Assembly: GCA_015069695.1 (NCBI GenBank)
Contig: JADCRZ010000015.1
Location: forward strand, 1-64,000
Direction of reading: 5' to 3'
Source of the DNA: Williamsia sp.
GTDB lineage: Bacteria > Bacteroidota > Bacteroidia > Chitinophagales > Chitinophagaceae
Length of the DNA stretch: 64,000 nt
In this document: positions 1-64,000 of the stretch, piece by piece
How the letters are laid out: every line of letters begins with the position of its first letter
Numbering within the stretch: the first letter of the stretch is position 1
Notes under the pieces: model-generated
Told to the model about the DNA's origin: nothing
The model's input: only the letters and a program-made list of their open reading frames with translations
The model's database searches: none
Made by a program: the position numbers and the translations under genes

Positions 1-57
1 CGTTGTAGCGTAGTGCAGTAAATTTTAGCCCCTTTCAAAAAGCCTTGATTTTTTTTG

Positions 58-87
58 CTACTTTTTTTTATCAAGAAAAAAAAGTAG
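58..87. terminator. A/T hairpin downstream of the SusC/SusD operon
   Basis: A perfect 12-bp inverted repeat, CTAC plus eight T, a 6-base loop (70-75), then eight A plus GTAG. It lies about 20 bases beyond the stop of the minus-strand susD gene, so it probably ends that transcript. There is no clean U tract on the minus-strand RNA side. An alternative 6-bp pairing (CTTGAT at 44-49 with ATCAAG at 70-75) competes with it. Terminator function is inferred from position and shape. Confidence 0.45.
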
Positions 88-105
88 ACGGAGTCCGCGC
101 ATAAA

Positions 106-1581
106 TCAATACCCCGGGTTCTGCGGAAAATTTACCGGGTCATTGTGCACTTCTACCTCCCGTTGCGGGATCGGGAACAGCAACCGGTTGGCTGTTAATA
201 CCGGTGTAGCCAGGCCGTACTCTTTTTGCAGATGGGCCTGCATCGCCTGCAGTCCTTTGGAGTAGCGGATGATGTCGAACCAGCGGTCGTTTTCGAAGGC
301 CAGTTCTACACGTCTTTCCCGGAAGAGGGCTTCGCGGACGGCATCCTGGGTGGGGAGGTCGGTGGCGGTGTAGGCGGGAACGCCGGCGCGGGTTCTGACC
401 CGGTTGAGGTAGAACAGGGCTGAGCCATCGGCGGTGGAGGCGCTGTAGGCCTGCTCGTTGAGGGATTCGGCCAGCAGGAGGAGGGCGTCGGCATAGCGCA
501 GGACCGGGAAACTGTTGCCCTGGTCGCCGGTGGTGGCTGGCAGGTCGAAATATTTTTTTACATAGCGGCCGTTTGCAAGGGTTGTGGCATTGCGGTAGTA
601 GATGGTGTCCATGGATGCCGCAAAGCGCTTGTCGGTGGGTTCGTATGCTTTTGCCATGTCCACCGTCGGACGGTTGTTGGTGGCACCGGAATAGGTGGTG
701 CCGTTGATGTAGATCATCGGCATCATATCGCTGAAGAAGGTATTGCCTTCTGTCGGACTCAGCCCTTTTCTGAAACGGACGGTAAAGATGATCTCTGCGC
801 TGACAGGGTTATCAGCCCGGAAAAGATCGGCGTAGTTGGGCAGGAGGGAATAGTTGGGCAGGACTGTTTTTAAAACAGTGGCGGCCTCGCTCCATTTTTT
901 TTCGGTCACATATACTTTGCCCAGCAGGGTATTGGCGCTGCCCGCAGTGGCCCGGCCTGCATCGGTGCTGGTAGTGTAAGTAAGGGGCAGGAGGGTAGCG
1001 GCTTGTTTCAGGTCTGTTTCTATCTGCGCATATACTTCAGCGATAGCATTCCTTTTGTCGTTGAGTGATTCTGTTGGTGATTCGGTTTTTACAACCAGGG
1101 GTACCCTGCCATAAAGACGTACCAGGTTGAAGTAGGAAAGGGCACGCAGAAAAAGCGCTTCTCCCTTGAACTGCTTTTTGGATGCTTCGTCAATGGCTGC
1201 AGCGTCGATCCTGTCGAGTACGGCATTGGCCCTTGAAATAATTACGTAAGAGCCGGCAAACCCATCCGTTACAAACGGGTTGGTGGTCGCTTCTGTAAAT
1301 AAATCTATCTGTGAGGCAACGCCTGCATTGGCGCCACGGTCACCGATGTCGGTATTGTCGCTGCGCACTTCCATCAGGTAATAAAAAGTCTTTCCGTACG
1401 CCTGCTGGCTTTGCAGTGCATCGTACACGGCGTTTACACCTTGCTGAAAGTCGGCGGCTGTTTGAAAGAAAGTAGCGCTGGTTTGGTTGGAGATGGGCGC
1501 CAGGTTGATAAAATCTTTTTTGCAGGAACTGCCCGCAATGATAAGGAGCAGGGCCGCGATGGTCTTTATGTTTGATTGCAT
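106..1581 (-). CDS. SusD/RagB family outer-membrane nutrient-binding lipoprotein
   Basis: A 491-residue SusD-type lipoprotein. The N-terminus is a lipoprotein signal with the lipobox ending in Cys20 followed by Lys-Lys-Asp, typical of surface lipoproteins in Bacteroidota. SusD proteins sit as a lid on the SusC barrel and capture glycans. The C-terminal region with FRERRVELAFENDRWFDIIR is a SusD hallmark. The gene starts 12 bases after the stop of the upstream SusC gene, so the two form one operon. With GH28 and an esterase nearby on the same strand, a pectic oligosaccharide is a reasonable but unproven ligand. Confidence 0.93.
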   Translation of the reverse strand: MQSNIKTIAALLLIIAGSSCKKDFINLAPISNQTSATFFQTAADFQQGVNAVYDALQSQQAYGKTFYYLMEVRSDNTDIGDRGANAGVASQIDLFTEATTNPFVTDGFAGSYVIISRANAVLDRIDAAAIDEASKKQFKGEALFLRALSYFNLVRLYGRVPLVVKTESPTESLNDKRNAIAEVYAQIETDLKQAATLLPLTYTTSTDAGRATAGSANTLLGKVYVTEKKWSEAATVLKTVLPNYSLLPNYADLFRADNPVSAEIIFTVRFRKGLSPTEGNTFFSDMMPMIYINGTTYSGATNNRPTVDMAKAYEPTDKRFAASMDTIYYRNATTLANGRYVKKYFDLPATTGDQGNSFPVLRYADALLLLAESLNEQAYSASTADGSALFYLNRVRTRAGVPAYTATDLPTQDAVREALFRERRVELAFENDRWFDIIRYSKGLQAMQAHLQKEYGLATPVLTANRLLFPIPQREVEVHNDPVNFPQNPGY

Positions 1582-1593
1582 GATAAGCTGTTG

Positions 1594-4500
1594 TTAAAAT
1601 GAGAGATTGATGCCGCCGGTAATGGTTCTTGCGAGCGGGTAAGAACCATAGTCTTCACCCTGTGAGAGTGAGTTGTCGGGACGGGCATTGACTTCGGGGT
1701 TGTATCCCAGGTATTTGGTCCAGGTGTACAGGTTCTGGGCTGAAACATAGAGGCGCAGCGATTTGATCTTGTTGTTCAGCAGCTTGCCACCCACCGTATA
1801 TCCCAGCGAGAGGTTTCTCAACCGGATAAAAGAACCGTCTTCTACATGAAAAGAGCTGATCTGCGCACTGTTGGCATTGGTAACCCGGTTGGCCCGCATC
1901 ACATTGCCATCTCCCGGATCTGTCGGCGACTTCCAATAAGGCAGCGCCTCGATGTATTGGTTGGCATTGCCTTCCAGGTTAAACAGGTAACGGCGCTGCA
2001 GGTTCAGGATCTCATTTCCCTGTACGGTTTGAAACTGGATAGAAAGATCAAAGCCCTGGAATGAGAACTCGTTGGTGAGTCCGGCAATATAATCCGGGAA
2101 GTAGCTGCCGATCCGGGTTCTGTCGTTGGCATCGATCTTTTTGTCCCCGTTGATGTCAATAAACCTGCGGTCGCCCGGTTTGGCAGTTGCATAGTGCGGG
2201 TAGTTGTCAATTTCTTTCTGGTCTTTAAAAACGCCGCCGTTTACATAACCATAATAGCTGCCGATCGGTGAACCGATCTGGGTGATAAAGATGCTGGCCA
2301 CACCGCCATCGGAGATAATGGGCGCATCGCCCGGGCCCAGCTGCAGCACTTTATTTTTGTTGGCGGAAATATTGAAGTTGGTTGTCCAGCTAAACCGGCC
2401 CCTGATATTGCGCGAGGTGATATTTAATTCCAGGCCCCGGTTCTCTACCTTGCCAACATTGCGCAGGGCAGTCGGAAAACCGGAACTCAGCGGCACCGGT
2501 ACATTGAGCAGGAGGTCTTTGGTTTGGCTCCTGTAGTAATCTGCGCTCAGGTAGATCCGGTTGTTGAGCAGGGCCAGGTCGAGCCCGATATTGAGCTGCG
2601 CTGTTTTTTCCCAGGTCAGGTCAGGGTTGGCCGGCTGCGACAGGCCGGTGCCGTTTGCGGATGCACCGTTGCCGCTTCCCAGGATATAGTTGTTGGCACT
2701 CAGCAGGTCGTACGCGCCATAGTTGGTGATCTGGAAATTACCGGTGAGTCCGTAACTCGCGCGCAGCTTGGCTTCCGATACCACCGGCACCCGGAAAAAG
2801 CGTTCGCTGCTCAACACCCACGCACCCGATACAGCAGGAAAGTAACCCCATTTGTTGTTGGCGCCAAAGCGGGAAGAACCATCGCGGCGCAGACTGGCCG
2901 AAAGGATATAACGCCCATCAAAATTGTAGTTGACCCTTCCGATATAAGAGATCAGCGACCACGCAGATTTGGTAGAGTAGCCTCCGTTCACCGTTCCGGC
3001 GTTCAGCGTTTGTACGGAATTGTTAGGAAAGTTGGTGGCATCTACTTCATTGGCTGTAGTCGTGTTTTTTTGCGAGGAGTATCCCAGCAGGAAATCCAGT
3101 TTGTGCTGATCAGCCAGGGTTACATTGTAATTGAGGGTATTTTCCCACAACCAGTTTTTGGCAATGGCAGTTTGTGAAGATCCTTTGGGAATCGTAGGAG
3201 CACCCTGCTGGATGGGCCGGTAAGTACCCAGCGTGGAAGGGCGATAAAAGTTGCGGCCAAAATAATTGATGTCGGTGGCCAGTGTCGATTTCAGGTGCAG
3301 TCCCTTGATGATCTCATACTCGCCAAAAATATTTCCCAGGTTGCGCACCTGTTCAAGTTTGTCTGATATCTGCGTGGCCAGGGCGACCGGGTTTTCACCG
3401 CCGGAATAATTGTAAGCCCAGGTGTTCTGGTAGTTTACCGCTGCGGTGCCATCAGCGTTGTATACAGGAAAGATGGGCGCTGCTTTCAGGGCGTTGTTGA
3501 TGACCCCGTCATAGATAAAGGGTCCTTCTGTATTCACCAGGTCGTGGTAAGAATAGGTGGGATTCAAGTTCAAGCCTACCCGCAGTTTTGAGGTCAGATC
3601 GGCGGTGAGGTTGGCCCGCACGCCATATCTTTTATACCCCGAAGCAATCACGATGCCGCGCTGGTCAAAATAATTTCCGGAGATATAATACTGGAATTTG
3701 TCAGACCCTCCCGATGCAGAGAGGGTATGGTTCTGGATCGGCGCCGATCTGTAAATAGCGTCCTGCCAGTCGGTGTTGGTCAGGTTGGGCGTGTTGGAAA
3801 GATAGGGAAGGATCTCCGGGGGGATCTGGTAGTTTGCATTGCCCCTCACCGTGTTGTTATCGTTGATGTTGCCGGTTGGTACGGCATCAAGGTAAGCGTT
3901 GTTTTTTGCATCGTAGGCGAGCTTGGACCATTGATAGGCATCCATCATTTTGATCTTGTAGCTGATTTGCTGCACACCCGCATAGCTGCTGTAGGAGATC
4001 AGGGGTGCGCCTGACCGCTTCCCCTTTTTAGTGGTGATCAGGATCACGCCGTTGGAAGCCCGCGAGCCATAGATGGCAGCAGCTGAAGCATCTTTGAGCA
4101 CTTCAATAGATTCAATGTCGTCTGTATTCAACGAGCTCAGCGGATTGGGTGATTTCTGAAAGGAACTGACCCCGGAGATATTGATCAGGTCGGTACTTCC
4201 CTGCAGGTTCTTCAGGTCGTTGGAAACAGGAAAGCCATCAATCACATAGAGCGGGTCAACGCCTGCGGAGATCGAATTCAGTCCGCGGATGCGTACGCTG
4301 ATGCTGCCGCCCGGCGCACCGGAGTTCTGCAGCACCTGAACCCCTGCCATCTTGCCTGCAATGGCTTGTTCGATATTGGCGACGGGTTGATCCTGCAGGT
4401 CGGCTGCGCGCAGGGAAACAACAGCACCCGATACCTCTCTTCTGCGCTGGGTGCCGTAACCAACCACCACTACATCGCTCAGCGCCTGTTCGCGGCCGGT

Positions 4501-4848
4501 GAGCTCAATCGTGATCACGGCTGCATTGCCCGCCTGTAAATCATACCCTGCAACGGTTTGGTCGTTGTAATTCACGCTGCTCACTGTAAAGATGTAGCCC
4601 TTACCGGCCGGCAGGGCGGTAAAAGAGAAATTGCCGGATGAATCAGTAGCGGCTCCCTTGCTCAGGCCCCGGGCCGGGTTTTTTACAACAACAGAAGCGC
4701 CTGCAACCGGCTCTCCCCGGTCGTTGCGGACGGTGCCCCGTACAGCAGCCTCATTGGACTGGGCGACCAATAGGGTGGGAGCAAGACTTGTAAGCAGAAA
4801 AAGAAAGAAAAGAGGTTTCTTTACCCAGGTCGGATAAAAATAGATCAT
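1594..4848 (-). CDS. SusC/RagA family TonB-linked outer-membrane transporter
   Basis: A 1,084-residue SusC. After a signal peptide ending near TLLVAQ comes a carboxypeptidase-regulatory-like domain (about residues 30-110), the conserved VVVVGYGTQ stretch, a TonB plug (including VEVLKDASAAAIYGSR-type sequence) and a large beta barrel ending in aromatic Phe, as outer-membrane proteins do. It imports glycans in a TonB-driven way together with the SusD encoded 12 bases downstream. I chose the ATG at 4848 over the upstream ATG at 4875 because it gives a normal signal peptide. No sigma or anti-sigma gene is adjacent, so regulation may be by the hybrid kinase encoded just upstream; that link is inference. 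Confidence 0.93.
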   Translation of the reverse strand: MIYFYPTWVKKPLFFLFLLTSLAPTLLVAQSNEAAVRGTVRNDRGEPVAGASVVVKNPARGLSKGAATDSSGNFSFTALPAGKGYIFTVSSVNYNDQTVAGYDLQAGNAAVITIELTGREQALSDVVVVGYGTQRRREVSGAVVSLRAADLQDQPVANIEQAIAGKMAGVQVLQNSGAPGGSISVRIRGLNSISAGVDPLYVIDGFPVSNDLKNLQGSTDLINISGVSSFQKSPNPLSSLNTDDIESIEVLKDASAAAIYGSRASNGVILITTKKGKRSGAPLISYSSYAGVQQISYKIKMMDAYQWSKLAYDAKNNAYLDAVPTGNINDNNTVRGNANYQIPPEILPYLSNTPNLTNTDWQDAIYRSAPIQNHTLSASGGSDKFQYYISGNYFDQRGIVIASGYKRYGVRANLTADLTSKLRVGLNLNPTYSYHDLVNTEGPFIYDGVINNALKAAPIFPVYNADGTAAVNYQNTWAYNYSGGENPVALATQISDKLEQVRNLGNIFGEYEIIKGLHLKSTLATDINYFGRNFYRPSTLGTYRPIQQGAPTIPKGSSQTAIAKNWLWENTLNYNVTLADQHKLDFLLGYSSQKNTTTANEVDATNFPNNSVQTLNAGTVNGGYSTKSAWSLISYIGRVNYNFDGRYILSASLRRDGSSRFGANNKWGYFPAVSGAWVLSSERFFRVPVVSEAKLRASYGLTGNFQITNYGAYDLLSANNYILGSGNGASANGTGLSQPANPDLTWEKTAQLNIGLDLALLNNRIYLSADYYRSQTKDLLLNVPVPLSSGFPTALRNVGKVENRGLELNITSRNIRGRFSWTTNFNISANKNKVLQLGPGDAPIISDGGVASIFITQIGSPIGSYYGYVNGGVFKDQKEIDNYPHYATAKPGDRRFIDINGDKKIDANDRTRIGSYFPDYIAGLTNEFSFQGFDLSIQFQTVQGNEILNLQRRYLFNLEGNANQYIEALPYWKSPTDPGDGNVMRANRVTNANSAQISSFHVEDGSFIRLRNLSLGYTVGGKLLNNKIKSLRLYVSAQNLYTWTKYLGYNPEVNARPDNSLSQGEDYGSYPLARTITGGINLSF

Positions 4849-5039
4849 GGTGTACTGTTTTAATAAAAGATACAAGCACGGTTTCTACGGGTACGGCAAG
4901 GAAGTATGGCAAGAAATGAAATCGTCTTTGAAATCCGAAGATACGAAGCAGGGGATTGTCCTGGCCCAACCAATTTATGATCCATGACAACGTTTATACA
5001 AGCGGTTCAAGGTGGCTACGGCGCCCTGTTTTGTAATTA

Positions 5040-8000
5040 TCAGCTGGGTTTGTTGTAGGGCAGGGTAAAGTAAAAGACGGAACCTTTATCGGGATGGCTG
5101 CTTAAGCCGATCGTGCCGCCATGGCGCTGAATGATGCCCGCTGTTATGTACAATCCCAAGCCCATACCAGGCAGTGTGTTGGATCTGGCATGCTTTACGC
5201 GGAAGAAACGGGTAAATATTCCCTTTTGCAGGTCTGTGGGAATACCGATCCCCTGGTCTATAACACTTACCTTGATTTCTTTTTCCCCTGCTTCACAGAC
5301 AATCGTAACATCTCCGCCCTCAGGTGAGTATTTTATGGCGTTTGAAATAAGATTGCTGATCACCTGCTCCATTCTTTTTTTATCAGCCTGCACAGAAATG
5401 GTTTGTTCACAGGCGATAACAAGCCTGTGTTTCCGCGACAGTTGCTGCAGTTCTTCCACCAGTTCCCTGATCAGGTCGCTCAGGTTGAACTGTTCATACT
5501 CCAATGCAAGCTGGCCTTCGGTAAGTTTTGATGTGTCCAGCAGGTCACTGATCAGGTTATTCAGCCGGTTCACCTGTGCATTCATTTTCTGGATAAGTGA
5601 TGCACTTTGTTTGTCATTATTTTCTTCAAATGTTGCCTGCAGCAGTTCTCCGTATGCCTTTACGCTGGTAACCGGTGTTTTTAATTCGTGACTGGCAATG
5701 CTCAGGAAATCTTCTTTCTGCTGCTCCAGCTTTTTGCGTTCAGTAATATCGAACATTACACCTACCATGCGGGTGGCCCGGGTTTCATCCCATTCTATTG
5801 CATGTCCGAAGCCGCTCATCCAGCGCATTTCATGGTCATCAGCACGTATAATACGGAATTCAGCCTTGTATACACCGCTGATTGCAATGGCTTCTTCCAG
5901 GGCTTTTTTTACTCTTTCTTTGTCACCAGGATATATGATCTGAAGAAAGTAGGCGCCATTCTTTTCATCCCCGTTGGGTTCCAGGCCCAGCAAGGTATGG
6001 TGCTGCCAGTTCCATACAACCCGGTCTTCTTTGATGTTCCAGTCCCAGGAAGCCATTTCTGCAGATTGCAAAGCCACCCGGTTTCGTTCTTCCAATACCT
6101 TCAACAGCTCCTCTGCCTGTTTCTGCTCGGTCATATCACGGGCAACCTTTACATAACCTGACAGCTTTCCATCGTAAACAGGTGTTAGTACGCCACTCGT
6201 ATAAAACCGGGAACCATCCTTTCTGATGTGCCAGCGTTCATCCGGTGCTCGCCCTTCTGTATAGGCCATCGCTCTTTCTTTCTGCGGCGCATTGTCTCTC
6301 CTGTCTTCAGGCGTAAAGATCATTTCGTCAGATTGTCCGATTGCTTCTTCTTTCGTATATCCAAACATCCGTTCTGCACCGCTGCTCCAGCCCTGGATAA
6401 TGCCCTCCGTGTTGATGTTGATGATGGCATAATCGACGGCACTGTCCATGGTTATGCGCAAACGTTCTTCCGATGTACGCAGGGCTTCTTCTGTATTGGC
6501 CCTTTCGATAGCAGCCCAGGTCCGTTCAGCCGTTTCGCTGGCAAGATCAATTTCTGTTTTCGTCCATTTTCTCGGTGTGCTTTGGGTTAAGCAAAACCTG
6601 CCTACCTGTTGCTGTTCCTTTATTACAGGGATATTTATGTAAGAGACAATGCCAGCTGAAATACAAAGCTGCTTCAGGTGATCATCCATTTCTTCCGATA
6701 CATGCACGTCTTCAACAACAATCGGCTGAGCCGTTTTCAGCACGGTATTAAACAAAGGAAGATCCTGCAGGGAATAAGTATTTGCAATAGAGCTTAAACC
6801 TTCCCTGTATGCATCGCGGCGGATGATGGCCTTATCTTGTGCTATCTCACAGTAATAACACCGCTCAACCTGGAAGTGATTCATTACTTCCAGGGCTACG
6901 ACACCCTGTATCTCTACGGGATTGGCTATCAACCTGAGCGAATCATCTAACCTGGCCAGAAATGCCTGGCGCATTTCTGCGATCTTACGCCCGGTGATGT
7001 TGTTGTAAACGGCGATTACCCGGTGACTGCCTTTGCCGCCAACGCGGGATATATAGATGTTGAACCAACTGTTGAGCGCAACGATAAAGTATTCATTCCG
7101 CTCGGGTGTTCCGGTTTTGGCAACACGTCCGTACGCTTCAAACCAGTGTTTTTCCAGGTCCGGAAAGAGCTGGCCGACGCGCTGGCCCACGATGGCACTG
7201 CTCAGGCCGGTTTGCCGGAGCAGGGCCGGATTGTGGTCGACATAAATAAAATCAACCACTTCTTCTGCTTCGTTAAAAATGAGTTCCAGTGTAACAACGC
7301 CTTCCTCCATGGAATTGAACAGGGTCCGGAATTTTTCTTCGGACATGGCCAACGCCTCTTCTGCCCTGGCTCTTTCCACAGCTGCCCAGGTGCGTTCAGC
7401 TACTTCCTCTACCAGGTCAATTTCATTTTGTTTCCATTGCCTTGGTATGGTATTGTGAACGGCCAAAGTGGCCACCCATTCCCGGTTCTTTACCAGGGGC
7501 ACGGCTATATATGCGCCCATCTGTGCTGACGCAAGTACGCCGCGTACAGTTTCGGAAATAGGGGGGTCAGTTGCCGTGTTATAACTTACCTGCGTTTTTC
7601 CGGCGCGGTATCCTTCCACCAGCCGTTCTCCAAAATCATGGTGGGGGAACTTTCCTGTGAGGGGCGGAACTCCGTTTCCATAACTGTAAGAGATATATAC
7701 ATATTCTCCGATTACCTCGTCATAATGTGCTTGGTTTACTTTCAGGTGTTCACCCAGTAGGTCTGCAGAAAAAGCTTGTATGCCTATGGGGTCGTCCAGT
7801 GAGCGGAGCCCGTCACTCAGCTTGAGCAGAAATGCCTGTCGCTGCTCTGCTTGCTTGCGCGCGGTAATGTCTGCGTAAACAATTACAAACTGCCGGCTTT
7901 GTTCTTCCCCGAACGGAGATGCATAAAAATTAAACCAGCGGTCGAGTTCTTCCACCCTGTTTTCAAATCGGACCGATTCCCGCTTCAAGGCAACCGTTGC

Positions 8001-11000
8001 ATAGGTCTCTATCCACCAGTCTTCGATGGTGGGCACTACTTCCCTGGCTGTTCTGCCTTTTGCCTGTTCAACGGTGATCCCTGTCATTTTTTCAAAAGCG
8101 GGATTTAATTCAAGCATCCGGTAATCAACGGGCTTGCCTTGTTCATCGGTGATCATTTCACACAATACAAATGCTTCATCGATGGAATTGAACAGTACAT
8201 AAAATTTATCAGTTGCTTTTTGGGCGAGCCTGTCTTTCAGGTCCAGCAGTTCCAGGTCTGCTTTTTTGATGTCGGTGATGTCTCTGGCGATCGCCAGCAC
8301 GGTTTCTACTTCACCGGCCGCATTTTTTTCCGGCGTGAGGCGCGAATAAAAATAAACTTCTCCGGCAGGAGTGGGAAAAGAATTAACATGTTCGACCGTT
8401 TCGCCGGTCTCAAACGTTCTTTGCAGGCTGTTCATGTAAGGGATGGCGATCTCATCCGGCTGCCCCATCTCGCGGTTTGTTTTGCCGAGCTGGGATTGAT
8501 TGCTTGAACCTGTTTTGCCTTCAAAGGCAGCGTTCGCAAAAACAAGCTTTAGTTCCCTGTTCCATCGCGTAATTACATCCGATGTATTCTCTACCAGGGA
8601 GAGGTATTGATCCCTGCTTTCTTTCAGTTCTTTTGTGCGTTGCTCTACTTCCTGCTCCAGTTGAATGCGGTGGTTTTCTTCTGCGGTCCGCAACGCTTCT
8701 TCTGCCTGCTTGCGTTCTGAAATGTCAACAAAGGTGATTACAACCCCTTTGATGCGGTCTTCGTCGGTCCGGTAGGGTGTCAGGCGCAACAGGTAAATCT
8801 TTCCTTCCCTTGTACGCACTTCCCTTTCTATGATGTTGAGCTTTTCGAGTACGGTTTCTGCATCGCTTAATATATCTGCATATTCCAGCCGGTGGGTGAT
8901 GTCGGAAAGCGGGCGGCTGATGTCGGCAGGGATCAGGTTGAAAATAGAACCTGCAGCAGGTGTGTACAGCACGATCCGGAAAATTCTGTCCAGGAAGATC
9001 GTGCCGATGTCTGTAGAGTAGATCAGGTTTTGCAGGTTGTTGCTGACATGGCTGGTTTCTTCTACTTTTACTTTGAGCTCCTGGTTGACTGTGTGCAGTT
9101 CCTCGTTGATGGATTGCAGTTCTTCCTTGCTGGTTTCCAGTTCTTCTGTTGTTGAGCGCAGTTCTTCATTGGCCGACAGCAATTCTTCGTTGGCTGCTTT
9201 CATTTCCTCTGCCTGGAAATCATGCTGTTCATTGGCAGCCCGCAGCTGGGCTTTTGCGCGTACCAGTTGTTCCTCCAATTGCCTGGCCATCGGTTCTTCA
9301 GCAGATGATAACACGACTCCCTGGCTGCTGGTCTCTGCAGCAGGCTCAAATACGATCAGGATAAATCCTTTTGCCTGATCGCCATCACGCAAAACCGGAC
9401 GCACATGAATATTGACCGTTTGGATTTTGTTGTCAATCTTTACATGCACGCCTTTTGCTTCCACGGCTGATTGCCGCTGCACGGCCTGGTAGAGGGCCGA
9501 TCTGAGTTCGAGCCTTAGTTCCGGCTTTATCAGCTTTAACAGATTCTGGGAGGGTTCACCGCCGCCTACTTGCAGGTAATTCCCGGCCCGTTCACTCAGG
9601 TGCACAATCTCGTACTCTTCATTTACAATGAGGGAAGGCGGCGCATACTCCTCCAGCATCTGGTGATGCAGGTCGCCGAAAGAAGTACGTTCCTGTGTTT
9701 TGTTCTCCTGATCGCGCGAGGACGAATCTCTTTTGGCGGCTCCTGAATAAAGGGGCGGCAACAACAACTGGGGCAGGGAATAAATATGCCGGCTGATATG
9801 CCTGCTTTGAAAGATATGATTCTCCCGGCTGTACGCCGAATACAAATCACTGGCACCGTCTACGGATTCGGAAGAACCCAGAAAAAGATAGCCACCGGGC
9901 TTTAACGCAAAATGGAAGGTTTCGATCACTTTTTCCTGTGCCACCCCGTTCAGGTAAATCAACACATTGCGGCAGGTAACCATGTCGAGATGGGAGAAGG
10001 GAGAGTCCTTTAAAAAATTGTGCTGCGCAAACAAGATGGTTTCCCTGATCTCTCTCCTGATGCGGAAATGCTCGCCTTCCTTGTTAAAAAAGCGGCGCAG
10101 TCTTTCCGCTGATACATCGGCCGTGTCGTTGAGGGTATACAGCCCTTCCCTTGCATGCGCTACCGCCGATTCATCAATGTCGGTCGCAAATATCTGCACC
10201 TTGGGTGCATCAATGGTACTCATTGTTCTTTCTGCACAGAGCATGGCAATGGAGTAGGCTTCTTCTCCGGTGGCGCACCCGGCAACCCATATTCTTACTT
10301 TGTCTGCGTTTGTCTTGGCCTGAAAGATGAGGGGCAGCAATTCCTGCTCAACCATTTCAAACGCTTTTTTATCGCGGAAGAAATTGGTAACGGAAATCAG
10401 CAGGTCTTTGAGCAAAGCGCCTGTTTCTTCTGTATGCTCCTGTAAAAACCGGGCATAGGCCGGTAGATCCGGCAGATTGTGTATATTGACCCGCCTTTCT
10501 ATGCGGCGCAGGAGTGTAGGGCGTTTGTAGTTGGAAAAGTCGTGACCGGTCCGAACCCGCAGCAGCGTAAATATTTCACGGAGTGCATGCTGCTGTTCTT
10601 CCGGTCTTTTTTCGGCGTCTTCTACAATTTCAACAGTACCCAGGCTGTCCTTGTAAGCAATGATTTTTGCAGGTATTTCTGCTACAGGCAGTACCTCGTC
10701 AACCATTTCAGTAGCAATTGAGTTGCGGGGCATTTCGCTGAACTGGGCCTCCCGGGGGTTTTGTACGATGCCTACACCCCCTCTTTCTTTCACCCTTTTC
10801 AGGCCCATGGAGCCATTGGCTCCTGTACCCGACAAGATCACGGCCACTGTTCTGGGCCCATGCTGGTCTGCCAGTGTGCGGAGGAACAGATCTACGGGGG
10901 CCCGGCGTTCTTCTGTAGATAAATTGGCTGAAACAGCAATAGACTCCCGCTCTATGGTAAGGTGTTGGTTGGGGGGAACAACATAAACATGGTTTGGAAG

Positions 11001-11270
11001 GATGGTTACCCTATCAGTGACCTGTGTAACGGGTATCCCCATTTCTTTCTGGAGGATAGCAACCAGCTGGCTGTCGTAATCGGGCGACAGATGCAGGATC
11101 ACCACATAAGCCATGCCTGAGTTGGCGGGCACATGACTGAAAAATTCCTGCAATGCCTGTATGCCACCTTCGGAAGCGCCGATGCCGACGATAAGAAACT
11201 CATCTTTCCCCGGTTTCTCCTGCAGCTGTTCGATCGCTTTGTCTGTATTTTCCGGCTCCTGATTATCCAT
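5040..11270 (-). CDS. Giant CheB-CheR-PAS/GAF sensor histidine kinase
   Basis: A 2,076-residue cytoplasmic-type signalling protein. In order: CheB methylesterase-like domain (about 25-205), CheR methyltransferase (about 228-490, with the SAM-binding run AGCATGEEAYS and NVLIYL), a coiled coil of NEEL/TEELE repeats (about 655-745), six PAS-like domains with two GAF domains interspersed, then HisKA (phospho-acceptor His1861 in SHELKTP) and a HATPase domain (NLISNAIKYSPEGG, DQGIGIP, GMGLGLY). There is no receiver domain and no transmembrane segment that I can see. In the CheB part the Ser33 and His60 positions are kept, but the usual catalytic Asp of the GxGxDG motif is Asn152. I start at the ATG at 11270 because residues upstream look unlike the family. 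The partner response regulator is not in the window. Confidence 0.9.
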   Translation of the reverse strand: MDNQEPENTDKAIEQLQEKPGKDEFLIVGIGASEGGIQALQEFFSHVPANSGMAYVVILHLSPDYDSQLVAILQKEMGIPVTQVTDRVTILPNHVYVVPPNQHLTIERESIAVSANLSTEERRAPVDLFLRTLADQHGPRTVAVILSGTGANGSMGLKRVKERGGVGIVQNPREAQFSEMPRNSIATEMVDEVLPVAEIPAKIIAYKDSLGTVEIVEDAEKRPEEQQHALREIFTLLRVRTGHDFSNYKRPTLLRRIERRVNIHNLPDLPAYARFLQEHTEETGALLKDLLISVTNFFRDKKAFEMVEQELLPLIFQAKTNADKVRIWVAGCATGEEAYSIAMLCAERTMSTIDAPKVQIFATDIDESAVAHAREGLYTLNDTADVSAERLRRFFNKEGEHFRIRREIRETILFAQHNFLKDSPFSHLDMVTCRNVLIYLNGVAQEKVIETFHFALKPGGYLFLGSSESVDGASDLYSAYSRENHIFQSRHISRHIYSLPQLLLPPLYSGAAKRDSSSRDQENKTQERTSFGDLHHQMLEEYAPPSLIVNEEYEIVHLSERAGNYLQVGGGEPSQNLLKLIKPELRLELRSALYQAVQRQSAVEAKGVHVKIDNKIQTVNIHVRPVLRDGDQAKGFILIVFEPAAETSSQGVVLSSAEEPMARQLEEQLVRAKAQLRAANEQHDFQAEEMKAANEELLSANEELRSTTEELETSKEELQSINEELHTVNQELKVKVEETSHVSNNLQNLIYSTDIGTIFLDRIFRIVLYTPAAGSIFNLIPADISRPLSDITHRLEYADILSDAETVLEKLNIIEREVRTREGKIYLLRLTPYRTDEDRIKGVVITFVDISERKQAEEALRTAEENHRIQLEQEVEQRTKELKESRDQYLSLVENTSDVITRWNRELKLVFANAAFEGKTGSSNQSQLGKTNREMGQPDEIAIPYMNSLQRTFETGETVEHVNSFPTPAGEVYFYSRLTPEKNAAGEVETVLAIARDITDIKKADLELLDLKDRLAQKATDKFYVLFNSIDEAFVLCEMITDEQGKPVDYRMLELNPAFEKMTGITVEQAKGRTAREVVPTIEDWWIETYATVALKRESVRFENRVEELDRWFNFYASPFGEEQSRQFVIVYADITARKQAEQRQAFLLKLSDGLRSLDDPIGIQAFSADLLGEHLKVNQAHYDEVIGEYVYISYSYGNGVPPLTGKFPHHDFGERLVEGYRAGKTQVSYNTATDPPISETVRGVLASAQMGAYIAVPLVKNREWVATLAVHNTIPRQWKQNEIDLVEEVAERTWAAVERARAEEALAMSEEKFRTLFNSMEEGVVTLELIFNEAEEVVDFIYVDHNPALLRQTGLSSAIVGQRVGQLFPDLEKHWFEAYGRVAKTGTPERNEYFIVALNSWFNIYISRVGGKGSHRVIAVYNNITGRKIAEMRQAFLARLDDSLRLIANPVEIQGVVALEVMNHFQVERCYYCEIAQDKAIIRRDAYREGLSSIANTYSLQDLPLFNTVLKTAQPIVVEDVHVSEEMDDHLKQLCISAGIVSYINIPVIKEQQQVGRFCLTQSTPRKWTKTEIDLASETAERTWAAIERANTEEALRTSEERLRITMDSAVDYAIININTEGIIQGWSSGAERMFGYTKEEAIGQSDEMIFTPEDRRDNAPQKERAMAYTEGRAPDERWHIRKDGSRFYTSGVLTPVYDGKLSGYVKVARDMTEQKQAEELLKVLEERNRVALQSAEMASWDWNIKEDRVVWNWQHHTLLGLEPNGDEKNGAYFLQIIYPGDKERVKKALEEAIAISGVYKAEFRIIRADDHEMRWMSGFGHAIEWDETRATRMVGVMFDITERKKLEQQKEDFLSIASHELKTPVTSVKAYGELLQATFEENNDKQSASLIQKMNAQVNRLNNLISDLLDTSKLTEGQLALEYEQFNLSDLIRELVEELQQLSRKHRLVIACEQTISVQADKKRMEQVISNLISNAIKYSPEGGDVTIVCEAGEKEIKVSVIDQGIGIPTDLQKGIFTRFFRVKHARSNTLPGMGLGLYITAGIIQRHGGTIGLSSHPDKGSVFYFTLPYNKPS

Positions 11271-11435
11271 GAATTTTGAATCAAACTCTAATTTAATGCA
11301 GTTTTCCGCAACAACAGCAGCAAAAGAAAAACAGCAGGTAACCGGTAAGCGCATCCGCTTTTTACGGCAGCCCTTTCATTTACAGGTTGAGGGTATTACG
11401 TGTGGTTAAAAGCTTTTGCTTGCAGCAAGCCCGTT

Positions 11436-12806
11436 TTACTCCGCAGCTTTGAAACCTTTTACATTTTCATGGATGTGTTTTTTATCCTGTACAGTGCCCG
11501 TACGGATGTTTTTGAGCGATACATCTTCCACTGGCCGTTCTTGCTGACCCAGTATCCTGGAAACAAACTTCACATCCGATGCCGTGATGTTGCTGAGAAA
11601 AACGCCTTTTATGGGAGTCAGCCTCTTTTCGTAGGTGGGCACAAGGGTTCGCCACTGGTACAGTACGTCTGTTTCAATGCCAAGCACCCCCAGGTCAATC
11701 TTGCCTGCCTTGATGTTGGAGGCATAGATGTCACGCACGTATCCGCCCATGCGTTCATTTGTTTTGATAAAAAGCAGGTGGTTTAATTTGGCGCCGTCAA
11801 CTACCGTGCAGCTGTCTGCAAAAACCCGCTCGATCCCGCCAGACAACTCGCTTCCGATTGCAACCAGCTGGTGTCCGTTCTTCACCGTGCAATTGCGGAT
11901 CACAATATTTTTGGAAGGCGTTTTCAGGCGCCATCCTTCCGGGTTCCTGCCTGATTTAATGGCAATCGCATCATCACCCTGGTCGAACACACAATGCTCG
12001 ATCAGTACGTTCTGGCTCATTTCCGGATCAACACCATCGTTGTTGTGCCCGTGCGCATATACTTTTACGGCTCTGATCACCACGTTTTTGGCCAGGTAGA
12101 GATGAATTGTCCAGAACGGACTGTTGGTGATGTGGATGCCTTCCAGCAGGATATTTTCGCTCCTGTTGAACTGGATAAACTGCGGGCGCAGATGAGATGT
12201 ATCATTCACCATTTGCCTTTTGATGACAGGCACGTTGTTCCATGACTGATTGTAGAGGTTTTTGATGCTGTTCATGTGGGCCGCAGGGCGGGCAAACCAT
12301 TTTTCCCATACTTCCATCCGGGCTTTTATTTCGCCTTCACCCGTAAGAGCGATGTTCTTGCAATGGTAAGCATAAATCAGGGGTGAATAGTTGTAACATT
12401 CCAGGCCTTCCCAGCTGGAGTGAACCGCCGGAAGATAATCAGCCGGGTCGCCGGAAAAAAGCAGCACGGCGCCTTTGTCCAGGTGGAGGTTTACATTGCT
12501 TTTAAAATGGATTTTCCCGGTCAGCCATTCTCCCTTGGGAACCACCACAATGCCTCCGCCGGCTTTGCTGGCCTTATCGATCGCTTGTGCGATGGCGGCA
12601 GAAGTTTTCTGTTGGTCGTTCTGCACCGCGCCACAATCCGTGATGAAAAATTTAGCGCACCGGCTAAAATCGGGTACGTTGATCCTGGGCATGTTGAAGG
12701 GAGCTTTGACGGTAAGCTGCTGAACAGGTACGCCCGGGTCTTTCTTGTAAAATGATGACAGGCAGATCAAACAGACCAGGATAGAGCCGGCGGTTCTTGG
12801 TTTCAT
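11436..12806 (-). CDS. Glycoside hydrolase family 28 (polygalacturonase-like)
   Basis: A 456-residue right-handed beta-helix enzyme of GH28, which hydrolyses galacturonosyl bonds in pectin. The catalytic set is visible: Asp257 in NNDGVD, Asp278-Asp279 in QGDDAIAI, His312 in NGHQLVAIGSE and Lys348 in FIKTNE. The N-terminus is hydrophobic (about residues 7-20), so it is exported; a clean lipobox is not obvious (Cys12 or Cys15 could serve). The extended insertions and the variant GH(Q) motif resemble exo-acting or oligogalacturonide-directed members rather than secreted endo-enzymes; that is inference. It follows an SGNH esterase on the same strand (131 bases apart). Confidence 0.88.
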   Translation of the reverse strand: MKPRTAGSILVCLICLSSFYKKDPGVPVQQLTVKAPFNMPRINVPDFSRCAKFFITDCGAVQNDQQKTSAAIAQAIDKASKAGGGIVVVPKGEWLTGKIHFKSNVNLHLDKGAVLLFSGDPADYLPAVHSSWEGLECYNYSPLIYAYHCKNIALTGEGEIKARMEVWEKWFARPAAHMNSIKNLYNQSWNNVPVIKRQMVNDTSHLRPQFIQFNRSENILLEGIHITNSPFWTIHLYLAKNVVIRAVKVYAHGHNNDGVDPEMSQNVLIEHCVFDQGDDAIAIKSGRNPEGWRLKTPSKNIVIRNCTVKNGHQLVAIGSELSGGIERVFADSCTVVDGAKLNHLLFIKTNERMGGYVRDIYASNIKAGKIDLGVLGIETDVLYQWRTLVPTYEKRLTPIKGVFLSNITASDVKFVSRILGQQERPVEDVSLKNIRTGTVQDKKHIHENVKGFKAAE

Positions 12807-12937
12807 AACTTGTCGTGCATTTTCGCTGCCCGGCTAAGATACACCTATCACGCAGGTGTTGGGCCGATTTGCTAGCGGCCCCGCCGAAATTCCTGTAAGA
12901 TCAATGTAAAAAGAAAGATGATCCGGCTGCAGGCGGC

Positions 12938-13630
12938 TTAGTTCCTGATGAGCTTCACAACGGGGTCTATCAGTTTCCGGGAGGCAGTGGAATCAAGGTG
13001 CAAGCCATCCGGTGTCATGGCATTGATGTCCAGTTGCGGTGTTGCCCATCCGTTTACAAAGAGGCAGTTGTTTTGTTTGGCCACCTTTTCAAAGGCTGTG
13101 CTCATGTCCTGCACCCGTTTGTCGCCGCCGGCATATTTTTCAGTAGAGATGGCCTTTGCGCCATAGGGAGGTGGTGCAATCACAATGATCTTTGCCCTGC
13201 TGATGGAAGAGTAAGGACAGTTCCTGATTGTCTTGATAAGTCGATCCAGGTTCTGCGGCACTTCATGCTGCCGGCCGGCAAATACGGCTTTGGCATCGTT
13301 GGTACCCAGCTGCAGTACGATAAAATCAAAAGGCCGCTCTTTGGCATTGGCAGCTGCCTTCCGGAGGTTTTCATCAATGACCAGCAGCGAGTTCAGGGTG
13401 CTGTCGCCATTGTTCACAAAACCGATCGTTCTGCCTGATTTGCTGATATTGAATACACGGGTATTGGGCAGGGCCCATTTAAACTGCTGTGGCCAGCTCC
13501 AGGGAAAGGTGCCGTTGCTGTCGCCAAGGGTAAAGATGTTGATCGTATCCGCCCCGGCTTTGGTTTGTGCAGGGAGCGTAAAGGGGAGCAAGAACAGGCA
13601 TCCGCAAATGGCTGAAAAGACAATTTTCAT
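12938..13630 (-). CDS. SGNH/GDSL-type secreted hydrolase (probable carbohydrate esterase)
   Basis: A 230-residue SGNH hydrolase with a signal peptide (cleavage near LPAQ). Block I is GDSN with nucleophile Ser38, block III is LGTND with Asn111, block V is DGLHLD with Asp207 and His210. The single-domain form of about 200 residues resembles arylesterase/thioesterase I-like and acetyl-xylan or rhamnogalacturonan acetylesterase-like proteins. Position just upstream of a GH28 gene suggests removal of acetyl groups from pectin, which is inference. An inverted repeat lies about 20 bases upstream of the start. Confidence 0.85.
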   Translation of the reverse strand: MKIVFSAICGCLFLLPFTLPAQTKAGADTINIFTLGDSNGTFPWSWPQQFKWALPNTRVFNISKSGRTIGFVNNGDSTLNSLLVIDENLRKAAANAKERPFDFIVLQLGTNDAKAVFAGRQHEVPQNLDRLIKTIRNCPYSSISRAKIIVIAPPPYGAKAISTEKYAGGDKRVQDMSTAFEKVAKQNNCLFVNGWATPQLDINAMTPDGLHLDSTASRKLIDPVVKLIRN

Positions 13631-13647
13631 ATCATGTGCAATTTAGG

Positions 13648-13670
13648 CATGTTGCGGATCATTCAACATG
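13648..13670. promoter_or_regulatory. Inverted repeat in the divergent intergenic region
   Basis: CATGTTG at 13648-13654 and CAACATG at 13664-13670 form a perfect 7-bp inverted repeat with a 9-base spacer, about one turn centre to centre. It lies 18 bases upstream of the esterase start, between divergently transcribed genes, where an operator would be expected. No regulator can be assigned. Confidence 0.3.
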
Positions 13671-13854
13671 TTGTCCGGCACTGTGGGGCAGCCGGCCGGG
13701 GTGGAATGGCCTCAACCCTTGCTTCCTGCAGCAACCTGGCTGAGTGCCAGCCTTTTTCTCCCCTGGCACTTTCTTTGAATAGCAAACATATTTGATAAGC
13801 TTTTCCGCTGCATACAATATCTTAGCAGTTCCAAGGCTGCCGACTTATAGAAAA

Positions 13855-14223
13855 TTGAAGAAGTTTACAACCATATCGCTGCTGGTAATTATCTTCTTGC
13901 AAACGTTCAGTCAGTTTGTGATCCAGGCAGAATACCTGATCAACAGGGGTTATATAGCCAGGGTGCTTTGTATTAACAAAGACAAGCCCGTTATGCATTG
14001 CAATGGTAAATGCTATCTGGCCAGGAAGCTTATGGAACAGGAAAAGCAGGAACAACAGGCCCCTCTTCCCAAAAAGGAAAAGTTTGAAGTGCAGCCCTGC
14101 TTTTTACCCAACCAGCTTAGCTTTACAAGCGAGCTTCTACTCAACGAGGCAGCATATCCTTTCCTGGATGAACCCATCTGTTCATCTCCTCTCAGCGCTC
14201 CTTTTCATCCACCTTCCGTTTAG
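13855..14223 (+). CDS. Small membrane-anchored protein with Met/His/Cys (MHCNGKC) motif
   Basis: A 122-residue protein if translation starts at the TTG at 13855, which gives MKKFTTISLL..., the usual start of this Bacteroidota family. An ATG at 13792 in the same frame would add 21 unusual residues and overlaps a CATATTTG promoter-like box. Residues 5-23 form a transmembrane or signal segment. The conserved core holds Cys39, then Met47-His48-Cys49 and Cys53, followed by a Lys/Glu/Gln-rich stretch. Thiol, imidazole and thioether ligands close together suggest metal binding, possibly Cu(I). It is the first gene of an apparent three-gene operon with a TonB receptor and a Cys-rich lipoprotein. Function is unproven; start choice is moderately sure. 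Confidence 0.7.
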   Translation: MKKFTTISLLVIIFLQTFSQFVIQAEYLINRGYIARVLCINKDKPVMHCNGKCYLARKLMEQEKQEQQAPLPKKEKFEVQPCFLPNQLSFTSELLLNEAAYPFLDEPICSSPLSAPFHPPSV

Positions 14224-14297
14224 ACATGCAGGCAACGGATCAAGACACATCTCCGTATCTCACGAAGATGATTTTATCATGCACTAAATGGTAGGAT

Positions 14298-16583
14298 ATG
14301 AACAAGCCCTTGTGCTTTATGGCAGGATTGTGTATGGCAATGAACTGTGTATATGCGCAGGTAGCCATCAAAGGAAAAGTGATTGATGCGACTACGAACC
14401 AGCCTGTTGCCGGTGCAACGGTAACAGGTGTAAACACCCCATCAAATACCATCACTGACAAGCGTGGAAATTTCACGCTCAACCTCTCTTCTCCGCAGGA
14501 TAGCATCCGGTTAACATCAGCCGGCTATACCACCAAAAGCCTGGCCGCATCAGGTCAGGAATTCTTTATTTTACTTTCTCCCTCCTTTGCCAACCTGAAC
14601 GAAATTGTTGTAACAGGTGGCCGGGAGGGGCAAAGACGGACAGAAGTTCCGGTAGCCATCCAGGTTATTTCCAGAACGGCAATCAATGATACCAAGGCCA
14701 CGCGGCTGGATATGCTGATCAACAAGGTGCCCGGTGCTTACATGGTAGACCTGGGCAATGAACAGCACAGCATGGCAGTGCGGCAGCCCATCGGAACAAA
14801 AAATCTTTTTCTGTATCTTGAAGATGGGATACCCATCAGAACAGTCGGCGATTTTAACCACAATGCCCTGATCGAGATCAACCAGGCATCCATGGACCGG
14901 ATCGAAGTCGTCAAAGGACCCGCCTCTTCGCTCTATGGCAGCGAAGCTGTTGGCGGCGCAATTAATTTTATCACGCAATCACCCACCCCTTTTCTCTCCG
15001 GAAAAATACAGGCAGAAGCGGGCAGCAGGGGATATAAGCGGACTGATTTTGCGGTGAGCAATACATTCAAGAAGCTGGGAATTTTTGCAGGCGGCTATTA
15101 TGCCGATCAAAACCAACCTCAGCAGGAACACAACAATTTCAGCAAGACAGCGCTGACCCTCCGGGCAGATTACAGCTTCAATGACAAGCTCAGGCTTTCA
15201 GCGGTGGCTGATTGGATCGCCTATCAAACAGACCAGAAAGGTGGTCTGGACAGTGCCCATTTCTATCGAAAAGATTATGTGAGCTTTTACCGCTTTACCT
15301 ACCGGAAAGTAGATGCGTTCCGGCTAAGAAGCACCCTGAGCAAGGAATGGAGCGAAAACAACAAAACCAGTCTGACCTTTTTTTACCGCCACTCCACCAT
15401 CGGACAAAACCCTTTTTACTCGATCAGCAATATTGCAGCAAATCCCCTCAAGGCAAAGGGCCAGATCAACGAAGATGCATTCAGGAGCTGGGGCGCTGTG
15501 TTGCAGCATACAACCAAGTTTCAATCGATCGATGCCAAGCTGATCACAGGGCTGAGTCTGGATTTTAGTCCGGCAACCTATGAGGCACAGTTGATCGACA
15601 TTGACCGGAATGCAGGCAATGTTTATTACAACTACACAGTAAAAGATAGCCTGCTGACCAGCTACCAGGTTGATCTCCTGAACACAGCAGCCTACGCGCA
15701 GTTTGAGTACAAGCCCGCCAAGCAGTTGAAATTGGTGGCAGCGGCGCGGTACGACCGGCTTGACTATCAGTTCGACAATCATTTGCCGCCGAGTGCATTT
15801 ACTGGCGCCCCTGATGCAACGGACCATTTTGACCATTTTACACCCAAGCTGGGACTTACCTATGATTTTGGAAGCGGCAAAGGCGTGTATGTAAACTACA
15901 GCGTTGGCTTTGCGCCACCCAACATAACAGACCTGTACACAGGCGTAAAAGTACCTGTTTTAAAAGCTTCTTCCTACAACAATTGGGAAGCAGGCGGATG
16001 GGTTTCTTTTGCCGCAAACAAGGGTTATGCAGAAGTGTCCCTGTACAAGCTGGATGGAGAAAATGAGATTGTGAGCGTGCGGCTGGCAGACGGTTCCTAT
16101 CAAAACCAGAATGCCGGAAAAACAAGTCACAAAGGCATAGAGGCAACGGTCAAATATGCACCCGTGGAAGACATCAACATCCGGCTGGCAGGCTCTTATG
16201 CAGAACACAAGTATATCAGCTACATCGAGCAGGGCAAAGATTATTCGGGCCGCACGATGGCGCAGGCACCTCCTTTTATTTACAACGGCGAGCTTACCTG
16301 TAAGCCGCACTTTATAAAAGGCTTCAGGATAGCCCTTGAAGTACAGGGAATGAACAAATACTATACGGACCCGCAGAATACGGCAACCTACAAAGGCTTT
16401 GCCGTCTTCAATGCCCGTGCAGGTTACACCTTTAAAGGATTTGAACTCTGGACGAACTGTTTAAACGTGACCGATAAAGTATTTGCGACCACTGTTGAAA
16501 AGTCTGCTTTTGGTACTTCGTACCGCCCGGGTCAGCTAAGGACCATCAACGTTGGATTGGCATACAACTTCAGAAATCAATAA
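14298..16583 (+). CDS. TonB-dependent outer-membrane receptor (non-SusC)
   Basis: A 761-residue TonB-dependent receptor with a signal peptide (MNKPLCFMAGLCMAMNCVYAQ), a carboxypeptidase-regulatory-like domain (about 23-95), a plug domain (EIVVTGGREGQRRTEVPVAI through IEVVKGPASSLYGSEAVGG) and a 22-strand-type barrel ending in Phe-Arg-Asn-Gln. Its length is typical of siderophore, metal or vitamin receptors and short for SusC; no SusD follows. It lies 74 bases after the MHCNGKC protein and 46 bases before a Cys-rich BNR lipoprotein. That context points to a small ligand such as a metal complex, not a glycan. The substrate is not readable from the sequence. Confidence 0.9.
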   Translation: MNKPLCFMAGLCMAMNCVYAQVAIKGKVIDATTNQPVAGATVTGVNTPSNTITDKRGNFTLNLSSPQDSIRLTSAGYTTKSLAASGQEFFILLSPSFANLNEIVVTGGREGQRRTEVPVAIQVISRTAINDTKATRLDMLINKVPGAYMVDLGNEQHSMAVRQPIGTKNLFLYLEDGIPIRTVGDFNHNALIEINQASMDRIEVVKGPASSLYGSEAVGGAINFITQSPTPFLSGKIQAEAGSRGYKRTDFAVSNTFKKLGIFAGGYYADQNQPQQEHNNFSKTALTLRADYSFNDKLRLSAVADWIAYQTDQKGGLDSAHFYRKDYVSFYRFTYRKVDAFRLRSTLSKEWSENNKTSLTFFYRHSTIGQNPFYSISNIAANPLKAKGQINEDAFRSWGAVLQHTTKFQSIDAKLITGLSLDFSPATYEAQLIDIDRNAGNVYYNYTVKDSLLTSYQVDLLNTAAYAQFEYKPAKQLKLVAAARYDRLDYQFDNHLPPSAFTGAPDATDHFDHFTPKLGLTYDFGSGKGVYVNYSVGFAPPNITDLYTGVKVPVLKASSYNNWEAGGWVSFAANKGYAEVSLYKLDGENEIVSVRLADGSYQNQNAGKTSHKGIEATVKYAPVEDINIRLAGSYAEHKYISYIEQGKDYSGRTMAQAPPFIYNGELTCKPHFIKGFRIALEVQGMNKYYTDPQNTATYKGFAVFNARAGYTFKGFELWTNCLNVTDKVFATTVEKSAFGTSYRPGQLRTINVGLAYNFRNQ

Positions 16584-16629
16584 ACTCCAAAACGGCAGCG
16601 TGAAAGGCTGTTCCTTTAAAAATAGTTAC

Positions 16630-17853
16630 ATGAAAAGGTCATCACCTATATTCTTTCTTGCATTTGTATTTTTCTGTTCCTGCAAGCCGGTGGAAAAAGA
16701 ACCGGGCATCACGGCATCGGCGGAAACAGCGGTTGATACATCCGCCGCTTCCTGCCCTTACTTGACAAAAGACCCGCAGAACAGGGTTGTTCTAAGCTAT
16801 GTCCGGCAGTCGGCCGGAACAGCACCTGTTTTTTGTTATGCAGTATCAGGGGATGAAGGAAGCAGTTTTGGCAAGCCGGTAGAGATACCGGGCAGCAACA
16901 AGGTGCAGCCGCATGGCGAGAATGGCCCTAAAATTATTTTCAAACCCTCCGGTGAGATCATCGCGGCATGGGGTGCTGCCAATCCGAATCCAAAAAATAA
17001 ATACTCCGGACTGGTTTATTACAGCCAGTCGTTTGATGAAGGACATACCTGGACAAAGCCCAGAAGTCTTACCACAGACACCGCCAGCTTCGACCAGCGT
17101 TATTTTGATATGGCGATTCTTCCGAACGGGGAAGCAGGGATCGTTTGGCTCGACAACAGAAAGCAATGGAAGGGAGAGGGGTCGGGTTTGTATTATGCTG
17201 AAACCAGCGGCAGGCAAGGGTTTGAAGGGGAAAGGCTGATCAGTGGTCCTTGCTGCCAGTGCTGCAGAACAGATTTGTTTATAGACGCAAAGAAAAAGAT
17301 CCATGTTTTATACCGGGCCATCCTGAACGATACCATCAGGGATATGGTTCATATTGTTTCGACGGATGATGGAAAACAATTTACAAAGCCCCAGCGGATC
17401 AGCAATGACGACTGGGTGATGAATGGCTGTCCGCATACGGGGCCGGCCATGACCGAGAACAAGGCCGGCATTCATTTTACCTGGTTCACGGGCGGCGGCG
17501 GTTCCGGTATTTATTACAACAACTCAAAGGACGGCGGAAAAACGTTCACCAGCAGAGACACCGTGAGCGGAAAAGCATCCAAGCACTGCCAGATCACGGC
17601 CTTGCCGGATGACCGCATCCTGATCGTATGGAATGAAAGCTTTGCAAATGGCAACCAGTATGCAAGCAGGATCGGGATTGAAGAGCGCGATGCTGCCGGT
17701 CATACCACGTTAAAAAATTATATTACAGGTGAGAAAAGCAATTCATCTTTCCCCGTGATTTGTCCGGTCAGTACCGGCAAAGCCGTTGTTGCGTACACCG
17801 AAAATATCAACGATCAGGAGCACGTGTTGCTTAAGCAGGTAATGATCCAGTAA
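16630..17853 (+). CDS. Sialidase-fold (BNR/Asp-box) lipoprotein with CCQCC motif
   Basis: A 407-residue lipoprotein; the lipobox FFCSC gives Cys18 as the lipidated residue. Several Asp-box-like repeats (for example SFDEGHTWTKP at about 134-144, STDDGKQFTKP at about 244-254, SKDGGKTFTSR at about 299-309) indicate a six-bladed propeller of the sialidase superfamily. The Arg triad and Tyr/Glu pair of true sialidases are not obvious, so enzymatic activity is doubtful. The striking part is Cys208-Cys209-Gln-Cys211-Cys212, with further Cys267-Pro-His and His319-Cys320. I chose ATG 16630, after the receptor stop, because it gives the lipobox; an in-frame ATG at 16552 lies inside the receptor gene. 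Automatic pipelines would call it exo-alpha-sialidase; I think a metal-binding or receptor-partner role is more likely. Confidence 0.78.
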   Translation: MKRSSPIFFLAFVFFCSCKPVEKEPGITASAETAVDTSAASCPYLTKDPQNRVVLSYVRQSAGTAPVFCYAVSGDEGSSFGKPVEIPGSNKVQPHGENGPKIIFKPSGEIIAAWGAANPNPKNKYSGLVYYSQSFDEGHTWTKPRSLTTDTASFDQRYFDMAILPNGEAGIVWLDNRKQWKGEGSGLYYAETSGRQGFEGERLISGPCCQCCRTDLFIDAKKKIHVLYRAILNDTIRDMVHIVSTDDGKQFTKPQRISNDDWVMNGCPHTGPAMTENKAGIHFTWFTGGGGSGIYYNNSKDGGKTFTSRDTVSGKASKHCQITALPDDRILIVWNESFANGNQYASRIGIEERDAAGHTTLKNYITGEKSNSSFPVICPVSTGKAVVAYTENINDQEHVLLKQVMIQ

Positions 17854-17965
17854 GGTTTCTTCCGGACCGGGTCTTATACCATACTCCTAAATCCAATTCT
17901 ACAATAAATGGGGTGAACTGGCCGATTGTTGGGGTTTCCGGTTCTCATTCAATCTATTTGCGCAA

Positions 17966-17973
17966 TAATTTTG
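17966..17973 (+). promoter_or_regulatory. Bacteroidota-type -7 box TAATTTTG
   Basis: An exact TAnnTTTG match 65 bases upstream of the TonB receptor start at 18038. No convincing TTTG -33 box was found at the usual spacing; one TTTG sits only 5 bases upstream. Tentative. Confidence 0.3.
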
Positions 17974-18037
17974 CGGTTGAAAAACCAGGAAAAACGATAT
18001 TTCGTATTCATGTAAACAGCTACCCAATCATTGCCGG

Positions 18038-20311
18038 ATGCGCCCTTCTTTAAAACTGGTCCACTCTGTGCTGCTCATTTTGTTCTCTGTAAGCAGCTTG
18101 ATGGTTTACGCACAAACCCGTATCCATGGCATCTATATCGTGAATGCCCAAACCAGGGTGCCCGTGCAGGATGCATTTGTGCAAAGCGATGACAGGCTAT
18201 TCAATGCGGAAGCAGATGAGAACGGTTTTGTAAGCCTCAAAGACCTTCCGCTCAACATTTCCACCCTGTCAGTGAGCCGGATTGGCTTTGAAACAAAACT
18301 GATCGATTTGGCTGAATTGTCTGCTACGGATCACACGGCCATAATTTACCTGCAGGCCAAGGTTTCCAGTCTCCGGGAAGTGCAGGTAAAAGCCATTGCT
18401 TCCAAAGGTGTTTTTAAAACCATCAGTGATCTGGATATTCACCTGCGGCCTATCAACAACTCGCAGGAAGTGTTGCGGATGGTTCCGGGCCTGTTTATCG
18501 GACAGCATGCCGGCGGTGGCAAAGCAGAACAGATCTTTCTGCGCGGGTTTGATCTAGACCATGGTACGGACATCCATATTTCTGCCGATGGCATTCCGGT
18601 GAACATGGTAAGTCATGCCCACGGCCAGGGTTATGCGGATCTGCATTTTGTGATCCCCGAACTGATTGACCGCGTGAACTTCAACAAGGGGCCTTATTTT
18701 GCCGACAAAGGCAATTTTACGACGGCCGGCTTTGTCGAATTTAAGACCAAGGATTACCTGGAGAATAATTTCGCAAAAGTAGAAGGCGGACAGTACAATA
18801 CCTTTAGAACCATTGCCGGTGTTAACCTGCTGAAACCGGCGGCAGACCGGAGAAACCAAAGCCTTTATTTTGCAGGGGAGGCATCGTACACGGATGGCTA
18901 TTTTAAAAACCCGCAGGATTTTACCCGCTACAATGGGGTGTTGAAATACCATGGCAGCATCAGCAGCCACAGTACGCTCACCGCCAGCTTAACCGGGTTT
19001 GCCAGCAAATGGAATGCGTCCGGACAAATACCCGACAGGGCTGTCCAAACCGGCCTGGTTGATTTCTATGGGGCCGTCGACAGCACCGAAGGAGGCAAAA
19101 CATCCAGGTACAACGCCAACCTGGAGCTCCTGACCAATCTGCCTGACGGGGGCACTATCCGCAACCAGGTTTACTACAGCCGGTACCAATTCGAGCTCTA
19201 CTCGAACTTTACCTTTTACAAGGAAGACCCCCTGAATGGGGACCAGATCCGTCAGCGGGAACGCAGAAACCTGGCCGGCTACAATGGTGCTTATCAAAAA
19301 ACTTTCGCTATCGGCAGCATACCCGCTGAAACGCGCGCGGGTATTCAGTTGCGGTATGATGACATCAACAACATCGAACTCACCAGAACAAAAGACCGGG
19401 TTCTCAACACGGCTGGTCTTATGTTGGGCGACATCAATGAACTCAACCTGGCGGCCTACGGATCGCAACGCCTCTCGCTTACAAACAAGCTGGACCTGAC
19501 CGCGGCCTTGCGGGCAGATTATTTTTCCAACCGCTACCATGATAAACTGGCCTCCCAGGTATTGTCAACCAATGCGGCCATTGTAAGTCCGAAACTAAAC
19601 TTCACGTACAAGGCCAACGACAGGCTGCAACTTTACCTGTACAACGGAAGGGGTTTTCACAGCAACGATACAAGGGTGGCGGTTCTGCAGAGCGGAAAGA
19701 AGGTGCTGCCGCCGGCTTATGGCTCTGATTTGGGCGGCATCTTTAAACTGGGTAAAAAGCTGCTTTTTCAATCTGCCATCTGGTATCTCTGGCTCGACCA
19801 GGAGTTTGTGTATGTGGGCGATGAAGGGGTAGTAGAGGCAGGCGGAAAAACCAGGAGGTACGGATTTGATTTTTCGATCCGGTATGAGCTGGCAAAAAAC
19901 CTGTTTGCCGATGCGGACTTAAGTCTGGCCAACCCCCGGGCGACCGGTGTTGAAAAGTCGGCCAGCTATCTCCCCCTGGCACCGCGTCTTACGAGTGTTG
20001 GCGGACTTACATACCGGCAGGAACAGGGCTGGAACGGCAGTGTGCGTTACCGGTATATGGCGGACAGGCCCGCCAATGAAGACAATGCTGTAGTGGCAAA
20101 AGGCTATTTTGTAACGGATGCGGCCCTCAACTACACAAAGAAAAAATGGGAGACCGGCATTGCTATCCAAAACCTGTTCAACACCAAATGGAAAGAAACC
20201 CAGTTCGATACCGAAAGCCGGTTGAAGAATGAACCAGCCCCCGTTTCAGAGATCCACTTCACCGCCGGGACGCCCTTTTTTGCAAGAGCAAGCTTTACCC
20301 TGTTTTTCTGA
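18038..20311 (+). CDS. TonB-dependent receptor with His-rich plug loop
   Basis: A 757-residue receptor with signal peptide ending near LMVYAQ, a carboxypeptidase-regulatory-like domain (about 27-110), a plug and a barrel ending in FTLFF. The plug carries a characteristic RGFDLDHGTD segment followed by VSHAHGQGYADLHF (about 188-202), a His-rich loop shared by a distinct receptor subfamily found in several phyla. No SusD, sigma factor or FecR is adjacent, and the next gene is 398 bases away, so it seems monocistronic. The His-rich loop makes a metal or metal complex a plausible substrate, but this is inference. Confidence 0.87.
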   Translation: MRPSLKLVHSVLLILFSVSSLMVYAQTRIHGIYIVNAQTRVPVQDAFVQSDDRLFNAEADENGFVSLKDLPLNISTLSVSRIGFETKLIDLAELSATDHTAIIYLQAKVSSLREVQVKAIASKGVFKTISDLDIHLRPINNSQEVLRMVPGLFIGQHAGGGKAEQIFLRGFDLDHGTDIHISADGIPVNMVSHAHGQGYADLHFVIPELIDRVNFNKGPYFADKGNFTTAGFVEFKTKDYLENNFAKVEGGQYNTFRTIAGVNLLKPAADRRNQSLYFAGEASYTDGYFKNPQDFTRYNGVLKYHGSISSHSTLTASLTGFASKWNASGQIPDRAVQTGLVDFYGAVDSTEGGKTSRYNANLELLTNLPDGGTIRNQVYYSRYQFELYSNFTFYKEDPLNGDQIRQRERRNLAGYNGAYQKTFAIGSIPAETRAGIQLRYDDINNIELTRTKDRVLNTAGLMLGDINELNLAAYGSQRLSLTNKLDLTAALRADYFSNRYHDKLASQVLSTNAAIVSPKLNFTYKANDRLQLYLYNGRGFHSNDTRVAVLQSGKKVLPPAYGSDLGGIFKLGKKLLFQSAIWYLWLDQEFVYVGDEGVVEAGGKTRRYGFDFSIRYELAKNLFADADLSLANPRATGVEKSASYLPLAPRLTSVGGLTYRQEQGWNGSVRYRYMADRPANEDNAVVAKGYFVTDAALNYTKKKWETGIAIQNLFNTKWKETQFDTESRLKNEPAPVSEIHFTAGTPFFARASFTLFF

Positions 20312-20387
20312 TAAGCTGGCTTTTTCTCTGGCTCCAGTAGTAATCTGATATGCTATACAGGATGGTGGTATGGTCTGCATCATAGAG

Positions 20388-20496
20388 CCACCCTCCCGGG
20401 AGGGGATAATACAAACGCCCTTCTTGAGGGAGGCAAGAAGAAAGCACAGCCTCTTGCAAGTGTATCGTATTCCCTCCCGGGAGCAGGGGTGGGTTC
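20388..20496 (+). repeat. Interspersed inverted-repeat element, copy A
   Basis: A 109-bp element bounded by imperfect inverted arms containing the palindrome CTCCCGGGAG. The left arm reads on into GGATAATACAAACGCCC; the right arm is GTATTCCCTCCCGGGAG followed by CAGGGGTGGGTTC. The left end lacks about four bases found in the other copies. Interior and ends match copy B (38149-38270) closely and copy C (48267-48383, opposite orientation) in the outer parts. No ORF inside. Resembles REP/BIME or a MITE, i.e. a non-autonomous repeat. Confidence 0.75.
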
Positions 20497-20708
20497 AGGC
20501 CAAGATAGGCTTGAGGAAAAGAAGAATATGCATCGCAACATCAATTCCGTACGGCCAAATGCCTGCTTTCCTGCAATGTATCATGTGATTGAACAGCGTA
20601 AATTCGCTCTGAAACAGCAGGCAAGCCCTCCTGTTCAGTTTACATGCTATTGACTGTAACTTCACTAAAAACCAGGAAGAACCTTCGTTTATCACTAAAT
20701 TTCCAGCG
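20497..20708. other. Intergenic remainder upstream of the GH8 gene
   Basis: Between the repeat element and the GH8 start I see no ORF of credible composition and no RNA gene. A TAAATTTC box at about 20695-20702 is one base off the TAnnTTTG consensus but too close to the start codon to be persuasive. Confidence 0.4.
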
Positions 20709-22001
20709 ATGAAAAACTTGCCCCTTATGATCATCGGGTTGATCTTATTTGCACTTACTATACTGAAGCCCTCCCCGGCATGCTGTCAACCCAGAAATAC
20801 GCAGAGCAAGTCCCTCTCCAATGCGGCATTTTACACGGGTACTTACCGGAATCTCTTGCGGGAAGCGGGTTATAGCCAGCAGGCGATTGACCAGAAAATA
20901 GCCAGGGCTTACGGGGATCTTTTTGAAGGGCCCAACCGGATTTATTTTGAGGTGGGTGATTCTATGGCCTATGTATCTGATTTAAAGAACCATGATGCAA
21001 GAACAGAAGGACTTTCCTATGGAATGATGATCGCTGTACAGCTCAACAAAAAAGAAGTATTTGACAGGATCTGGCGCTGGTCGAAAAAATACCTGCAACA
21101 CGCCGATGGGCCGCGGGAAGCTTATTTTGCCTGGAGCATCAATCCGACAACCATGAAAAAGAATTCCGAAGGCTCGGCTTCGGATGGGGAACTGTACTTT
21201 GTTACCAGTCTCCTGTTTGCAGCCAACCGCTGGGGGAACGGAACGGGCATTGATTACTACAACGAGGCAAGACGGATCCTGGATGAGATGTGGAAAAAAG
21301 ATGGTACCGGCAACATGTACAACCTGATCAATACAGAACACAAACAGATCAGCTTTGTGCCGGAGGGAGATGGCTACCGCTGGACCGATCCTTCGTACCA
21401 CCTGCCTGCTTTTTTGGAGATATGGGCCCTGTATGCAAAAGATGGCCATGAGCAATTTTACAGGGATTGTGCCGATACCGCCCGGGCCTTTCTGCACCGG
21501 GCCTGCCAATCTCCCACCGGGCTCAATTATGATTACACCGAGTTCAGCGGTGCGCCGCATGCAACACGCTGGGCACCACCGGCTTTCCGGTACGATTCCT
21601 GGCGGGTTCCCATGAACATTGCCATGGATTACGCCTGGTTTGGCAAGGATAAGAACTGGCAGGAAGATTATGCCCGGCGTCTTCAAACCTTTCTGCGTTC
21701 AAAGGGCATCGACCGGTTTGATGACCAGTTCAACGTAGATGGCTCACCGCCCGAATTTATCCTGCAGGCCGGTGGTTTTAAAAAGCTCAGGCATTCTCTT
21801 GGACTGGTTGCCACCGCTGCATCAACAGCACTTATAAGCAAGGAAAAAAACAGCCTCGACTTTGTACATGCGCTCTGGAACGCCAAGTTAGCGCCTTATG
21901 AAGATGGCTACTTCGATCCTTACTACGATGGTTTGCTGTATCTGTTCAGCCTGATGCACCTGGGTGGAAAATACCAGCTTATAAAGCCGCAAAAAGATTA
22001 A
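20709..22001 (+). CDS. GH8 reducing-end xylose-releasing exo-oligoxylanase (Rex-like)
   Basis: A 430-residue (alpha/alpha)6-barrel enzyme of GH8 with an N-terminal signal sequence (about residues 1-26). The catalytic residues line up with the characterised Rex enzyme: Glu100 in TEGLSYGMM, Asp159 in SASDGELYF, and Asp296 in RYDSWRVPMN; the spacings of 59 and 137 residues agree with those of Rex (58 and 135). Such enzymes trim xylose from the reducing end of xylo-oligosaccharides (EC 3.2.1.156). Downstream, after 255 bases, lies a GH51 arabinofuranosidase, so the pair would process arabinoxylan fragments. Periplasmic location is inferred. Endo-acting GH8 cellulase or chitosanase is less likely given the motifs. 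Confidence 0.85.
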   Translation: MKNLPLMIIGLILFALTILKPSPACCQPRNTQSKSLSNAAFYTGTYRNLLREAGYSQQAIDQKIARAYGDLFEGPNRIYFEVGDSMAYVSDLKNHDARTEGLSYGMMIAVQLNKKEVFDRIWRWSKKYLQHADGPREAYFAWSINPTTMKKNSEGSASDGELYFVTSLLFAANRWGNGTGIDYYNEARRILDEMWKKDGTGNMYNLINTEHKQISFVPEGDGYRWTDPSYHLPAFLEIWALYAKDGHEQFYRDCADTARAFLHRACQSPTGLNYDYTEFSGAPHATRWAPPAFRYDSWRVPMNIAMDYAWFGKDKNWQEDYARRLQTFLRSKGIDRFDDQFNVDGSPPEFILQAGGFKKLRHSLGLVATAASTALISKEKNSLDFVHALWNAKLAPYEDGYFDPYYDGLLYLFSLMHLGGKYQLIKPQKD

Positions 22002-22256
22002 ACTGTTTTATCTATCAGCCTGTACATACGCAACCGTTTTCTTCCAAAAAGAGCCTGCACATCACCGTTCCGTTTTAATTGTATAATTTACACGAAACAG
22101 TGTGTGGGAATTGGAAAACAATCTATATTTTTATGCATACACGAAGGAAATACTGATTGCATTGCCGTTCCGCTTTTGCTTTGTTCCTGCCTGAACAACA
22201 GCAGATAAATAGCCCAGTCAGCTTCCGGTTCGGAAAGGGTTTAAAAATAAAGATTC

Positions 22257-24395
22257 ATGAAAAAAGATCTGTTTCAACCTGCCAGTACCTGCAGGCTTTG
22301 GATGCTGGGATTGTTTGTTTTCATTGCTGCAAATACACAGGCCCAGCCGACCAGCATAACCTTGGATCTGACAAAACCCGGCGCTTCCGTTAGTCCGATG
22401 TTGTACGGATTGATGACAGAGGAAATCAACCATTCCTATGACGGCGGCTTGTATGCTGAACTGATCCGCAACAGGATCTTTAAAGACAATCCTACCCGGC
22501 CGGAAGGATGGAGCCTTGTGCAGGATGACTCTGCCGGTTCCAAAGCCACTATCAAGCTCATCGCAGCAAACCCGGATAACGTGCCGTTTGATGAACGCAG
22601 GCATGCTATCAACGGCGCCCTGCAAACCTGCTTAAGACTGACAGTTGAAAAGGCAGGCAGCCGGGTGGGCGTTGCCAATGAAGGTTACTGGGGTATACCG
22701 GTAAGGCCAGGTACCACTTACAAAGCATCGTTTTACATAAAGGGAAGCGGCAGTTTTCAGCCTCCCAGAAGGCCGGGTGCACAGCAACCTGCACAACCTG
22801 CAGGCTCCCAGATCGAAGACAATACGGCCGGTCCGCTAACAGTCACCATCGAAAGCCCCGATGGCAAAACAGTTTATGCAAAGGGCACCATCGATCTTGC
22901 GAAAAGTATTTTCTGGAAAAAGTACGAGCTCTCCCTGACCACCGGCACCGATGTGAAGCCCACGGCAGATGCGCGTTTCGTGATCTCTACCAACCGTACA
23001 GGCCTTTATTATTTCAACCTGGTTTCCCTGTTCCCGCCTACGTACAAAGACCGGCCCAATGGAAACAGGCCTGATCTGATGAAGATGATGGTTGATATGA
23101 AACCCAGGTTCCTGCGGTTTCCGGGCGGCAATTTCCTGGAAGGTCCCTTGATCACCGATGCTTTTCCCTGGAAAACAACACTGGGCCCCTTGGAAAACAG
23201 GCCGGGCCACCGGGGCTCCTGGAGCTATCGTCCGTCGGACGGCATGGGCCTGCTAGAGTTTTTGCTTTGGTGCGAGGACATAGGTGCAGAGCCGGTATTG
23301 GCCGTATATGCAGGTTATTCCCTGAACGGCGACCACATCGACGCAGGTCCCCTCCTGAAGCCCTGGGTTGATGATGCACTGGAAGAAATCGAATATGTGA
23401 CCGGTGATGCAAAAACGCTTTGGGGAGCCAGGCGTGCTGCCGATGGCCATCCTGCCCCTTTCAAGCTCAAGTATATCGAGGTGGGCAATGAAGACTGGTT
23501 CGACCGGACAAACAGCTATGACGGCAGGTTCAACCAGTTCCGGACGGCTATAGAGGCAAAGTACCCGCAACTGGTTTGTATTTCATCCATCGCCGATGCA
23601 CAATACCCCAACCTGAAAGTGACCACCGGCAAAAAGCCCGCCGTGCTGGATGAACACTATTACCGCAACTCCTGGGCTATGTGGGAGAACGCTTCCCAGT
23701 ATGACAGCTATGACCGCAAAGGGCCTAAGATCTTTGTGGGAGAATGGGCCACCCGCGAAGGCGCACCTACCACCAACCTGAATGCTGCCTTAGGCGACGC
23801 AGCCTGGATGACGGGCATGGAGCGCAATTCAGACATTGTGATCATGTCGTGCTATGCACCGCTGTTTGTAAACGTGAACACCGCTACGGCCGCTATGCCC
23901 CGGGCCTGGCAATGGGATTCGGACCTGATCGGGTACAATGCCCTCTCCAGTTTTGGATCACCCTCTTACTATGTACAAAAAATATTCAGTGATTATCTCG
24001 GAGATAAGATCGTTCCTGCAACAGCAGAAAATATCCCGACACAAACCAGGCCGCTTACCCGGAGAGACAGTGTAGACAATATCACACCCAAGCCGGTTCC
24101 CATGGTATTCTATGCGGCTACCAGGGATCAGAAAACCGGCGCCATTTACCTGAAGCTTGTCAATACCACCGGCAAACAGCAGCCGGTAGAAATAAACCTG
24201 AAAGGTGCCGCTAAAGTATCGGGAGATGCCACGTTGGTTGTTATCAAAGGCGACAAGCCGGAAGACACAAATACCATCAGGGACCCGGAAAAGATTGTAC
24301 CGGTGACCCAAAAAATAACTGGTGTGTCACCCACTTTCACCAGAACCCTGGATCCTTATTCTGTGAATATCTTGCAATTGCAGGCTGGTAAGTAG
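22257..24395 (+). CDS. Alpha-L-arabinofuranosidase, GH51
   Basis: A 712-residue exported protein (signal ending at NTQAQ, residue 30). It has a CBM4_9-like jelly-roll insertion (about 115-255), a (beta/alpha)8 catalytic domain (about 275-570) and a C-terminal beta domain. The acid/base is Glu412 in EVGNEDWF and the nucleophile Glu496 in FVGEWATR; FLRFPGGNFLEG is the family signature. It removes arabinofuranosyl side chains from arabinoxylan or arabinan. A Pro/Gln-rich linker at about 168-186 is unusual. It probably works with the GH8 enzyme just upstream and with the rhamnogalacturonan locus, since RG-I carries arabinan. Confidence 0.92.
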   Translation: MKKDLFQPASTCRLWMLGLFVFIAANTQAQPTSITLDLTKPGASVSPMLYGLMTEEINHSYDGGLYAELIRNRIFKDNPTRPEGWSLVQDDSAGSKATIKLIAANPDNVPFDERRHAINGALQTCLRLTVEKAGSRVGVANEGYWGIPVRPGTTYKASFYIKGSGSFQPPRRPGAQQPAQPAGSQIEDNTAGPLTVTIESPDGKTVYAKGTIDLAKSIFWKKYELSLTTGTDVKPTADARFVISTNRTGLYYFNLVSLFPPTYKDRPNGNRPDLMKMMVDMKPRFLRFPGGNFLEGPLITDAFPWKTTLGPLENRPGHRGSWSYRPSDGMGLLEFLLWCEDIGAEPVLAVYAGYSLNGDHIDAGPLLKPWVDDALEEIEYVTGDAKTLWGARRAADGHPAPFKLKYIEVGNEDWFDRTNSYDGRFNQFRTAIEAKYPQLVCISSIADAQYPNLKVTTGKKPAVLDEHYYRNSWAMWENASQYDSYDRKGPKIFVGEWATREGAPTTNLNAALGDAAWMTGMERNSDIVIMSCYAPLFVNVNTATAAMPRAWQWDSDLIGYNALSSFGSPSYYVQKIFSDYLGDKIVPATAENIPTQTRPLTRRDSVDNITPKPVPMVFYAATRDQKTGAIYLKLVNTTGKQQPVEINLKGAAKVSGDATLVVIKGDKPEDTNTIRDPEKIVPVTQKITGVSPTFTRTLDPYSVNILQLQAGK

Positions 24396-24436
24396 CGGGC
24401 AAACCGATCTTCGCATAACTATACAATAGCCCTTCT

Positions 24437-24886
24437 ATGCACAAAGCAGCTATTCCTAATCCGGCACTTCAACCTTTTGCGTTTTTAATAGGTGAATGGA
24501 ACACCGTGGGGGCACACCCGCTTGCTCCCGGCACACCCCTGCATGGACGTTCTTCCTTCAAGTGGATGGAGGGAGGCGCTTTCCTGAGCTGGTATTCGGA
24601 AATCGACAAAGAGGGGTTTCCTGCCGGCATCGCCATCTTTGGCAGCGATGATACAACCCGGGAATATTTTATGCTGTATTTTGACGAGCGAAAAATTTCA
24701 AGAAAATACAACGCATCCTTTCAGGATGGTATTTTAAAGTGGTGGCGCAACGCGCCCGAATTTTCACAACGGCAAACCTGGACAATTACCGACAACGGTG
24801 ATACGATCATCGGCAAAGGGGAATTGGCAAAAGACGGAACGACCTGGGAACCAGATTTGGATCTGACATTCAAGCGTATAAAGTAA
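24437..24886 (+). CDS. DUF1579-like conserved protein
   Basis: A 149-residue protein with no signal peptide. The opening LIGEWNTVGAHP and the later strands with repeated aromatic/Gly patterns (FKWMEGGAFLSWYSE, WTITDNGDTIIGKGE) match the small lipocalin-like beta-barrel family around DUF1579. Members are common stand-alone proteins of unknown role. It lies 42 bases after the arabinofuranosidase, so co-transcription is possible, but nothing ties it to sugar metabolism. The next gene starts at the base after its stop codon. Confidence 0.65.
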   Translation: MHKAAIPNPALQPFAFLIGEWNTVGAHPLAPGTPLHGRSSFKWMEGGAFLSWYSEIDKEGFPAGIAIFGSDDTTREYFMLYFDERKISRKYNASFQDGILKWWRNAPEFSQRQTWTITDNGDTIIGKGELAKDGTTWEPDLDLTFKRIK

Positions 24887-25615
24887 ATGGCACCGTTCAT
24901 TCCAAAGAAGATCCCTCAATCAATGCTTTTTCTTATTATAAGTACAATATTGTTCGGCTTTTCTTATTGCAAAATAGATAACAAAAAGATGGAGCTTACT
25001 TCCAGGGAAGAAGAATCAATTGAGCGATTCTGGATATGGTTCGATGATAACAAATCGGTGTACAATCATATAGATGAAGAGAACCGGGACGAACTGATGG
25101 ATGATCTTGTCACAAGGCTTCACAAGATTCAAGGTGATCTTTCTGCCGAAATTTCCAATGAAATAAAGGGAGTAAGAGATCTCACTATATCTGCCGAAGG
25201 GGACGAAAACAAGTTTCCGATCGTGCAAAGAATCGTTCATGCAGCACCCAAAATAAAAGGCTGGACAGTAATCGCATTCAGGCAGCCGATAGATTTTGAC
25301 TTCACGCTTGCCTACGATAGCATAAAGTTTGAAACGGCTGAGATGTATTTCAGTCCCGTCGTGGAGAACGACACGCTGGACCTGATTATATATGCAAGGG
25401 GAATCAGCAAGCATGATTCCGATCTCGTAAATAACTACGGACTTACTACGATGGACGGCGTTTTGGGGGAATACGATTGCGTAACCAAAGTTCGGTACTT
25501 CGACTTTCATGATCTGGACAACGAACAAGATAAAAGCGATTTAAGACCCCTGAGAGATTTACGCGCCTTTGTAGATTCCTTCCACAAACAAGAAAAAAGT
25601 CGCTTGCGGCATTAA
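24887..25615 (+). CDS. Conserved hypothetical protein, FWxWF family
   Basis: A 242-residue protein of unknown function. After a hydrophobic N-terminus (about residues 12-28; an alternative ATG lies at 24923) the body begins ERFWIWFDDNKSVYNH, continues with ISAEGDENKFPIVQRIVHAAPKIKGW, and holds ARGISKHDSDL. I know this arrangement from a Bacteroidota family of soluble proteins of about 200 residues without assigned function. The hydrophobic start with Cys at residue 28 could be a lipoprotein signal, but Tyr at -1 is atypical. ATG directly follows the upstream TAA, suggesting coupled translation. Confidence 0.6.
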   Translation: MAPFIPKKIPQSMLFLIISTILFGFSYCKIDNKKMELTSREEESIERFWIWFDDNKSVYNHIDEENRDELMDDLVTRLHKIQGDLSAEISNEIKGVRDLTISAEGDENKFPIVQRIVHAAPKIKGWTVIAFRQPIDFDFTLAYDSIKFETAEMYFSPVVENDTLDLIIYARGISKHDSDLVNNYGLTTMDGVLGEYDCVTKVRYFDFHDLDNEQDKSDLRPLRDLRAFVDSFHKQEKSRLRH

Positions 25616-25765
25616 CAGCATACGTATTCCTTCAAAAGCTGAATAGAGGATGTGAGGAAATCGATATGGGGCAGATTTGGATAGACATTCAACACTCAGA
25701 AAACAATGTATCCCACACGCTTTGCCAACAAACCCGCAGCTAACAGTATATAACGTAATCATTTT

Positions 25766-26974
25766 ATGAACAATCAGGCGGGACAAGCCATCCCGGGAAC
25801 AGCCAGGCTATTCGGACTGGACCACTTGCGAACCCTGGCAATTGGATTGGTTTTCTTATACCATTATGGCCACTTGTTTCCACATCCCGCGTGGACGGCA
25901 ACCATCGGCAAATTCGGGTGGACGGGCGTGGACCTCTTTTTTGTATTGAGCGGATACCTGATCGCATCTCAATTGTTTGCGTCTGTTGCAAAGACAGCTG
26001 GTTTTTCATTCAGGCAGTTTTTTCTCAAACGGTTTTTCAGGATCGTCCCGCCTTACTGGGTGGTAGTGGCCATTTATTTTTGTTTCCCCTTTGTGCATGA
26101 AAGAGAAGCCCTTGCACCCTTGTGGAAGTATGCAACTTTCACACAAAACCTGGGGCTCGATCTTCGCACACAAGGTACTTTTTCTCATGCCTGGTCGCTG
26201 TGCATTGAAGAACAGTTCTATTTGTTACTGCCCCTGATCCTTTTAGCGCTGATCTATTGTAAAGTCCTGAAGAAAAGCGGCTGGTTGCTGCCAGCCTTGT
26301 TTTTAGCCGGTTTCGCGATCAGAATCTATTGTTACCAAACTTTTGTTGCGCCCCATCTCGAAGACGACGAGGTATGGGCAATCTGGTATAAGTGGATTTA
26401 TTACCTGACTGCCTGCAGGCTGGACGGGCTCCTGGCAGGCGTAAGCATCGCGGCACTTGTTCAGTTCAGGCCTTTCTCCTATCAGCGAATTGCTAAATGG
26501 GGAAACGGGCTTTTTGTGCTAAGCCTGTTGGTTTTAACGGGAGCCTATTACATATGTTCAGAGGAGGAGAGTTTTGGCGCGTCTGTTTTCGGGTTTCCGC
26601 TGGTAAGTATCGGATACGGGTTGATGGTTTTAAGCGCTATCAGTCCAACCAGTTTTTTGTATAAATCAAAGCTTCCGGTAACGTCCACACTGGCCCTTTT
26701 ATCGTATGCAATTTACCTGATCCACAAGATCGTAATACACGTTGCACAAGACCAGCTAGCGAAGGTGGGCATAGCAAAAAACAGCAATCGTATGTTTTTG
26801 CTTTGTGTGGCAATATCCGTTGCAGGCGCATTGCTGATGAACAAAGTAGTAGAAAAATCTTTCCTGAAATTGCGCGACAGGATTTTGCGGAAAAAGCCAA
26901 GCGGCAACAACCAGCTGTATACTACCGGGGCCAAAGGTGCACCGGGTGCTTTGTACACGAGTGATAAGCCTTAA
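25766..26974 (+). CDS. Acyltransferase 3 family membrane protein (OafA-like)
   Basis: A 402-residue integral membrane O-acyltransferase with about ten transmembrane helices. Family features: the TM1 stretch with LVFLYHYGH, GVDLFFVLSGYLIASQLF, FLKRFFRIVPPYW and HAWSLCIEEQFYL. These enzymes move acetyl or other acyl groups onto surface polysaccharides, peptidoglycan or lipids. No SGNH domain is fused. The substrate cannot be told; neighbours (unknown genes, SnoaL-like) do not form a polysaccharide cluster. Confidence 0.87.
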   Translation: MNNQAGQAIPGTARLFGLDHLRTLAIGLVFLYHYGHLFPHPAWTATIGKFGWTGVDLFFVLSGYLIASQLFASVAKTAGFSFRQFFLKRFFRIVPPYWVVVAIYFCFPFVHEREALAPLWKYATFTQNLGLDLRTQGTFSHAWSLCIEEQFYLLLPLILLALIYCKVLKKSGWLLPALFLAGFAIRIYCYQTFVAPHLEDDEVWAIWYKWIYYLTACRLDGLLAGVSIAALVQFRPFSYQRIAKWGNGLFVLSLLVLTGAYYICSEEESFGASVFGFPLVSIGYGLMVLSAISPTSFLYKSKLPVTSTLALLSYAIYLIHKIVIHVAQDQLAKVGIAKNSNRMFLLCVAISVAGALLMNKVVEKSFLKLRDRILRKKPSGNNQLYTTGAKGAPGALYTSDKP

Positions 26975-26991
26975 TTTTAGTAAAAAATAAC

Positions 26992-27390
26992 ATGGAGCAG
27001 AACGAGAAAATAGTCGTTGGTTTTCTTAAAATGCTGGAAACAAGAAACTCCGTGAATGAGCTGGAGGATTTTTATCATCCGGAAATTGAACAGATTGAAT
27101 TTCCCAACGCACTTGTAAAAACCAAAGTCATCAGGAACCTGCAAGACTTGAAGGATGGAGCAGAAAGAGGCAAAAAAGTGTTGGTAAAGGAAGCGTATGA
27201 GATAAAAAACCTGGTTTCTTTCAAAGACACCGTTCTGCTTGAATGTATCTGGCGGGGTACGCTCGCCATCCCCCTTGGCAACATACCCGCAGGCGGACAA
27301 ATGACAGCACATTTTGCGCAGGTGTTTGAGTTGAAAGATGGCAAGATATTCAGGCAAAGAAATTACGATTGTTTCGAGCCATTTGCTTGA
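26992..27390 (+). CDS. SnoaL-like (NTF2-fold) protein
   Basis: A 132-residue cone-shaped alpha+beta barrel protein of the NTF2/SnoaL superfamily, judged from the N-terminal VVGFLKMLETRN helix, YHPEIEQIEFPN and the C-terminal AHFAQVFELKDGKIFRQRNYDCFEPF pattern. Such proteins bind small ligands or act as isomerases or hydrolases; the specific role is unknown. It starts 17 bases after the acyltransferase stop. Confidence 0.72.
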   Translation: MEQNEKIVVGFLKMLETRNSVNELEDFYHPEIEQIEFPNALVKTKVIRNLQDLKDGAERGKKVLVKEAYEIKNLVSFKDTVLLECIWRGTLAIPLGNIPAGGQMTAHFAQVFELKDGKIFRQRNYDCFEPFA

Positions 27391-27461
27391 TGCCGTATGT
27401 AACCAGCAGGTATAGGAAGGTTAGCCGCCAGCCTCTCGTATAATTTAAAAATAAGAACCAT

Positions 27462-27872
27462 ATGAATCAATCATCCATTCGGGCTAAATTAGGCACAGCA
27501 CCCGAGGCATGCTTTGTTGTGTTGGATCCTGTCAAAAGCAAAAGGATGGGAGGCGCTAAAACCCTTTATATTCCGTCGGTTGAAGATGTTGCCAAAGCCA
27601 TCAGGGCCATCCCAAGGGGAGAAACCAGGACAATTGAACAACTGCGTAGCCAGTTGGCAACATGGGGCCATGCCGAAACAGCTTGTCCGGCAAATACAAT
27701 CAAGTACTGGAAATGGATGGCGAATTTGTCAGATGAGTTGCAGCCAGAAAACAAGGATTATCAAATTCCCTGGTGGAGGGTGTTAAAGAATGGAAAAGCA
27801 AGCAGACATATGCCGGGCGGAATAGATAACCAGCTTTCTATCCTAAGAAACGAAGGGGTATTGCTGGGTTAA
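27462..27872 (+). CDS. Alkyltransferase-like (ATL/MGMT-family) protein lacking the acceptor Cys
   Basis: A 136-residue protein with the DNA-binding fold of O6-alkylguanine-DNA alkyltransferase. AIRAIPRGETRTIEQL (47-62) matches the helix-turn-helix entry of MGMT, and QIPWWRVLKNGK...PGGIDNQLSILRNEG (101-132) matches the active-site and C-terminal region. The MGMT PCHRV motif is PWWRV here (103-107), so Trp104 replaces the alkyl-accepting Cys. ATL proteins with Trp or Ala there bind alkylated guanine and flag it for nucleotide excision repair rather than repairing it. The second Trp in place of His is a further departure. A role as a damage sensor is inferred from family. Confidence 0.7.
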   Translation: MNQSSIRAKLGTAPEACFVVLDPVKSKRMGGAKTLYIPSVEDVAKAIRAIPRGETRTIEQLRSQLATWGHAETACPANTIKYWKWMANLSDELQPENKDYQIPWWRVLKNGKASRHMPGGIDNQLSILRNEGVLLG

Positions 27873-28005
27873 GCAAGCATCAATGATGCCGGACCCAGGA
27901 AATGGTAAAGGCCGTATAGCCGCATTTTTGACTACAACAAAGGCTATTTTGGCTACAGCTGTTCTTGCACTGTTGCTGAATTTTGTAGCAGCAAAACAAC
28001 AGTAT

Positions 28006-28890
28006 ATGAAAATCGTACTCACAGGATCTTTAGGGCATATCGGCAAACCATTGGCGCAGCAACTGGTGCAGGAGGGGCATGCCGTGACCGTGATCAGCAG
28101 CAATCCGGAAAAGCAGGGAGAGATCCATGCATTGGGTGCCGTTGCTGCCATCGGTAAACTGGATGATACAGACTTTCTGGCCGGAACATTCCGGGATGCC
28201 GATGCCGTCTATTGTATGATCCCGCCCAATTTCGCGCAACCGGATCAGCTTGCTTACTACCAGGATCTAGGCAACAGGTATGCAGAAGCCATCCGGATCT
28301 CCGGCGTAAAGCGGGTCGTAGATCTAAGCAGTTACGGAGCACACCTGCCGGAGGGAACCGGCTTGATCAGGGGTTCTTACAAGGTAGAACAAACCTTGAA
28401 CGCTGTTCCTGGCATCAGTCTGACGCATGTCCGCCCCACTTATTTTTACTACAATTTGCTGTCCTTTACCGGAATGATCAGGACGGCTGGCTTTATAGGA
28501 GCGGTGTATGGGGGCGAAGACAGGTTGACCATGGTATCACCCGAAGACATTGCAGCGGCTGTTGCGGAAGAGTTGCAGATCACGGAGAACACAAACCCTG
28601 TGCGGTATGTAGCCAGCGACGATCGAACCTGCAAGGAAGTGGCTTCCGTATTGGGAAGCGCCATTGGCATGCCCCACTTGAAATGGCTCGCCTTGCCAAA
28701 AGAACAAGTCCTGCAAAGCCTGGCAGCGTCCGGACTTCCCGGCAACATCGCCGGCAACCTGGTAGAGCTGGGTGAAGCCATCCACAGCGGAAAGCTGCGG
28801 GAAGATTATGACCGGCACACGCCGCTCCAGGGCAAGGTAAAACTGGAGGAGTGGGCCCGGGAGTTTGCCCGGGTCTTTAACAGCAAGTAA
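28006..28890 (+). CDS. NmrA-like NAD(P)-binding oxidoreductase
   Basis: A 294-residue Rossmann protein of the atypical SDR/NmrA group: MKIVLTGSLGHIGKPLAQQL gives the GxxGxxG motif (Gly7, Gly10, Gly13), and the fold continues with SSYGAHLPEGTG and a substrate-binding C-terminal half. No classical YxxxK is seen, as in NmrA/HSCARG sensors and quinone-reductase-like members. I start at ATG 28006; the upstream in-frame ATG at 27883 adds 41 residues not expected in this family. An AraC regulator follows after 12 bases, a common pairing for inducible detoxification genes. Confidence 0.82.
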   Translation: MKIVLTGSLGHIGKPLAQQLVQEGHAVTVISSNPEKQGEIHALGAVAAIGKLDDTDFLAGTFRDADAVYCMIPPNFAQPDQLAYYQDLGNRYAEAIRISGVKRVVDLSSYGAHLPEGTGLIRGSYKVEQTLNAVPGISLTHVRPTYFYYNLLSFTGMIRTAGFIGAVYGGEDRLTMVSPEDIAAAVAEELQITENTNPVRYVASDDRTCKEVASVLGSAIGMPHLKWLALPKEQVLQSLAASGLPGNIAGNLVELGEAIHSGKLREDYDRHTPLQGKVKLEEWAREFARVFNSK

Positions 28891-28902
28891 CTGGTAAAAG
28901 AA

Positions 28903-29823
28903 ATGAAAACCAACGTTCCCCTGCGCATCAAAACAATCAGTGAGTTTCACCAGCTGCGGGGCTTGCCCAAGCCGGAGCATCCGTTGATCAGTGTGGTGGA
29001 TTACAGCCTGATCCGGTATACGCCCGGAAAGGATCCTGAAAGCTGGCTCCTGGATTTTTACTCAGTTTCCATGAAACGGACAACAAATTCCAAGATAAAG
29101 TATGGCCAGCAGGAGTATGATTTTGATGAAGGCGTTTTGTTCTTTATGGCGCCCAGGCAGGTTTTTAGTATAGTGCCCAACAACAGGGTGCCGCCGCAAC
29201 ATACCGGATGGATCTTGCTGATCCATCCGGATTTTCTCTGGAACTCACCGTTGGCCAAAACCATTGCCAAGTACGGGTATTTTGATTATGCCGTCAATGA
29301 GGCCCTTTTTCTTTCTGCCAAGGAAGAGACGGTTTTAAACAACATCGTTCAAAACATTCAACAGGAATACTGCTCCAACATCGACCAGTTCAGCCAGGGT
29401 ATTATCCTGTCGCAAATCGAAACTTTGCTGAATTACGCCGAACGATTTTACCAGCGGCAGTTCATCACCCGTAAAATTACCAATCACCAGATCCTTGGCC
29501 GCCTGGAAAACCTGCTGACAGATTATTTCAACAAGGAAGATCTGATAGAAAAGGGCTTGCCAACCGTTCAATCAATTTCAGCGGCACTCCATGTATCGCC
29601 CAATTATTTGCGGCACCTGCTCAATCTGTTAACCGGACAAAACACCCAACAACACATCCACAACAAGCTTATTGAAAAGGCAAAAGAAAAATTGTCTACA
29701 ACGGCCCTGTCTGTCGGTGAAATTGCTTACCAGCTGGGTTTTGAGCATCCGCAGTCTTTTAGCAAGCTGTTTAAAACAAAGACAAATCTTTCACCCCTGG
29801 AGTTCCGGCAATCGTTCAATTAA
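28903..29823 (+). CDS. AraC-family transcriptional regulator
   Basis: A 306-residue regulator with a cupin-like N-terminal sensing domain (about 1-190) and a C-terminal pair of helix-turn-helix motifs: PTVQSISAALHVSPNYLRHL and VGEIAYQLGFEHPQSFSKLF. The closing TNLSPLEFRQS is the AraC signature end. The gene is 12 bases downstream of the NmrA-like oxidoreductase and on the same strand, so it likely controls that gene and itself. The effector is unknown. Confidence 0.9.
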   Translation: MKTNVPLRIKTISEFHQLRGLPKPEHPLISVVDYSLIRYTPGKDPESWLLDFYSVSMKRTTNSKIKYGQQEYDFDEGVLFFMAPRQVFSIVPNNRVPPQHTGWILLIHPDFLWNSPLAKTIAKYGYFDYAVNEALFLSAKEETVLNNIVQNIQQEYCSNIDQFSQGIILSQIETLLNYAERFYQRQFITRKITNHQILGRLENLLTDYFNKEDLIEKGLPTVQSISAALHVSPNYLRHLLNLLTGQNTQQHIHNKLIEKAKEKLSTTALSVGEIAYQLGFEHPQSFSKLFKTKTNLSPLEFRQSFN

Positions 29824-29871
29824 GTAAATTACTGCTGCAGAAACTTAAACGCTTTCTATCAGTAATCGTTT

Positions 29872-30711
29872 ATGAGAAGACTGAACAAATTAGGGCATCC
29901 TGTTTTCCTGATAAGTGTGCTGACACTCATCCTGAACGATTGGTGGTGGAAGTCCAGGTTTCACAATAACCTGACAGGAAAGTTGTCAGACTTTGCAGGG
30001 CTCTTTGCATTCCCGTTTTTGTTGAGTGCATTATGGCCCCGGAAAAGCAAAGAAGTTCATCTGATAACCAGTTTGCTCTTTCTGTGGTGGAAGACCCTGT
30101 TTTCGCAACCATTTATTTCCCTCTTCAACCAGTGGGGTGTTCCCATCCAAAGAACGGTTGATCTTACGGATAACCTTGCGCAGGTTTCAATCCTGCTTTC
30201 CTTTTTCATATTTAACCAACAAACGGCTGTCAAACTGAAGCCTGTTCTTCAGCAGGTACTTGTCGTTGTTTCATGCCTGGCTTTTATGGCGACCACTTTG
30301 CCGCCACGTGTAAACAGGAAGTATGTAGATGTGAACAAAGAGTACCAGTTTGATTTTTCAAAGAGGGAATTGGTATCCCGGCTCAACATGGTTCAACTGA
30401 AAGAAATCGGCAGTCTCAATGATCAAAGCGGGCAAATAGATTTTAACAGTCAAACAAACACATTCCATTTTCATGGTGAAACAGATACATTGGCGCAGCT
30501 GCTTGACTACGAAAGGATAAAAGACCAGGACACGCTCATCTTTCACACCTCCTTATCAGAAATTTTGATCAGTGGAGATAATACGCACTCGACGTTAAAG
30601 CTGTTGAGTGTCTGCAGATGGGTTTCTCCATTCAGGAACAAGGATTACAGGGAGAAAGCTATAAGGGTTTTTGAAAAGCGGATAATCAAAAGAATCAAGA
30701 AGCCCCGGTAG
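29872..30711 (+). CDS. Conserved membrane protein of unknown function
   Basis: A 279-residue protein with four hydrophobic helices in the first 145 residues. Opening motifs LGHPVFLISVLTLILNDWWWK and FHNNLTGKLSDFAGLFAFPF are shared with a Bacteroidota family without known function. The remaining half (about 150-279) is polar and beta-rich, possibly periplasmic. It is followed by 182 bases before the ECF sigma gene. Nothing in the context suggests a role. Confidence 0.6.
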   Translation: MRRLNKLGHPVFLISVLTLILNDWWWKSRFHNNLTGKLSDFAGLFAFPFLLSALWPRKSKEVHLITSLLFLWWKTLFSQPFISLFNQWGVPIQRTVDLTDNLAQVSILLSFFIFNQQTAVKLKPVLQQVLVVVSCLAFMATTLPPRVNRKYVDVNKEYQFDFSKRELVSRLNMVQLKEIGSLNDQSGQIDFNSQTNTFHFHGETDTLAQLLDYERIKDQDTLIFHTSLSEILISGDNTHSTLKLLSVCRWVSPFRNKDYREKAIRVFEKRIIKRIKKPR

Positions 30712-30893
30712 CAGCAGTTTCTCTGGATTGTCTTATTTCAGGTAGCAATCATTTTGAGTTTATATATTGAAAATCAATTTTTTAACATTCAAGATTTTTC
30801 TGCCTTATTGCAAGCCGAGACATCAGCCCCAAACACTGCCCCTTATAAGATCATAAAGTATTTTTACCTTCAGAAGTTCTGACAGGTATTTTG

Positions 30894-31502
30894 ATGGCTG
30901 ATCAACATTCAAACAACGAGGAAGAGGTGCTGCAGCTGCTTGCAGCAGGCAATGAAGCTGCTTTTACCCAATTGTTTGATCGCTATCGCAATAAGGTATA
31001 CGGCGTCGCATTCCGGTTTTTAAAAAGCTCGATACTGGCAGAAGAGATCGTACAGGATGTATTTATGAAAATATGGTTGAAAAGGGGAGAGGTCACAAGT
31101 ATAGAGCGGTTTGATGCCTACCTGTTTGTGATGGCCAGAAACATGATATTTGATAAAATCAAAAAGCTTGCAAGGGAAGCCCTTGTACACAAAGAACTCG
31201 CGCGCAACTTATCAGACACAGACTACCACACCGAAAACCAGCTGAAAGACCGGCAATACCAATTGCTGCTGCAGGAAGCGGTCAATCTCCTGCCTTCCCA
31301 GCAAAAACAGGTTTATCAGCTCTCCAAAGGCGAAGGACTTAGTCATGAGGCCATCGCAGAAAGGATGCAACTCTCCAAACTCACCGTAAAAGCACATATG
31401 GCCAAAGCGCTTCAGTCTATCCGCGCTTACTTGAACCGGCACCTGCATTCATCGGTTTTGATCAACCTCTTGTTAAATGCGGTGATGATGCTCAGGAAAT
31501 GA
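30894..31502 (+). CDS. ECF sigma-70 factor, FecI/RpoE type
   Basis: A 202-residue ECF sigma factor. Region 2 reads FTQLFDRYRNKVYGVAFRFL...AEEIVQDVFMKIW (about 24-60) and region 4 is LPSQQKQVYQLSKGEGLSHE through KLTVKAHMAKALQSIRAYL (about 128-180). The TTG just before the ATG is in frame but less likely. With the anti-sigma FecR 137 bases downstream, it would switch on the SusC/SusD/PL11 genes when the SusC senses its glycan. The C-terminal extension after region 4 (hydrophobic, about 185-202) is common in Bacteroidota members. Confidence 0.93.
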   Translation: MADQHSNNEEEVLQLLAAGNEAAFTQLFDRYRNKVYGVAFRFLKSSILAEEIVQDVFMKIWLKRGEVTSIERFDAYLFVMARNMIFDKIKKLAREALVHKELARNLSDTDYHTENQLKDRQYQLLLQEAVNLLPSQQKQVYQLSKGEGLSHEAIAERMQLSKLTVKAHMAKALQSIRAYLNRHLHSSVLINLLLNAVMMLRK

Positions 31503-31639
31503 TTCGGCAAGGAAGCAATTTTCTTTTTCAAATCTGCCACAAAAAAAATTTCACCTCCACTACTCCCTCCGCATTTGCCCATCGTCTTTATCCATTGGGA
31601 CCCCAGGATTTTGCCTGGGTACCTCCTAAAAGGACTCGT

Positions 31640-32764
31640 ATGGCAGATGAACACCGGTTCACCGACTTACTGGAACGCTATCTGGCAGACAGGATCACAC
31701 CCGAAGAACGGCTGGAACTCATGCAAATGGTCAACAGCAGTGCCTACGATGCTGTTTTGCAGGATAAGATCGGATCAGCGCTCCTGCATGATGGAGATGA
31801 GATCCAACTCCAGCCAGGCCGCGCCCGGGACATCATCCACAACCTCTTGTCTCCAGCTTCACAACCAACTAGTACAGGGGAGCAGCTACCTGCTGAAGCA
31901 GTTGTAGTTCCCTGGTACAGGAAGAGATGGATGGGATGGGCTGTGGCTTGCGTGCTTGCGCTTGTTGGTTCTCTTGTTTTACGGAGTAACAAAAAAGAGA
32001 TTGATCAGCCCGTTGCTGCCGGAAGCCGTGAACAGCACCGGAGTAAAGCCGACGCTCTTTTCATCCACGAAGTAAATACAAGCGGAACGGAACGAAGAAT
32101 TCCTCTCCAGGACGGTTCACTGGTTATTCTGGCCGACCACAGCGAGATCAGCTACAGGCGGCTGTTTACAGATAAGCGGGACATCAGCCTGGTAGGTAAG
32201 GCTTATTTCAAAGTGGCCAAGAACAAATGGAAGCCATTTACTGTTAACAGCGGGAAGATTTCAACAACCGCACTCGGAACTGAGTTTTCCGTCTTTTCTT
32301 CCGATGAAGCGGGCCTGATGATCGTCCGGCTTTATGAAGGCAAGGTGGTGGTAAGCGCCCTCGACAAGGAGGACCAGCGGATGAAGAAAGATTTTTATTT
32401 GCTGCCCGGTCAGGAGTTTGAATACAATATGCAGGCAATGGCGAAAGTGAGGGGTTTCAGGGTAAACAAACAGGCAGGCGCCCGGCAAGCCAACGAAAAG
32501 AGTTTTACTGACGATCCATTCATATCCGAAGCAAACGACGGATCCTGGTATATGTTCAACAATCAATCCCTGGATCATGTACTCAACGACCTGTCGGCCC
32601 TGTATAGTAAAAAGATTGTCTACGACAAAGCAGCCGTTCAACAGCGCTATTTCACCGGAAAATACAGCAAGGAAAAATCTCTTGAAGCGATCCTGGAAAG
32701 GATTGCAAAGCTCAATGATCTGGAGATGGTCAAAACGGATACGGCATTTGTTTTAAAGAAATAA
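31640..32764 (+). CDS. FecR-family anti-sigma factor
   Basis: A 374-residue single-pass inner-membrane protein. An N-terminal cytoplasmic anti-sigma region (about 1-85), one transmembrane helix (WMGWAVACVLALVGSLVL, about 96-113), the periplasmic FecR domain with ERRIPLQDGSLVILADHSEISYRR-type sequence and GTEFSVFSSDE, and a C-terminal DUF4974 secretin/TonB-like domain (about 290-374). The DUF4974 end is expected to touch the N-terminal signalling domain of SusC. I chose ATG 31640; an ORF frame opens earlier at 31499 overlapping the sigma gene but lacks family similarity. Confidence 0.92.
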   Translation: MADEHRFTDLLERYLADRITPEERLELMQMVNSSAYDAVLQDKIGSALLHDGDEIQLQPGRARDIIHNLLSPASQPTSTGEQLPAEAVVVPWYRKRWMGWAVACVLALVGSLVLRSNKKEIDQPVAAGSREQHRSKADALFIHEVNTSGTERRIPLQDGSLVILADHSEISYRRLFTDKRDISLVGKAYFKVAKNKWKPFTVNSGKISTTALGTEFSVFSSDEAGLMIVRLYEGKVVVSALDKEDQRMKKDFYLLPGQEFEYNMQAMAKVRGFRVNKQAGARQANEKSFTDDPFISEANDGSWYMFNNQSLDHVLNDLSALYSKKIVYDKAAVQQRYFTGKYSKEKSLEAILERIAKLNDLEMVKTDTAFVLKK

Positions 32765-32858
32765 GACCCGTACAGGGCAGCCGTGCTGGTTGCGGCAGCT
32801 GCCCTGTGCTGGTAACGAAATATTTATTGATTGTTTAAAAAACCAAATTGCAAGCTAT

Positions 32859-35800
32859 ATGAAATGTAGGCTTCACTCGATGTTGGCTGTGTTGATGGCT
32901 GTCTTTTGTTTTCTTCTGTTCTCGCCCCTGGCCTCCCTGGCCCAGGAAAACACAAGTACGATCCGGGGGATTGTGACCGATGACAAGGACCAGCCCCTCC
33001 CGGGCGTCTCGGTTTCGATCCGCAATACCCAAACCAATTTCACCACCGGTGCTAGGACAGACGTGACCGGCGTTTTCACCGCCCGGGTACCATCCGGTGG
33101 TCCGTATACCTTCTCTGTCAGCACGGTAGGTTATGCGTCCCAGACTTTATCGGGCTATAACTTAAAAGCAGGCACCACATTTACGTTGGACATTGCCATG
33201 AAGGCCCAGACCAACGAGCTGGAGCAGGTAGTGGTAGTAGGCTATGGTACCCAGAAAAGGGGAACGGTAACCAGTTCTATTGTAAGTGTCAATGCAGATG
33301 AGATCCGTTCCCGGCCCGTTGCCAATGCTTTACAGGCTATACAGGGTAAGGCAGCCGGTGTAGACGTTACTTCGAATGAAAGACCGGGTGAAGTAGGCAG
33401 CATCCTGATCCGCGGCGTTCGCTCCATCAGCGGGGGCAATGGTCCGCTGTATGTGGTGGATGGTGTTCCCCTGAACTTTGGCGGCATTGATGCCATCAAC
33501 CCCAATGATATTGAAACCATCGACATCTTGAAAGATGCCTCTGCTACAGCGATCTATGGTTCCCGCGGGGCCAATGGGGTTGTGCTGGTAACTACTAAAA
33601 GAGGCAAGAACGGCGCCTTGTCGATCAATTATGTCGGAACCGTTACGGTGGAAAAGCAATACGACCGGATGAAAATGATGGACGCCGGTGAATATGTTGA
33701 GTTCCGGCGCAATGCTTACCGCCGCGCCAAATTCTTAAACCCCAATGTGGCTGCCAACAGCACCTATCCTGATCAGCCAACGCTTGCAGATGATCAGCGC
33801 ATTTTTGGCCAGGACCCCATCGCCTTTGCCAATATCCAAAAAGGCTGGGTGAATGGTGTATGGCACCCCGAACTGGTGCCAACAACAGACTGGACCCGCT
33901 ACGCCCTGCAAACCGCGCTTACACAGGACCATACCATCAGCGTAAGCGGCGGCAGCCAGAACGTAAAAGCTTACGGATCTTTTGGATTCCTGAACAACGA
34001 AGGCACCCAGCGCGGACAAAGCTACAGACGCTACAGCGGCAAGTTCAGCGTTGACCTGACGCCTGCCAAATGGTTCAGCATGGGTGGAAGCGTAAATACA
34101 ACCTACGGTTTCCAGAACTATGGCTTCTCTACCACCAACGCCACCGGCCCCGGAAACATTTATGCTGCCCTGCAGGGCATGCTGCCTTATGCTGTTCCTT
34201 ACGACAGCACCGGCAAACGGATCCTGCTGCCAGGCGGTGATATCAATATCTCCAACCCGGTCGACGAAAACCAGTACAATGTAAACCTTCGCAAAACACT
34301 GCGTGTTTTAGGCTCTGTATACGCTGAAGCAAAAATCTACAAAGGATTGAGATACCGTGTCAATTTTGGTCCGGATTTCCAAACCTATTACAACGGACGC
34401 TGGATGGATGCCAACTCCATCAACAGGGGCGGCGGCAACCCGGGGTCAACCAACTATGCGCAGCTCAATCAAACCAACCGGGTTTCGTGGACGCTTGACA
34501 ACCTCGTATACTACGACAAATCGTTTGTCGGAAACCATACACATGATTTCGGCGTAACCTTGCTGCAATCGGCCCTGTACAACCGGACCGAAACATCTTC
34601 GATGACGGCAACGAAACTGCCGCTGCCCAACCAGAAATGGTATGCACTGAATGCCGTATCTGCTTTGGACGGTTTTAGTTCGGGCCTCTCTGAGAACTCG
34701 CTTACTTCTTATATGGCCAGGCTGAATTACAGCTTTGACCAGAAATACCTGCTCTCTGCTTTTGTGCGCTGGGATGGCGCTTCGGTATTGGCAGCCGGCC
34801 ACAAATGGGATGTATTTCCTTCGATCTCACTTGGCTGGAGAATGGACAGGGAAGATTTCCTGAAAGGCGCCACCTGGATCGACCAGCTGAAACTCCGCGC
34901 CGGCATTGCTACCGTGGGCAATGCGGCTGTAAGTCCGTATACCACACTGGGCGGTTTGCAGGGCTTGTACTACACCTATGGAACTTCTGCCCAACTGGGA
35001 TATGTTCCTTCCGACCCGACTGCTGCTGATCCTGCTACCTATCCTGACCAGAACCTGGGCTGGGAGCATACCACCCAGGCAAACATCGGGGTTGACTACA
35101 GCTTTTTCAAAGGACGCCTGAGCGGTTCCATCGATATCTACAGAAACAAGACCACTGACCTGCTGCTGAGAAAAAGTGTGAATGCCGTGAGTGGTTACAC
35201 ATACATTGTCACCAACATTGGCGCTACTTCCGGACGCGGGTTCGACTTTAGTTTAACAAGCGACAACATCCGCAGCAAAGACTTCAACTGGACCAGCACC
35301 CTGAATTTATCTGCATCCAGGGAAAAGATCGATGTACTGGCGAATGGAAAACAGAATGACATCCTGAACCTTTGGTTTATCGGTCAGCGTGTAAGTGTGT
35401 TTTATGATTATGAAAAAGCGGGCATCTGGCAGAACACAAGGGAAGACCTGGCTGAGATCGCCAAATACAAGGCCAACGGACAAACCTTTAATCCCGGCGA
35501 TATTAAAGTAGTGGATCAGAACGGCGACTACAAGATAGATGCGACCAACGACCGGGTATTGAGAGGACATCAGTTACCCAACCTGGTTACGGGTCTTACC
35601 AATGATATTACGTATAAAAATTGGGGTCTTTCCATCTTCATGTACTCAAGGGCAGGTTTCACCATTCAATCCGGCGCCGAATCTTTACAGGGACGTTTTG
35701 CCCAGCGGGAGCTGAATTACTGGACGCCTTCCAATGCGGCCAACGAATACCCTGCACCCAGTTATGCCAGTGCTGCCGGTGATCCTTACCGCAATGCCAT

Positions 35801-36020
35801 GAACTACCAGGACGGCACATTTATCAAGATCAGGAACATCACGCTTTCATATGTACTGCCTTCCGCCCAAAGCAAAAAATTGCACATGCACAATTTAAAA
35901 GTGTATGTACAGGCCCTGAACCCCGGACTGGTCTATTCCAAGGTAAGCTGGATCGATCCTGATCTGGGGGGCAATACGTTCAACAGAGGACTTGTTCTCG
36001 GAGTAAACGCAGGTTTTTAA
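32859..36020 (+). CDS. SusC/RagA TonB-linked transporter of the rhamnogalacturonan locus
   Basis: A 1,053-residue SusC with signal peptide (MKCRLHSMLAVLMAVF... ending at LASLAQ), a carboxypeptidase-regulatory-like domain (about 32-115), VVVVGYGTQKRG, a plug (ETIDILKDASATAIYGSRG) and a large barrel ending with LGVNAGF. The ATG at 32859 gives a normal signal; the in-frame TTG at 32790 is rejected. It lies 94 bases after FecR and 18 bases before SusD. Given the PL11 lyase at the end of the operon, its cargo is probably RG-I oligosaccharides (inference). Confidence 0.94.
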   Translation: MKCRLHSMLAVLMAVFCFLLFSPLASLAQENTSTIRGIVTDDKDQPLPGVSVSIRNTQTNFTTGARTDVTGVFTARVPSGGPYTFSVSTVGYASQTLSGYNLKAGTTFTLDIAMKAQTNELEQVVVVGYGTQKRGTVTSSIVSVNADEIRSRPVANALQAIQGKAAGVDVTSNERPGEVGSILIRGVRSISGGNGPLYVVDGVPLNFGGIDAINPNDIETIDILKDASATAIYGSRGANGVVLVTTKRGKNGALSINYVGTVTVEKQYDRMKMMDAGEYVEFRRNAYRRAKFLNPNVAANSTYPDQPTLADDQRIFGQDPIAFANIQKGWVNGVWHPELVPTTDWTRYALQTALTQDHTISVSGGSQNVKAYGSFGFLNNEGTQRGQSYRRYSGKFSVDLTPAKWFSMGGSVNTTYGFQNYGFSTTNATGPGNIYAALQGMLPYAVPYDSTGKRILLPGGDINISNPVDENQYNVNLRKTLRVLGSVYAEAKIYKGLRYRVNFGPDFQTYYNGRWMDANSINRGGGNPGSTNYAQLNQTNRVSWTLDNLVYYDKSFVGNHTHDFGVTLLQSALYNRTETSSMTATKLPLPNQKWYALNAVSALDGFSSGLSENSLTSYMARLNYSFDQKYLLSAFVRWDGASVLAAGHKWDVFPSISLGWRMDREDFLKGATWIDQLKLRAGIATVGNAAVSPYTTLGGLQGLYYTYGTSAQLGYVPSDPTAADPATYPDQNLGWEHTTQANIGVDYSFFKGRLSGSIDIYRNKTTDLLLRKSVNAVSGYTYIVTNIGATSGRGFDFSLTSDNIRSKDFNWTSTLNLSASREKIDVLANGKQNDILNLWFIGQRVSVFYDYEKAGIWQNTREDLAEIAKYKANGQTFNPGDIKVVDQNGDYKIDATNDRVLRGHQLPNLVTGLTNDITYKNWGLSIFMYSRAGFTIQSGAESLQGRFAQRELNYWTPSNAANEYPAPSYASAAGDPYRNAMNYQDGTFIKIRNITLSYVLPSAQSKKLHMHNLKVYVQALNPGLVYSKVSWIDPDLGGNTFNRGLVLGVNAGF

Positions 36021-36038
36021 TTTTTAAATTTTTTATAG

Positions 36039-38015
36039 ATGCAACTTTCCATATTGAAAAAGAGCGCAATGAGCCTCGGTTTTATCGCGGCCATGATGGT
36101 GAGCAGTTCCTGCAAAAAGGATTTTTTGGATGAAAACCTGATTACATCAAAAAGTCTGCAGGATTACAAAACTGCACAGGGACTGGATGATTTGTCTATC
36201 GGGATGTACCAAAGTTTGAAATTTCATTTTAACTACGAGTGGGCCTATGCCACTACAAATTATGGTGTAGATGAGTTTACGGTAGGCGGTGACCGCACGG
36301 AACAAATGTGGAATTCCTACGATGCCAATTTAAACAGTCTGACCAGTGAAGTGGCAACCGTTTTCAACAGCATGTATGCAAACATCAATTCTGCCAACAT
36401 CCTGATTGAGAATGTGCCGCAGTATTATGGAGACAATGCCAATAAAACCACCCGCCTGGGTGAGGGCTATTTCATGCGGGGCTTTGATTATTTTAAGCTC
36501 GTAAGGCAATTCGGGGGTGTACCGCTGCAGCTGTCGCAGACCACCACTTTGCAAACCGAATTCACGCGCGCAACGCCGCAGGAAACCTACAACCAGGTGA
36601 TCAAGGATTTTACGCAGGCCTACAACCTGCTGCCAACAACCCCGGCCGAAATGGGCCGGATCACCAAGTGGGCAGCCGCCCATTTCCTGGCCAAAGCCTA
36701 CCTGTACCGGGCCAGTGAATTGTACAACGACTGGAACAGCAGCACCAAGGCCGGTGACCTGGACAGCGCGATCAAATACGCGGATGCGGTGATCAACAGC
36801 GGCAAGCATTCGCTTGCGACCAATTTTGCAGATCTGTGGAACTTCACCGCACCGGACGGACCCAACGAAAAGCTCCCTGAAATTATCCTGGCAGCCCAGT
36901 TCTCCAACAATACGTCTACCCAAGGCCGTTATGGCAACCAGGTTCACCTTTACTATCCGTCGGTATACCAGAACCTGCCGGGGATGGTGCGCGATATCCC
37001 GGGCGACAGGGAATTCCAGCGCATGCGCTCAACCGACTATGCCCTGGATGTATTTGACCGGGTGAACGATTCCAGGTTCTGGAAAAGTTTTAAAACAAGG
37101 TACATCTGCAATAACCCGAGTGGTGCACCCAAATGGACGGCTGCCAATGCGCCTTCACCTGCACTGGTAAACCAGCCCCGGTTTGCCGCCGGCCAGGAGT
37201 CCATTCTCTATATCGTGAACAATCCCGGCGATACCCGCTATTCCGCTACCAGCATCACTTTCCGGGCGCCGCATATGTTTGTGCGATATTTTTCCGGTCA
37301 GCCGGAAAACATGCTGGGTTCACATGGCAATTATGAAGTGAGCCGGTATGTTGGTTTGTCGAAGTTCCAGGATGGCTCCCGCAATGCCGTGGCCTCGCAG
37401 TTTGGCCAGCGCGATGGCATCCTTGCCCGCCTGGCGGAAACTTACCTGATCGCTGCCGAAGCCTATGGCCGCAAAGGATCCTATGCACAAGCGCTCCCTT
37501 ACCTCAATGCCATCCGCGACAGGGCCGCTTACAAAGCCGGTGAAGACAGATCTGCTTATGTAGACGGAGGCATCGCTTACAAAACAAACGTGGCAGCAAC
37601 AGGTACCAGTTTTTCTTATTCAGACAAGAACACCTACTACGAATCTAACGGTGATATACCGGTTACAACAGCAAGTACCCTGTCTGCCCTGCACTTAAAC
37701 AGCATAGCCGATATCCTTAACTCCAACCGGGACTTTTACGCAAAGCTGGGCGTAAGCAGCGATGCAGATAAATTTATCGCGTTTATCCTGAACGAACGCT
37801 CCCGCGAACTGATGGGTGAACTCATGCGGTGGGAAGACCTGACAAGGACCAAAACGCTGGTGAAAAGATGTCTTACATTCAATGATGAAGCAAAGCCGGT
37901 AGAGGGCAAGCATTATTACCGCCCCATTCCGCAATCATTCCTGGATGCGAATTACAAGGATGGAAGACCCCTGACCGCGGCAGAAAAAACAGCCATGCAG
38001 AATCCAAACTGGTAA
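36039..38015 (+). CDS. SusD/RagB lipoprotein of the rhamnogalacturonan locus
   Basis: A 658-residue SusD, longer than the usual 500-550. The lipobox VSSSC places the lipid on Cys25, followed by Lys-Lys-Asp. TPR-like N-terminal helices (including GEGYFMRGFDYFKLVRQFGGVPL) are typical. The C-terminal half holds FILNERSRELMGELMRWEDL, matching the SusD signature. It pairs with the SusC encoded 18 bases upstream and should bind the same glycan at the cell surface. A 359-base gap with a repeat element separates it from the PL11 gene. Confidence 0.93.
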   Translation: MQLSILKKSAMSLGFIAAMMVSSSCKKDFLDENLITSKSLQDYKTAQGLDDLSIGMYQSLKFHFNYEWAYATTNYGVDEFTVGGDRTEQMWNSYDANLNSLTSEVATVFNSMYANINSANILIENVPQYYGDNANKTTRLGEGYFMRGFDYFKLVRQFGGVPLQLSQTTTLQTEFTRATPQETYNQVIKDFTQAYNLLPTTPAEMGRITKWAAAHFLAKAYLYRASELYNDWNSSTKAGDLDSAIKYADAVINSGKHSLATNFADLWNFTAPDGPNEKLPEIILAAQFSNNTSTQGRYGNQVHLYYPSVYQNLPGMVRDIPGDREFQRMRSTDYALDVFDRVNDSRFWKSFKTRYICNNPSGAPKWTAANAPSPALVNQPRFAAGQESILYIVNNPGDTRYSATSITFRAPHMFVRYFSGQPENMLGSHGNYEVSRYVGLSKFQDGSRNAVASQFGQRDGILARLAETYLIAAEAYGRKGSYAQALPYLNAIRDRAAYKAGEDRSAYVDGGIAYKTNVAATGTSFSYSDKNTYYESNGDIPVTTASTLSALHLNSIADILNSNRDFYAKLGVSSDADKFIAFILNERSRELMGELMRWEDLTRTKTLVKRCLTFNDEAKPVEGKHYYRPIPQSFLDANYKDGRPLTAAEKTAMQNPNW

Positions 38016-38148
38016 TGTCATATCTATCATGGCAGCGCACAGCTAGGGCCGTCTTCCGGGCTGCCTGGTTTTTATAACCTGATTTTTATCCGGACCTTTG
38101 AGCGTATGAACCGTGCTGAATCCAGGAGGATGGTACAGTACGGGGCAT

Positions 38149-38270
38149 GAACCCACCCCTGTCTCTCCCGGGAGCGGATAATACAAGCGCCCTTTTTGAT
38201 GGGGATGAGAAGAAAGTGCAGCCTCCTGCAAGTGTATCGTATCCCCTCCTGGGAGGTGCAGGGGGTGGTG
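38149..38270 (+). repeat. Interspersed inverted-repeat element, copy B
   Basis: A 122-bp element in the same orientation as copy A. Left arm GAACCCACCCCTGTCTCTCC with GGGAG continuing to GGATAATACAAGCGCCC; right arm GTATCGTATCCCCTCCTGGG with AGGTGCAGGGGGTGGTGC. The interior CAGCCTCCTGCAAGTGTATCG is nearly identical to copy A. It sits between SusD and the PL11 lyase; an ORF that appears to begin inside it (38147) is an artefact of the open frame. The rest of the gap (38016-38148 and 38271-38374) holds no recognisable gene. Confidence 0.78.
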
Positions 38271-38374
38271 CTGCCCGGAAATGCTTGGGCGATGCGTTTA
38301 CCTGGTTTGTTCCGTCAACTGCACACAACAACTTTATCTCTATTTCATTGCCAAAACCACCAAATAAAGCCTAT

Positions 38375-41300
38375 ATGAGAAAAACGCTACTTACCAATCT
38401 TCTACATGCTAGCTCACTTCTTGTAACCAAAGCAGCAGCTTTAGCGCTATGCTTTCTGTTGTATGTCCAATCCTCTTTTGCACAGCAATGGAGCACGCTG
38501 GGGAACGAAAACCAGGTATCCTCGGTTGCTGCTTCGTACACCTCAATTGTTGTTATTGACAGTGTGCCCTATGTGGTGTACAGGGAAGGCACCGCAGGAA
38601 AGGTAAAAAAGCAAAATCCTGCTACCGGTGCCTGGGAGCAGGTGGGTGACAATATCGGGACGAATGTGACCTACACAAGGCTTTTCAGCGACAGGAATGA
38701 TAGTCTTTACATCACCTATGTAGATGCAGCCAATGGAAACAAACTGGCTGTCGAAATGTACAATGCCGGCACCAATACCTGGGAGCCGGTCGGCAGCAAT
38801 GCCAATCTTTATGTTTCGGCCGGACAGGTTACCAATGGCGTCACGCAGTATAGCTCAACGCCTCGTTGCTCGATGAGCTTTGATTCCAACAATATACCCT
38901 ACATCGCTTTTGGCGACGGTGCCGGCTTAACACCTTATGTAAAAATGTTCGATGGTACTGCCTGGGTCAATGTGGGCAGTGGCGCTGTGAACGGAGCCGA
39001 TACAGCCGTAGCAGTGAGTCTGGTAATTGATGAAGCCGATGTGCCCTGGCTGGTATTTTGCGATTTAAGTTCTGCAACTTCCACCACCGGCAGGATGGCA
39101 TTGTACCAGTTTACCGGTAACAGCTGGGCGCCCATTGTCAATACCATCAGCGGCATCCGCCATACCAGTATGGGCCGCAATGCAGCCGGTAATCTGGTGA
39201 TTGCTTATTTCAACACCGGCAATACCAACCGCGCTACGGTGATCACCTATGATAAAACCGCCAATACATTCAGCGCAACAACTGCCCTGTCTTCGCGGGA
39301 TGCACCCAACCTCAGCATGATCAGCGATGCAGCCAACAACCTGTATTGTTCTTTCATCGATTTTGTTGCTTCTACTGCCCGCCTGGTGGCCCGTGTTTTC
39401 AAGCTGTCTGCCGGTACTGCTACCTGGAAAGAATTAAAAGACCAATCAGTTACTACAGGTATCGATGAGCCGGTGGGCAACCTGATGATTGCTGTGGGCG
39501 GAGACACCGCCAGGCCTTACATCGTTTACACAAAAACAAATACTGGCAACATCACAACACCCGTTGTGCGGGCATTTATACCGCCGGCTGCGCCTGTCGG
39601 TATTACAACAAGAGCCATCAGCAACTTTACGGCTACCGCCGTTACAGCTGGCGGAACCATTGCCACGGATGGGGGATTGGCTGTTACAGAAAGAGGCGTC
39701 GTATATGGCTCCGGCGAAAACCCGACTGTATCCAATACCAAAGTAACAGCTGCCGGCACCGGCCTGGGTTCATACGGCGTTTCGCTGACCGGTCTTACCC
39801 CGGCTACCCTGTATTATGTAAGAGCGTATGCCATCAACAGCGGTGGCATCACCTATGGCAGCAACGTCCGTTTTGTAACGCCTTACAATCCGGATCCGGT
39901 CTTAACAACTGCCAAGCAAATGGAAAAACTGGACAGGGGCGCAGTGGCCTTGCGGACTGCTGCCAACCAGGTCTATCTAAGCTGGAGGATGCTGGGAACC
40001 GATCCTGCTGCGATCAGTTTCAACCTTTACCGCAACGGCGTAAAAATCAACGGCGCCCCCATTGCCAGTACAACGAATTATACAGATACTACCACTACGA
40101 ATGGCAGCTATACGATCAGATCTGTGCTGAATGGCGTTGAGCAAAATGCAGTTGATACAACAAGCGTGTGGGCGCAGAACTACCTGGACATACCGCTGCA
40201 GAAACCTGCCGACGGTATTTCGCCCGATGGTTCTACCTATACGTACAATGCGCAGGATTGCAGCGTAGGTGATCTGGATGGAGATGGAAAGTACGAGATT
40301 ATACTAAAGTGGGACCCGAGCAATTACAAAGACAATTCACAGGCCGGCATTACTGGAAACGTGTACCTGGATGCTTACAAGCTGGATGGTACGCGGCTGT
40401 GGCGGATCGACCTGGGCCGGAATATCCGGGCAGGATCGCATTACACCCAGTTCATGGTATACGACCTGGACGGCGATGGCAAAGCAGAGCTGGCTTGTAA
40501 AACGGCCGACGGCACGGTTGATGGCCGGGGCCTTGTGATCGGCGATCCCATTGCCGACTACAGGAACAGCAGCGGGTATGTTTTATCCGGACCGGAGTTC
40601 CTGACCATTTTCAATGGCATGACCGGTGCTGCCATGGCCACGACAAACTATCTGCCCGGAAGAGGAAGCGTTGCTGCCTGGGGTGATACCTATGGAAACA
40701 GGGTAGATCGCTTTATTGCTGCGATCGCCTACCTGGACGGACAAAAACCCAGTCTGGTCATGGGACGTGGTTATTATACCCGCCTGGTAAGAGCCGCCTG
40801 GGATTGGCGGGGAGGACAGTTAACCCTTCGCTGGCTGTTTGACAGCGAAAGCGGTACTCCTTACAACAGTGTGTTCAGCGGACAGGGGAATCACCAGATG
40901 ACCGTGGGTGATGTAGATGGAGATGGCAAACAGGAAGTGTTCAATGGTTCCAGTGGAATAAACGACAACGGACAAGGGCTTTGGGCAAACGGCATGGGAC
41001 ATGGCGATGCCTTGCACATGAGCGATCTGGACCCCGATCGTCCCGGACTGGAGATATGGCAACCCTATGAAAGTCCGTCCGGAAACGGAAACGTGGGTGC
41101 AGCCCTGGTAGATGCCAGAACCGGTGAGCGGATCTTTACCGTGGCCGAACCGTCTGCAGATGTAGGCCGCGGACTGGCTGCCGACATCGACCCGCGTTAC
41201 AAGGGCTATGAGATGTGGGCGGCAAGGGGTAATCTGTATAACTGTAAAGGCCAGACAATCGGTGCCATCAAGCCTTCCATGAACTTTGCAATCTGGTGGG

Positions 41301-42241
41301 ATGGCGATTTACTAAGGGAACTGCTGGACGGAACCACTATCCAGAAATGGGATTACCTGACGAGCACCCGCACAAATTTGCTTTCTCCTGCAGATGTAAC
41401 ATCCAACAACAGCACCAAGGCCACGCCTTGTTTAAGCGCCGATTTGCTGGGCGACTGGCGGGAAGAAGTCGTTTTCAGAACAACGGACAATGCGCATCTG
41501 CGCATCTATACCACGACCATTCCAACACAATACCGCCTCTATACCCTGATGCATGATCCGCAGTACCGGGTAGCGATTGCCTGGCAGAATTCAGGTTATA
41601 ATCAACCGCCCCATCCCGGGTTTTACCTGGGCGACAGCATGCCGCCTGCTCCAACCCCTGCCATTTATCTGGCAGGTGAGCCCGCAGCTTTGCCTGTAAA
41701 ATTGCTTTCTTTCGATGCAAAAGCAGCAAGTGGTAAAGTGGCCATCAGCTGGCGGACGGAACGAGAAACAAACAACGCCTTGTTTACCGTTGAACGGTCT
41801 GTTAACGGGCAGGATTATACGCCCATTTACAACACCAAGGGCGCCGGTACCAGCAGCAATATAAACACGTATGCTGCCATGGACAATGCACCTGTTACAG
41901 GATTGAACTACTACCGGCTTAAACAGACAGATCAGGATGAACATTTTACCTATTCCATCGTGAGAACAGTCAGCTTCACCGGCAAAGAAAATCTGTTGAC
42001 AGCTTTCCCGAACCCTGCAACCAATGCTGTACAATTGCAGCTTTCATCCGGTTCTGCTGCAACCGACCTGCAGCTTTTGGTAAGCTCCCCGGAAGGAAAG
42101 GCCATGCTGCAGGCAGTTGGCTCATTGCCGCAGATAAACAAAGTCCTCAACGCCCGGCTTGCATCATTCAGCAAGGGCACTTACATCATCCAGGTTGTTG
42201 ATCAATCAAAAACATATACGACGAAAATTATAAAGCAATAG
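38375..42241 (+). CDS. Rhamnogalacturonan lyase, PL11, with type IX secretion domain
   Basis: A 1,288-residue multidomain secreted enzyme. Signal peptide to about residue 36 (SSFAQ); a propeller-like region of repeated W-x-x-V-G modules (about 37-400); a fibronectin-III-like module (about 405-505); the PL11 domain (about 507-1095) starting QMEKLDRGAVAL, with FG-GAP-like calcium loops GDLDGDGKYEI (about 629) and YDLDGDGKAELAC and GDVDGDGKQEVFNG; a linker beta domain (about 1100-1205); and a C-terminal sorting domain from AFPNPATN (about 1209) to KIIKQ, the type A signal for the type IX system. PL11 enzymes cleave the rhamnose-galacturonate backbone of RG-I by beta-elimination. It closes the ECF/SusCD operon and is followed by a strong terminator. 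Confidence 0.9.
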   Translation: MRKTLLTNLLHASSLLVTKAAALALCFLLYVQSSFAQQWSTLGNENQVSSVAASYTSIVVIDSVPYVVYREGTAGKVKKQNPATGAWEQVGDNIGTNVTYTRLFSDRNDSLYITYVDAANGNKLAVEMYNAGTNTWEPVGSNANLYVSAGQVTNGVTQYSSTPRCSMSFDSNNIPYIAFGDGAGLTPYVKMFDGTAWVNVGSGAVNGADTAVAVSLVIDEADVPWLVFCDLSSATSTTGRMALYQFTGNSWAPIVNTISGIRHTSMGRNAAGNLVIAYFNTGNTNRATVITYDKTANTFSATTALSSRDAPNLSMISDAANNLYCSFIDFVASTARLVARVFKLSAGTATWKELKDQSVTTGIDEPVGNLMIAVGGDTARPYIVYTKTNTGNITTPVVRAFIPPAAPVGITTRAISNFTATAVTAGGTIATDGGLAVTERGVVYGSGENPTVSNTKVTAAGTGLGSYGVSLTGLTPATLYYVRAYAINSGGITYGSNVRFVTPYNPDPVLTTAKQMEKLDRGAVALRTAANQVYLSWRMLGTDPAAISFNLYRNGVKINGAPIASTTNYTDTTTTNGSYTIRSVLNGVEQNAVDTTSVWAQNYLDIPLQKPADGISPDGSTYTYNAQDCSVGDLDGDGKYEIILKWDPSNYKDNSQAGITGNVYLDAYKLDGTRLWRIDLGRNIRAGSHYTQFMVYDLDGDGKAELACKTADGTVDGRGLVIGDPIADYRNSSGYVLSGPEFLTIFNGMTGAAMATTNYLPGRGSVAAWGDTYGNRVDRFIAAIAYLDGQKPSLVMGRGYYTRLVRAAWDWRGGQLTLRWLFDSESGTPYNSVFSGQGNHQMTVGDVDGDGKQEVFNGSSGINDNGQGLWANGMGHGDALHMSDLDPDRPGLEIWQPYESPSGNGNVGAALVDARTGERIFTVAEPSADVGRGLAADIDPRYKGYEMWAARGNLYNCKGQTIGAIKPSMNFAIWWDGDLLRELLDGTTIQKWDYLTSTRTNLLSPADVTSNNSTKATPCLSADLLGDWREEVVFRTTDNAHLRIYTTTIPTQYRLYTLMHDPQYRVAIAWQNSGYNQPPHPGFYLGDSMPPAPTPAIYLAGEPAALPVKLLSFDAKAASGKVAISWRTERETNNALFTVERSVNGQDYTPIYNTKGAGTSSNINTYAAMDNAPVTGLNYYRLKQTDQDEHFTYSIVRTVSFTGKENLLTAFPNPATNAVQLQLSSGSAATDLQLLVSSPEGKAMLQAVGSLPQINKVLNARLASFSKGTYIIQVVDQSKTYTTKIIKQ

Positions 42242-42298
42242 GAATGCAGTAGAAAGCGGCGACAACGATCGTCGCGTCAACAATGACATGAACAAGCG

Positions 42299-42336
42299 GG
42301 AGGCGTTCTTCGAGAGAAGGACGCCTCCTTTTTTTT
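42299..42336 (+). terminator. Rho-independent terminator after the PL11 gene
   Basis: GGAGGCGT at 42299-42306 pairs with ACGCCTCC at 42321-42328; the stem extends inward through CTT/AAG with a T-G wobble, and eight T follow (42329-42336). It lies 58 bases after the PL11 stop and separates this locus from the kdp operon. Confidence 0.9.
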
Positions 42337-42635
42337 AGCCCAACTTTTTCAAAATGAAAAACAAACCTTGCCAAAATGAAAAGGTTTTTGCTTTTCTATA
42401 AATTATGCATTTTTTCTTCTGTTCGCCGAAACCCTTGCTGCCGTTGCATTTCGGCAGAATAAGCTTTAAGGATTTCAGGAGGGTATACAGTTTGTTTCTT
42501 AACCGGCATGCAAGAAAACAAACCATCTAAAACCCACCCCTAACCCCCTGATCGCCCAATGCATCCAATCAGATTCACACAAACATTCATTATGAAAGCT
42601 TCTCCCCATCGCTTCACCCAATCAAGAACAAACCC
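42337..42635. other. Intergenic region upstream of the kdp operon
   Basis: About 300 bases between the terminator and the first tiny kdp ORF. No credible ORF on either strand. AACCCACCCCTAACCCC at about 42530-42546 resembles the outer arm of the interspersed repeats but has no partner arm. I recognise no riboswitch and no clear TAnnTTTG box; the kdp promoter should lie here. Confidence 0.45.
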
Positions 42636-42719
42636 ATGCTAATACCCATTTTACTGCTCGCTGGTTTTATCTGCTTCTGGTTGTTTTTCAAGTCCATTGA
42701 TTTTTTTGAAAACATCTAA
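42636..42719 (+). CDS. Tiny membrane protein ahead of kdpF (27 aa)
   Basis: ATG to TAA encodes MLIPILLLAGFICFWLFFKS plus IDFFENI, a single hydrophobic helix with a short polar tail. It ends 10 bases before the kdpF start, on the same strand and in tight operon spacing. I do not know a named family; I suspect it is a conserved accessory subunit or assembly factor of the Bacteroidota Kdp complex, analogous in size to KdpF. Only its compact hydrophobic composition, uninterrupted frame and position support it. Confidence 0.55.
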   Translation: MLIPILLLAGFICFWLFFKSIDFFENI

Positions 42720-42729
42720 AGTTACCGCT

Positions 42730-42810
42730 ATGATGACCGTATTATTTATCCTGTCCCTCCTGGTTTTCATCTACCTCGTGTATGTGCTTTTAAAACCGGA
42801 AAAATTTTAA
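42730..42810 (+). CDS. KdpF, small subunit of the K+-transporting ATPase
   Basis: A 26-residue one-helix protein starting MMTVLFILSLLVFIYLVYVL and ending LKPEKF. The C-terminal LLKPEKF is the KdpF hallmark. It stabilises the KdpABC complex in the inner membrane. It lies 12 bases before kdpA. An ATG three bases later (42733) is an equally good start. Confidence 0.88.
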   Translation: MMTVLFILSLLVFIYLVYVLLKPEKF

Positions 42811-42822
42811 AGAAATAGATTT

Positions 42823-44541
42823 ATGAACAAAGAAATTCTGGGTATCCTGCTCACCTATGGACTCACCATCTTGCTGGCCATTCCCCTGGGCAAAGCGATC
42901 GCCCGTTGGCTCAATGGGGAAAGATCAGCCTGGAACGCAATGGCTCCCCTTGAACACCTGATCTACCGGCTGGCTGGTGTGAACCCGGCCGAAGAAATGA
43001 ACTGGAAGCAGCACCTGAAAGCCCTGCTCACCATCAACCTTGTTTGGTTTGCGTATGGATTTTTTATGCTGATCTTTCAGGGTTCACTTCCCCTCAATCC
43101 TGATGGCAACCCATCCCAGTCGCCAGACCTGGCTTTTAATACCGTGATCTCTTTTATCGTGAACTGCGACCTGCAGCATTATTCCGGCGAAAGCGGGCTC
43201 ACTTATCTTACCCAGGTATTTGTAGCCAGCTTTTTTCAGTTCGTCTCTGCCGCTTCAGGCATCGCTGCCTTGTTTGTTTTGTTCAGGGCTTTGCGCAGCA
43301 AGGTCACCCATCAGCTGGGTAATTTCTGGGTCTTTTTTGTGCAATCCATCACGCGCATTCTTTTGCCCCTGGCCTTTGTAGTAGCTGTTATCCTGGCTTT
43401 GAGCGGTACGCCTGCTTCCTGGGCCGGAAAGGATTCTATTGCAACGCTCCAGGGCGATTCTGTGCAGGTAAGCCGCGGGCCTGCAGCCGCCATGATTGCC
43501 ATCAAACAGCTAGGCACAAACGGCGGTGGCTGGTTCGGGGCCAACTCTGCGCACCCGCTGGAAAATCCCAATTACCTGACCAATATGGTAGAAGCCATCA
43601 GCATCCTGCTGGTTCCTGTAGCCCTGGTATTTGCGCTGGGTTTTTACCTGAAGAAGCAAAGACTCTCGCGGGTCATTTACGCTGTGATGACGGTCGGATT
43701 TGTAGTGCTTGTATCATTGGCCGTTTCGCAGGAAATCGCTGGCAGTCCGGTCATCAGTAAACTCGGCATCGCACAAGGCAGCGGCAGCATGGAAGGCAAG
43801 GAAGTACGCTTCGGTGCGGCAGCTACCGGGTACTGGAGCATCGTGACCACCGCTACTTCCAACGGCAGTGTGAACGGCATGCACGACAGCACCATGCCGC
43901 TTAGTGGCTTTGCGCAAATACTGGATATGATGATCAACGCATTTTATGGCGGTGTGGGCGTGGGCCTGCTGAACTATTTTGTGTTTCTTATCATTGCCGT
44001 ATTTATTTCAGGTTTGATGGTAGGGCGTACGCCGGAGTTCCTGGGCAGAAAGATAGAAGCAAGGGAAATGAAGATCGCTGCCCTTGTTGCGATCCTTCAT
44101 CCGCTCCTTATTCTGGCCGGTACGGCTTTGTCGTCGCATATCCTGGTGCACCATCCCGGTGCTGCCTGGGCCGTGAAGCCCGGTGCCTGGCTGAACAATC
44201 CGGGTTATCATGGGTACAGCGAGATGCTGTATGAATATACATCCTCTGCGGCCAACAACGGGAGCGGGTTTGAAGGCCTGGCCGACAACAACCTGTTCTG
44301 GAACATCAGCTGCGGCTTTGTGCTGATCCTCGGCCGTTATCTGCCGATCATTGGTCCGGTAGCAATTGCAGGAATTCTAGCAGGCAAAAAATGGACACCC
44401 GAAAGCGCCGGCACCCTGAAAAGTGACAGCTACACATTTGGCCTGATGACCTTCGCCGTGATCGTGATCATTGCTGCCCTGTCCTTTTTTCCTGCGCTCG
44501 CGCTCGGACCGCTCGCAGAATATTTTTCCATCAACAAATAA
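42823..44541 (+). CDS. KdpA, K+-binding channel-like subunit
   Basis: A 572-residue membrane protein of the KdpFABC high-affinity potassium pump, related to the SKT channel-like superfamily. Four P-loop regions are visible, including [18 protein letters not shown] and [21 protein letters not shown], with the conserved [13 protein letters not shown]-type segment between. Length is normal. It binds K+ from the periplasm and passes it to KdpB. Followed 11 bases later by kdpB. Confidence 0.97.
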
Positions 44542-44552
44542 CAACCACCACA

Positions 44553-46607
44553 ATGGCTCTTCAAAAAAATAAAACCGGTTTATTTCAGGCTGACCTGGTA
44601 GGCACAGCCCTGAAGCAATCTTTCGTGAAATTGGATCCGCGGCTCATGATAAAAAATCCGGTCATGTTTACCGTGGAAATCGGCACCCTCGTCATGCTGG
44701 CGGTCGTACTGTATGCTGCTTTCACCCGCGACCATTCACAAGGCTCTGTTGGATACAACGGGGCTGTTTTTGCCGTGCTGTTGATCACCCTGCTGTTTGC
44801 CAACTTTGCAGAAGCCATCGCAGAAGCAAGAGGCAAGGCCCAGGCCGAAAGCCTGCGCAGAACCCGCCAGGATACACCGGCAAAAAAGATCATCCCCGTA
44901 GGAGAAATCACCACCAATGAAGTAAAGCTTGTCTCCTCTTCACAACTTCAGCTGGACGACCGGTTTGTCTGTGAGGCCGGGGATGTGATCCCGATGGACG
45001 GGGAGATCGTTGAAGGAATTGCCACCATCGATGAAAGCGCCATCACCGGTGAAAGTGCACCCGTGATCCGCGAAGCAGGCGGGGATAAATCATCTGTGAC
45101 CGGGGGTACAAAAGTGCTCAGCGACCGGATCGTCGTGCAAGTGACCACCAGGCCGGGTGAGACCTTCCTGGATAAAATGATCGCGCTCGTAGAAGGCGCC
45201 AACCGGCAAAAGACACCCAATGAAATTGCGCTCACCATTCTGCTGGCATCTTTTACGATCGTGTTTATCATCGTATGCGTAACGCTGAAACCCTTTGCCG
45301 ATTATGCGCAAACACCCATAACGATTGCCGCTTTTATTTCCTTGTTTGTATGTCTCATTCCAACAACGATCGGCGGACTGCTCAGCGCCATCGGGATCGC
45401 AGGCATGGATAGAGCCCTTCGCGCAAACGTGATTGCAAAAAGCGGTAAAGCAGTAGAGACCGCCGGCGACGTGGATACCCTGCTGTTAGACAAAACCGGC
45501 ACCATCACCATTGGCAATCGCAAAGCCACCCATTTTTACTCAACGGACGGGCTGGGCGAAAAGGAATTTATAGAACTGGCCGCCCTGAGCTCACTTGCTG
45601 ATGATACGCCGGAGGGCAAATCGATCGTTGAGCTGGCCCTGCAGAATGGTGTTAACCAGCGGCGGGATCCTGCCATGCAGTTTGTCAATTTTACGGCTGA
45701 AACCCGCAGCAGTGGCGTAAACCTGCCCGGCGGCAGGCAGATCCGCAAAGGGGCCCAAGATGCCATCAGGAATATGGTGACAAAGGCCGGGCACAGCTTC
45801 CCCGACGCCATTTCCAGCCGGGTTCAAAGCATTGCGCAAAACGGCGGCACGCCCCTGGTAGTAGCGGAGAACGGAGAAGCAAAGGGCGTGATCGAGTTGC
45901 AGGATATCATCAAACCCGGCATCCAGCAACGTTTTGAGCGCCTGCGCAAGATGGGCGTTAAAACAGTGATGGTTACAGGTGATAATCCGCTCACCGCAAA
46001 ATACATTGCTACCAAAGCCGGGGTGGATGATTTTATCGCCGAAGCAAAACCGGAGGACAAAATGAACTACATCAAAAAGGAACAGGCGACCGGCAAGCTG
46101 GTAGCGATGATGGGCGACGGCACCAACGACGCACCTGCGCTGGCCCAGGCCGATGTAGGTGTGGCCATGAACAGCGGTACACAAGCCGCCAAGGAAGCAG
46201 GCAATATGGTTGACCTGGACAATGACCCTACCAAGTTGATCGAGGTGGTGGAGATCGGTAAGCAACTCCTGATCACCAGGGGCACGCTTACAACCTTTTC
46301 TATTGCCAATGATGTGGCAAAATATTTTGCCATCGTTCCCGCACTGTTCGTCGCATCGATCCCGGCCCTGCAAGGCCTCAATATCATGCACCTGAAAAGT
46401 CCGGAGTCTGCGATCCTTTCGGCCGTGATCTTTAACGCCATCATTATTCCCTTGTTGATACCCCTGGCCCTGCGCGGCGTTGAATACAAACCCATCGGGG
46501 CTTCCGCGCTGCTGCGAAGAAACCTCCTGATCTATGGCTTTGGCGGCATCATCGTTCCCTTTATCGGCATCAAATTGATCGACCTGCTTATCGGGTTGTT
46601 CCTCTAA
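44553..46607 (+). CDS. KdpB, P-type ATPase subunit
   Basis: A 684-residue P-type ATPase. Phosphorylated Asp313 in DKTGT, the actuator motif TGES (ITGESAPVI) and the hinge [16 protein letters not shown] are intact. It hydrolyses ATP to drive K+ uptake with KdpA and KdpC. Transmembrane segments at about 40-60, 65-85, 220-280 and the C-terminal third. Operon spacing of 11 bases on both sides. Confidence 0.97.
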
Positions 46608-46618
46608 AAAGATAAAAT

Positions 46619-47173
46619 ATGAAAAAATATATCGCACCTTCTATCCGCATGACCATCGCAATGCTCATGCTCTGCTGCGTAATTTATTTTGGCCTTGTTA
46701 CCCTGATCGGCAAACTGGCACCGGGTAACGGCCATGGTGAAACGCTTTCTGCAAACGGCCGCATAGTAGGCTATGCCTTGATCGGACAAAAGTTCACGGC
46801 CGATAAATATTTCTGGGGACGTCCCTCCGCAGTGGATTACAATGCTGCGGGCTCCGGTGGCAGCAACAAGGCCGGCTCTAATCCGGATTATGTAAAGATG
46901 GTGGGGGAGCGGATCGATGCGTTCCTGGCGCACAACCCCGGTGTTAGCAGGGCCCAGCTGCCCGCAGAAATGGTGACCGCTTCCGGAAGCGGATTGGACC
47001 CGGACATCTCTCCCGCATCCGCCTATGTGCAGGTGGCCAGGATTGCCCGCGTGAGAAAACAATCCCCGGCTTCCATCCAATCACTCATCGATCAGCAGAC
47101 TATTAAAAATGCAATCGGACCGGACAAGGTGAATGTTTTGAAACTAAATATCGCACTCGATAAGCTGAAGTAA
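46619..47173 (+). CDS. KdpC, accessory subunit of the K+-transporting ATPase
   Basis: A 184-residue protein with one N-terminal transmembrane helix (about 10-30) and a periplasmic domain. The signature YFWGRPSAVDYNAAGSGGSN and DPDISPASAYVQVARIA are clear. KdpC helps K+ binding and assembly of the complex. The next gene starts two bases after its stop codon. Confidence 0.96.
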   Translation: MKKYIAPSIRMTIAMLMLCCVIYFGLVTLIGKLAPGNGHGETLSANGRIVGYALIGQKFTADKYFWGRPSAVDYNAAGSGGSNKAGSNPDYVKMVGERIDAFLAHNPGVSRAQLPAEMVTASGSGLDPDISPASAYVQVARIARVRKQSPASIQSLIDQQTIKNAIGPDKVNVLKLNIALDKLK

Positions 47174-47174
47174 T

Positions 47175-48260
47175 ATGAAGAACTTGGTTGCCGTCATCAG
47201 TCTCCTGATCGCTGGTGCTGCACAGGCACAGGACAGTGTTGCTGTAAAAACCCGTCCGCTTACCGTAAGCGGCTATATAGAAGCTTACTATAGCTATGAT
47301 CTGAACCGCCCGGCAAACAACCAGCGGCCCCCGTTTTTGTACAATTACAACCGCCACAATGAGGTTAACCTGAACCTGGGTTTTGTAAAAGCGGCGTACA
47401 ACACAGAAAGGGTAAGGGCCAACCTGGCCGTGGCAGCAGGCACGTACATGAATGCCAACTACGCCGCGGAATCCGGTACACTCAGGAATATCTATGAAGC
47501 AAATGCAGGCTATAAGCTCAGCACCAAAGCGGACTGGTGGCTCGACATCGGCATCATGCCTTCGCACATCGGTTTTGAATCTGCTGCGGGCAAAGACAAC
47601 TGGGCGCTGACAAGAAGCATGGTGGCAGGGAACTCTCCTTATTTTGAAAGCGGTGCCAGGCTCAGCTATACAACAAAGGACGGTAAACTGATGATAGCCG
47701 GGCTGGCGTTAAACGGCTGGCAGCGGATCAACCGCCTCGAGAACAACTCGCTGCTCAGCTATGGCACCCAGGTGTACTACAAGCCGCTGGATAAAATAAC
47801 CCTGAACTACAGCACCTTTACCGGAACCGACAAACCCGATCATGCAAGGCTATGGCGTACCTATCACAACCTGTATGGCATCTTCCGGTTTAACAGCGTG
47901 GTTGGACTGACACTGGGCATAGACATCGGCACGGAACAAAAAGGGGTAAGAAGCCATGACCACAACAACTGGTACACGCCGGTGGGTATCCTGCGGATCA
48001 CCCCTGCTGAAAAATGGGCCGTGGCCCTGCGCGGAGAATACTTCAGCGACAAGCAGGGCGTTGTTGTTTCCACCGGCACACCCCATGGTTTTCAAACAGG
48101 CGGTGCTTCCCTGAATGTTGATTACCTGCCGCTGCAAAACGTAGCGCTCAGATTAGAAGGAAGAACATTCAGCAGCAAAGACAGGATCTTCGTGAAAACA
48201 AACGGTTTAACTTCAGCCAATACAGCGCTAACATTCTCCACAGCGATCAGCTTTCAATGA
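47175..48260 (+). CDS. Outer-membrane porin-like barrel in the kdp operon
   Basis: A 361-residue protein with a signal peptide (cleavage after AAQAQ, about residue 20) and amphipathic beta strands throughout, ending in aromatic Phe-Gln (FSTAISFQ). It resembles the beta-barrel porin family related to phosphate-selective OprO/P and Bbp2-type proteins. It starts two bases after kdpC, so it is translationally linked to the pump; I infer that it lets K+ or counter-ions cross the outer membrane when potassium is scarce. It could instead carry another solute. Confidence 0.8.
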   Translation: MKNLVAVISLLIAGAAQAQDSVAVKTRPLTVSGYIEAYYSYDLNRPANNQRPPFLYNYNRHNEVNLNLGFVKAAYNTERVRANLAVAAGTYMNANYAAESGTLRNIYEANAGYKLSTKADWWLDIGIMPSHIGFESAAGKDNWALTRSMVAGNSPYFESGARLSYTTKDGKLMIAGLALNGWQRINRLENNSLLSYGTQVYYKPLDKITLNYSTFTGTDKPDHARLWRTYHNLYGIFRFNSVVGLTLGIDIGTEQKGVRSHDHNNWYTPVGILRITPAEKWAVALRGEYFSDKQGVVVSTGTPHGFQTGGASLNVDYLPLQNVALRLEGRTFSSKDRIFVKTNGLTSANTALTFSTAISFQ

Positions 48261-48266
48261 ATGCAT

Positions 48267-48383
48267 AACCCACCCCTGCCCCTCCCGGGAGGGGATAAGA
48301 AGGGTGCTTGTATCTGCAGCCCTCAGGAGATTCTAAGAGGGGCGTTTGTATTATCCCCTCCCGGCAGGGGCAGGGGTGGGTTC
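48267..48383 (-). repeat. Interspersed inverted-repeat element, copy C
   Basis: A 117-bp element in opposite orientation to copies A and B. Left arm AACCCACCCCTGCCCCTCCC then GGGAGGGGATAA; right arm TTATCCCCTCCCGGCAGGGG then CAGGGGTGGGTTC, almost perfect inverted repeats able to form a long hairpin. GGGGCGTTTGTATTATCCCC on this strand is the complement of the GGATAATACAAACGCCC block in A and B. It lies inside the kdp operon, between the porin and kdpD. Confidence 0.8.
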
Positions 48384-48478
48384 GTGATGGAATGCGTTTG
48401 AAAGCTGTCTATTTTTACATAGTATCATCGATCCACACAACCCAATCTAATATTGAAATCATCCGGTAAACCCATTTT

Positions 48479-49615
48479 ATGAGCGAGCAAACAAACCTGA
48501 CGGCCGAAGACTGGCTTCAAAAGATCGGGGAGGCCCGGCGAGGCAGGGGGCGGTTGAAGATTTATATCGGTATGAGTGCCGGTGTGGGAAAAACATACAG
48601 GATGCTGCAGGAAGCGCACCAGCTGATGCGGGATGGCGTGGCTGTGCGCATCGGTTATATTGAAACGCACGATCGCGCAGAAACAGCTGCGCTTGCAGAA
48701 GGGTTGCCGCTGATCCAAAGAAGGGAAGTATTTTACAAGGGCAAACGGTTGGAAGAACTGGATGTGCCGGCCATCCTGCTGGTGCATCCGCAGGTGGTGT
48801 TGATTGATGAGCTGGCGCACAGCAATATACCGGGCAGCAAGAATGAAAAACGCTGGCAGGATGTGATAGAAGTGCTGGAAGCCGGGATAGACGTGATCTC
48901 GGCTGTCAACATCCAGCACATGGAAAGCATTCATGAAGATGTAAAACACATTACAGGCGTAGACGTAAAAGAAAGGGTGCCGGACAAAATGCTGCAGATA
49001 GCGGATGAGGTGGTGAACATTGACCTGCCGGCTGATGAGCTGATCCGCCGGCTGCGGGAAGGAAAGATCTATGACCATAGCAAAGTGCAGCAGGCCCTCA
49101 GCAATTTTTTTCAGCCGGAGAAGATCCTCCAGCTGCGGGAGCTGGCGCTCAAGGAAGTAGCCGGGCAAGTTGAGCGCAAAGTGGATTATTCCATCACCGC
49201 CCGCACCCATGCCTTTCGCCACGAACGGATTATGGCTTGTATATCGAGCAATCCCGAAATTGCCCAGCGCATCATCCGCAAAACAGCGAGGCTGGCTTCT
49301 TATTACAACAGCCAGTGGTATGTGCTGTATGTGCAAACACCGCGGGAAGCAACAGACAAGATTTCGCTGGCTGCCCAGCGCCACCTGATCAACAATTTTA
49401 AAAACGCCCTTGAGCTGGGAGGGGAAGTGATCCAGGTAAAGGCAACCCATGTTGCCCGGGCCATCATAGAAACGATTGAAGCAAGGCAGATCACGACCGT
49501 TTGTTTGGGCAAGCCGCACCTGAAGCTGTGGCAGATCATTTTAAAAACCAGTGTGTTCAACCAGCTCCTGACAACCCTTTCTAAAAACGACGTAGACCTC
49601 GTCATCTTATCATGA
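48479..49615 (+). CDS. KdpD N-terminal sensor half (no kinase domain)
   Basis: A 378-residue protein equal to the cytoplasmic front part of KdpD. Walker A is GMSAGVGKTY (31-40), Walker B LIDELAHSNIPGS (about 105-117), both hallmarks of the KdpD ATP-binding domain; a universal-stress-like domain occupies about 250-378. The DUF4118 four-helix membrane region and the histidine kinase of classical KdpD (about 890 residues) are absent. The kinase is encoded by the next gene, which overlaps by four bases (ATGA), so the two should act together. Confidence 0.92.
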   Translation: MSEQTNLTAEDWLQKIGEARRGRGRLKIYIGMSAGVGKTYRMLQEAHQLMRDGVAVRIGYIETHDRAETAALAEGLPLIQRREVFYKGKRLEELDVPAILLVHPQVVLIDELAHSNIPGSKNEKRWQDVIEVLEAGIDVISAVNIQHMESIHEDVKHITGVDVKERVPDKMLQIADEVVNIDLPADELIRRLREGKIYDHSKVQQALSNFFQPEKILQLRELALKEVAGQVERKVDYSITARTHAFRHERIMACISSNPEIAQRIIRKTARLASYYNSQWYVLYVQTPREATDKISLAAQRHLINNFKNALELGGEVIQVKATHVARAIIETIEARQITTVCLGKPHLKLWQIILKTSVFNQLLTTLSKNDVDLVILS

Positions 49616-51300
49616 TCTACACGAGTGTAAAAAGTCAAGTCCGTTCCGGCACCATCTTCCTTTTCATCCTGGTCATCCTTTCAGGCGGTTTCAGCATCTT
49701 CTATCTGCAAAAGCTGTACATACAAACGCAGCATGTTTCAAAAGCAAATTATCAGTCACTCGAATACTGCCACCGCATGCAAGCAGCGCTCGACGGCACG
49801 GAGCAGCAAGGCAAAGCAAACCGGGATACGTTGAGCAAATACCTCCGTTTACAGAGAGCAAATATTACGGAAAAGGGAGAACGGGAAGCAACAGCAAGGG
49901 TAGAACAATGGTTTGCAAAACTAAAAGGCGGTGAAAGCAGTGCCGTGCAAAACATCCGGCAGGAGCTGCAAACGATTTTATCGGTCAACATGCAGGCGAT
50001 CCGGATCAAGAACGAGCAATCGGAATCGTCGGCGCAGGAAGCAAAAGCTTTCCTGATTGCCATTGTTGGTTCTATCCTGCTTATAGGATTCAGCTTTGTA
50101 ATCAGTTTCCCTTCTGTCATCACTGCACCTATCGAGAAGCTCACCGAGGCGATCAAAAAAGTAGGTGAAAAAGATTATACCCACCGCATCCATATCCAAT
50201 CAAAGGATGAGTTTGGCAAACTGGCCGGGGCATTCAATGAAATGGCAGAGCGCCTGGAATACTTTGAGAACAGCAACCTGAATAAGATCATTTTTGAAAA
50301 AAGCCGCGCTGAAGCCGTGATCAACAGTTTGCAGGACGCGAGCATCGGGATCGATAAAACCGGTACAGTTTTGTTTGCCAACAACAAAGCCCTGCAGTTG
50401 CTGGGTTTGCAGGTGAAAGACATTGTAGGCTCCAAAGCAGCGGCGGTAAGTGCGCAGAATGATTTGTTCAGGTTCTTGCTTGAAGAAAAGGGCACGGTTC
50501 CGTTTAAAGTGGTGGTAGACAACCGGGAAAATTATTTTATCAAGGAAGTTGTTGACATCGACCAGGAAGGATCAAAGAGCAGGGTGATCGTGCTCAAAAA
50601 TATTACTTCCTTTAAAGAACTGGACGTTGCCAAAACAAATTTCATCGCAACCGTTTCACACGAATTAAAAACACCGCTTGCCTCCTCCGATCTGGGTCTG
50701 ACCCTCCTGGAAGACGAACGCATCGGCAAGCTGACGGAAGAACAAAGGGACCTCATTCAAAACCTGAAGCAGGACAACCAGCGCATGCTCCGCATCTTGA
50801 GCGAGCTGCTGAACATGTCGCAGGTAGAAGCCGGTAAAATCCAACTGGACATAGCAGAAGTAAGTCCGTATGCTATTGCGGACAATGCCATAGAAGCGGT
50901 TCAGACAGCGGCGAAAGAAAAAAATATCCGGATCCAAAAACTGGTTGCTGAACACTTGCCTGCAGTGAAAGCAGACTGGGAAAAAACCGGCTGGGTATTG
51001 ACCAACTTGCTTACAAACGCCATCAAACATTCTCCAAAAGACAATACCATCAACCTGGAGATCAAAGAAGGAGACGGCCATGTAGCATTCAGCGTCTCCG
51101 ACCAGGGCCCCGGCATTCCACCTGAATTCCTGCCCAAAGTATTTGACCGTTTCTTCAAAGTACCCGGCTCAAAAGTGGGCGGCACCGGTTTAGGGCTTGC
51201 CATCTCCAAAGAATTTATCGAAGGGGAAGGCGGCAGGATCTGGGTTCAGAGCGAGATCGGGTCCGGCAGTGTATTTGGATTCTACCTCCTGAAATGTTGA
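49612..51300 (+). CDS. HAMP-PAS sensor histidine kinase paired with KdpD
   Basis: A 562-residue membrane histidine kinase: transmembrane helices at about 14-33 and 146-170, a periplasmic four-helix-like loop between, HAMP (about 165-220), PAS (about 225-320), HisKA with His350 in TVSHELKTP, and HATPase (NLLTNAIKHSPKD, SDQGPGIPPEF, GGTGLGLAISKEF). It starts within the kdpD stop (ATGA overlap), so it presumably replaces the kinase domain of KdpD in sensing K+ limitation. No response regulator (KdpE) is encoded next to it. Confidence 0.9.
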   Translation: MIYTSVKSQVRSGTIFLFILVILSGGFSIFYLQKLYIQTQHVSKANYQSLEYCHRMQAALDGTEQQGKANRDTLSKYLRLQRANITEKGEREATARVEQWFAKLKGGESSAVQNIRQELQTILSVNMQAIRIKNEQSESSAQEAKAFLIAIVGSILLIGFSFVISFPSVITAPIEKLTEAIKKVGEKDYTHRIHIQSKDEFGKLAGAFNEMAERLEYFENSNLNKIIFEKSRAEAVINSLQDASIGIDKTGTVLFANNKALQLLGLQVKDIVGSKAAAVSAQNDLFRFLLEEKGTVPFKVVVDNRENYFIKEVVDIDQEGSKSRVIVLKNITSFKELDVAKTNFIATVSHELKTPLASSDLGLTLLEDERIGKLTEEQRDLIQNLKQDNQRMLRILSELLNMSQVEAGKIQLDIAEVSPYAIADNAIEAVQTAAKEKNIRIQKLVAEHLPAVKADWEKTGWVLTNLLTNAIKHSPKDNTINLEIKEGDGHVAFSVSDQGPGIPPEFLPKVFDRFFKVPGSKVGGTGLGLAISKEFIEGEGGRIWVQSEIGSGSVFGFYLLKC

Positions 51301-51478
51301 GCTGCGGATCGTAGCAAGGGAATGGAGAGGTGCCAGCCGGCATGGGCTTTCCTGTTTAGAACGTACATAGGCTACAGCGGGCAGATGTTTATCGTTAAGA
51401 GCAGCACGAGTTTATCTCTGCTCTGATTACATAACGATCTGTTAATAGTGATGTCACAAAACCATAACATAGCAAGGA

Positions 51479-51486
51479 TAGTTTTG
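51479..51486 (+). promoter_or_regulatory. Bacteroidota-type -7 box TAGTTTTG
   Basis: An exact TAnnTTTG match 20 bases upstream of the susC-like start at 51506, giving a predicted start point about 51493 and a very short leader. The TTTG -33 element is not clear at the expected spacing, so this is tentative. Confidence 0.4.
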
Positions 51487-51505
51487 CGGCAATCACAAAC
51501 TGTTT

Positions 51506-54500
51506 ATGAGACGTACATTTACCCTCTTTTGTGCTATTGTAGCCTTGTTGTTCTTACTCGCTCATTCAACTTTACAGGCACAAATTGTTCATGTAAAAGG
51601 CGTGGTTACCGATTCTGCAACGGGAAAGCCGCTTGAAAACGTAAGTATAATCAGCAGAAATGAAGGAGGCCGTTCCACCGGTGCGAGCAAGTCAGACAAG
51701 AATGGAACTTTTGAACTGACAGCCAGTAAACAGACGCCCCTGCTGTTTACCTATATAGGCTACAGGGAGCAAACGCTGGTGACTGACAGCACCTATATGG
51801 CTGTTTCGCTTGCTCCCGCGCTGGCGAGTATGGAAACGGTGGTAGTAACAGCCCTGGGCATTAAACGCGCTGAGAAATCGCTGGGTTATGCGGCGCAAAA
51901 GCTCAATGAAAATGTGGTGAAGGATGCCCGTACCACCAACTGGGTCAACGCGCTTTCCGGCAAAGTGGCCGGGTTGAATATTCAGGGAACCGGCAGCGGG
52001 CCCATGGGCTCGTCGCGTATTACATTGCGCGGTGAATCTTCGTTAAACCTCAACAACAACCAGGCCTTGGTTGTGGTGGATGGCGTGCCGGTCAGCAGCC
52101 GCATCACCGGTACCGGAAACAATGCCCACCTGGCTGCCGATAGTCCGGTTGATTTTGGCTCAGACGTATCCGACATCAACCCCGATGATATTGAAAGTAT
52201 AACCGTGCTGAAAGGTCCGGGCGCTACAGCCTTGTACGGCAGCAGGGCGGCAGGCGGCGCTTTGATCATCACCACCAAAGCCGGTGCCCGCAAAGACCGG
52301 GGACTGGGTATAACCTACAACAGTTCGTTCAGCATTGAACAGGTCAACCGCTGGCCCGATTACCAGTATGAATATGGCGAAGGCAGGACGGCTGATTATT
52401 ATTCTTACGGCAACACAGCGGATGGCATCAATACCAGCACCACGGCTTCTGCCGGCCGTGCATGGGGACCAAAATTCAACGGGCAGATGTATTTTCAATA
52501 CGATCCCAACACGCCCACGCATATTGCCACTACGCGTACGCCCTGGGTGGCACAAAAAGATTATATCACCGGGTTCTTTCAAACAGGCACGACCCTTTCC
52601 AACAGCATTGCCATGGAAGGAGGCGGGGAGAATGGCTCGGCCCGGCTCTCGCTCACACACCAGAAGAATACCTGGATCCTGCCGAATACCGGTTATGAAA
52701 GGATCAGTGCAGCCTTGTCTGTAAACCAAAAGATCGCAGATAAAATCCGCATTACAGGAAAGATCAATTACACCAATAAATACAGTGACAACCTGCCATC
52801 GGCCGGGTACAACAACCAGACCATGATGTACTTCCTGATCATCGGCACCGCGCCCAATATCAGGCCTGAATGGTTCAAGCCTTACTGGAGACCAGGACTG
52901 GTGAACGTAGAACAGTACAAGCCATTTAATACCGGCCCCGACAATCCGTATATCGAAATGTATGAGGTCCTGAATAAAATGAACAAGCATGGCGTGATCG
53001 GAAATTTCTCGGCTGATTACCAGATCGCCAAAAACCTCAACCTGATGATCCGTTCCGGCATCGATATGTCTTTCGAGTTCAGAAGCCAGCAGCGGCCTTT
53101 CAGCCTGACCAAATATCCGCGCGGCATGTACCGCGAACAGAACGTATTCAACTATGAAGTAAATACCGATGCGTTGCTCAGCTATAAGAACAAGATCAAC
53201 GACAATTTCAGTTTTTCTGTATCAACGGGCGCCAATGCCATGAAGCAGAAATACAATTTCGCAGGCATGTATGCCGACCAGCTTGCCCAGCCCGGCATTT
53301 ACCAGATCTCGAACAGTCTCGACCCTGCAGTGGCTGACCCTGTGAAGAGTGAACGGGCCATCAACAGCGTATATGGATTCGGACAGGTATCGTACAGGGA
53401 AAGGATCTTTGTGGATGTAACCGGCCGCAACGATTGGTCGAGCACCCTGCCCGCCGGCAACAATTCGTTTTTCTATCCTTCCGTCAGCTCCAGCTTTTTG
53501 CTCAACGATTTGTTGCAGCTGCCTGCTGCGTTCTCATTTGCCAAACTGCGCTTGTCCTGGGCGCAGGTAGGTACCGATGCACAACCTTATCAAACAGATA
53601 AATACTACGACCGTATTTACAGCAACAACTTCACCAATCCGGCCACCCTTTTCAATCCCAACCTGAAGCCCGAGATCCGCTCCAGCTACGAGGCCGGCCT
53701 CGACCTGCGTTTCTTCAAAAACCGGCTGGGACTGGATTTGTCCGTTTATACCGACAGAAGCCGCAACCAGATCATTGCCATTCCCGTTGATCCTGTATCA
53801 GGCTTTTCGAACGCCCTGATCAATGCAGGGTTGATCAACAGCCGGGGCATGAAACTGGTGCTGAACGGCAAGCCTGTAGTGGGCAGAAACTTCAGCTAGA
53901 GTACCACCATCAACTGGTCGATGAACCGGAGCTATGTAAAGGAACTGGCTGCCGGCGTGCCCACGCAGGTGATCTATGCACACAACACCAACGTAACCAT
54001 TGAAGCCCGGCCAGGCGGCCGTATGGGCGATCTGTACGGTGCGGGTTTTGTGCGTTCGCCTGACGGGCAGGTGGTATACAATTCAGCGGGGCTGCCCATC
54101 CTGTCGTCGCAAACGCAGAAATGGGGAAATGCTTTTGCTGATTGGAAAGCAGGCCTGTTGAACGAGTTCACCTACAAGAATATAAGAGCAAGCATCCTGT
54201 TCGATGGACAGAAGGGGGGAAGCATGTTCTCGCAAACCAGTCATAAAAGCAATACGCTGGGTAAAACAAAAGTAACGCTGCCCGGCCGTGACCAGGGCAT
54301 TGTAGGGCAGGGCGTGGTGCTGGATGCCACCGGTAAGTATGTGCCGAATACAGTGCGTGTTCCTGCTGCTACGTATTATGACAATTACTACCAGATCCTG
54401 AATGCAGAAGTGAATGTGCATGATTGTTCTTTTATCAAATTGCGGGAGGCAAGGATAGAGTATGGCCTGAAGCGCAGCATCCTGGAAAAAATCGGTGTAC

Positions 54501-54670
54501 GGCAAACCAGCATTGCTTTGTACGGCCGCGATCTGTTCGACTGGACCAGCTTCCCGGCCTTTGATCCGGAAGGAGGGAACCTGAACAATGGTACGCTCAC
54601 ACCGGGTGTTGAGCTTACGCAATTTCCATCTACCCGCAGTATGGGTGTCAATCTTACATTAAAATTCTAA
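51506..54670 (+). pseudogene. SusC/RagA transporter interrupted by one in-frame amber codon
   Basis: The frame from ATG 51506 encodes a SusC: signal peptide (to about LQAQ, residue 29), carboxypeptidase-regulatory-like domain, plug with VTVLKGPGATALYGSRAAG, and barrel. It stops at TAG 53897-53899 after 797 residues; the same frame continues with no shift to 54670, adding STTINWSMNRSYVK... and the rest of the barrel, ending in NLTLKF. Without the TAG the protein would be 1,054 residues, the normal SusC length. Family members usually have Trp here (FSW), so a TGG to TAG change is the simplest explanation. An internal ATG at 53921 opens a 249-residue tail. It may be a recent pseudogene, a readthrough gene or a sequencing error. 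The SusD downstream is intact. Confidence 0.85.
53897..53899 (+). other. In-frame TAG within the susC-like gene
   Basis: GGC AGA AAC TTC AGC TAG AGT ACC: the reading frame is otherwise open for 798 codons before and 256 after. The position matches a conserved Trp in barrel strands of SusC proteins. Confidence 0.9.
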
Positions 54671-54682
54671 CACAAGACAGGT

Positions 54683-56164
54683 ATGTTCACTCATAAAAAG
54701 GTTTTTATATTCTTGCTTATTGTTATTGGAGCTACCTCCTGTTCCAAAAGTTTTCAGGAGCTGAATACAGATCCCAACCGGCCGAAAGATGTAACCCCGG
54801 GGGTTATTCTCGGACAGATGCAATACCGCATCGTAAATGCCAGCGTGACTGCCAGCCGGAATTTTACCAATGAACTGATGCAGGTAGATGCACCCAGGTC
54901 CAGTCCGGACGGACAAGGTCTGCACAGGTATGTAGTGAATCCGGGAAGTGGCGTCTGGAGCAATTTTTACGGCTTTATCAATGACATCAATGCTATCTAT
55001 TCTATCGCAGACAGACAGGGCGAAGCCAATTACAAAGCCATTGCGCTGGTATATAAGAGCTGGGCTTATTCTATCCTGACCGATCTGTACGGAGACGTGC
55101 CTTACTCAGAGGCTACGAGCGGGACCAGCGGAAATTTTACGCCTGCGTTTGACAAGCAAAAAGACATTTACACGCAGATCTTTAAAGACCTGGATACTGC
55201 CAATGCTTTATTCAACGATACAAAAGCGCTTACATATGGTGGTGACCAGGTGTACAATGCCAATGCGCTCACCGGTACAAAAAATACCGGCATCCAGAAA
55301 TGGAAAAAATTCTGCAATTCGCTCAAGCTGCGCCTCTTGTTGAGAACCCTAAAAAGGGATGCGGAAGTAAATGCATCCAGCCGCATCCTGACCATCCTGG
55401 CTGACACTGCAAAGTACCCTGTTTTTTCCTCAAATGCCGACGAAGCTATTTTCCGCTATCCCGGCACTACGCCGTATTTCAATCCGTATTACAATGCGCG
55501 GCCCAGCGACTGGAACCAGGGGAACTACTACACAAAATTCTTTATCAACAACCTCAACGCATGGGCTGATCCACGGCGTACGGTATGGGCCACTACGGTG
55601 AATGTAGGCGGCGTGGCAACGTACCGGGGCATAGAAAGTGGCTATCCTGTGAGCACGGAGTATGTGGTAGACCAGAATTCCAGCTATAGCAATACCCTGA
55701 AAACCCTGCCGCAGCTGGGGGTAATGATGACCTATGCAGAAGTGGAATTTATCAAAGCGGAACTGGCTTTAAAAGGCTATGCCACCGGCAAAACAGCCCG
55801 GCAGCATTATGAAAACGGGATCACGGCTTCCATGGTGCAATGGGGCGTAGCACTGCCTGCCGGCTATCTGCAGCAACCTGGTGTGGTTTACAACGCATCG
55901 GCTTCTGCTGCCGATCAGCTGGCGCAGATCATGCTGCAGAAATACTATGCATTTGTTTGGGTTGATTACCAGTCGTGGTTTGAAAAGCGCAGAACTGGGC
56001 TGCCGGTTTTAGCAAGGGGCAGCGGTATACCGGCTGAAAACCAGTTTCCGTGGCGGGTGCCTTATCCGACGTATCTTCAATCACTCAATCCGGCGGGACT
56101 GGCTGCAGCAAAAGCTTCGATGGGTGGTGACAACAGCAACGTAAAAGTATGGTGGGATCAATAA
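54683..56164 (+). CDS. SusD/RagB family lipoprotein (SusD-like group 2)
   Basis: A 493-residue lipoprotein with lipobox IGATSC (lipid on Cys20), then SKSFQELNTDPNRP, the usual start of the second SusD group. Conserved helical features include SWAYSILTDLYGDVPYSEA and AEVEFIKAELALKGY. It follows the interrupted susC by 12 bases. It should bind the ligand of that transporter at the cell surface; downstream phosphodiesterases suggest a phosphorylated compound. If the susC is truly dead, this protein may be a remnant without a partner. Confidence 0.92.
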   Translation: MFTHKKVFIFLLIVIGATSCSKSFQELNTDPNRPKDVTPGVILGQMQYRIVNASVTASRNFTNELMQVDAPRSSPDGQGLHRYVVNPGSGVWSNFYGFINDINAIYSIADRQGEANYKAIALVYKSWAYSILTDLYGDVPYSEATSGTSGNFTPAFDKQKDIYTQIFKDLDTANALFNDTKALTYGGDQVYNANALTGTKNTGIQKWKKFCNSLKLRLLLRTLKRDAEVNASSRILTILADTAKYPVFSSNADEAIFRYPGTTPYFNPYYNARPSDWNQGNYYTKFFINNLNAWADPRRTVWATTVNVGGVATYRGIESGYPVSTEYVVDQNSSYSNTLKTLPQLGVMMTYAEVEFIKAELALKGYATGKTARQHYENGITASMVQWGVALPAGYLQQPGVVYNASASAADQLAQIMLQKYYAFVWVDYQSWFEKRRTGLPVLARGSGIPAENQFPWRVPYPTYLQSLNPAGLAAAKASMGGDNSNVKVWWDQ

Positions 56165-56174
56165 AATTTATTTC

Positions 56175-57017
56175 ATGAAACTGACCGCTTCATTATTTTT
56201 CTCATTGGCTGCATTGATGGTGTGTGTTGGGGGATATGCGCAGGGGACGGCCTATGATATGCCCCGGAAAGGTTTGTGCGCGCACCGGGGTGGCATGGAT
56301 ACCCATCCGGAAAACACCCTTCCTGCTTTTAAAAATGCCATTGCGCATGGAGTGCAGATGATCGAGTTTGATATTCAGTTTTCGAAAGACAGCATGCTGG
56401 TGATCATGCATGATGAAACCCTTGACCGCACAACGACAGGCAGCGGACCGGTTGCTGATCTCACAGGGGCGCAGATCAGGCAGTTGGATGCGGGCATAAA
56501 AAAAGGTGCCGGATTCAAGGGGGCCCGGGTGCCTCTGCTGGAGGAAACGCTGGAGATCATGCCGCGCAATATCTGGCTGAACTGTCACCTCAAAGGAGGC
56601 GCTGCGCTGGGCAAGGCGGTGGCCGCAATGGTAAAAAGAACAGGCCGCCTGCACCAGTGTTTACTGGCTTGCAGTGAAGAGGCCGCAGCCGGAGCCCGGG
56701 AAGTTGTTCCCGGCATCATTATTTGCAATGCAGACAATAAATACCGGCAGGATAACCAGCAGTACGTACGGGCCACGATCAGGGAAGGGGCCCGGTTTAT
56801 CCAGTTGCTGGCTGTAGGCAGTTCCGAAGAACGGAAGCCGTTTATTCAGCAACTCAGGAACAACCATGTCAGCATCAATTATTATTTTGCCTCCAAGGCA
56901 GAAGAGGCGCCTGCATTGTGGAACAGTGGCATTGATTTTATCCTTGTCAATAACTTGCCCCTGTTTTTGCCGGTCATGAAAAATTATGGAATCAAAGAAG
57001 TAAACAATGAATTTTAA
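56175..57017 (+). CDS. Glycerophosphodiester phosphodiesterase (GDPD)
   Basis: A 280-residue exported enzyme (signal ending at GGYAQ, residue 23) with the GDPD TIM-barrel motifs: His37-Arg38 in AHRGG, Glu46 in HPENT, Glu64 and Asp66 in IEFDIQFS, and His79-Asp80 in MHDETLDRT. It cleaves glycerophosphodiesters to glycerol 3-phosphate and an alcohol. It lies 10 bases after SusD and overlaps the next gene by 11 bases, so it is part of the same operon. Substrate: glycerophosphodiesters from phospholipids or teichoic-like polymers, by family; exact substrate unknown. Confidence 0.9.
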   Translation: MKLTASLFFSLAALMVCVGGYAQGTAYDMPRKGLCAHRGGMDTHPENTLPAFKNAIAHGVQMIEFDIQFSKDSMLVIMHDETLDRTTTGSGPVADLTGAQIRQLDAGIKKGAGFKGARVPLLEETLEIMPRNIWLNCHLKGGAALGKAVAAMVKRTGRLHQCLLACSEEAAAGAREVVPGIIICNADNKYRQDNQQYVRATIREGARFIQLLAVGSSEERKPFIQQLRNNHVSINYYFASKAEEAPALWNSGIDFILVNNLPLFLPVMKNYGIKEVNNEF

Positions 57018-58635
57018 TAAACAAAGCGGTCGGTCATCCCTGCCGGCACGGATAGAACGCAGATGGTTGTTGGCAGGTGCCCTCTTTTTACACGGCTTCG
57101 CAGGTGCACAAACGGGAAAAGGAAGCAGTCAAAAAGAGGTTGCCGACGTCAGAACCCTGATTGTGTTTTTTGACGGGCTCAGGCCTGATTATATTACAGC
57201 GGAGGGAATGCCGCGCCTGTATGCATTCAGGCAGGAGGCTTGTTATGGAACGCAGCACCACAGCGTGTTTCCGACGGTCACCCGGGTGAACTCCTCTTCT
57301 TACTCCACCGGAAGTTACCCGGCTACACACGGTCTGATGGGCAATACGGTCTACTTTCCCGGGGTAGACAAAAAAAAGGGATTGAACACCGGAGAAGCCA
57401 CTGAACTGAACAGGATAAACAGCGCTACCCACGGTCATTTGCTGACAGCCGAAACTTCCCTGGGCCAGGTATTGCGGCAGGCCGGTCAGCGATTTATGGT
57501 ATTTAGTTCCGGTTCTACCGGACAGGCATTGCTGCAGAACCATACAGTGAGCGGTATTACCATCAACCCCACCATGATCCTGCCGGATTCTTTTCGCCAG
57601 CAGGTTGTAGGTGATATTGGAGCTCCTCCCAGCGGCGGCAAAGCAGATGCAGCCGGCCATGCATGGGTGACCGATGCACTGATGAAATACGGATTGGTTC
57701 AGGATGGTCCGCTGGTGAATGCCGTCTGGTACTCTGAACCGGATGGCGCAGCACACCAGTATGGCATTGGTTCGCCCCAGGCAAGGGCAGCACTCAAACT
57801 GGTAGATGCACAGTTTGGCCGGATCCTGGATTCGCTCAAGGCAAGAAAGATGGATGATAAGACCAATATCCTGATTTCAACCGATCATGGATTTGCGACT
57901 TATATCGGCAAGCAGCGCCTGGCTGATTTTTTGATCAGCCAGGAATTGAAAAAAGATACAACCTCTGAAGATGTGGTAGTGGCAGAAGGAGCGATCTATG
58001 TAAATAACCATGACAAAGAATTGACACAAAAAATCGTTGCAGCCCTGCAAGGACAACAATGGGCAGGGCCCCTGTTCACAAAGGGAAACAAGCCGGGCGA
58101 TTTAAAAGGCTGGGTGGCAGGCACGCTTTCTTTTGAAGCTGTTCACTGGAACCATGCAGACAGGGCTGCAGACATCCTGACTGCCAGCAACTGGGACGAC
58201 AGTAAAAACGCACAAGGGTATGCCGGAGCCAGCTATTCGACCGGCGTGGCCGGACATGGTGGGTTAAGTCCGTACGAAGTACACATACCCCTGATGGCTG
58301 CCGGCCCCAGCTTTAAAAAACAATATACCGACACCCTGCCTACTTCAAACGTGGACCTTGTACCCACGATCCTGCACATTCATCATCTGCCGCTGCCCAA
58401 AACGATGGAGGGGCGTGTGATGGGTGAATTATTGATGGAGAAGGGAGCTGAGGTAAAAGCACCTGTTGCTGTGTCAGAAACGGTTGTAAGCATGGCCAGT
58501 ACCAAAGAGGGCACTTACCAGATTGAACTGCACCGGACAATACTGGGTAAATACAAGTACGTGGATTATGCAACAATAAGAAGAAAGAGCCAGGCGGCTA
58601 CATTTGCGCCTGCTGACCACAAGCATAAAAATTGA
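57007..58635 (+). CDS. Type I phosphodiesterase / nucleotide pyrophosphatase-like enzyme
   Basis: A 542-residue member of the alkaline phosphatase superfamily with an exported N-terminus (signal about 18-34). Metal-site residues: Asp56 in FFDGLRPDY, the nucleophile Thr92 in FPTVTRVN with Asn95 nearby, EPDGAAHQYG, STDHGF and AGHGG. These are the NPP family sites that bind two Zn2+ and hydrolyse nucleotide or lipid phosphodiesters. The start overlaps the GDPD gene by 11 bases. Together with GDPD and SusCD it suggests breakdown of imported or surface phosphodiesters. A palindrome TGACGGCCGTCA follows the stop directly. Confidence 0.88.
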   Translation: MNFNKQSGRSSLPARIERRWLLAGALFLHGFAGAQTGKGSSQKEVADVRTLIVFFDGLRPDYITAEGMPRLYAFRQEACYGTQHHSVFPTVTRVNSSSYSTGSYPATHGLMGNTVYFPGVDKKKGLNTGEATELNRINSATHGHLLTAETSLGQVLRQAGQRFMVFSSGSTGQALLQNHTVSGITINPTMILPDSFRQQVVGDIGAPPSGGKADAAGHAWVTDALMKYGLVQDGPLVNAVWYSEPDGAAHQYGIGSPQARAALKLVDAQFGRILDSLKARKMDDKTNILISTDHGFATYIGKQRLADFLISQELKKDTTSEDVVVAEGAIYVNNHDKELTQKIVAALQGQQWAGPLFTKGNKPGDLKGWVAGTLSFEAVHWNHADRAADILTASNWDDSKNAQGYAGASYSTGVAGHGGLSPYEVHIPLMAAGPSFKKQYTDTLPTSNVDLVPTILHIHHLPLPKTMEGRVMGELLMEKGAEVKAPVAVSETVVSMASTKEGTYQIELHRTILGKYKYVDYATIRRKSQAATFAPADHKHKN

Positions 58636-58806
58636 TGACGGCCGTCAGAGCCTGTGAATGCTTTTTGCCTGAGCAGTAATTGCAGGAGTTGGTCTTTATT
58701 GTCTGATGTCGTTTTTCTATCATTCTTATGCGAGTTGTAACAAATAACCCTCCATTGTACTGACCCAAAGGAAATAAAACAGGAAAGTTTGCAAAAACAA
58801 GCCTGG

Positions 58807-58843
58807 CACAGCAGGATGTTCTCAGAGAGGATATCCTGCTGTG
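58807..58843. terminator. Perfect 11-bp hairpin (possible terminator)
   Basis: CACAGCAGGAT (58807-58817) and ATCCTGCTGTG (58833-58843) with a 15-base loop. No T run follows on either strand, so it may end transcription with help, or be a regulatory or recombination site. Confidence 0.35.
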
Positions 58844-59039
58844 TTATTGTAGTGGGTGGGTCATATTTCAGGCCGGTTTGAATCAGGTGGTGTGCAGTTG
58901 ATAAAAAGGGGTATTCGAAATGCATACATAAGACCAAATTGAATTTAGGAGTATTGTATGTTCCTGCCGGAACATGGAGTGCCATACGCTTAAGTTCTCT
59001 TTGATATAACACCTTGCATTTGGCGTTTGAGGCATATTG

Positions 59040-59054
59040 ACGCCTATATGGCGT
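59040..59054. promoter_or_regulatory. Candidate operator upstream of the XRE gene
   Basis: ACGCC-TATAT-GGCGT at 59040-59054 is a 15-base inverted repeat; another GGCGT half site lies at 59022-59026. The array is 63-95 bases upstream of the XRE start and just before a TAACTTTA box (59088-59095) one base off TAnnTTTG. It fits an autoregulatory site, unproven. Confidence 0.35.
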
Positions 59055-59116
59055 AAAGATGTCGTCTTCTTCACCGGAATCTGGTCTTAACTTTAGCTCA
59101 AATAAACAATGATCTC

Positions 59117-59710
59117 ATGGAACAGCTTGCAACGGGTGAAAAAATAAAAGTACTCAGATTGAGGTTGGGATTTTCGCAAGAGGATTTGGCAGAAGGGGCA
59201 GGGTTGAGTTTGCGCAGTATCCAAAGAATTGAGAACGGCGAAACTGTTCCAAGAGGAGATTCTTTGAAACGCATCGCAACGGCTTTGCATGTAGACATAG
59301 CAGAACTGACCAGCAGTACAGAAGCAAATGCTCCCGACCCTGTGACATTACCTAAAGAAGATCCTAAAGTCTCCCTGATCTTGATCTTATCGGCTTTCGG
59401 TTATCTGCTGAATCCCATCCTGGCAGTTATATTTCCCGCTGTCATCTGGATGCTTTATAAAAACACTTCCAGGAGCGTTCATGATATTGGCTGGAAATTG
59501 ATCAGGATTGAGCTGGTTTGGTGTACAATCATCCTGCTCCTGTATGCCTATATTTTTGGAAATAAGTTCTTTCATGCAGGGTTGCCGACACCCAATAACG
59601 GTAAAGTAGGCGTGCTGTCAATTTTCGCCGCTTACGTGGTAAACTTTTGCATCATTGCAGGTATCCTGTTTTCATTTTTAAGAGAAAATAAGACCCTCCA
59701 AAAAGCATAG
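59117..59710 (+). CDS. XRE-family HTH regulator with C-terminal membrane domain
   Basis: A 197-residue protein: an XRE helix-turn-helix at about 8-65 (KVLRLRLGFSQEDLAEGAGLS, LRSIQRIENGETVPRGDSLK), a linker, then three hydrophobic segments (about 86-116, 130-152, 170-191) similar to DUF4870-type membrane domains. Such membrane-tethered regulators occur in Bacteroidota; they are thought to sense envelope conditions. It stands alone on the plus strand, with possible operator repeats upstream. Confidence 0.83.
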   Translation: MEQLATGEKIKVLRLRLGFSQEDLAEGAGLSLRSIQRIENGETVPRGDSLKRIATALHVDIAELTSSTEANAPDPVTLPKEDPKVSLILILSAFGYLLNPILAVIFPAVIWMLYKNTSRSVHDIGWKLIRIELVWCTIILLLYAYIFGNKFFHAGLPTPNNGKVGVLSIFAAYVVNFCIIAGILFSFLRENKTLQKA

Positions 59711-59861
59711 CTTATCTTCCGATCCCTCATGCCCGCAAGCAAAGCGCTATGAATGGAAGGCCTGCCTCTAATTCCGGTTTTATGCCGGCAGCAGTATTAA
59801 AAAGAGCACAGAGTGCCCTACCTTCACCACCCGGCATCAGCCGGGAATATTTACGTGAAAT

Positions 59862-60767
59862 ATGGCATCTGCTAACAAATCGATTTACAGCGCACTGGCT
59901 GCTAATTTGCTGATCGCGGTCACCAAATTTATTGCCGGTACCATCAGCAACAGTTCCTCCATGTTGGCGGAGGCCATCCACTCCCTGGTAGATACGGCCA
60001 ATGAACTTGTACTCCTCCTGGGTATCAACCGGAGTAAGAAGGCGCCGGATAGCCAGCATCCGTTCGGCTATGGAAAAGAGCTTTACTTCTGGTCGTTCAT
60101 CGTATCTATTTTGATATTTGGTTTGGGCGGCGGATTGTCTATTTACCAGGGTATTCTGCATATCATACATCCGGAAGAATTGGGCAATCCGACCGTAAGC
60201 TATATTGTGCTTGCCTTGTCCATGGTGTTTGAAGGTGCTTCCTTTGTTGTAGCGATCAGGGAATTCAATAAGGTCAAGGGAGCGCTTTCCTGGTGGGATG
60301 CCGTGGTGAACAGCAAAGATCCTTCTACTTTTCTGGTTTTGTTTGAAGACGGGGCTGCAGTAGCAGGTTTGTTCATCGTGCTGATCTGCCTCTTCCTCGG
60401 CCACCGGCTGAACTTACCCGTTCTCGACGGCGTGGCTTCGCTGCTGGTAGGTTTGCTGTTGGTTGCCGTATCCGGTATTCTCGCCCGGGAAAGCAGGAGC
60501 CTGCTCATGGGAGAAGGAATCGCTCCGCAGACAAAAGCCAGGATCATAGAACTGACGGAACATCATCCTGCTGTAGTGAAGGTAAAACATATCCTCTCCA
60601 CCTATCAATCTCCCAGTGAAGTTGTGCTGATGCTGATCGTTTCCTTTCACGAAGACCTGAGCATGAAAGAAATTGATGAGGCGATCGATGAAATCAGGGC
60701 CAAGATCAAAAAACAATATACACTTGTCCGCTTTGTCATGGTTCAACCGGAGACTGCACAGGATTGA
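59862..60767 (+). CDS. Cation diffusion facilitator (CDF) transporter, ZnT9-like
   Basis: A 301-residue membrane antiporter with about six transmembrane helices and a cytoplasmic ferredoxin-like tail (about 210-301). The TM2 metal site His40...Asp44 in AIHSLVDTANE is present. In TM5 the usual HxxxD is absent; the helix reads FEDGAAVAGLF, the form of the ZnT9-like group. It probably exports a divalent cation such as Zn2+, Mn2+ or Fe2+. The AEAIHSLVDTANELVLLLG stretch and HPFGYGKE are CDF signatures. Confidence 0.9.
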   Translation: MASANKSIYSALAANLLIAVTKFIAGTISNSSSMLAEAIHSLVDTANELVLLLGINRSKKAPDSQHPFGYGKELYFWSFIVSILIFGLGGGLSIYQGILHIIHPEELGNPTVSYIVLALSMVFEGASFVVAIREFNKVKGALSWWDAVVNSKDPSTFLVLFEDGAAVAGLFIVLICLFLGHRLNLPVLDGVASLLVGLLLVAVSGILARESRSLLMGEGIAPQTKARIIELTEHHPAVVKVKHILSTYQSPSEVVLMLIVSFHEDLSMKEIDEAIDEIRAKIKKQYTLVRFVMVQPETAQD

Positions 60768-60943
60768 GCAGCGTGGCAGATGGCATCCTATCACTAGGCA
60801 GATAGTTGCGATGGGAAGATCAGGACGCCCTGACCCGTGATTAGGAAAAAGAGCAGACAGTCCTCAAATTTATAAAGCTCTCTTAAAAGGCCGCTCCATC
60901 CTACTCTTTAACTTTCAGTAATATTGCTTCAAAATCTGGCTTG

Positions 60944-62143
60944 ATGAACTACAAAGACCTATCGGAACAGGTGCAGAACCATGTACTGGCCCTTTATCAC
61001 CAGCGAAGCAATCCCGCGCTCCTGTATCACACCCTGGCACATACGCAGCGCGTGGTAGCCGCGGCCGTACAGATCGCCAACCACTACCAGCTCAACGACC
61101 GGGATTTCTTTGTAGTCACGGCCGCCGCCTGGTTCCACGACATCGGATACCTCGACGGACCAGCCGGACATGAACAAAACGGCGCACAGCAGGCCGCCGA
61201 TTTCCTCGCCCGCCTGCAGGCGGGCCAGGCCGACATCGACAGCATCCGGCATTGTATCCTTGCTACCAAACTGCCCCAAAATGCCCAGAACCTGCTTGAA
61301 GAGATCGTTTGCGATGCAGACTTGTTTCACCTGGGTACGGACGGGTTCTCAGATACAAACCGGCTCATGCGCAAAGAGTACAAAGCGCTGAATGGTACCG
61401 AGATCAGCAAGGAAGAATGGCGCCGCAAAACGATCGCCTTGCTCCAACAGCACCACTATTATACTGATTACTGCCGCGTGCTGCTGGATCCCAAAAAAGG
61501 GGAGAACCTGGCAAACCTGCTTCACAAACAACAAGCGGGTGACACCGTTGTGAGTGCTCCCTCGAAGCTGCCGGCAGATGGAAATGACGCTTCTTCCAAA
61601 AAAGCAGATCGCCCCGATAAGGGCATCGAAACCATGTTCCGGATCAGCAGCAACAACCACCAGCGCCTGAGTGATATGGCCGACAATAAATCGCATATCA
61701 TCATTACCGTGAATTCGATTATTATTTCGGTGGTGGTCAGCCTGCTGCTGGACAAGCTCAATACCGCCAGCTACATGATCATCCCGGCCGTGTTGCTGCT
61801 GCTCGTGAGCCTGGTGGCCATTGTATTGTCGATCCTGGCAGCAAGGCCTACCATTCCGAATGGTACGTTTTCACAGGAAGACCTGGATGAAAAAAAGGTG
61901 AACCTGCTGTTCTTTGGAAACTTTTACAAGATGAGTATTGAGCATTACGCGCAGGGCATGCGCAAGGTGATGGAAGACCGTGACTTTCTCTACGGCACCC
62001 TGATCCGCGACGTGTACTCGCAGGGCGTGGTGCTGGGCCGCAAGTACAAGCTGCTGCGTGCTTCGTACAATGTATTTATGTACGGACTGGTACTGGCCGT
62101 TATCGCATTTATTGTTGCTTCTTTCCTTACTACACCTTTGTAA
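60944..62143 (+). CDS. HD phosphohydrolase fused to a Pycsar-type transmembrane effector domain
   Basis: A 399-residue two-domain protein. The first part (about 25-185) is an HD phosphohydrolase: His29 and His33 in YHTLAHT, His65-Asp66 in WFHDIGY, His76 in GHEQNG, Asp124 in CDADLFHLG. After a polar linker (about 195-225) comes the Pycsar effector (PycTM, DUF5706-like) region: RISSNNHQRLSDMADNKSHI (about 234-251) and helices at about 252-269, 276-299 and 377-396. In Pycsar phage defence the PycTM domain is gated by a cyclic pyrimidine nucleotide, but no cyclase is seen here. The in-frame TTG at 60941 is passed over for the ATG. ppk1 follows 27 bases later. Confidence 0.82.
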   Translation: MNYKDLSEQVQNHVLALYHQRSNPALLYHTLAHTQRVVAAAVQIANHYQLNDRDFFVVTAAAWFHDIGYLDGPAGHEQNGAQQAADFLARLQAGQADIDSIRHCILATKLPQNAQNLLEEIVCDADLFHLGTDGFSDTNRLMRKEYKALNGTEISKEEWRRKTIALLQQHHYYTDYCRVLLDPKKGENLANLLHKQQAGDTVVSAPSKLPADGNDASSKKADRPDKGIETMFRISSNNHQRLSDMADNKSHIIITVNSIIISVVVSLLLDKLNTASYMIIPAVLLLLVSLVAIVLSILAARPTIPNGTFSQEDLDEKKVNLLFFGNFYKMSIEHYAQGMRKVMEDRDFLYGTLIRDVYSQGVVLGRKYKLLRASYNVFMYGLVLAVIAFIVASFLTTPL

Positions 62144-62170
62144 GCCAAGCTGGCTGACCCCATCAAACCC

Positions 62171-64000
62171 ATGACGCAAGCCCCCTTTTTTAGCAGAGAC
62201 ATCAGCTGGCTTTCCTTTAACCAGCGGGTGCTGATGGAAGCGGCGAACAAGGCAGTGCCGGCAGGCGAACGACTGAAATTCCTTTCTATTTTTTCTTCCA
62301 ACCTGGATGAGTTTTACCGGGTGCGCATGCCTGTGCTCATGGCCAAACAAGAACACAGCCTGAACCAGCCGGTGGGCAACCTTCCTGAGAGCAGGGTTCC
62401 ACCCACTGAATTCGATACGGCCCGGCAGCTCATTGCGGCTCAACAGAGAGAGTTTGGAAGGATCCTGCGCCAGGAACTGATCCCCCTGCTGGAGGCCCAT
62501 AATGTTACCTGGATCTACGACCAGCCGTTGCCCCCCTTCCTGCTTGAACAGGTGCACGGCTATTTTTTTACCAGGGTCGCGGCTTTCCTGCAATGGCAGC
62601 TGCTGACGCCTGCCGGCAGTTTTTTCCCGAAGAACAACGAACTGTATCTCTTTGTACCCCTGCAACGGCATGGGGAAGAATCGCTTGCGGTTGTCAACAT
62701 TCCATCCAATGAGCTGCCGCGTTTTTTTTCGCTGGATCACGAAGGCCGGCAATACGTCCTGTTTATCGATGACCTGGTAAAATGGCACCTGTCGTACCTC
62801 TTCCCGGACCATACTATCGCAGGTGCCTACAGCTTCAAGATCACACGTGATGCAGAGCTGAACCTGGAGGACGAACTGCCGGAAAAAATAGAGCAGGAGC
62901 TGGTCCGCCGCGACGAGGGACCTGTCACCCGCCTGCTGCATCAGCCAGGCTTGCCCCTCCGGCATGTTCAGCTGCTAAGCACGGCCTTTAATTTGTCCAT
63001 CGGCAACGCCATGGAAGGGGGGATGTACCACAACCTGAAAGATATGGCCGGTCTGCCCTTGCATGACAAAGCCCTGTTTTATCCTCCTCAGCGGACCATC
63101 CCGCTGCCAGCGGAATCCACTGCACGTTCTATCTTTTCAGCCATCAGCGAGCGCGACATCATCCTGCATCCGCCATACCAGCGGTATGGTACCGTGCTGC
63201 GTTTTTTTAATGAGGCCGCCCTGGATGCTGCAGTGGAAGAAATTTACGCAACACTTTACCGCATCGCTCCGGATTCAGGGATCGCGCATGCGCTGATCAG
63301 CGCGGCGAGGAACGGTAAAAGGGTGCAGGTATTTGTAGAGCTGAAAGCACGTTTTGACGAGGCCAACAATATCCGCTGGGCCAACCGCATGAAAGAGGCC
63401 GGCGTGAAAGTGATCTACAGCATTCCCCGGCTGAAAGTGCATGCAAAGATCGCGCTGGTAAAAAAAAGAGCAGAGAATAACCTGCAGTACTTTGGCTTGC
63501 TGGCCACCGGCAACCTCAACGAGAATACAGCGCGGTTTTATACCGACCATGTTCTGCTTACGGCACACAGCGGTCTGTTGCAGGAAATGGAGCTTTTGTT
63601 TCTTTTCCTGGCCCACCGCAAAAAGCCGGAAGGATCCGGCAGTCTTCGCTTCAATCACCTGCTGGTGGCGCAGTTCAACCTGCAGCAGGCCTTCCTGGAG
63701 CTGATCGGCCGGGAGATCCTTTTTGCCCGGGCTGGCCGGCCCAGCGGCATTGCCATCAAGCTGAACAACCTGGAAGAGCCCGTGCTGATCAGAAAGCTGT
63801 ACGAAGCTGCGCGGGCAGGCGTGCCTGTTAGACTGATCGTGCGGAGCATTTGCTGCCTGGTGCCTGGTGTGCCGGGACAGCGTGAGGGGATTGCTGTCAA
63901 ACGAATTGTAGGGCGATACCTTGAACACGGCCGCGTGTTCTGCTTTCAAAACGGGGGAGAACCCCGGGTATTCATGGGCTCGGCCGATTGGATGAACCGG
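62171..64000 (+). CDS. Polyphosphate kinase 1 (Ppk1), 3' end beyond the window
   Basis: An open frame of 610 codons from ATG 62171 to the window edge. It starts FFSRDISWLSFNQRVLMEAA and contains LSIGNAMEGG, ERDIILHPPY, VELKARFDEANNIRW, the active-site His424 in LKVHAKIALV, LLATGNLNENTARFYTD, RSICCLVPGVPG and MGSADWMNR at the edge. These are Ppk1 landmarks (N, head, C1 and C2 domains). Ppk1 makes polyphosphate from ATP reversibly. HPPY in place of the more usual HHPY is a minor variation. It starts 27 bases after the HD/Pycsar-effector gene and probably shares its mRNA. Confidence 0.93.
   Translation, partial: MTQAPFFSRDISWLSFNQRVLMEAANKAVPAGERLKFLSIFSSNLDEFYRVRMPVLMAKQEHSLNQPVGNLPESRVPPTEFDTARQLIAAQQREFGRILRQELIPLLEAHNVTWIYDQPLPPFLLEQVHGYFFTRVAAFLQWQLLTPAGSFFPKNNELYLFVPLQRHGEESLAVVNIPSNELPRFFSLDHEGRQYVLFIDDLVKWHLSYLFPDHTIAGAYSFKITRDAELNLEDELPEKIEQELVRRDEGPVTRLLHQPGLPLRHVQLLSTAFNLSIGNAMEGGMYHNLKDMAGLPLHDKALFYPPQRTIPLPAESTARSIFSAISERDIILHPPYQRYGTVLRFFNEAALDAAVEEIYATLYRIAPDSGIAHALISAARNGKRVQVFVELKARFDEANNIRWANRMKEAGVKVIYSIPRLKVHAKIALVKKRAENNLQYFGLLATGNLNENTARFYTDHVLLTAHSGLLQEMELLFLFLAHRKKPEGSGSLRFNHLLVAQFNLQQAFLELIGREILFARAGRPSGIAIKLNNLEEPVLIRKLYEAARAGVPVRLIVRSICCLVPGVPGQREGIAVKRIVGRYLEHGRVFCFQNGGEPRVFMGSADWMNR

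Follow-up and report, generated by a model that had tools for sequence, protein, structure and literature searches.

What function links a small cysteine-containing protein, a TonB-dependent receptor and a lipoprotein with a sialidase-like fold, encoded one after another in the 64,000-nucleotide stretch of DNA analysed here (the window)? The genes concerned are:

13855..14223, + strand: small protein, candidate copper-sensing leader peptide (122 residues; N-terminal hydrophobic segment, C-x9-C-x3-C, variable linker, C-terminal FHPPSV)
14298..16583, + strand: TonB-dependent receptor (761 residues; carboxypeptidase-like N-terminal domain, plug and barrel assigned by Pfam)
16630..17853, + strand: beta-propeller lipoprotein with BNR/Asp-box-like repeats (407 residues; judged not to be a sialidase)

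The sequence features described below are best explained by a copper-acquisition operon under the control of a nascent-chain copper switch resembling CruR, a reading to which we assign a probability of about 0.6; nascent copper sensors have so far been studied in Proteobacteria (CruR and CutF).

The three open reading frames are arranged as the original prediction had them, all on the + strand and in tight order, with gaps of 74 nt (small gene to receptor) and 46 nt (receptor to lipoprotein). Because the upstream gene (12938–13630) lies on the opposite strand, the small gene is the first of the operon. Its start is most likely TTG 13855, since the mechanical call from TTG 13792 exceeds the homologues in length. 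Examination of relatives bore out the proposed co-occurrence of the families: the small gene is found upstream on the same strand in 63 of the 70 named lipoprotein loci having at least 3.5 kb of upstream sequence, and the receptor cluster is present in 74/80 lipoprotein loci. The three genes are thus real, adjacent and kept as a unit across relatives. The leader is absent from the other 7/70 loci, three of which (L099, L113 and L116) comprise a receptor, a propeller and a second receptor. HigB/HigA-like genes, named by eye, occur upstream in two loci (L029 and L032), which we judge to be coincidental.

Two elements of the small protein are of particular interest:

13969..14013, + strand: codons of the Cys motif C39-x9-C49-x3-C53, the putative metal site of the leader (from alignment)
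14203..14214, + strand: codons of FHPP (F117–P120), the putative arrest motif, two residues before the stop

C39, C49, G51 and C53 are invariant in the aligned members (43/43), and C-x9-C-x3-C is present in 127/127 family members, all with nine residues between the first and second cysteines. The 'MHCNGKC' cluster from which metal handling was first proposed therefore stands with respect to its cysteines, kept as C-x9-C-x3-C with a downstream Pro-Pro, but not its histidine, which is not invariant. The stop-proximal FHPP had been missed at that stage and proved the most telling feature of the protein. Pro-Pro occurs 2–8 residues before the stop in all 127 leaders, which are related sequences and not independent events; the tail is FHPP in 97, FRPP in 14, FQPP in 5, YHPP in 5, LRPP in 2 and another variant in 4, with RAPP in none. 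It is likewise near the stop in 66/66 small proteins of the named loci (regex matches, minus ORFs over 300 residues and chance matches at L072 1001 and L090 966; a profile search places the small gene in 67 loci) and in 60/60 of a second set from 60 other class genomes, hand-picked from the 161 leader genomes to spread over families and hence not random. An ending of HPP plus up to six residues is found in 62/66 small proteins versus 0/895 other mechanically called ORFs of the same 80 loci, and is therefore beyond chance.

The distance from the third cysteine to the first proline is 63–75 residues (median 66, sd 1.9, n = 127), and mean pairwise identity drops from 88.1% (tail) through 49.7% (Cys core) to 9.8% (linker) (4,000 sampled pairs, minus those with Cys-core identity of at least 80%). 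All four proline codons are used at both proline positions across the family, implying that the constraint acts on the protein. Of the features of a Sec signal peptide, a hydrophobic segment above the set cut-off precedes the Cys motif in 104/127 leaders, and an AxA-like site is present in 24/127. The family was found in 161 of the 295 genomes of the class. Among Pfam and NCBIfam models none matches more than 2/43 members, and the window protein has no Pfam family and one chance-level NCBIfam match (E 0.16). HYC_CC_PP, an NCBIfam name, was considered as a relative and rejected, there being no such match among the 43 members; literature searches for HYC_CC_PP or FHPP together with copper found no paper.

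A Cys-to-PP distance that stays fixed although the linker is not conserved, the Pro-Pro at the stop and the first position ahead of different gene sets point to a regulatory leader, and not to the metal-handling component that had been proposed. The conserved Cys triad, hydrophobic N terminus and stable co-occurrence would also be expected of a copper chaperone or assembly factor of the ordinary kind, anchored in the membrane and acting as a finished protein together with the receptor and lipoprotein. However, the linker of such a chaperone would have to be near-random in sequence though fixed in length, its Pro-Pro would always have to fall within the last few residues, and its gene would have to precede very different gene sets, some without a receptor; we consider this explanation unlikely, although it deserves to be taken seriously.

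Evidence for the identity of the metal comes from the genes headed by the leader. Among 60 class-wide loci, the next gene is on the same strand as the leader in 58 (median gap 100 nt), and in 39 the leader heads a same-strand run containing MbnP, CCP_MauG, PepSY_TM, YtkA, YHS or SCO1 relatives, as assigned by Pfam on cluster representatives. MbnP (PF20243) relatives are present in 23/60 and CCP_MauG relatives in 17/60 of these runs, often as second and third genes; counts on either strand run higher (24 loci for the MbnP cluster), and MbnP is common in the class regardless (218/295 genomes). The order is leader, TonB receptor, PepSY_TM in four loci, and leader, lipoprotein, YHS, with no receptor in between, in L058 and L059. 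The leader occurs in 0/13 genomes without a COX1 hit versus 161/282 with one (Fisher p 2.5e-5, cross-tabulated by eye), an association that is confounded by lineage and in which some of the 13 COX1-negative genomes are incomplete.

The suggestion of a soft metal, with copper as the first guess, fared unevenly. Copper is backed by the contexts of the leader homologues (39/60) and by two distant CxCC propellers, L042 and L045, which have a multicopper oxidase or heavy-metal P-type ATPases in their vicinity; against it, the genes neighbouring the operon in the window are not copper genes, and a further distant CxCC propeller (L046) adjoins a Cys-rich methyltransferase, which we take to resemble arsenite methyltransferases. 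For the wider propeller family 'soft metal' is therefore the safer term.

The receptor has invariant Met and His residues (M149, H157, M159, H188, H611, H637 and M654 in alignments) and was modelled with AlphaFold2 at a mean pLDDT of 84.6. Its nearest solved relative is PqqU/YncD (E 1.5e-41), PqqU being a transporter of PQQ, ahead of the copper receptor CrtA (9RVQ/9RVX; 6.2e-28). This match, together with the setting of L046 and the published link of His-only CutF-like leaders to Ni/Co genes, would suit an operon importing another metal or complex (iron, zinc or an arsenic-type metalloid) or a cofactor such as PQQ, with the leader sensing that ligand. We regard such a ligand as doubtful, because the gene families that follow the leader, taken together, are linked to copper (SCO1, PepSY_TM, MbnP and YHS) and the receptor scores 90 bits against the PqqU NCBIfam equivalog, far under its cut-off of 1200 bits. 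The occurrence of MbnP and CCP_MauG relatives in some runs, and a small, Cys-containing product encoded upstream of a TonB receptor, could alternatively reflect the precursor of a copper-binding natural product of the bufferin or methanobactin type that is imported by the receptor. This appears very improbable, since no obvious modifying-enzyme family was seen among the largest downstream clusters of the 60 leader loci (representatives scanned), and conservation falls into two parts, the Cys core and the very end of the protein, with a random linker between them.

The lipoprotein carries a putative metal site of its own:

16753..16755, + strand: codon of C42, invariant in 34/34 close relatives
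17254..17265, + strand: codons of C209-Q-C211-C212 (CxCC), putative metal site; CxCC in 80/80 lipoproteins and kept in distant propellers too
17428..17436, + strand: CPH codons (C267-P268-H269), the other part of this putative site; CPH-x-G in 79/80

From the 'CCQCC' run first remarked upon, CxCC (C209, C211 and C212) is invariant in 34/34 aligned relatives, but the rest of the run varies. The CPH residues C267, P268 and H269 proved invariant, whereas in the 'HC' pair H319 is invariant and C320 is found in 5/34. A BNR_2 match (E = 1.2e-10, Pfam), an AlphaFold2 model (mean pLDDT 90.5) whose Foldseek matches are sialidases and lectins, and Asp-box matches in 80/80 lipoproteins (1–4 per protein) indicate the propeller fold and Asp boxes of sialidases, yet by its sequence the protein is not one. 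The FRIP arginine motif of the sialidase catalytic triad, for which a check had been named beforehand, is absent from the first 120 residues in all 80 lipoproteins (an R-x-P of that kind occurs anywhere in 2/80). A sialidase in a sugar-uptake operon, as the BNR_2 match and fold might suggest, can accordingly be dismissed as extremely improbable, given the missing arginine motif and a best match of the lipoprotein profile to a solved sialidase of only E 0.048. A surface-export signal was not evident, with at least two acidic residues at positions 3–6 from the lipid Cys in 2/63 lipobox-positive proteins.

The RNA between leader and receptor may contribute to control:

14201..14306, + strand: predicted RNA pairing of the leader 3′ end and stop codon (14201–14230) with the stretch before and over the receptor start (14280–14306), from fold prediction

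Expected pairs between the stop region and the next start are 15.2 in the window and on average 7.55 for 98 leaders with gaps of 30–150 nt, compared with 3.34 for 198 control gene pairs and 3.03 for shuffled gaps (150 of the 198 pairs served as controls in a companion fold comparison). The window fold (14150–14330) has a z of −1.42, not significant alone, and predicted folds are heterogeneous across leaders. At their 3′ ends the leaders show an excess of C over G (0.134 versus −0.022), a C>G bubble of the kind linked to Rho; since amino-acid composition accounts for most of it (0.154 observed and 0.135 expected in 66 members, with a mean z of 0.56), it is not used as main evidence. A sigma-70 promoter scan, which does not cover Bacteroidota promoters, gave 6 matches versus 5.3 expected by shuffling.

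In the proposed copper-acquisition operon, the leader would be inserted co-translationally via its N-terminal hydrophobic segment. With the ribosome at FHPP, the Cys triad would be approximately 66 residues from the peptidyl-transfer site, far enough to have left the tunnel and to lie close to the translocon or past it. Under copper scarcity, the ribosome would pause at FHPP and cover the leader 3′ end, so that the RNA stem at the receptor start stays open and/or Rho is kept off, and receptor and lipoprotein are made; copper binding to the Cys triad would release the pause and shut the operon. The receptor would import copper, in complexed form, through the outer membrane, and the CxCC/CPH propeller lipoprotein may capture the metal, or pass it on, beside the receptor, by analogy with BtuG for BtuB and XusB for XusA.

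A broader reading, for which we consider the odds to be even, is that Bacteroidota own a widespread copper-sensing arrest-leader family, with no detectable DUF2946 homology, that reads copper at the ribosome-translocon exit and governs several acquisition modules: receptor plus CxCC propeller, the latter a BtuG/XusB-like copper-capturing partner; receptor plus PepSY reductase; MbnP/CCP_MauG/outer-membrane protein; YtkA-like lipoprotein plus receptor; and YHS/SCO1. If so, a leader present in over half of the 295 sampled class genomes would be a common copper switch for the phylum. It would name candidate copper-regulon genes without expression data and make it possible to test what orphan families do (MbnP, CCP_MauG partners and sialidase-looking CxCC propellers), and the fixed spacer makes the mechanism itself directly testable. 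Little is known of copper import across the outer membrane, and our literature searches brought up no report of such an importer from Bacteroidota. In a 2025 survey, Cu-linked RAPP/RGPP leaders were reported as missing from Bacteroidota, which a lineage-specific motif would explain. A point against arrest at FHPP is that 'HPP' is absent from the main text of two arrest-peptide surveys and of the CutF paper.

CruR (DUF2946) heads the Bordetella pertussis operon cruR-bfrG/crtA-bp2921/crpH (PMC9426467, PMC12914433, PMC13038864). It is a small exported protein, as the window leader may be too, and like that leader it is the first of a three-gene operon ahead of a TonB receptor, with a Cys motif and a PP-type motif near the stop (three residues from the end in CruR; two before the stop for FHPP), and its motif spacing is kept over more than 2000 homologues, as that of the window family is fixed. 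The Bordetella cruR-crtA-crpH order is matched by the four Bacteroidota loci with leader, receptor and PepSY_TM. In contrast, CruR has CXXC, RAPP, a spacing of 45 residues and a PepSY_TM third gene, whereas the window family has C-x9-C-x3-C, FHPP and a spacing of about 65, and the window operon a CxCC propeller. Membership of DUF2946 was rejected, as the window protein does not match the profile (PF11162), which scores over cut-off in 2/198 class genomes, neither at a leader position, and nowhere in the window's genome.

Regarding CutF from Rhodobacter capsulatus, the CutF-like definition (CxxxC, PP within 15 residues of the C terminus, fewer than 150 residues, same-strand neighbour) describes the window protein (CNGKC, FHPPSV, 122 residues, neighbour after 74 nt). 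CutF (PMC9973294) shares with the window leader CxxxC, a Pro-Pro near the C terminus and a short intergenic region with RNA structure, which in the window is predicted, and copper genes lie downstream of CutF-like proteins, as in the runs of the leader homologues. List D of that paper, which may include members of the window family, counts 5,334 CutF-like proteins; Bacteroidota contribute 19% of the list, and TonB-like proteins often neighbour its members. The main text of the paper names neither an FHPP ending nor neighbours of the MbnP or PepSY type. No stalling by CutF could be detected by its authors in a LepB assay, and CutF raises expression when copper is present, whereas the cargo of the window operon points to expression under copper scarcity. 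In its sequence, the small protein has the anatomy of CruR and CutF; it differs in how it ends and in its longer spacer, and homology to DUF2946 could not be detected.

Methanobactin operons (PMC3621798) include an MbnP/MbnH pair, and MbnP and CCP_MauG relatives are frequent after window-type leaders; however, no methanobactin biosynthesis genes were recognised, and the window operon lacks both MbnP and CCP_MauG. The receptor-propeller pair has counterparts in Bacteroides. BtuB-BtuG and XusA-XusB (PMC6143338, PMC13142918) each consist of a TonB receptor and a ligand-capturing beta-propeller surface lipoprotein, and XusC is a PepSY protein, a family also present in some leader-headed runs (PMC13142918). 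The BtuG and XusB ligands are B12 and ferric siderophores, respectively, whereas the window propeller carries CxCC and CPH.

The three-gene operon most likely functions in copper acquisition, and its small first product is best interpreted as regulatory. The original prediction, which had grouped the three genes as a soft-metal system with copper as the first guess, holds up in part, the small protein being the component that has to be read differently. The ORFs are as follows.

13855-14223, + strand, small protein (leader), 74 nt before the receptor ORF
14298-16583, + strand, TonB-dependent receptor, 46 nt before the lipoprotein ORF
16630-17853, + strand, CxCC beta-propeller lipoprotein, third of the three ORFs

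The gene 5′ of the small gene lies on the opposite strand, and a T run with a terminator-like hairpin is present on the + strand at 13736-13760, ~100 nt 5′ of the small gene start. A further TonB receptor, different in type (18038-20311, same strand), begins 184 nt 3′ of the operon; it is not a conserved neighbor of the three-gene unit in the loci compared.

The gene order small protein, receptor, lipoprotein is shared by the window and eight homologous loci (L029, L030, and L032-L037; stretches of 5-18 kb). In a first search (E ≤ 1e-10) the lipoprotein or distant relatives were found in 22 of 295 sampled Bacteroidia genomes; an alignment-based scan for the lipoprotein in contigs of GTDB genomes gave 211 confirmed relatives, the best 80 of which define the named loci, many from Chitinophaga, Pontibacter, Rufibacter, Flavobacterium, Niastella, and Segetibacter. 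Among these best 80 of 211, 74 encode a receptor in the similarity cluster of the window receptor. Seventy of the 80 extend 3.5 kb or more upstream, and 63 of these carry the small gene 5′ of the lipoprotein on the same strand; it was not found upstream in the remaining seven (L057, L062, L074, L099, L113, L116, and L126). In L058 and L059 the lipoprotein comes immediately after the small gene, with a YHS-domain protein next (Pfam on L058). Three leaderless loci have a large TonB receptor after the receptor-propeller pair (L099 9315-11930, L113 9275-11896, and L116 9224-11842), which in L099, the one scanned, has an HMA-like N-terminal stretch below the Pfam cut-off.

Other genes recur 5′ of the operon. 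One protein family is encoded there in five of the 80 loci (L049 3902-4720, L051 4124-4942, L054 3665-4486, L055 3825-4643, and L066 530-1501), its L051 member having no Pfam match; in four of the five it adjoins a protein from one further cluster, in which the L051 representative carries an HMA domain, and L032 10313-11281 appears similar by eye. Related small gene pairs (L029 3279-4067 and L032 5246-6042) resemble HigB/HigA toxin-antitoxin pairs by eye; the two genomes belong to different families, and the position of these pairs before the operon may reflect chance or shared mobility.

The small protein belongs to a widespread family: profile matches (E ≤ 1e-3) occur in 161 of 295 class genomes and 91 of 156 genera, the window’s own genome having one copy. 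Pfam gave no match for the window protein, NCBIfam listed no model over its cut-off for any of the three window proteins, and among 43 family members no Pfam or NCBIfam family matched more than two (E ≤ 1). Members from the named loci were picked by their Cys pattern, the tail not being a criterion; all 66 have Pro-Pro near the stop, as FHPP (61), FRPP (three, L051 among them), FQPP (one), or YHPP (one), while 895 other mechanically called ORFs in these loci included none with HPP, and eight with PP, at most six residues from the end. In a second set of 60 loci, each drawn from a different one of 60 further genomes, PP occurs 2-8 residues before the stop in every case. The two sets and the window together give 127 distinct small proteins, which are related sequences, so that counts among them are not independent events. 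The Cys1-Cys2 gap is nine residues in 127/127, the third Cys lies 63-75 residues from the first Pro (median 66, SD 1.9), and the tails read FHPP (97), FRPP (14), FQPP (five), YHPP (five), LRPP (two), or otherwise (four), with all four Pro codons in use at both Pro positions. The linker averages 9.8% pairwise identity over sampled pairs, compared with 49.7% for the Cys core and 88.1% for the tail. About 65 residues reach from the peptidyl-transfer center to beyond the translocon, and a nascent-chain ruler would be expected to have such a linker, fixed in length and free in sequence, separating two fixed motifs. In several genomes (L162, L167, L183, L196, L197, and L202) at least two leaders lie within a few kb, each heading its own genes.

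RNA features at the leader 3′ end were also analyzed. The excess of C over G there is 0.134 (0.208 in the window), versus −0.022 for 798 ORFs used as controls; we give it little weight because the value observed in the 66 named-locus members (0.154) is near the 0.135 expected given their amino acids and the codon use nearby. Folding is stronger from the PP codons onward into the gap (mean z −1.78 in 66 leaders and −2.36 in 60) than in 150 other gaps (−0.80), and the stop region forms 7.55 expected pairs with the sequence ahead of the following start codon (98 leaders), versus 3.34 in 198 control gene pairs (window, 15.2). In the predicted window fold, codons around the leader stop pair with bases just 5′ of the receptor ATG; that fold alone is not significant (z −1.42), and the predicted folds of the family are heterogeneous.

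The genes behind the leader point to copper. We inspected runs of up to five same-strand genes 3′ of the leader in the 60 loci of the second set, naming families from Pfam scans of a single member of each cluster (two members of the outer-membrane-like cluster, one of them without a match). At least one of MbnP (23/60), CCP_MauG (17), PepSY_TM (four), YtkA-type lipoprotein (11), YHS (two), and SCO1 (one) occurs in 39 runs; an outer-membrane-like protein with CGC or Met/His motifs occurs in 29, the receptor cluster nearest the window receptor in 11, a second receptor type in 11, and no recurring family at all in six. Since MbnP is common in the class (anywhere in 218/295 genomes), its weight lies in its position behind the leader. 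The leader is present in 0/13 genomes without a COX1 hit versus 161/282 with one, a comparison confounded by lineage and a few incomplete genomes.

The receptor has TonB plug, barrel, and carboxypeptidase-like N-domain matches in Pfam. Its ligand is not fixed by homology: Met and His positions are invariant in receptor alignments, yet the best solved relative is PqqU/YncD (E 1.5e-41), with the copper receptor CrtA lower (E 6.2e-28), and the protein falls far below the NCBIfam PqqU equivalog cut-off.

Pfam assigns the lipoprotein a BNR_2 repeat domain, and its AlphaFold2 model is all-beta and confident (mean pLDDT 90.5), the nearest solved folds being a Dyadobacter protein of unknown function (5hx0), sialidases, and Photorhabdus lectins (query TM-scores 0.43-0.61 among the top 50 matches). 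The FRIP motif bears the first catalytic arginine in sialidases; among the best 80 of 211 relatives it occurs in the first 120 residues of none, and a FRIP-like R-x-P at any position in two, while CxCC is present in 80/80 and CPH-x-G in 79/80. In 34 aligned proteins C42, C209, C211, C212, C267, H269, and H319 are invariant, and C208 and C320 vary. CxCC and CP are also conserved in more distant propellers, two of which (L042 and L045) lie near a multicopper oxidase, P-type ATPases with heavy-metal-binding domains, and a thioredoxin-like protein. On contig C157 of the window’s own genome, a second, distant CxCC propeller adjoins a Cys-rich methyltransferase (L046 8330-9382 and 7450-8286), which we take to resemble arsenite methyltransferases and which hints that the metal(loid) differs for some propellers.

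Proteobacterial copper operons have comparable leaders. CruR, which heads cruR-bfrG-bp2921 in Bordetella, is described as having CXXC and RAPP motifs at a spacing constant to one or two residues, with post-transcriptional, Rho-involving operon control and high expression without copper (PMC9426467); later work demonstrated CruR arrest in vitro. CutF of Rhodobacter is described as combining a CxxxC motif with a C terminus rich in Pro, and an RNA stem spans the next start; 19% of 5,334 surveyed CutF-like proteins are from Bacteroidota, with TonB-like neighbors named (PMC9973294), so the general idea of Bacteroidota leaders is already in print. The main text of that survey makes no mention of an HPP ending, MbnP, or PepSY. 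A 2025 survey of RAPP/RGPP proteins reports finding no Cu-linked leaders in Bacteroidota, and “HPP” is absent from its main text and from that of a 2024 arrest-peptide survey. Two Bacteroidota DUF2946-like proteins, L221 (over the Pfam cut-off) and L223 (under it), have CxxC and RGPP near the end, and CruR-type leaders and the FHPP family thus seem to coexist in the class. The pairing of a TonB receptor with a propeller lipoprotein in the window operon is the design described for BtuB-BtuG and XusA-XusB (PMC6143338, PMC13142918).
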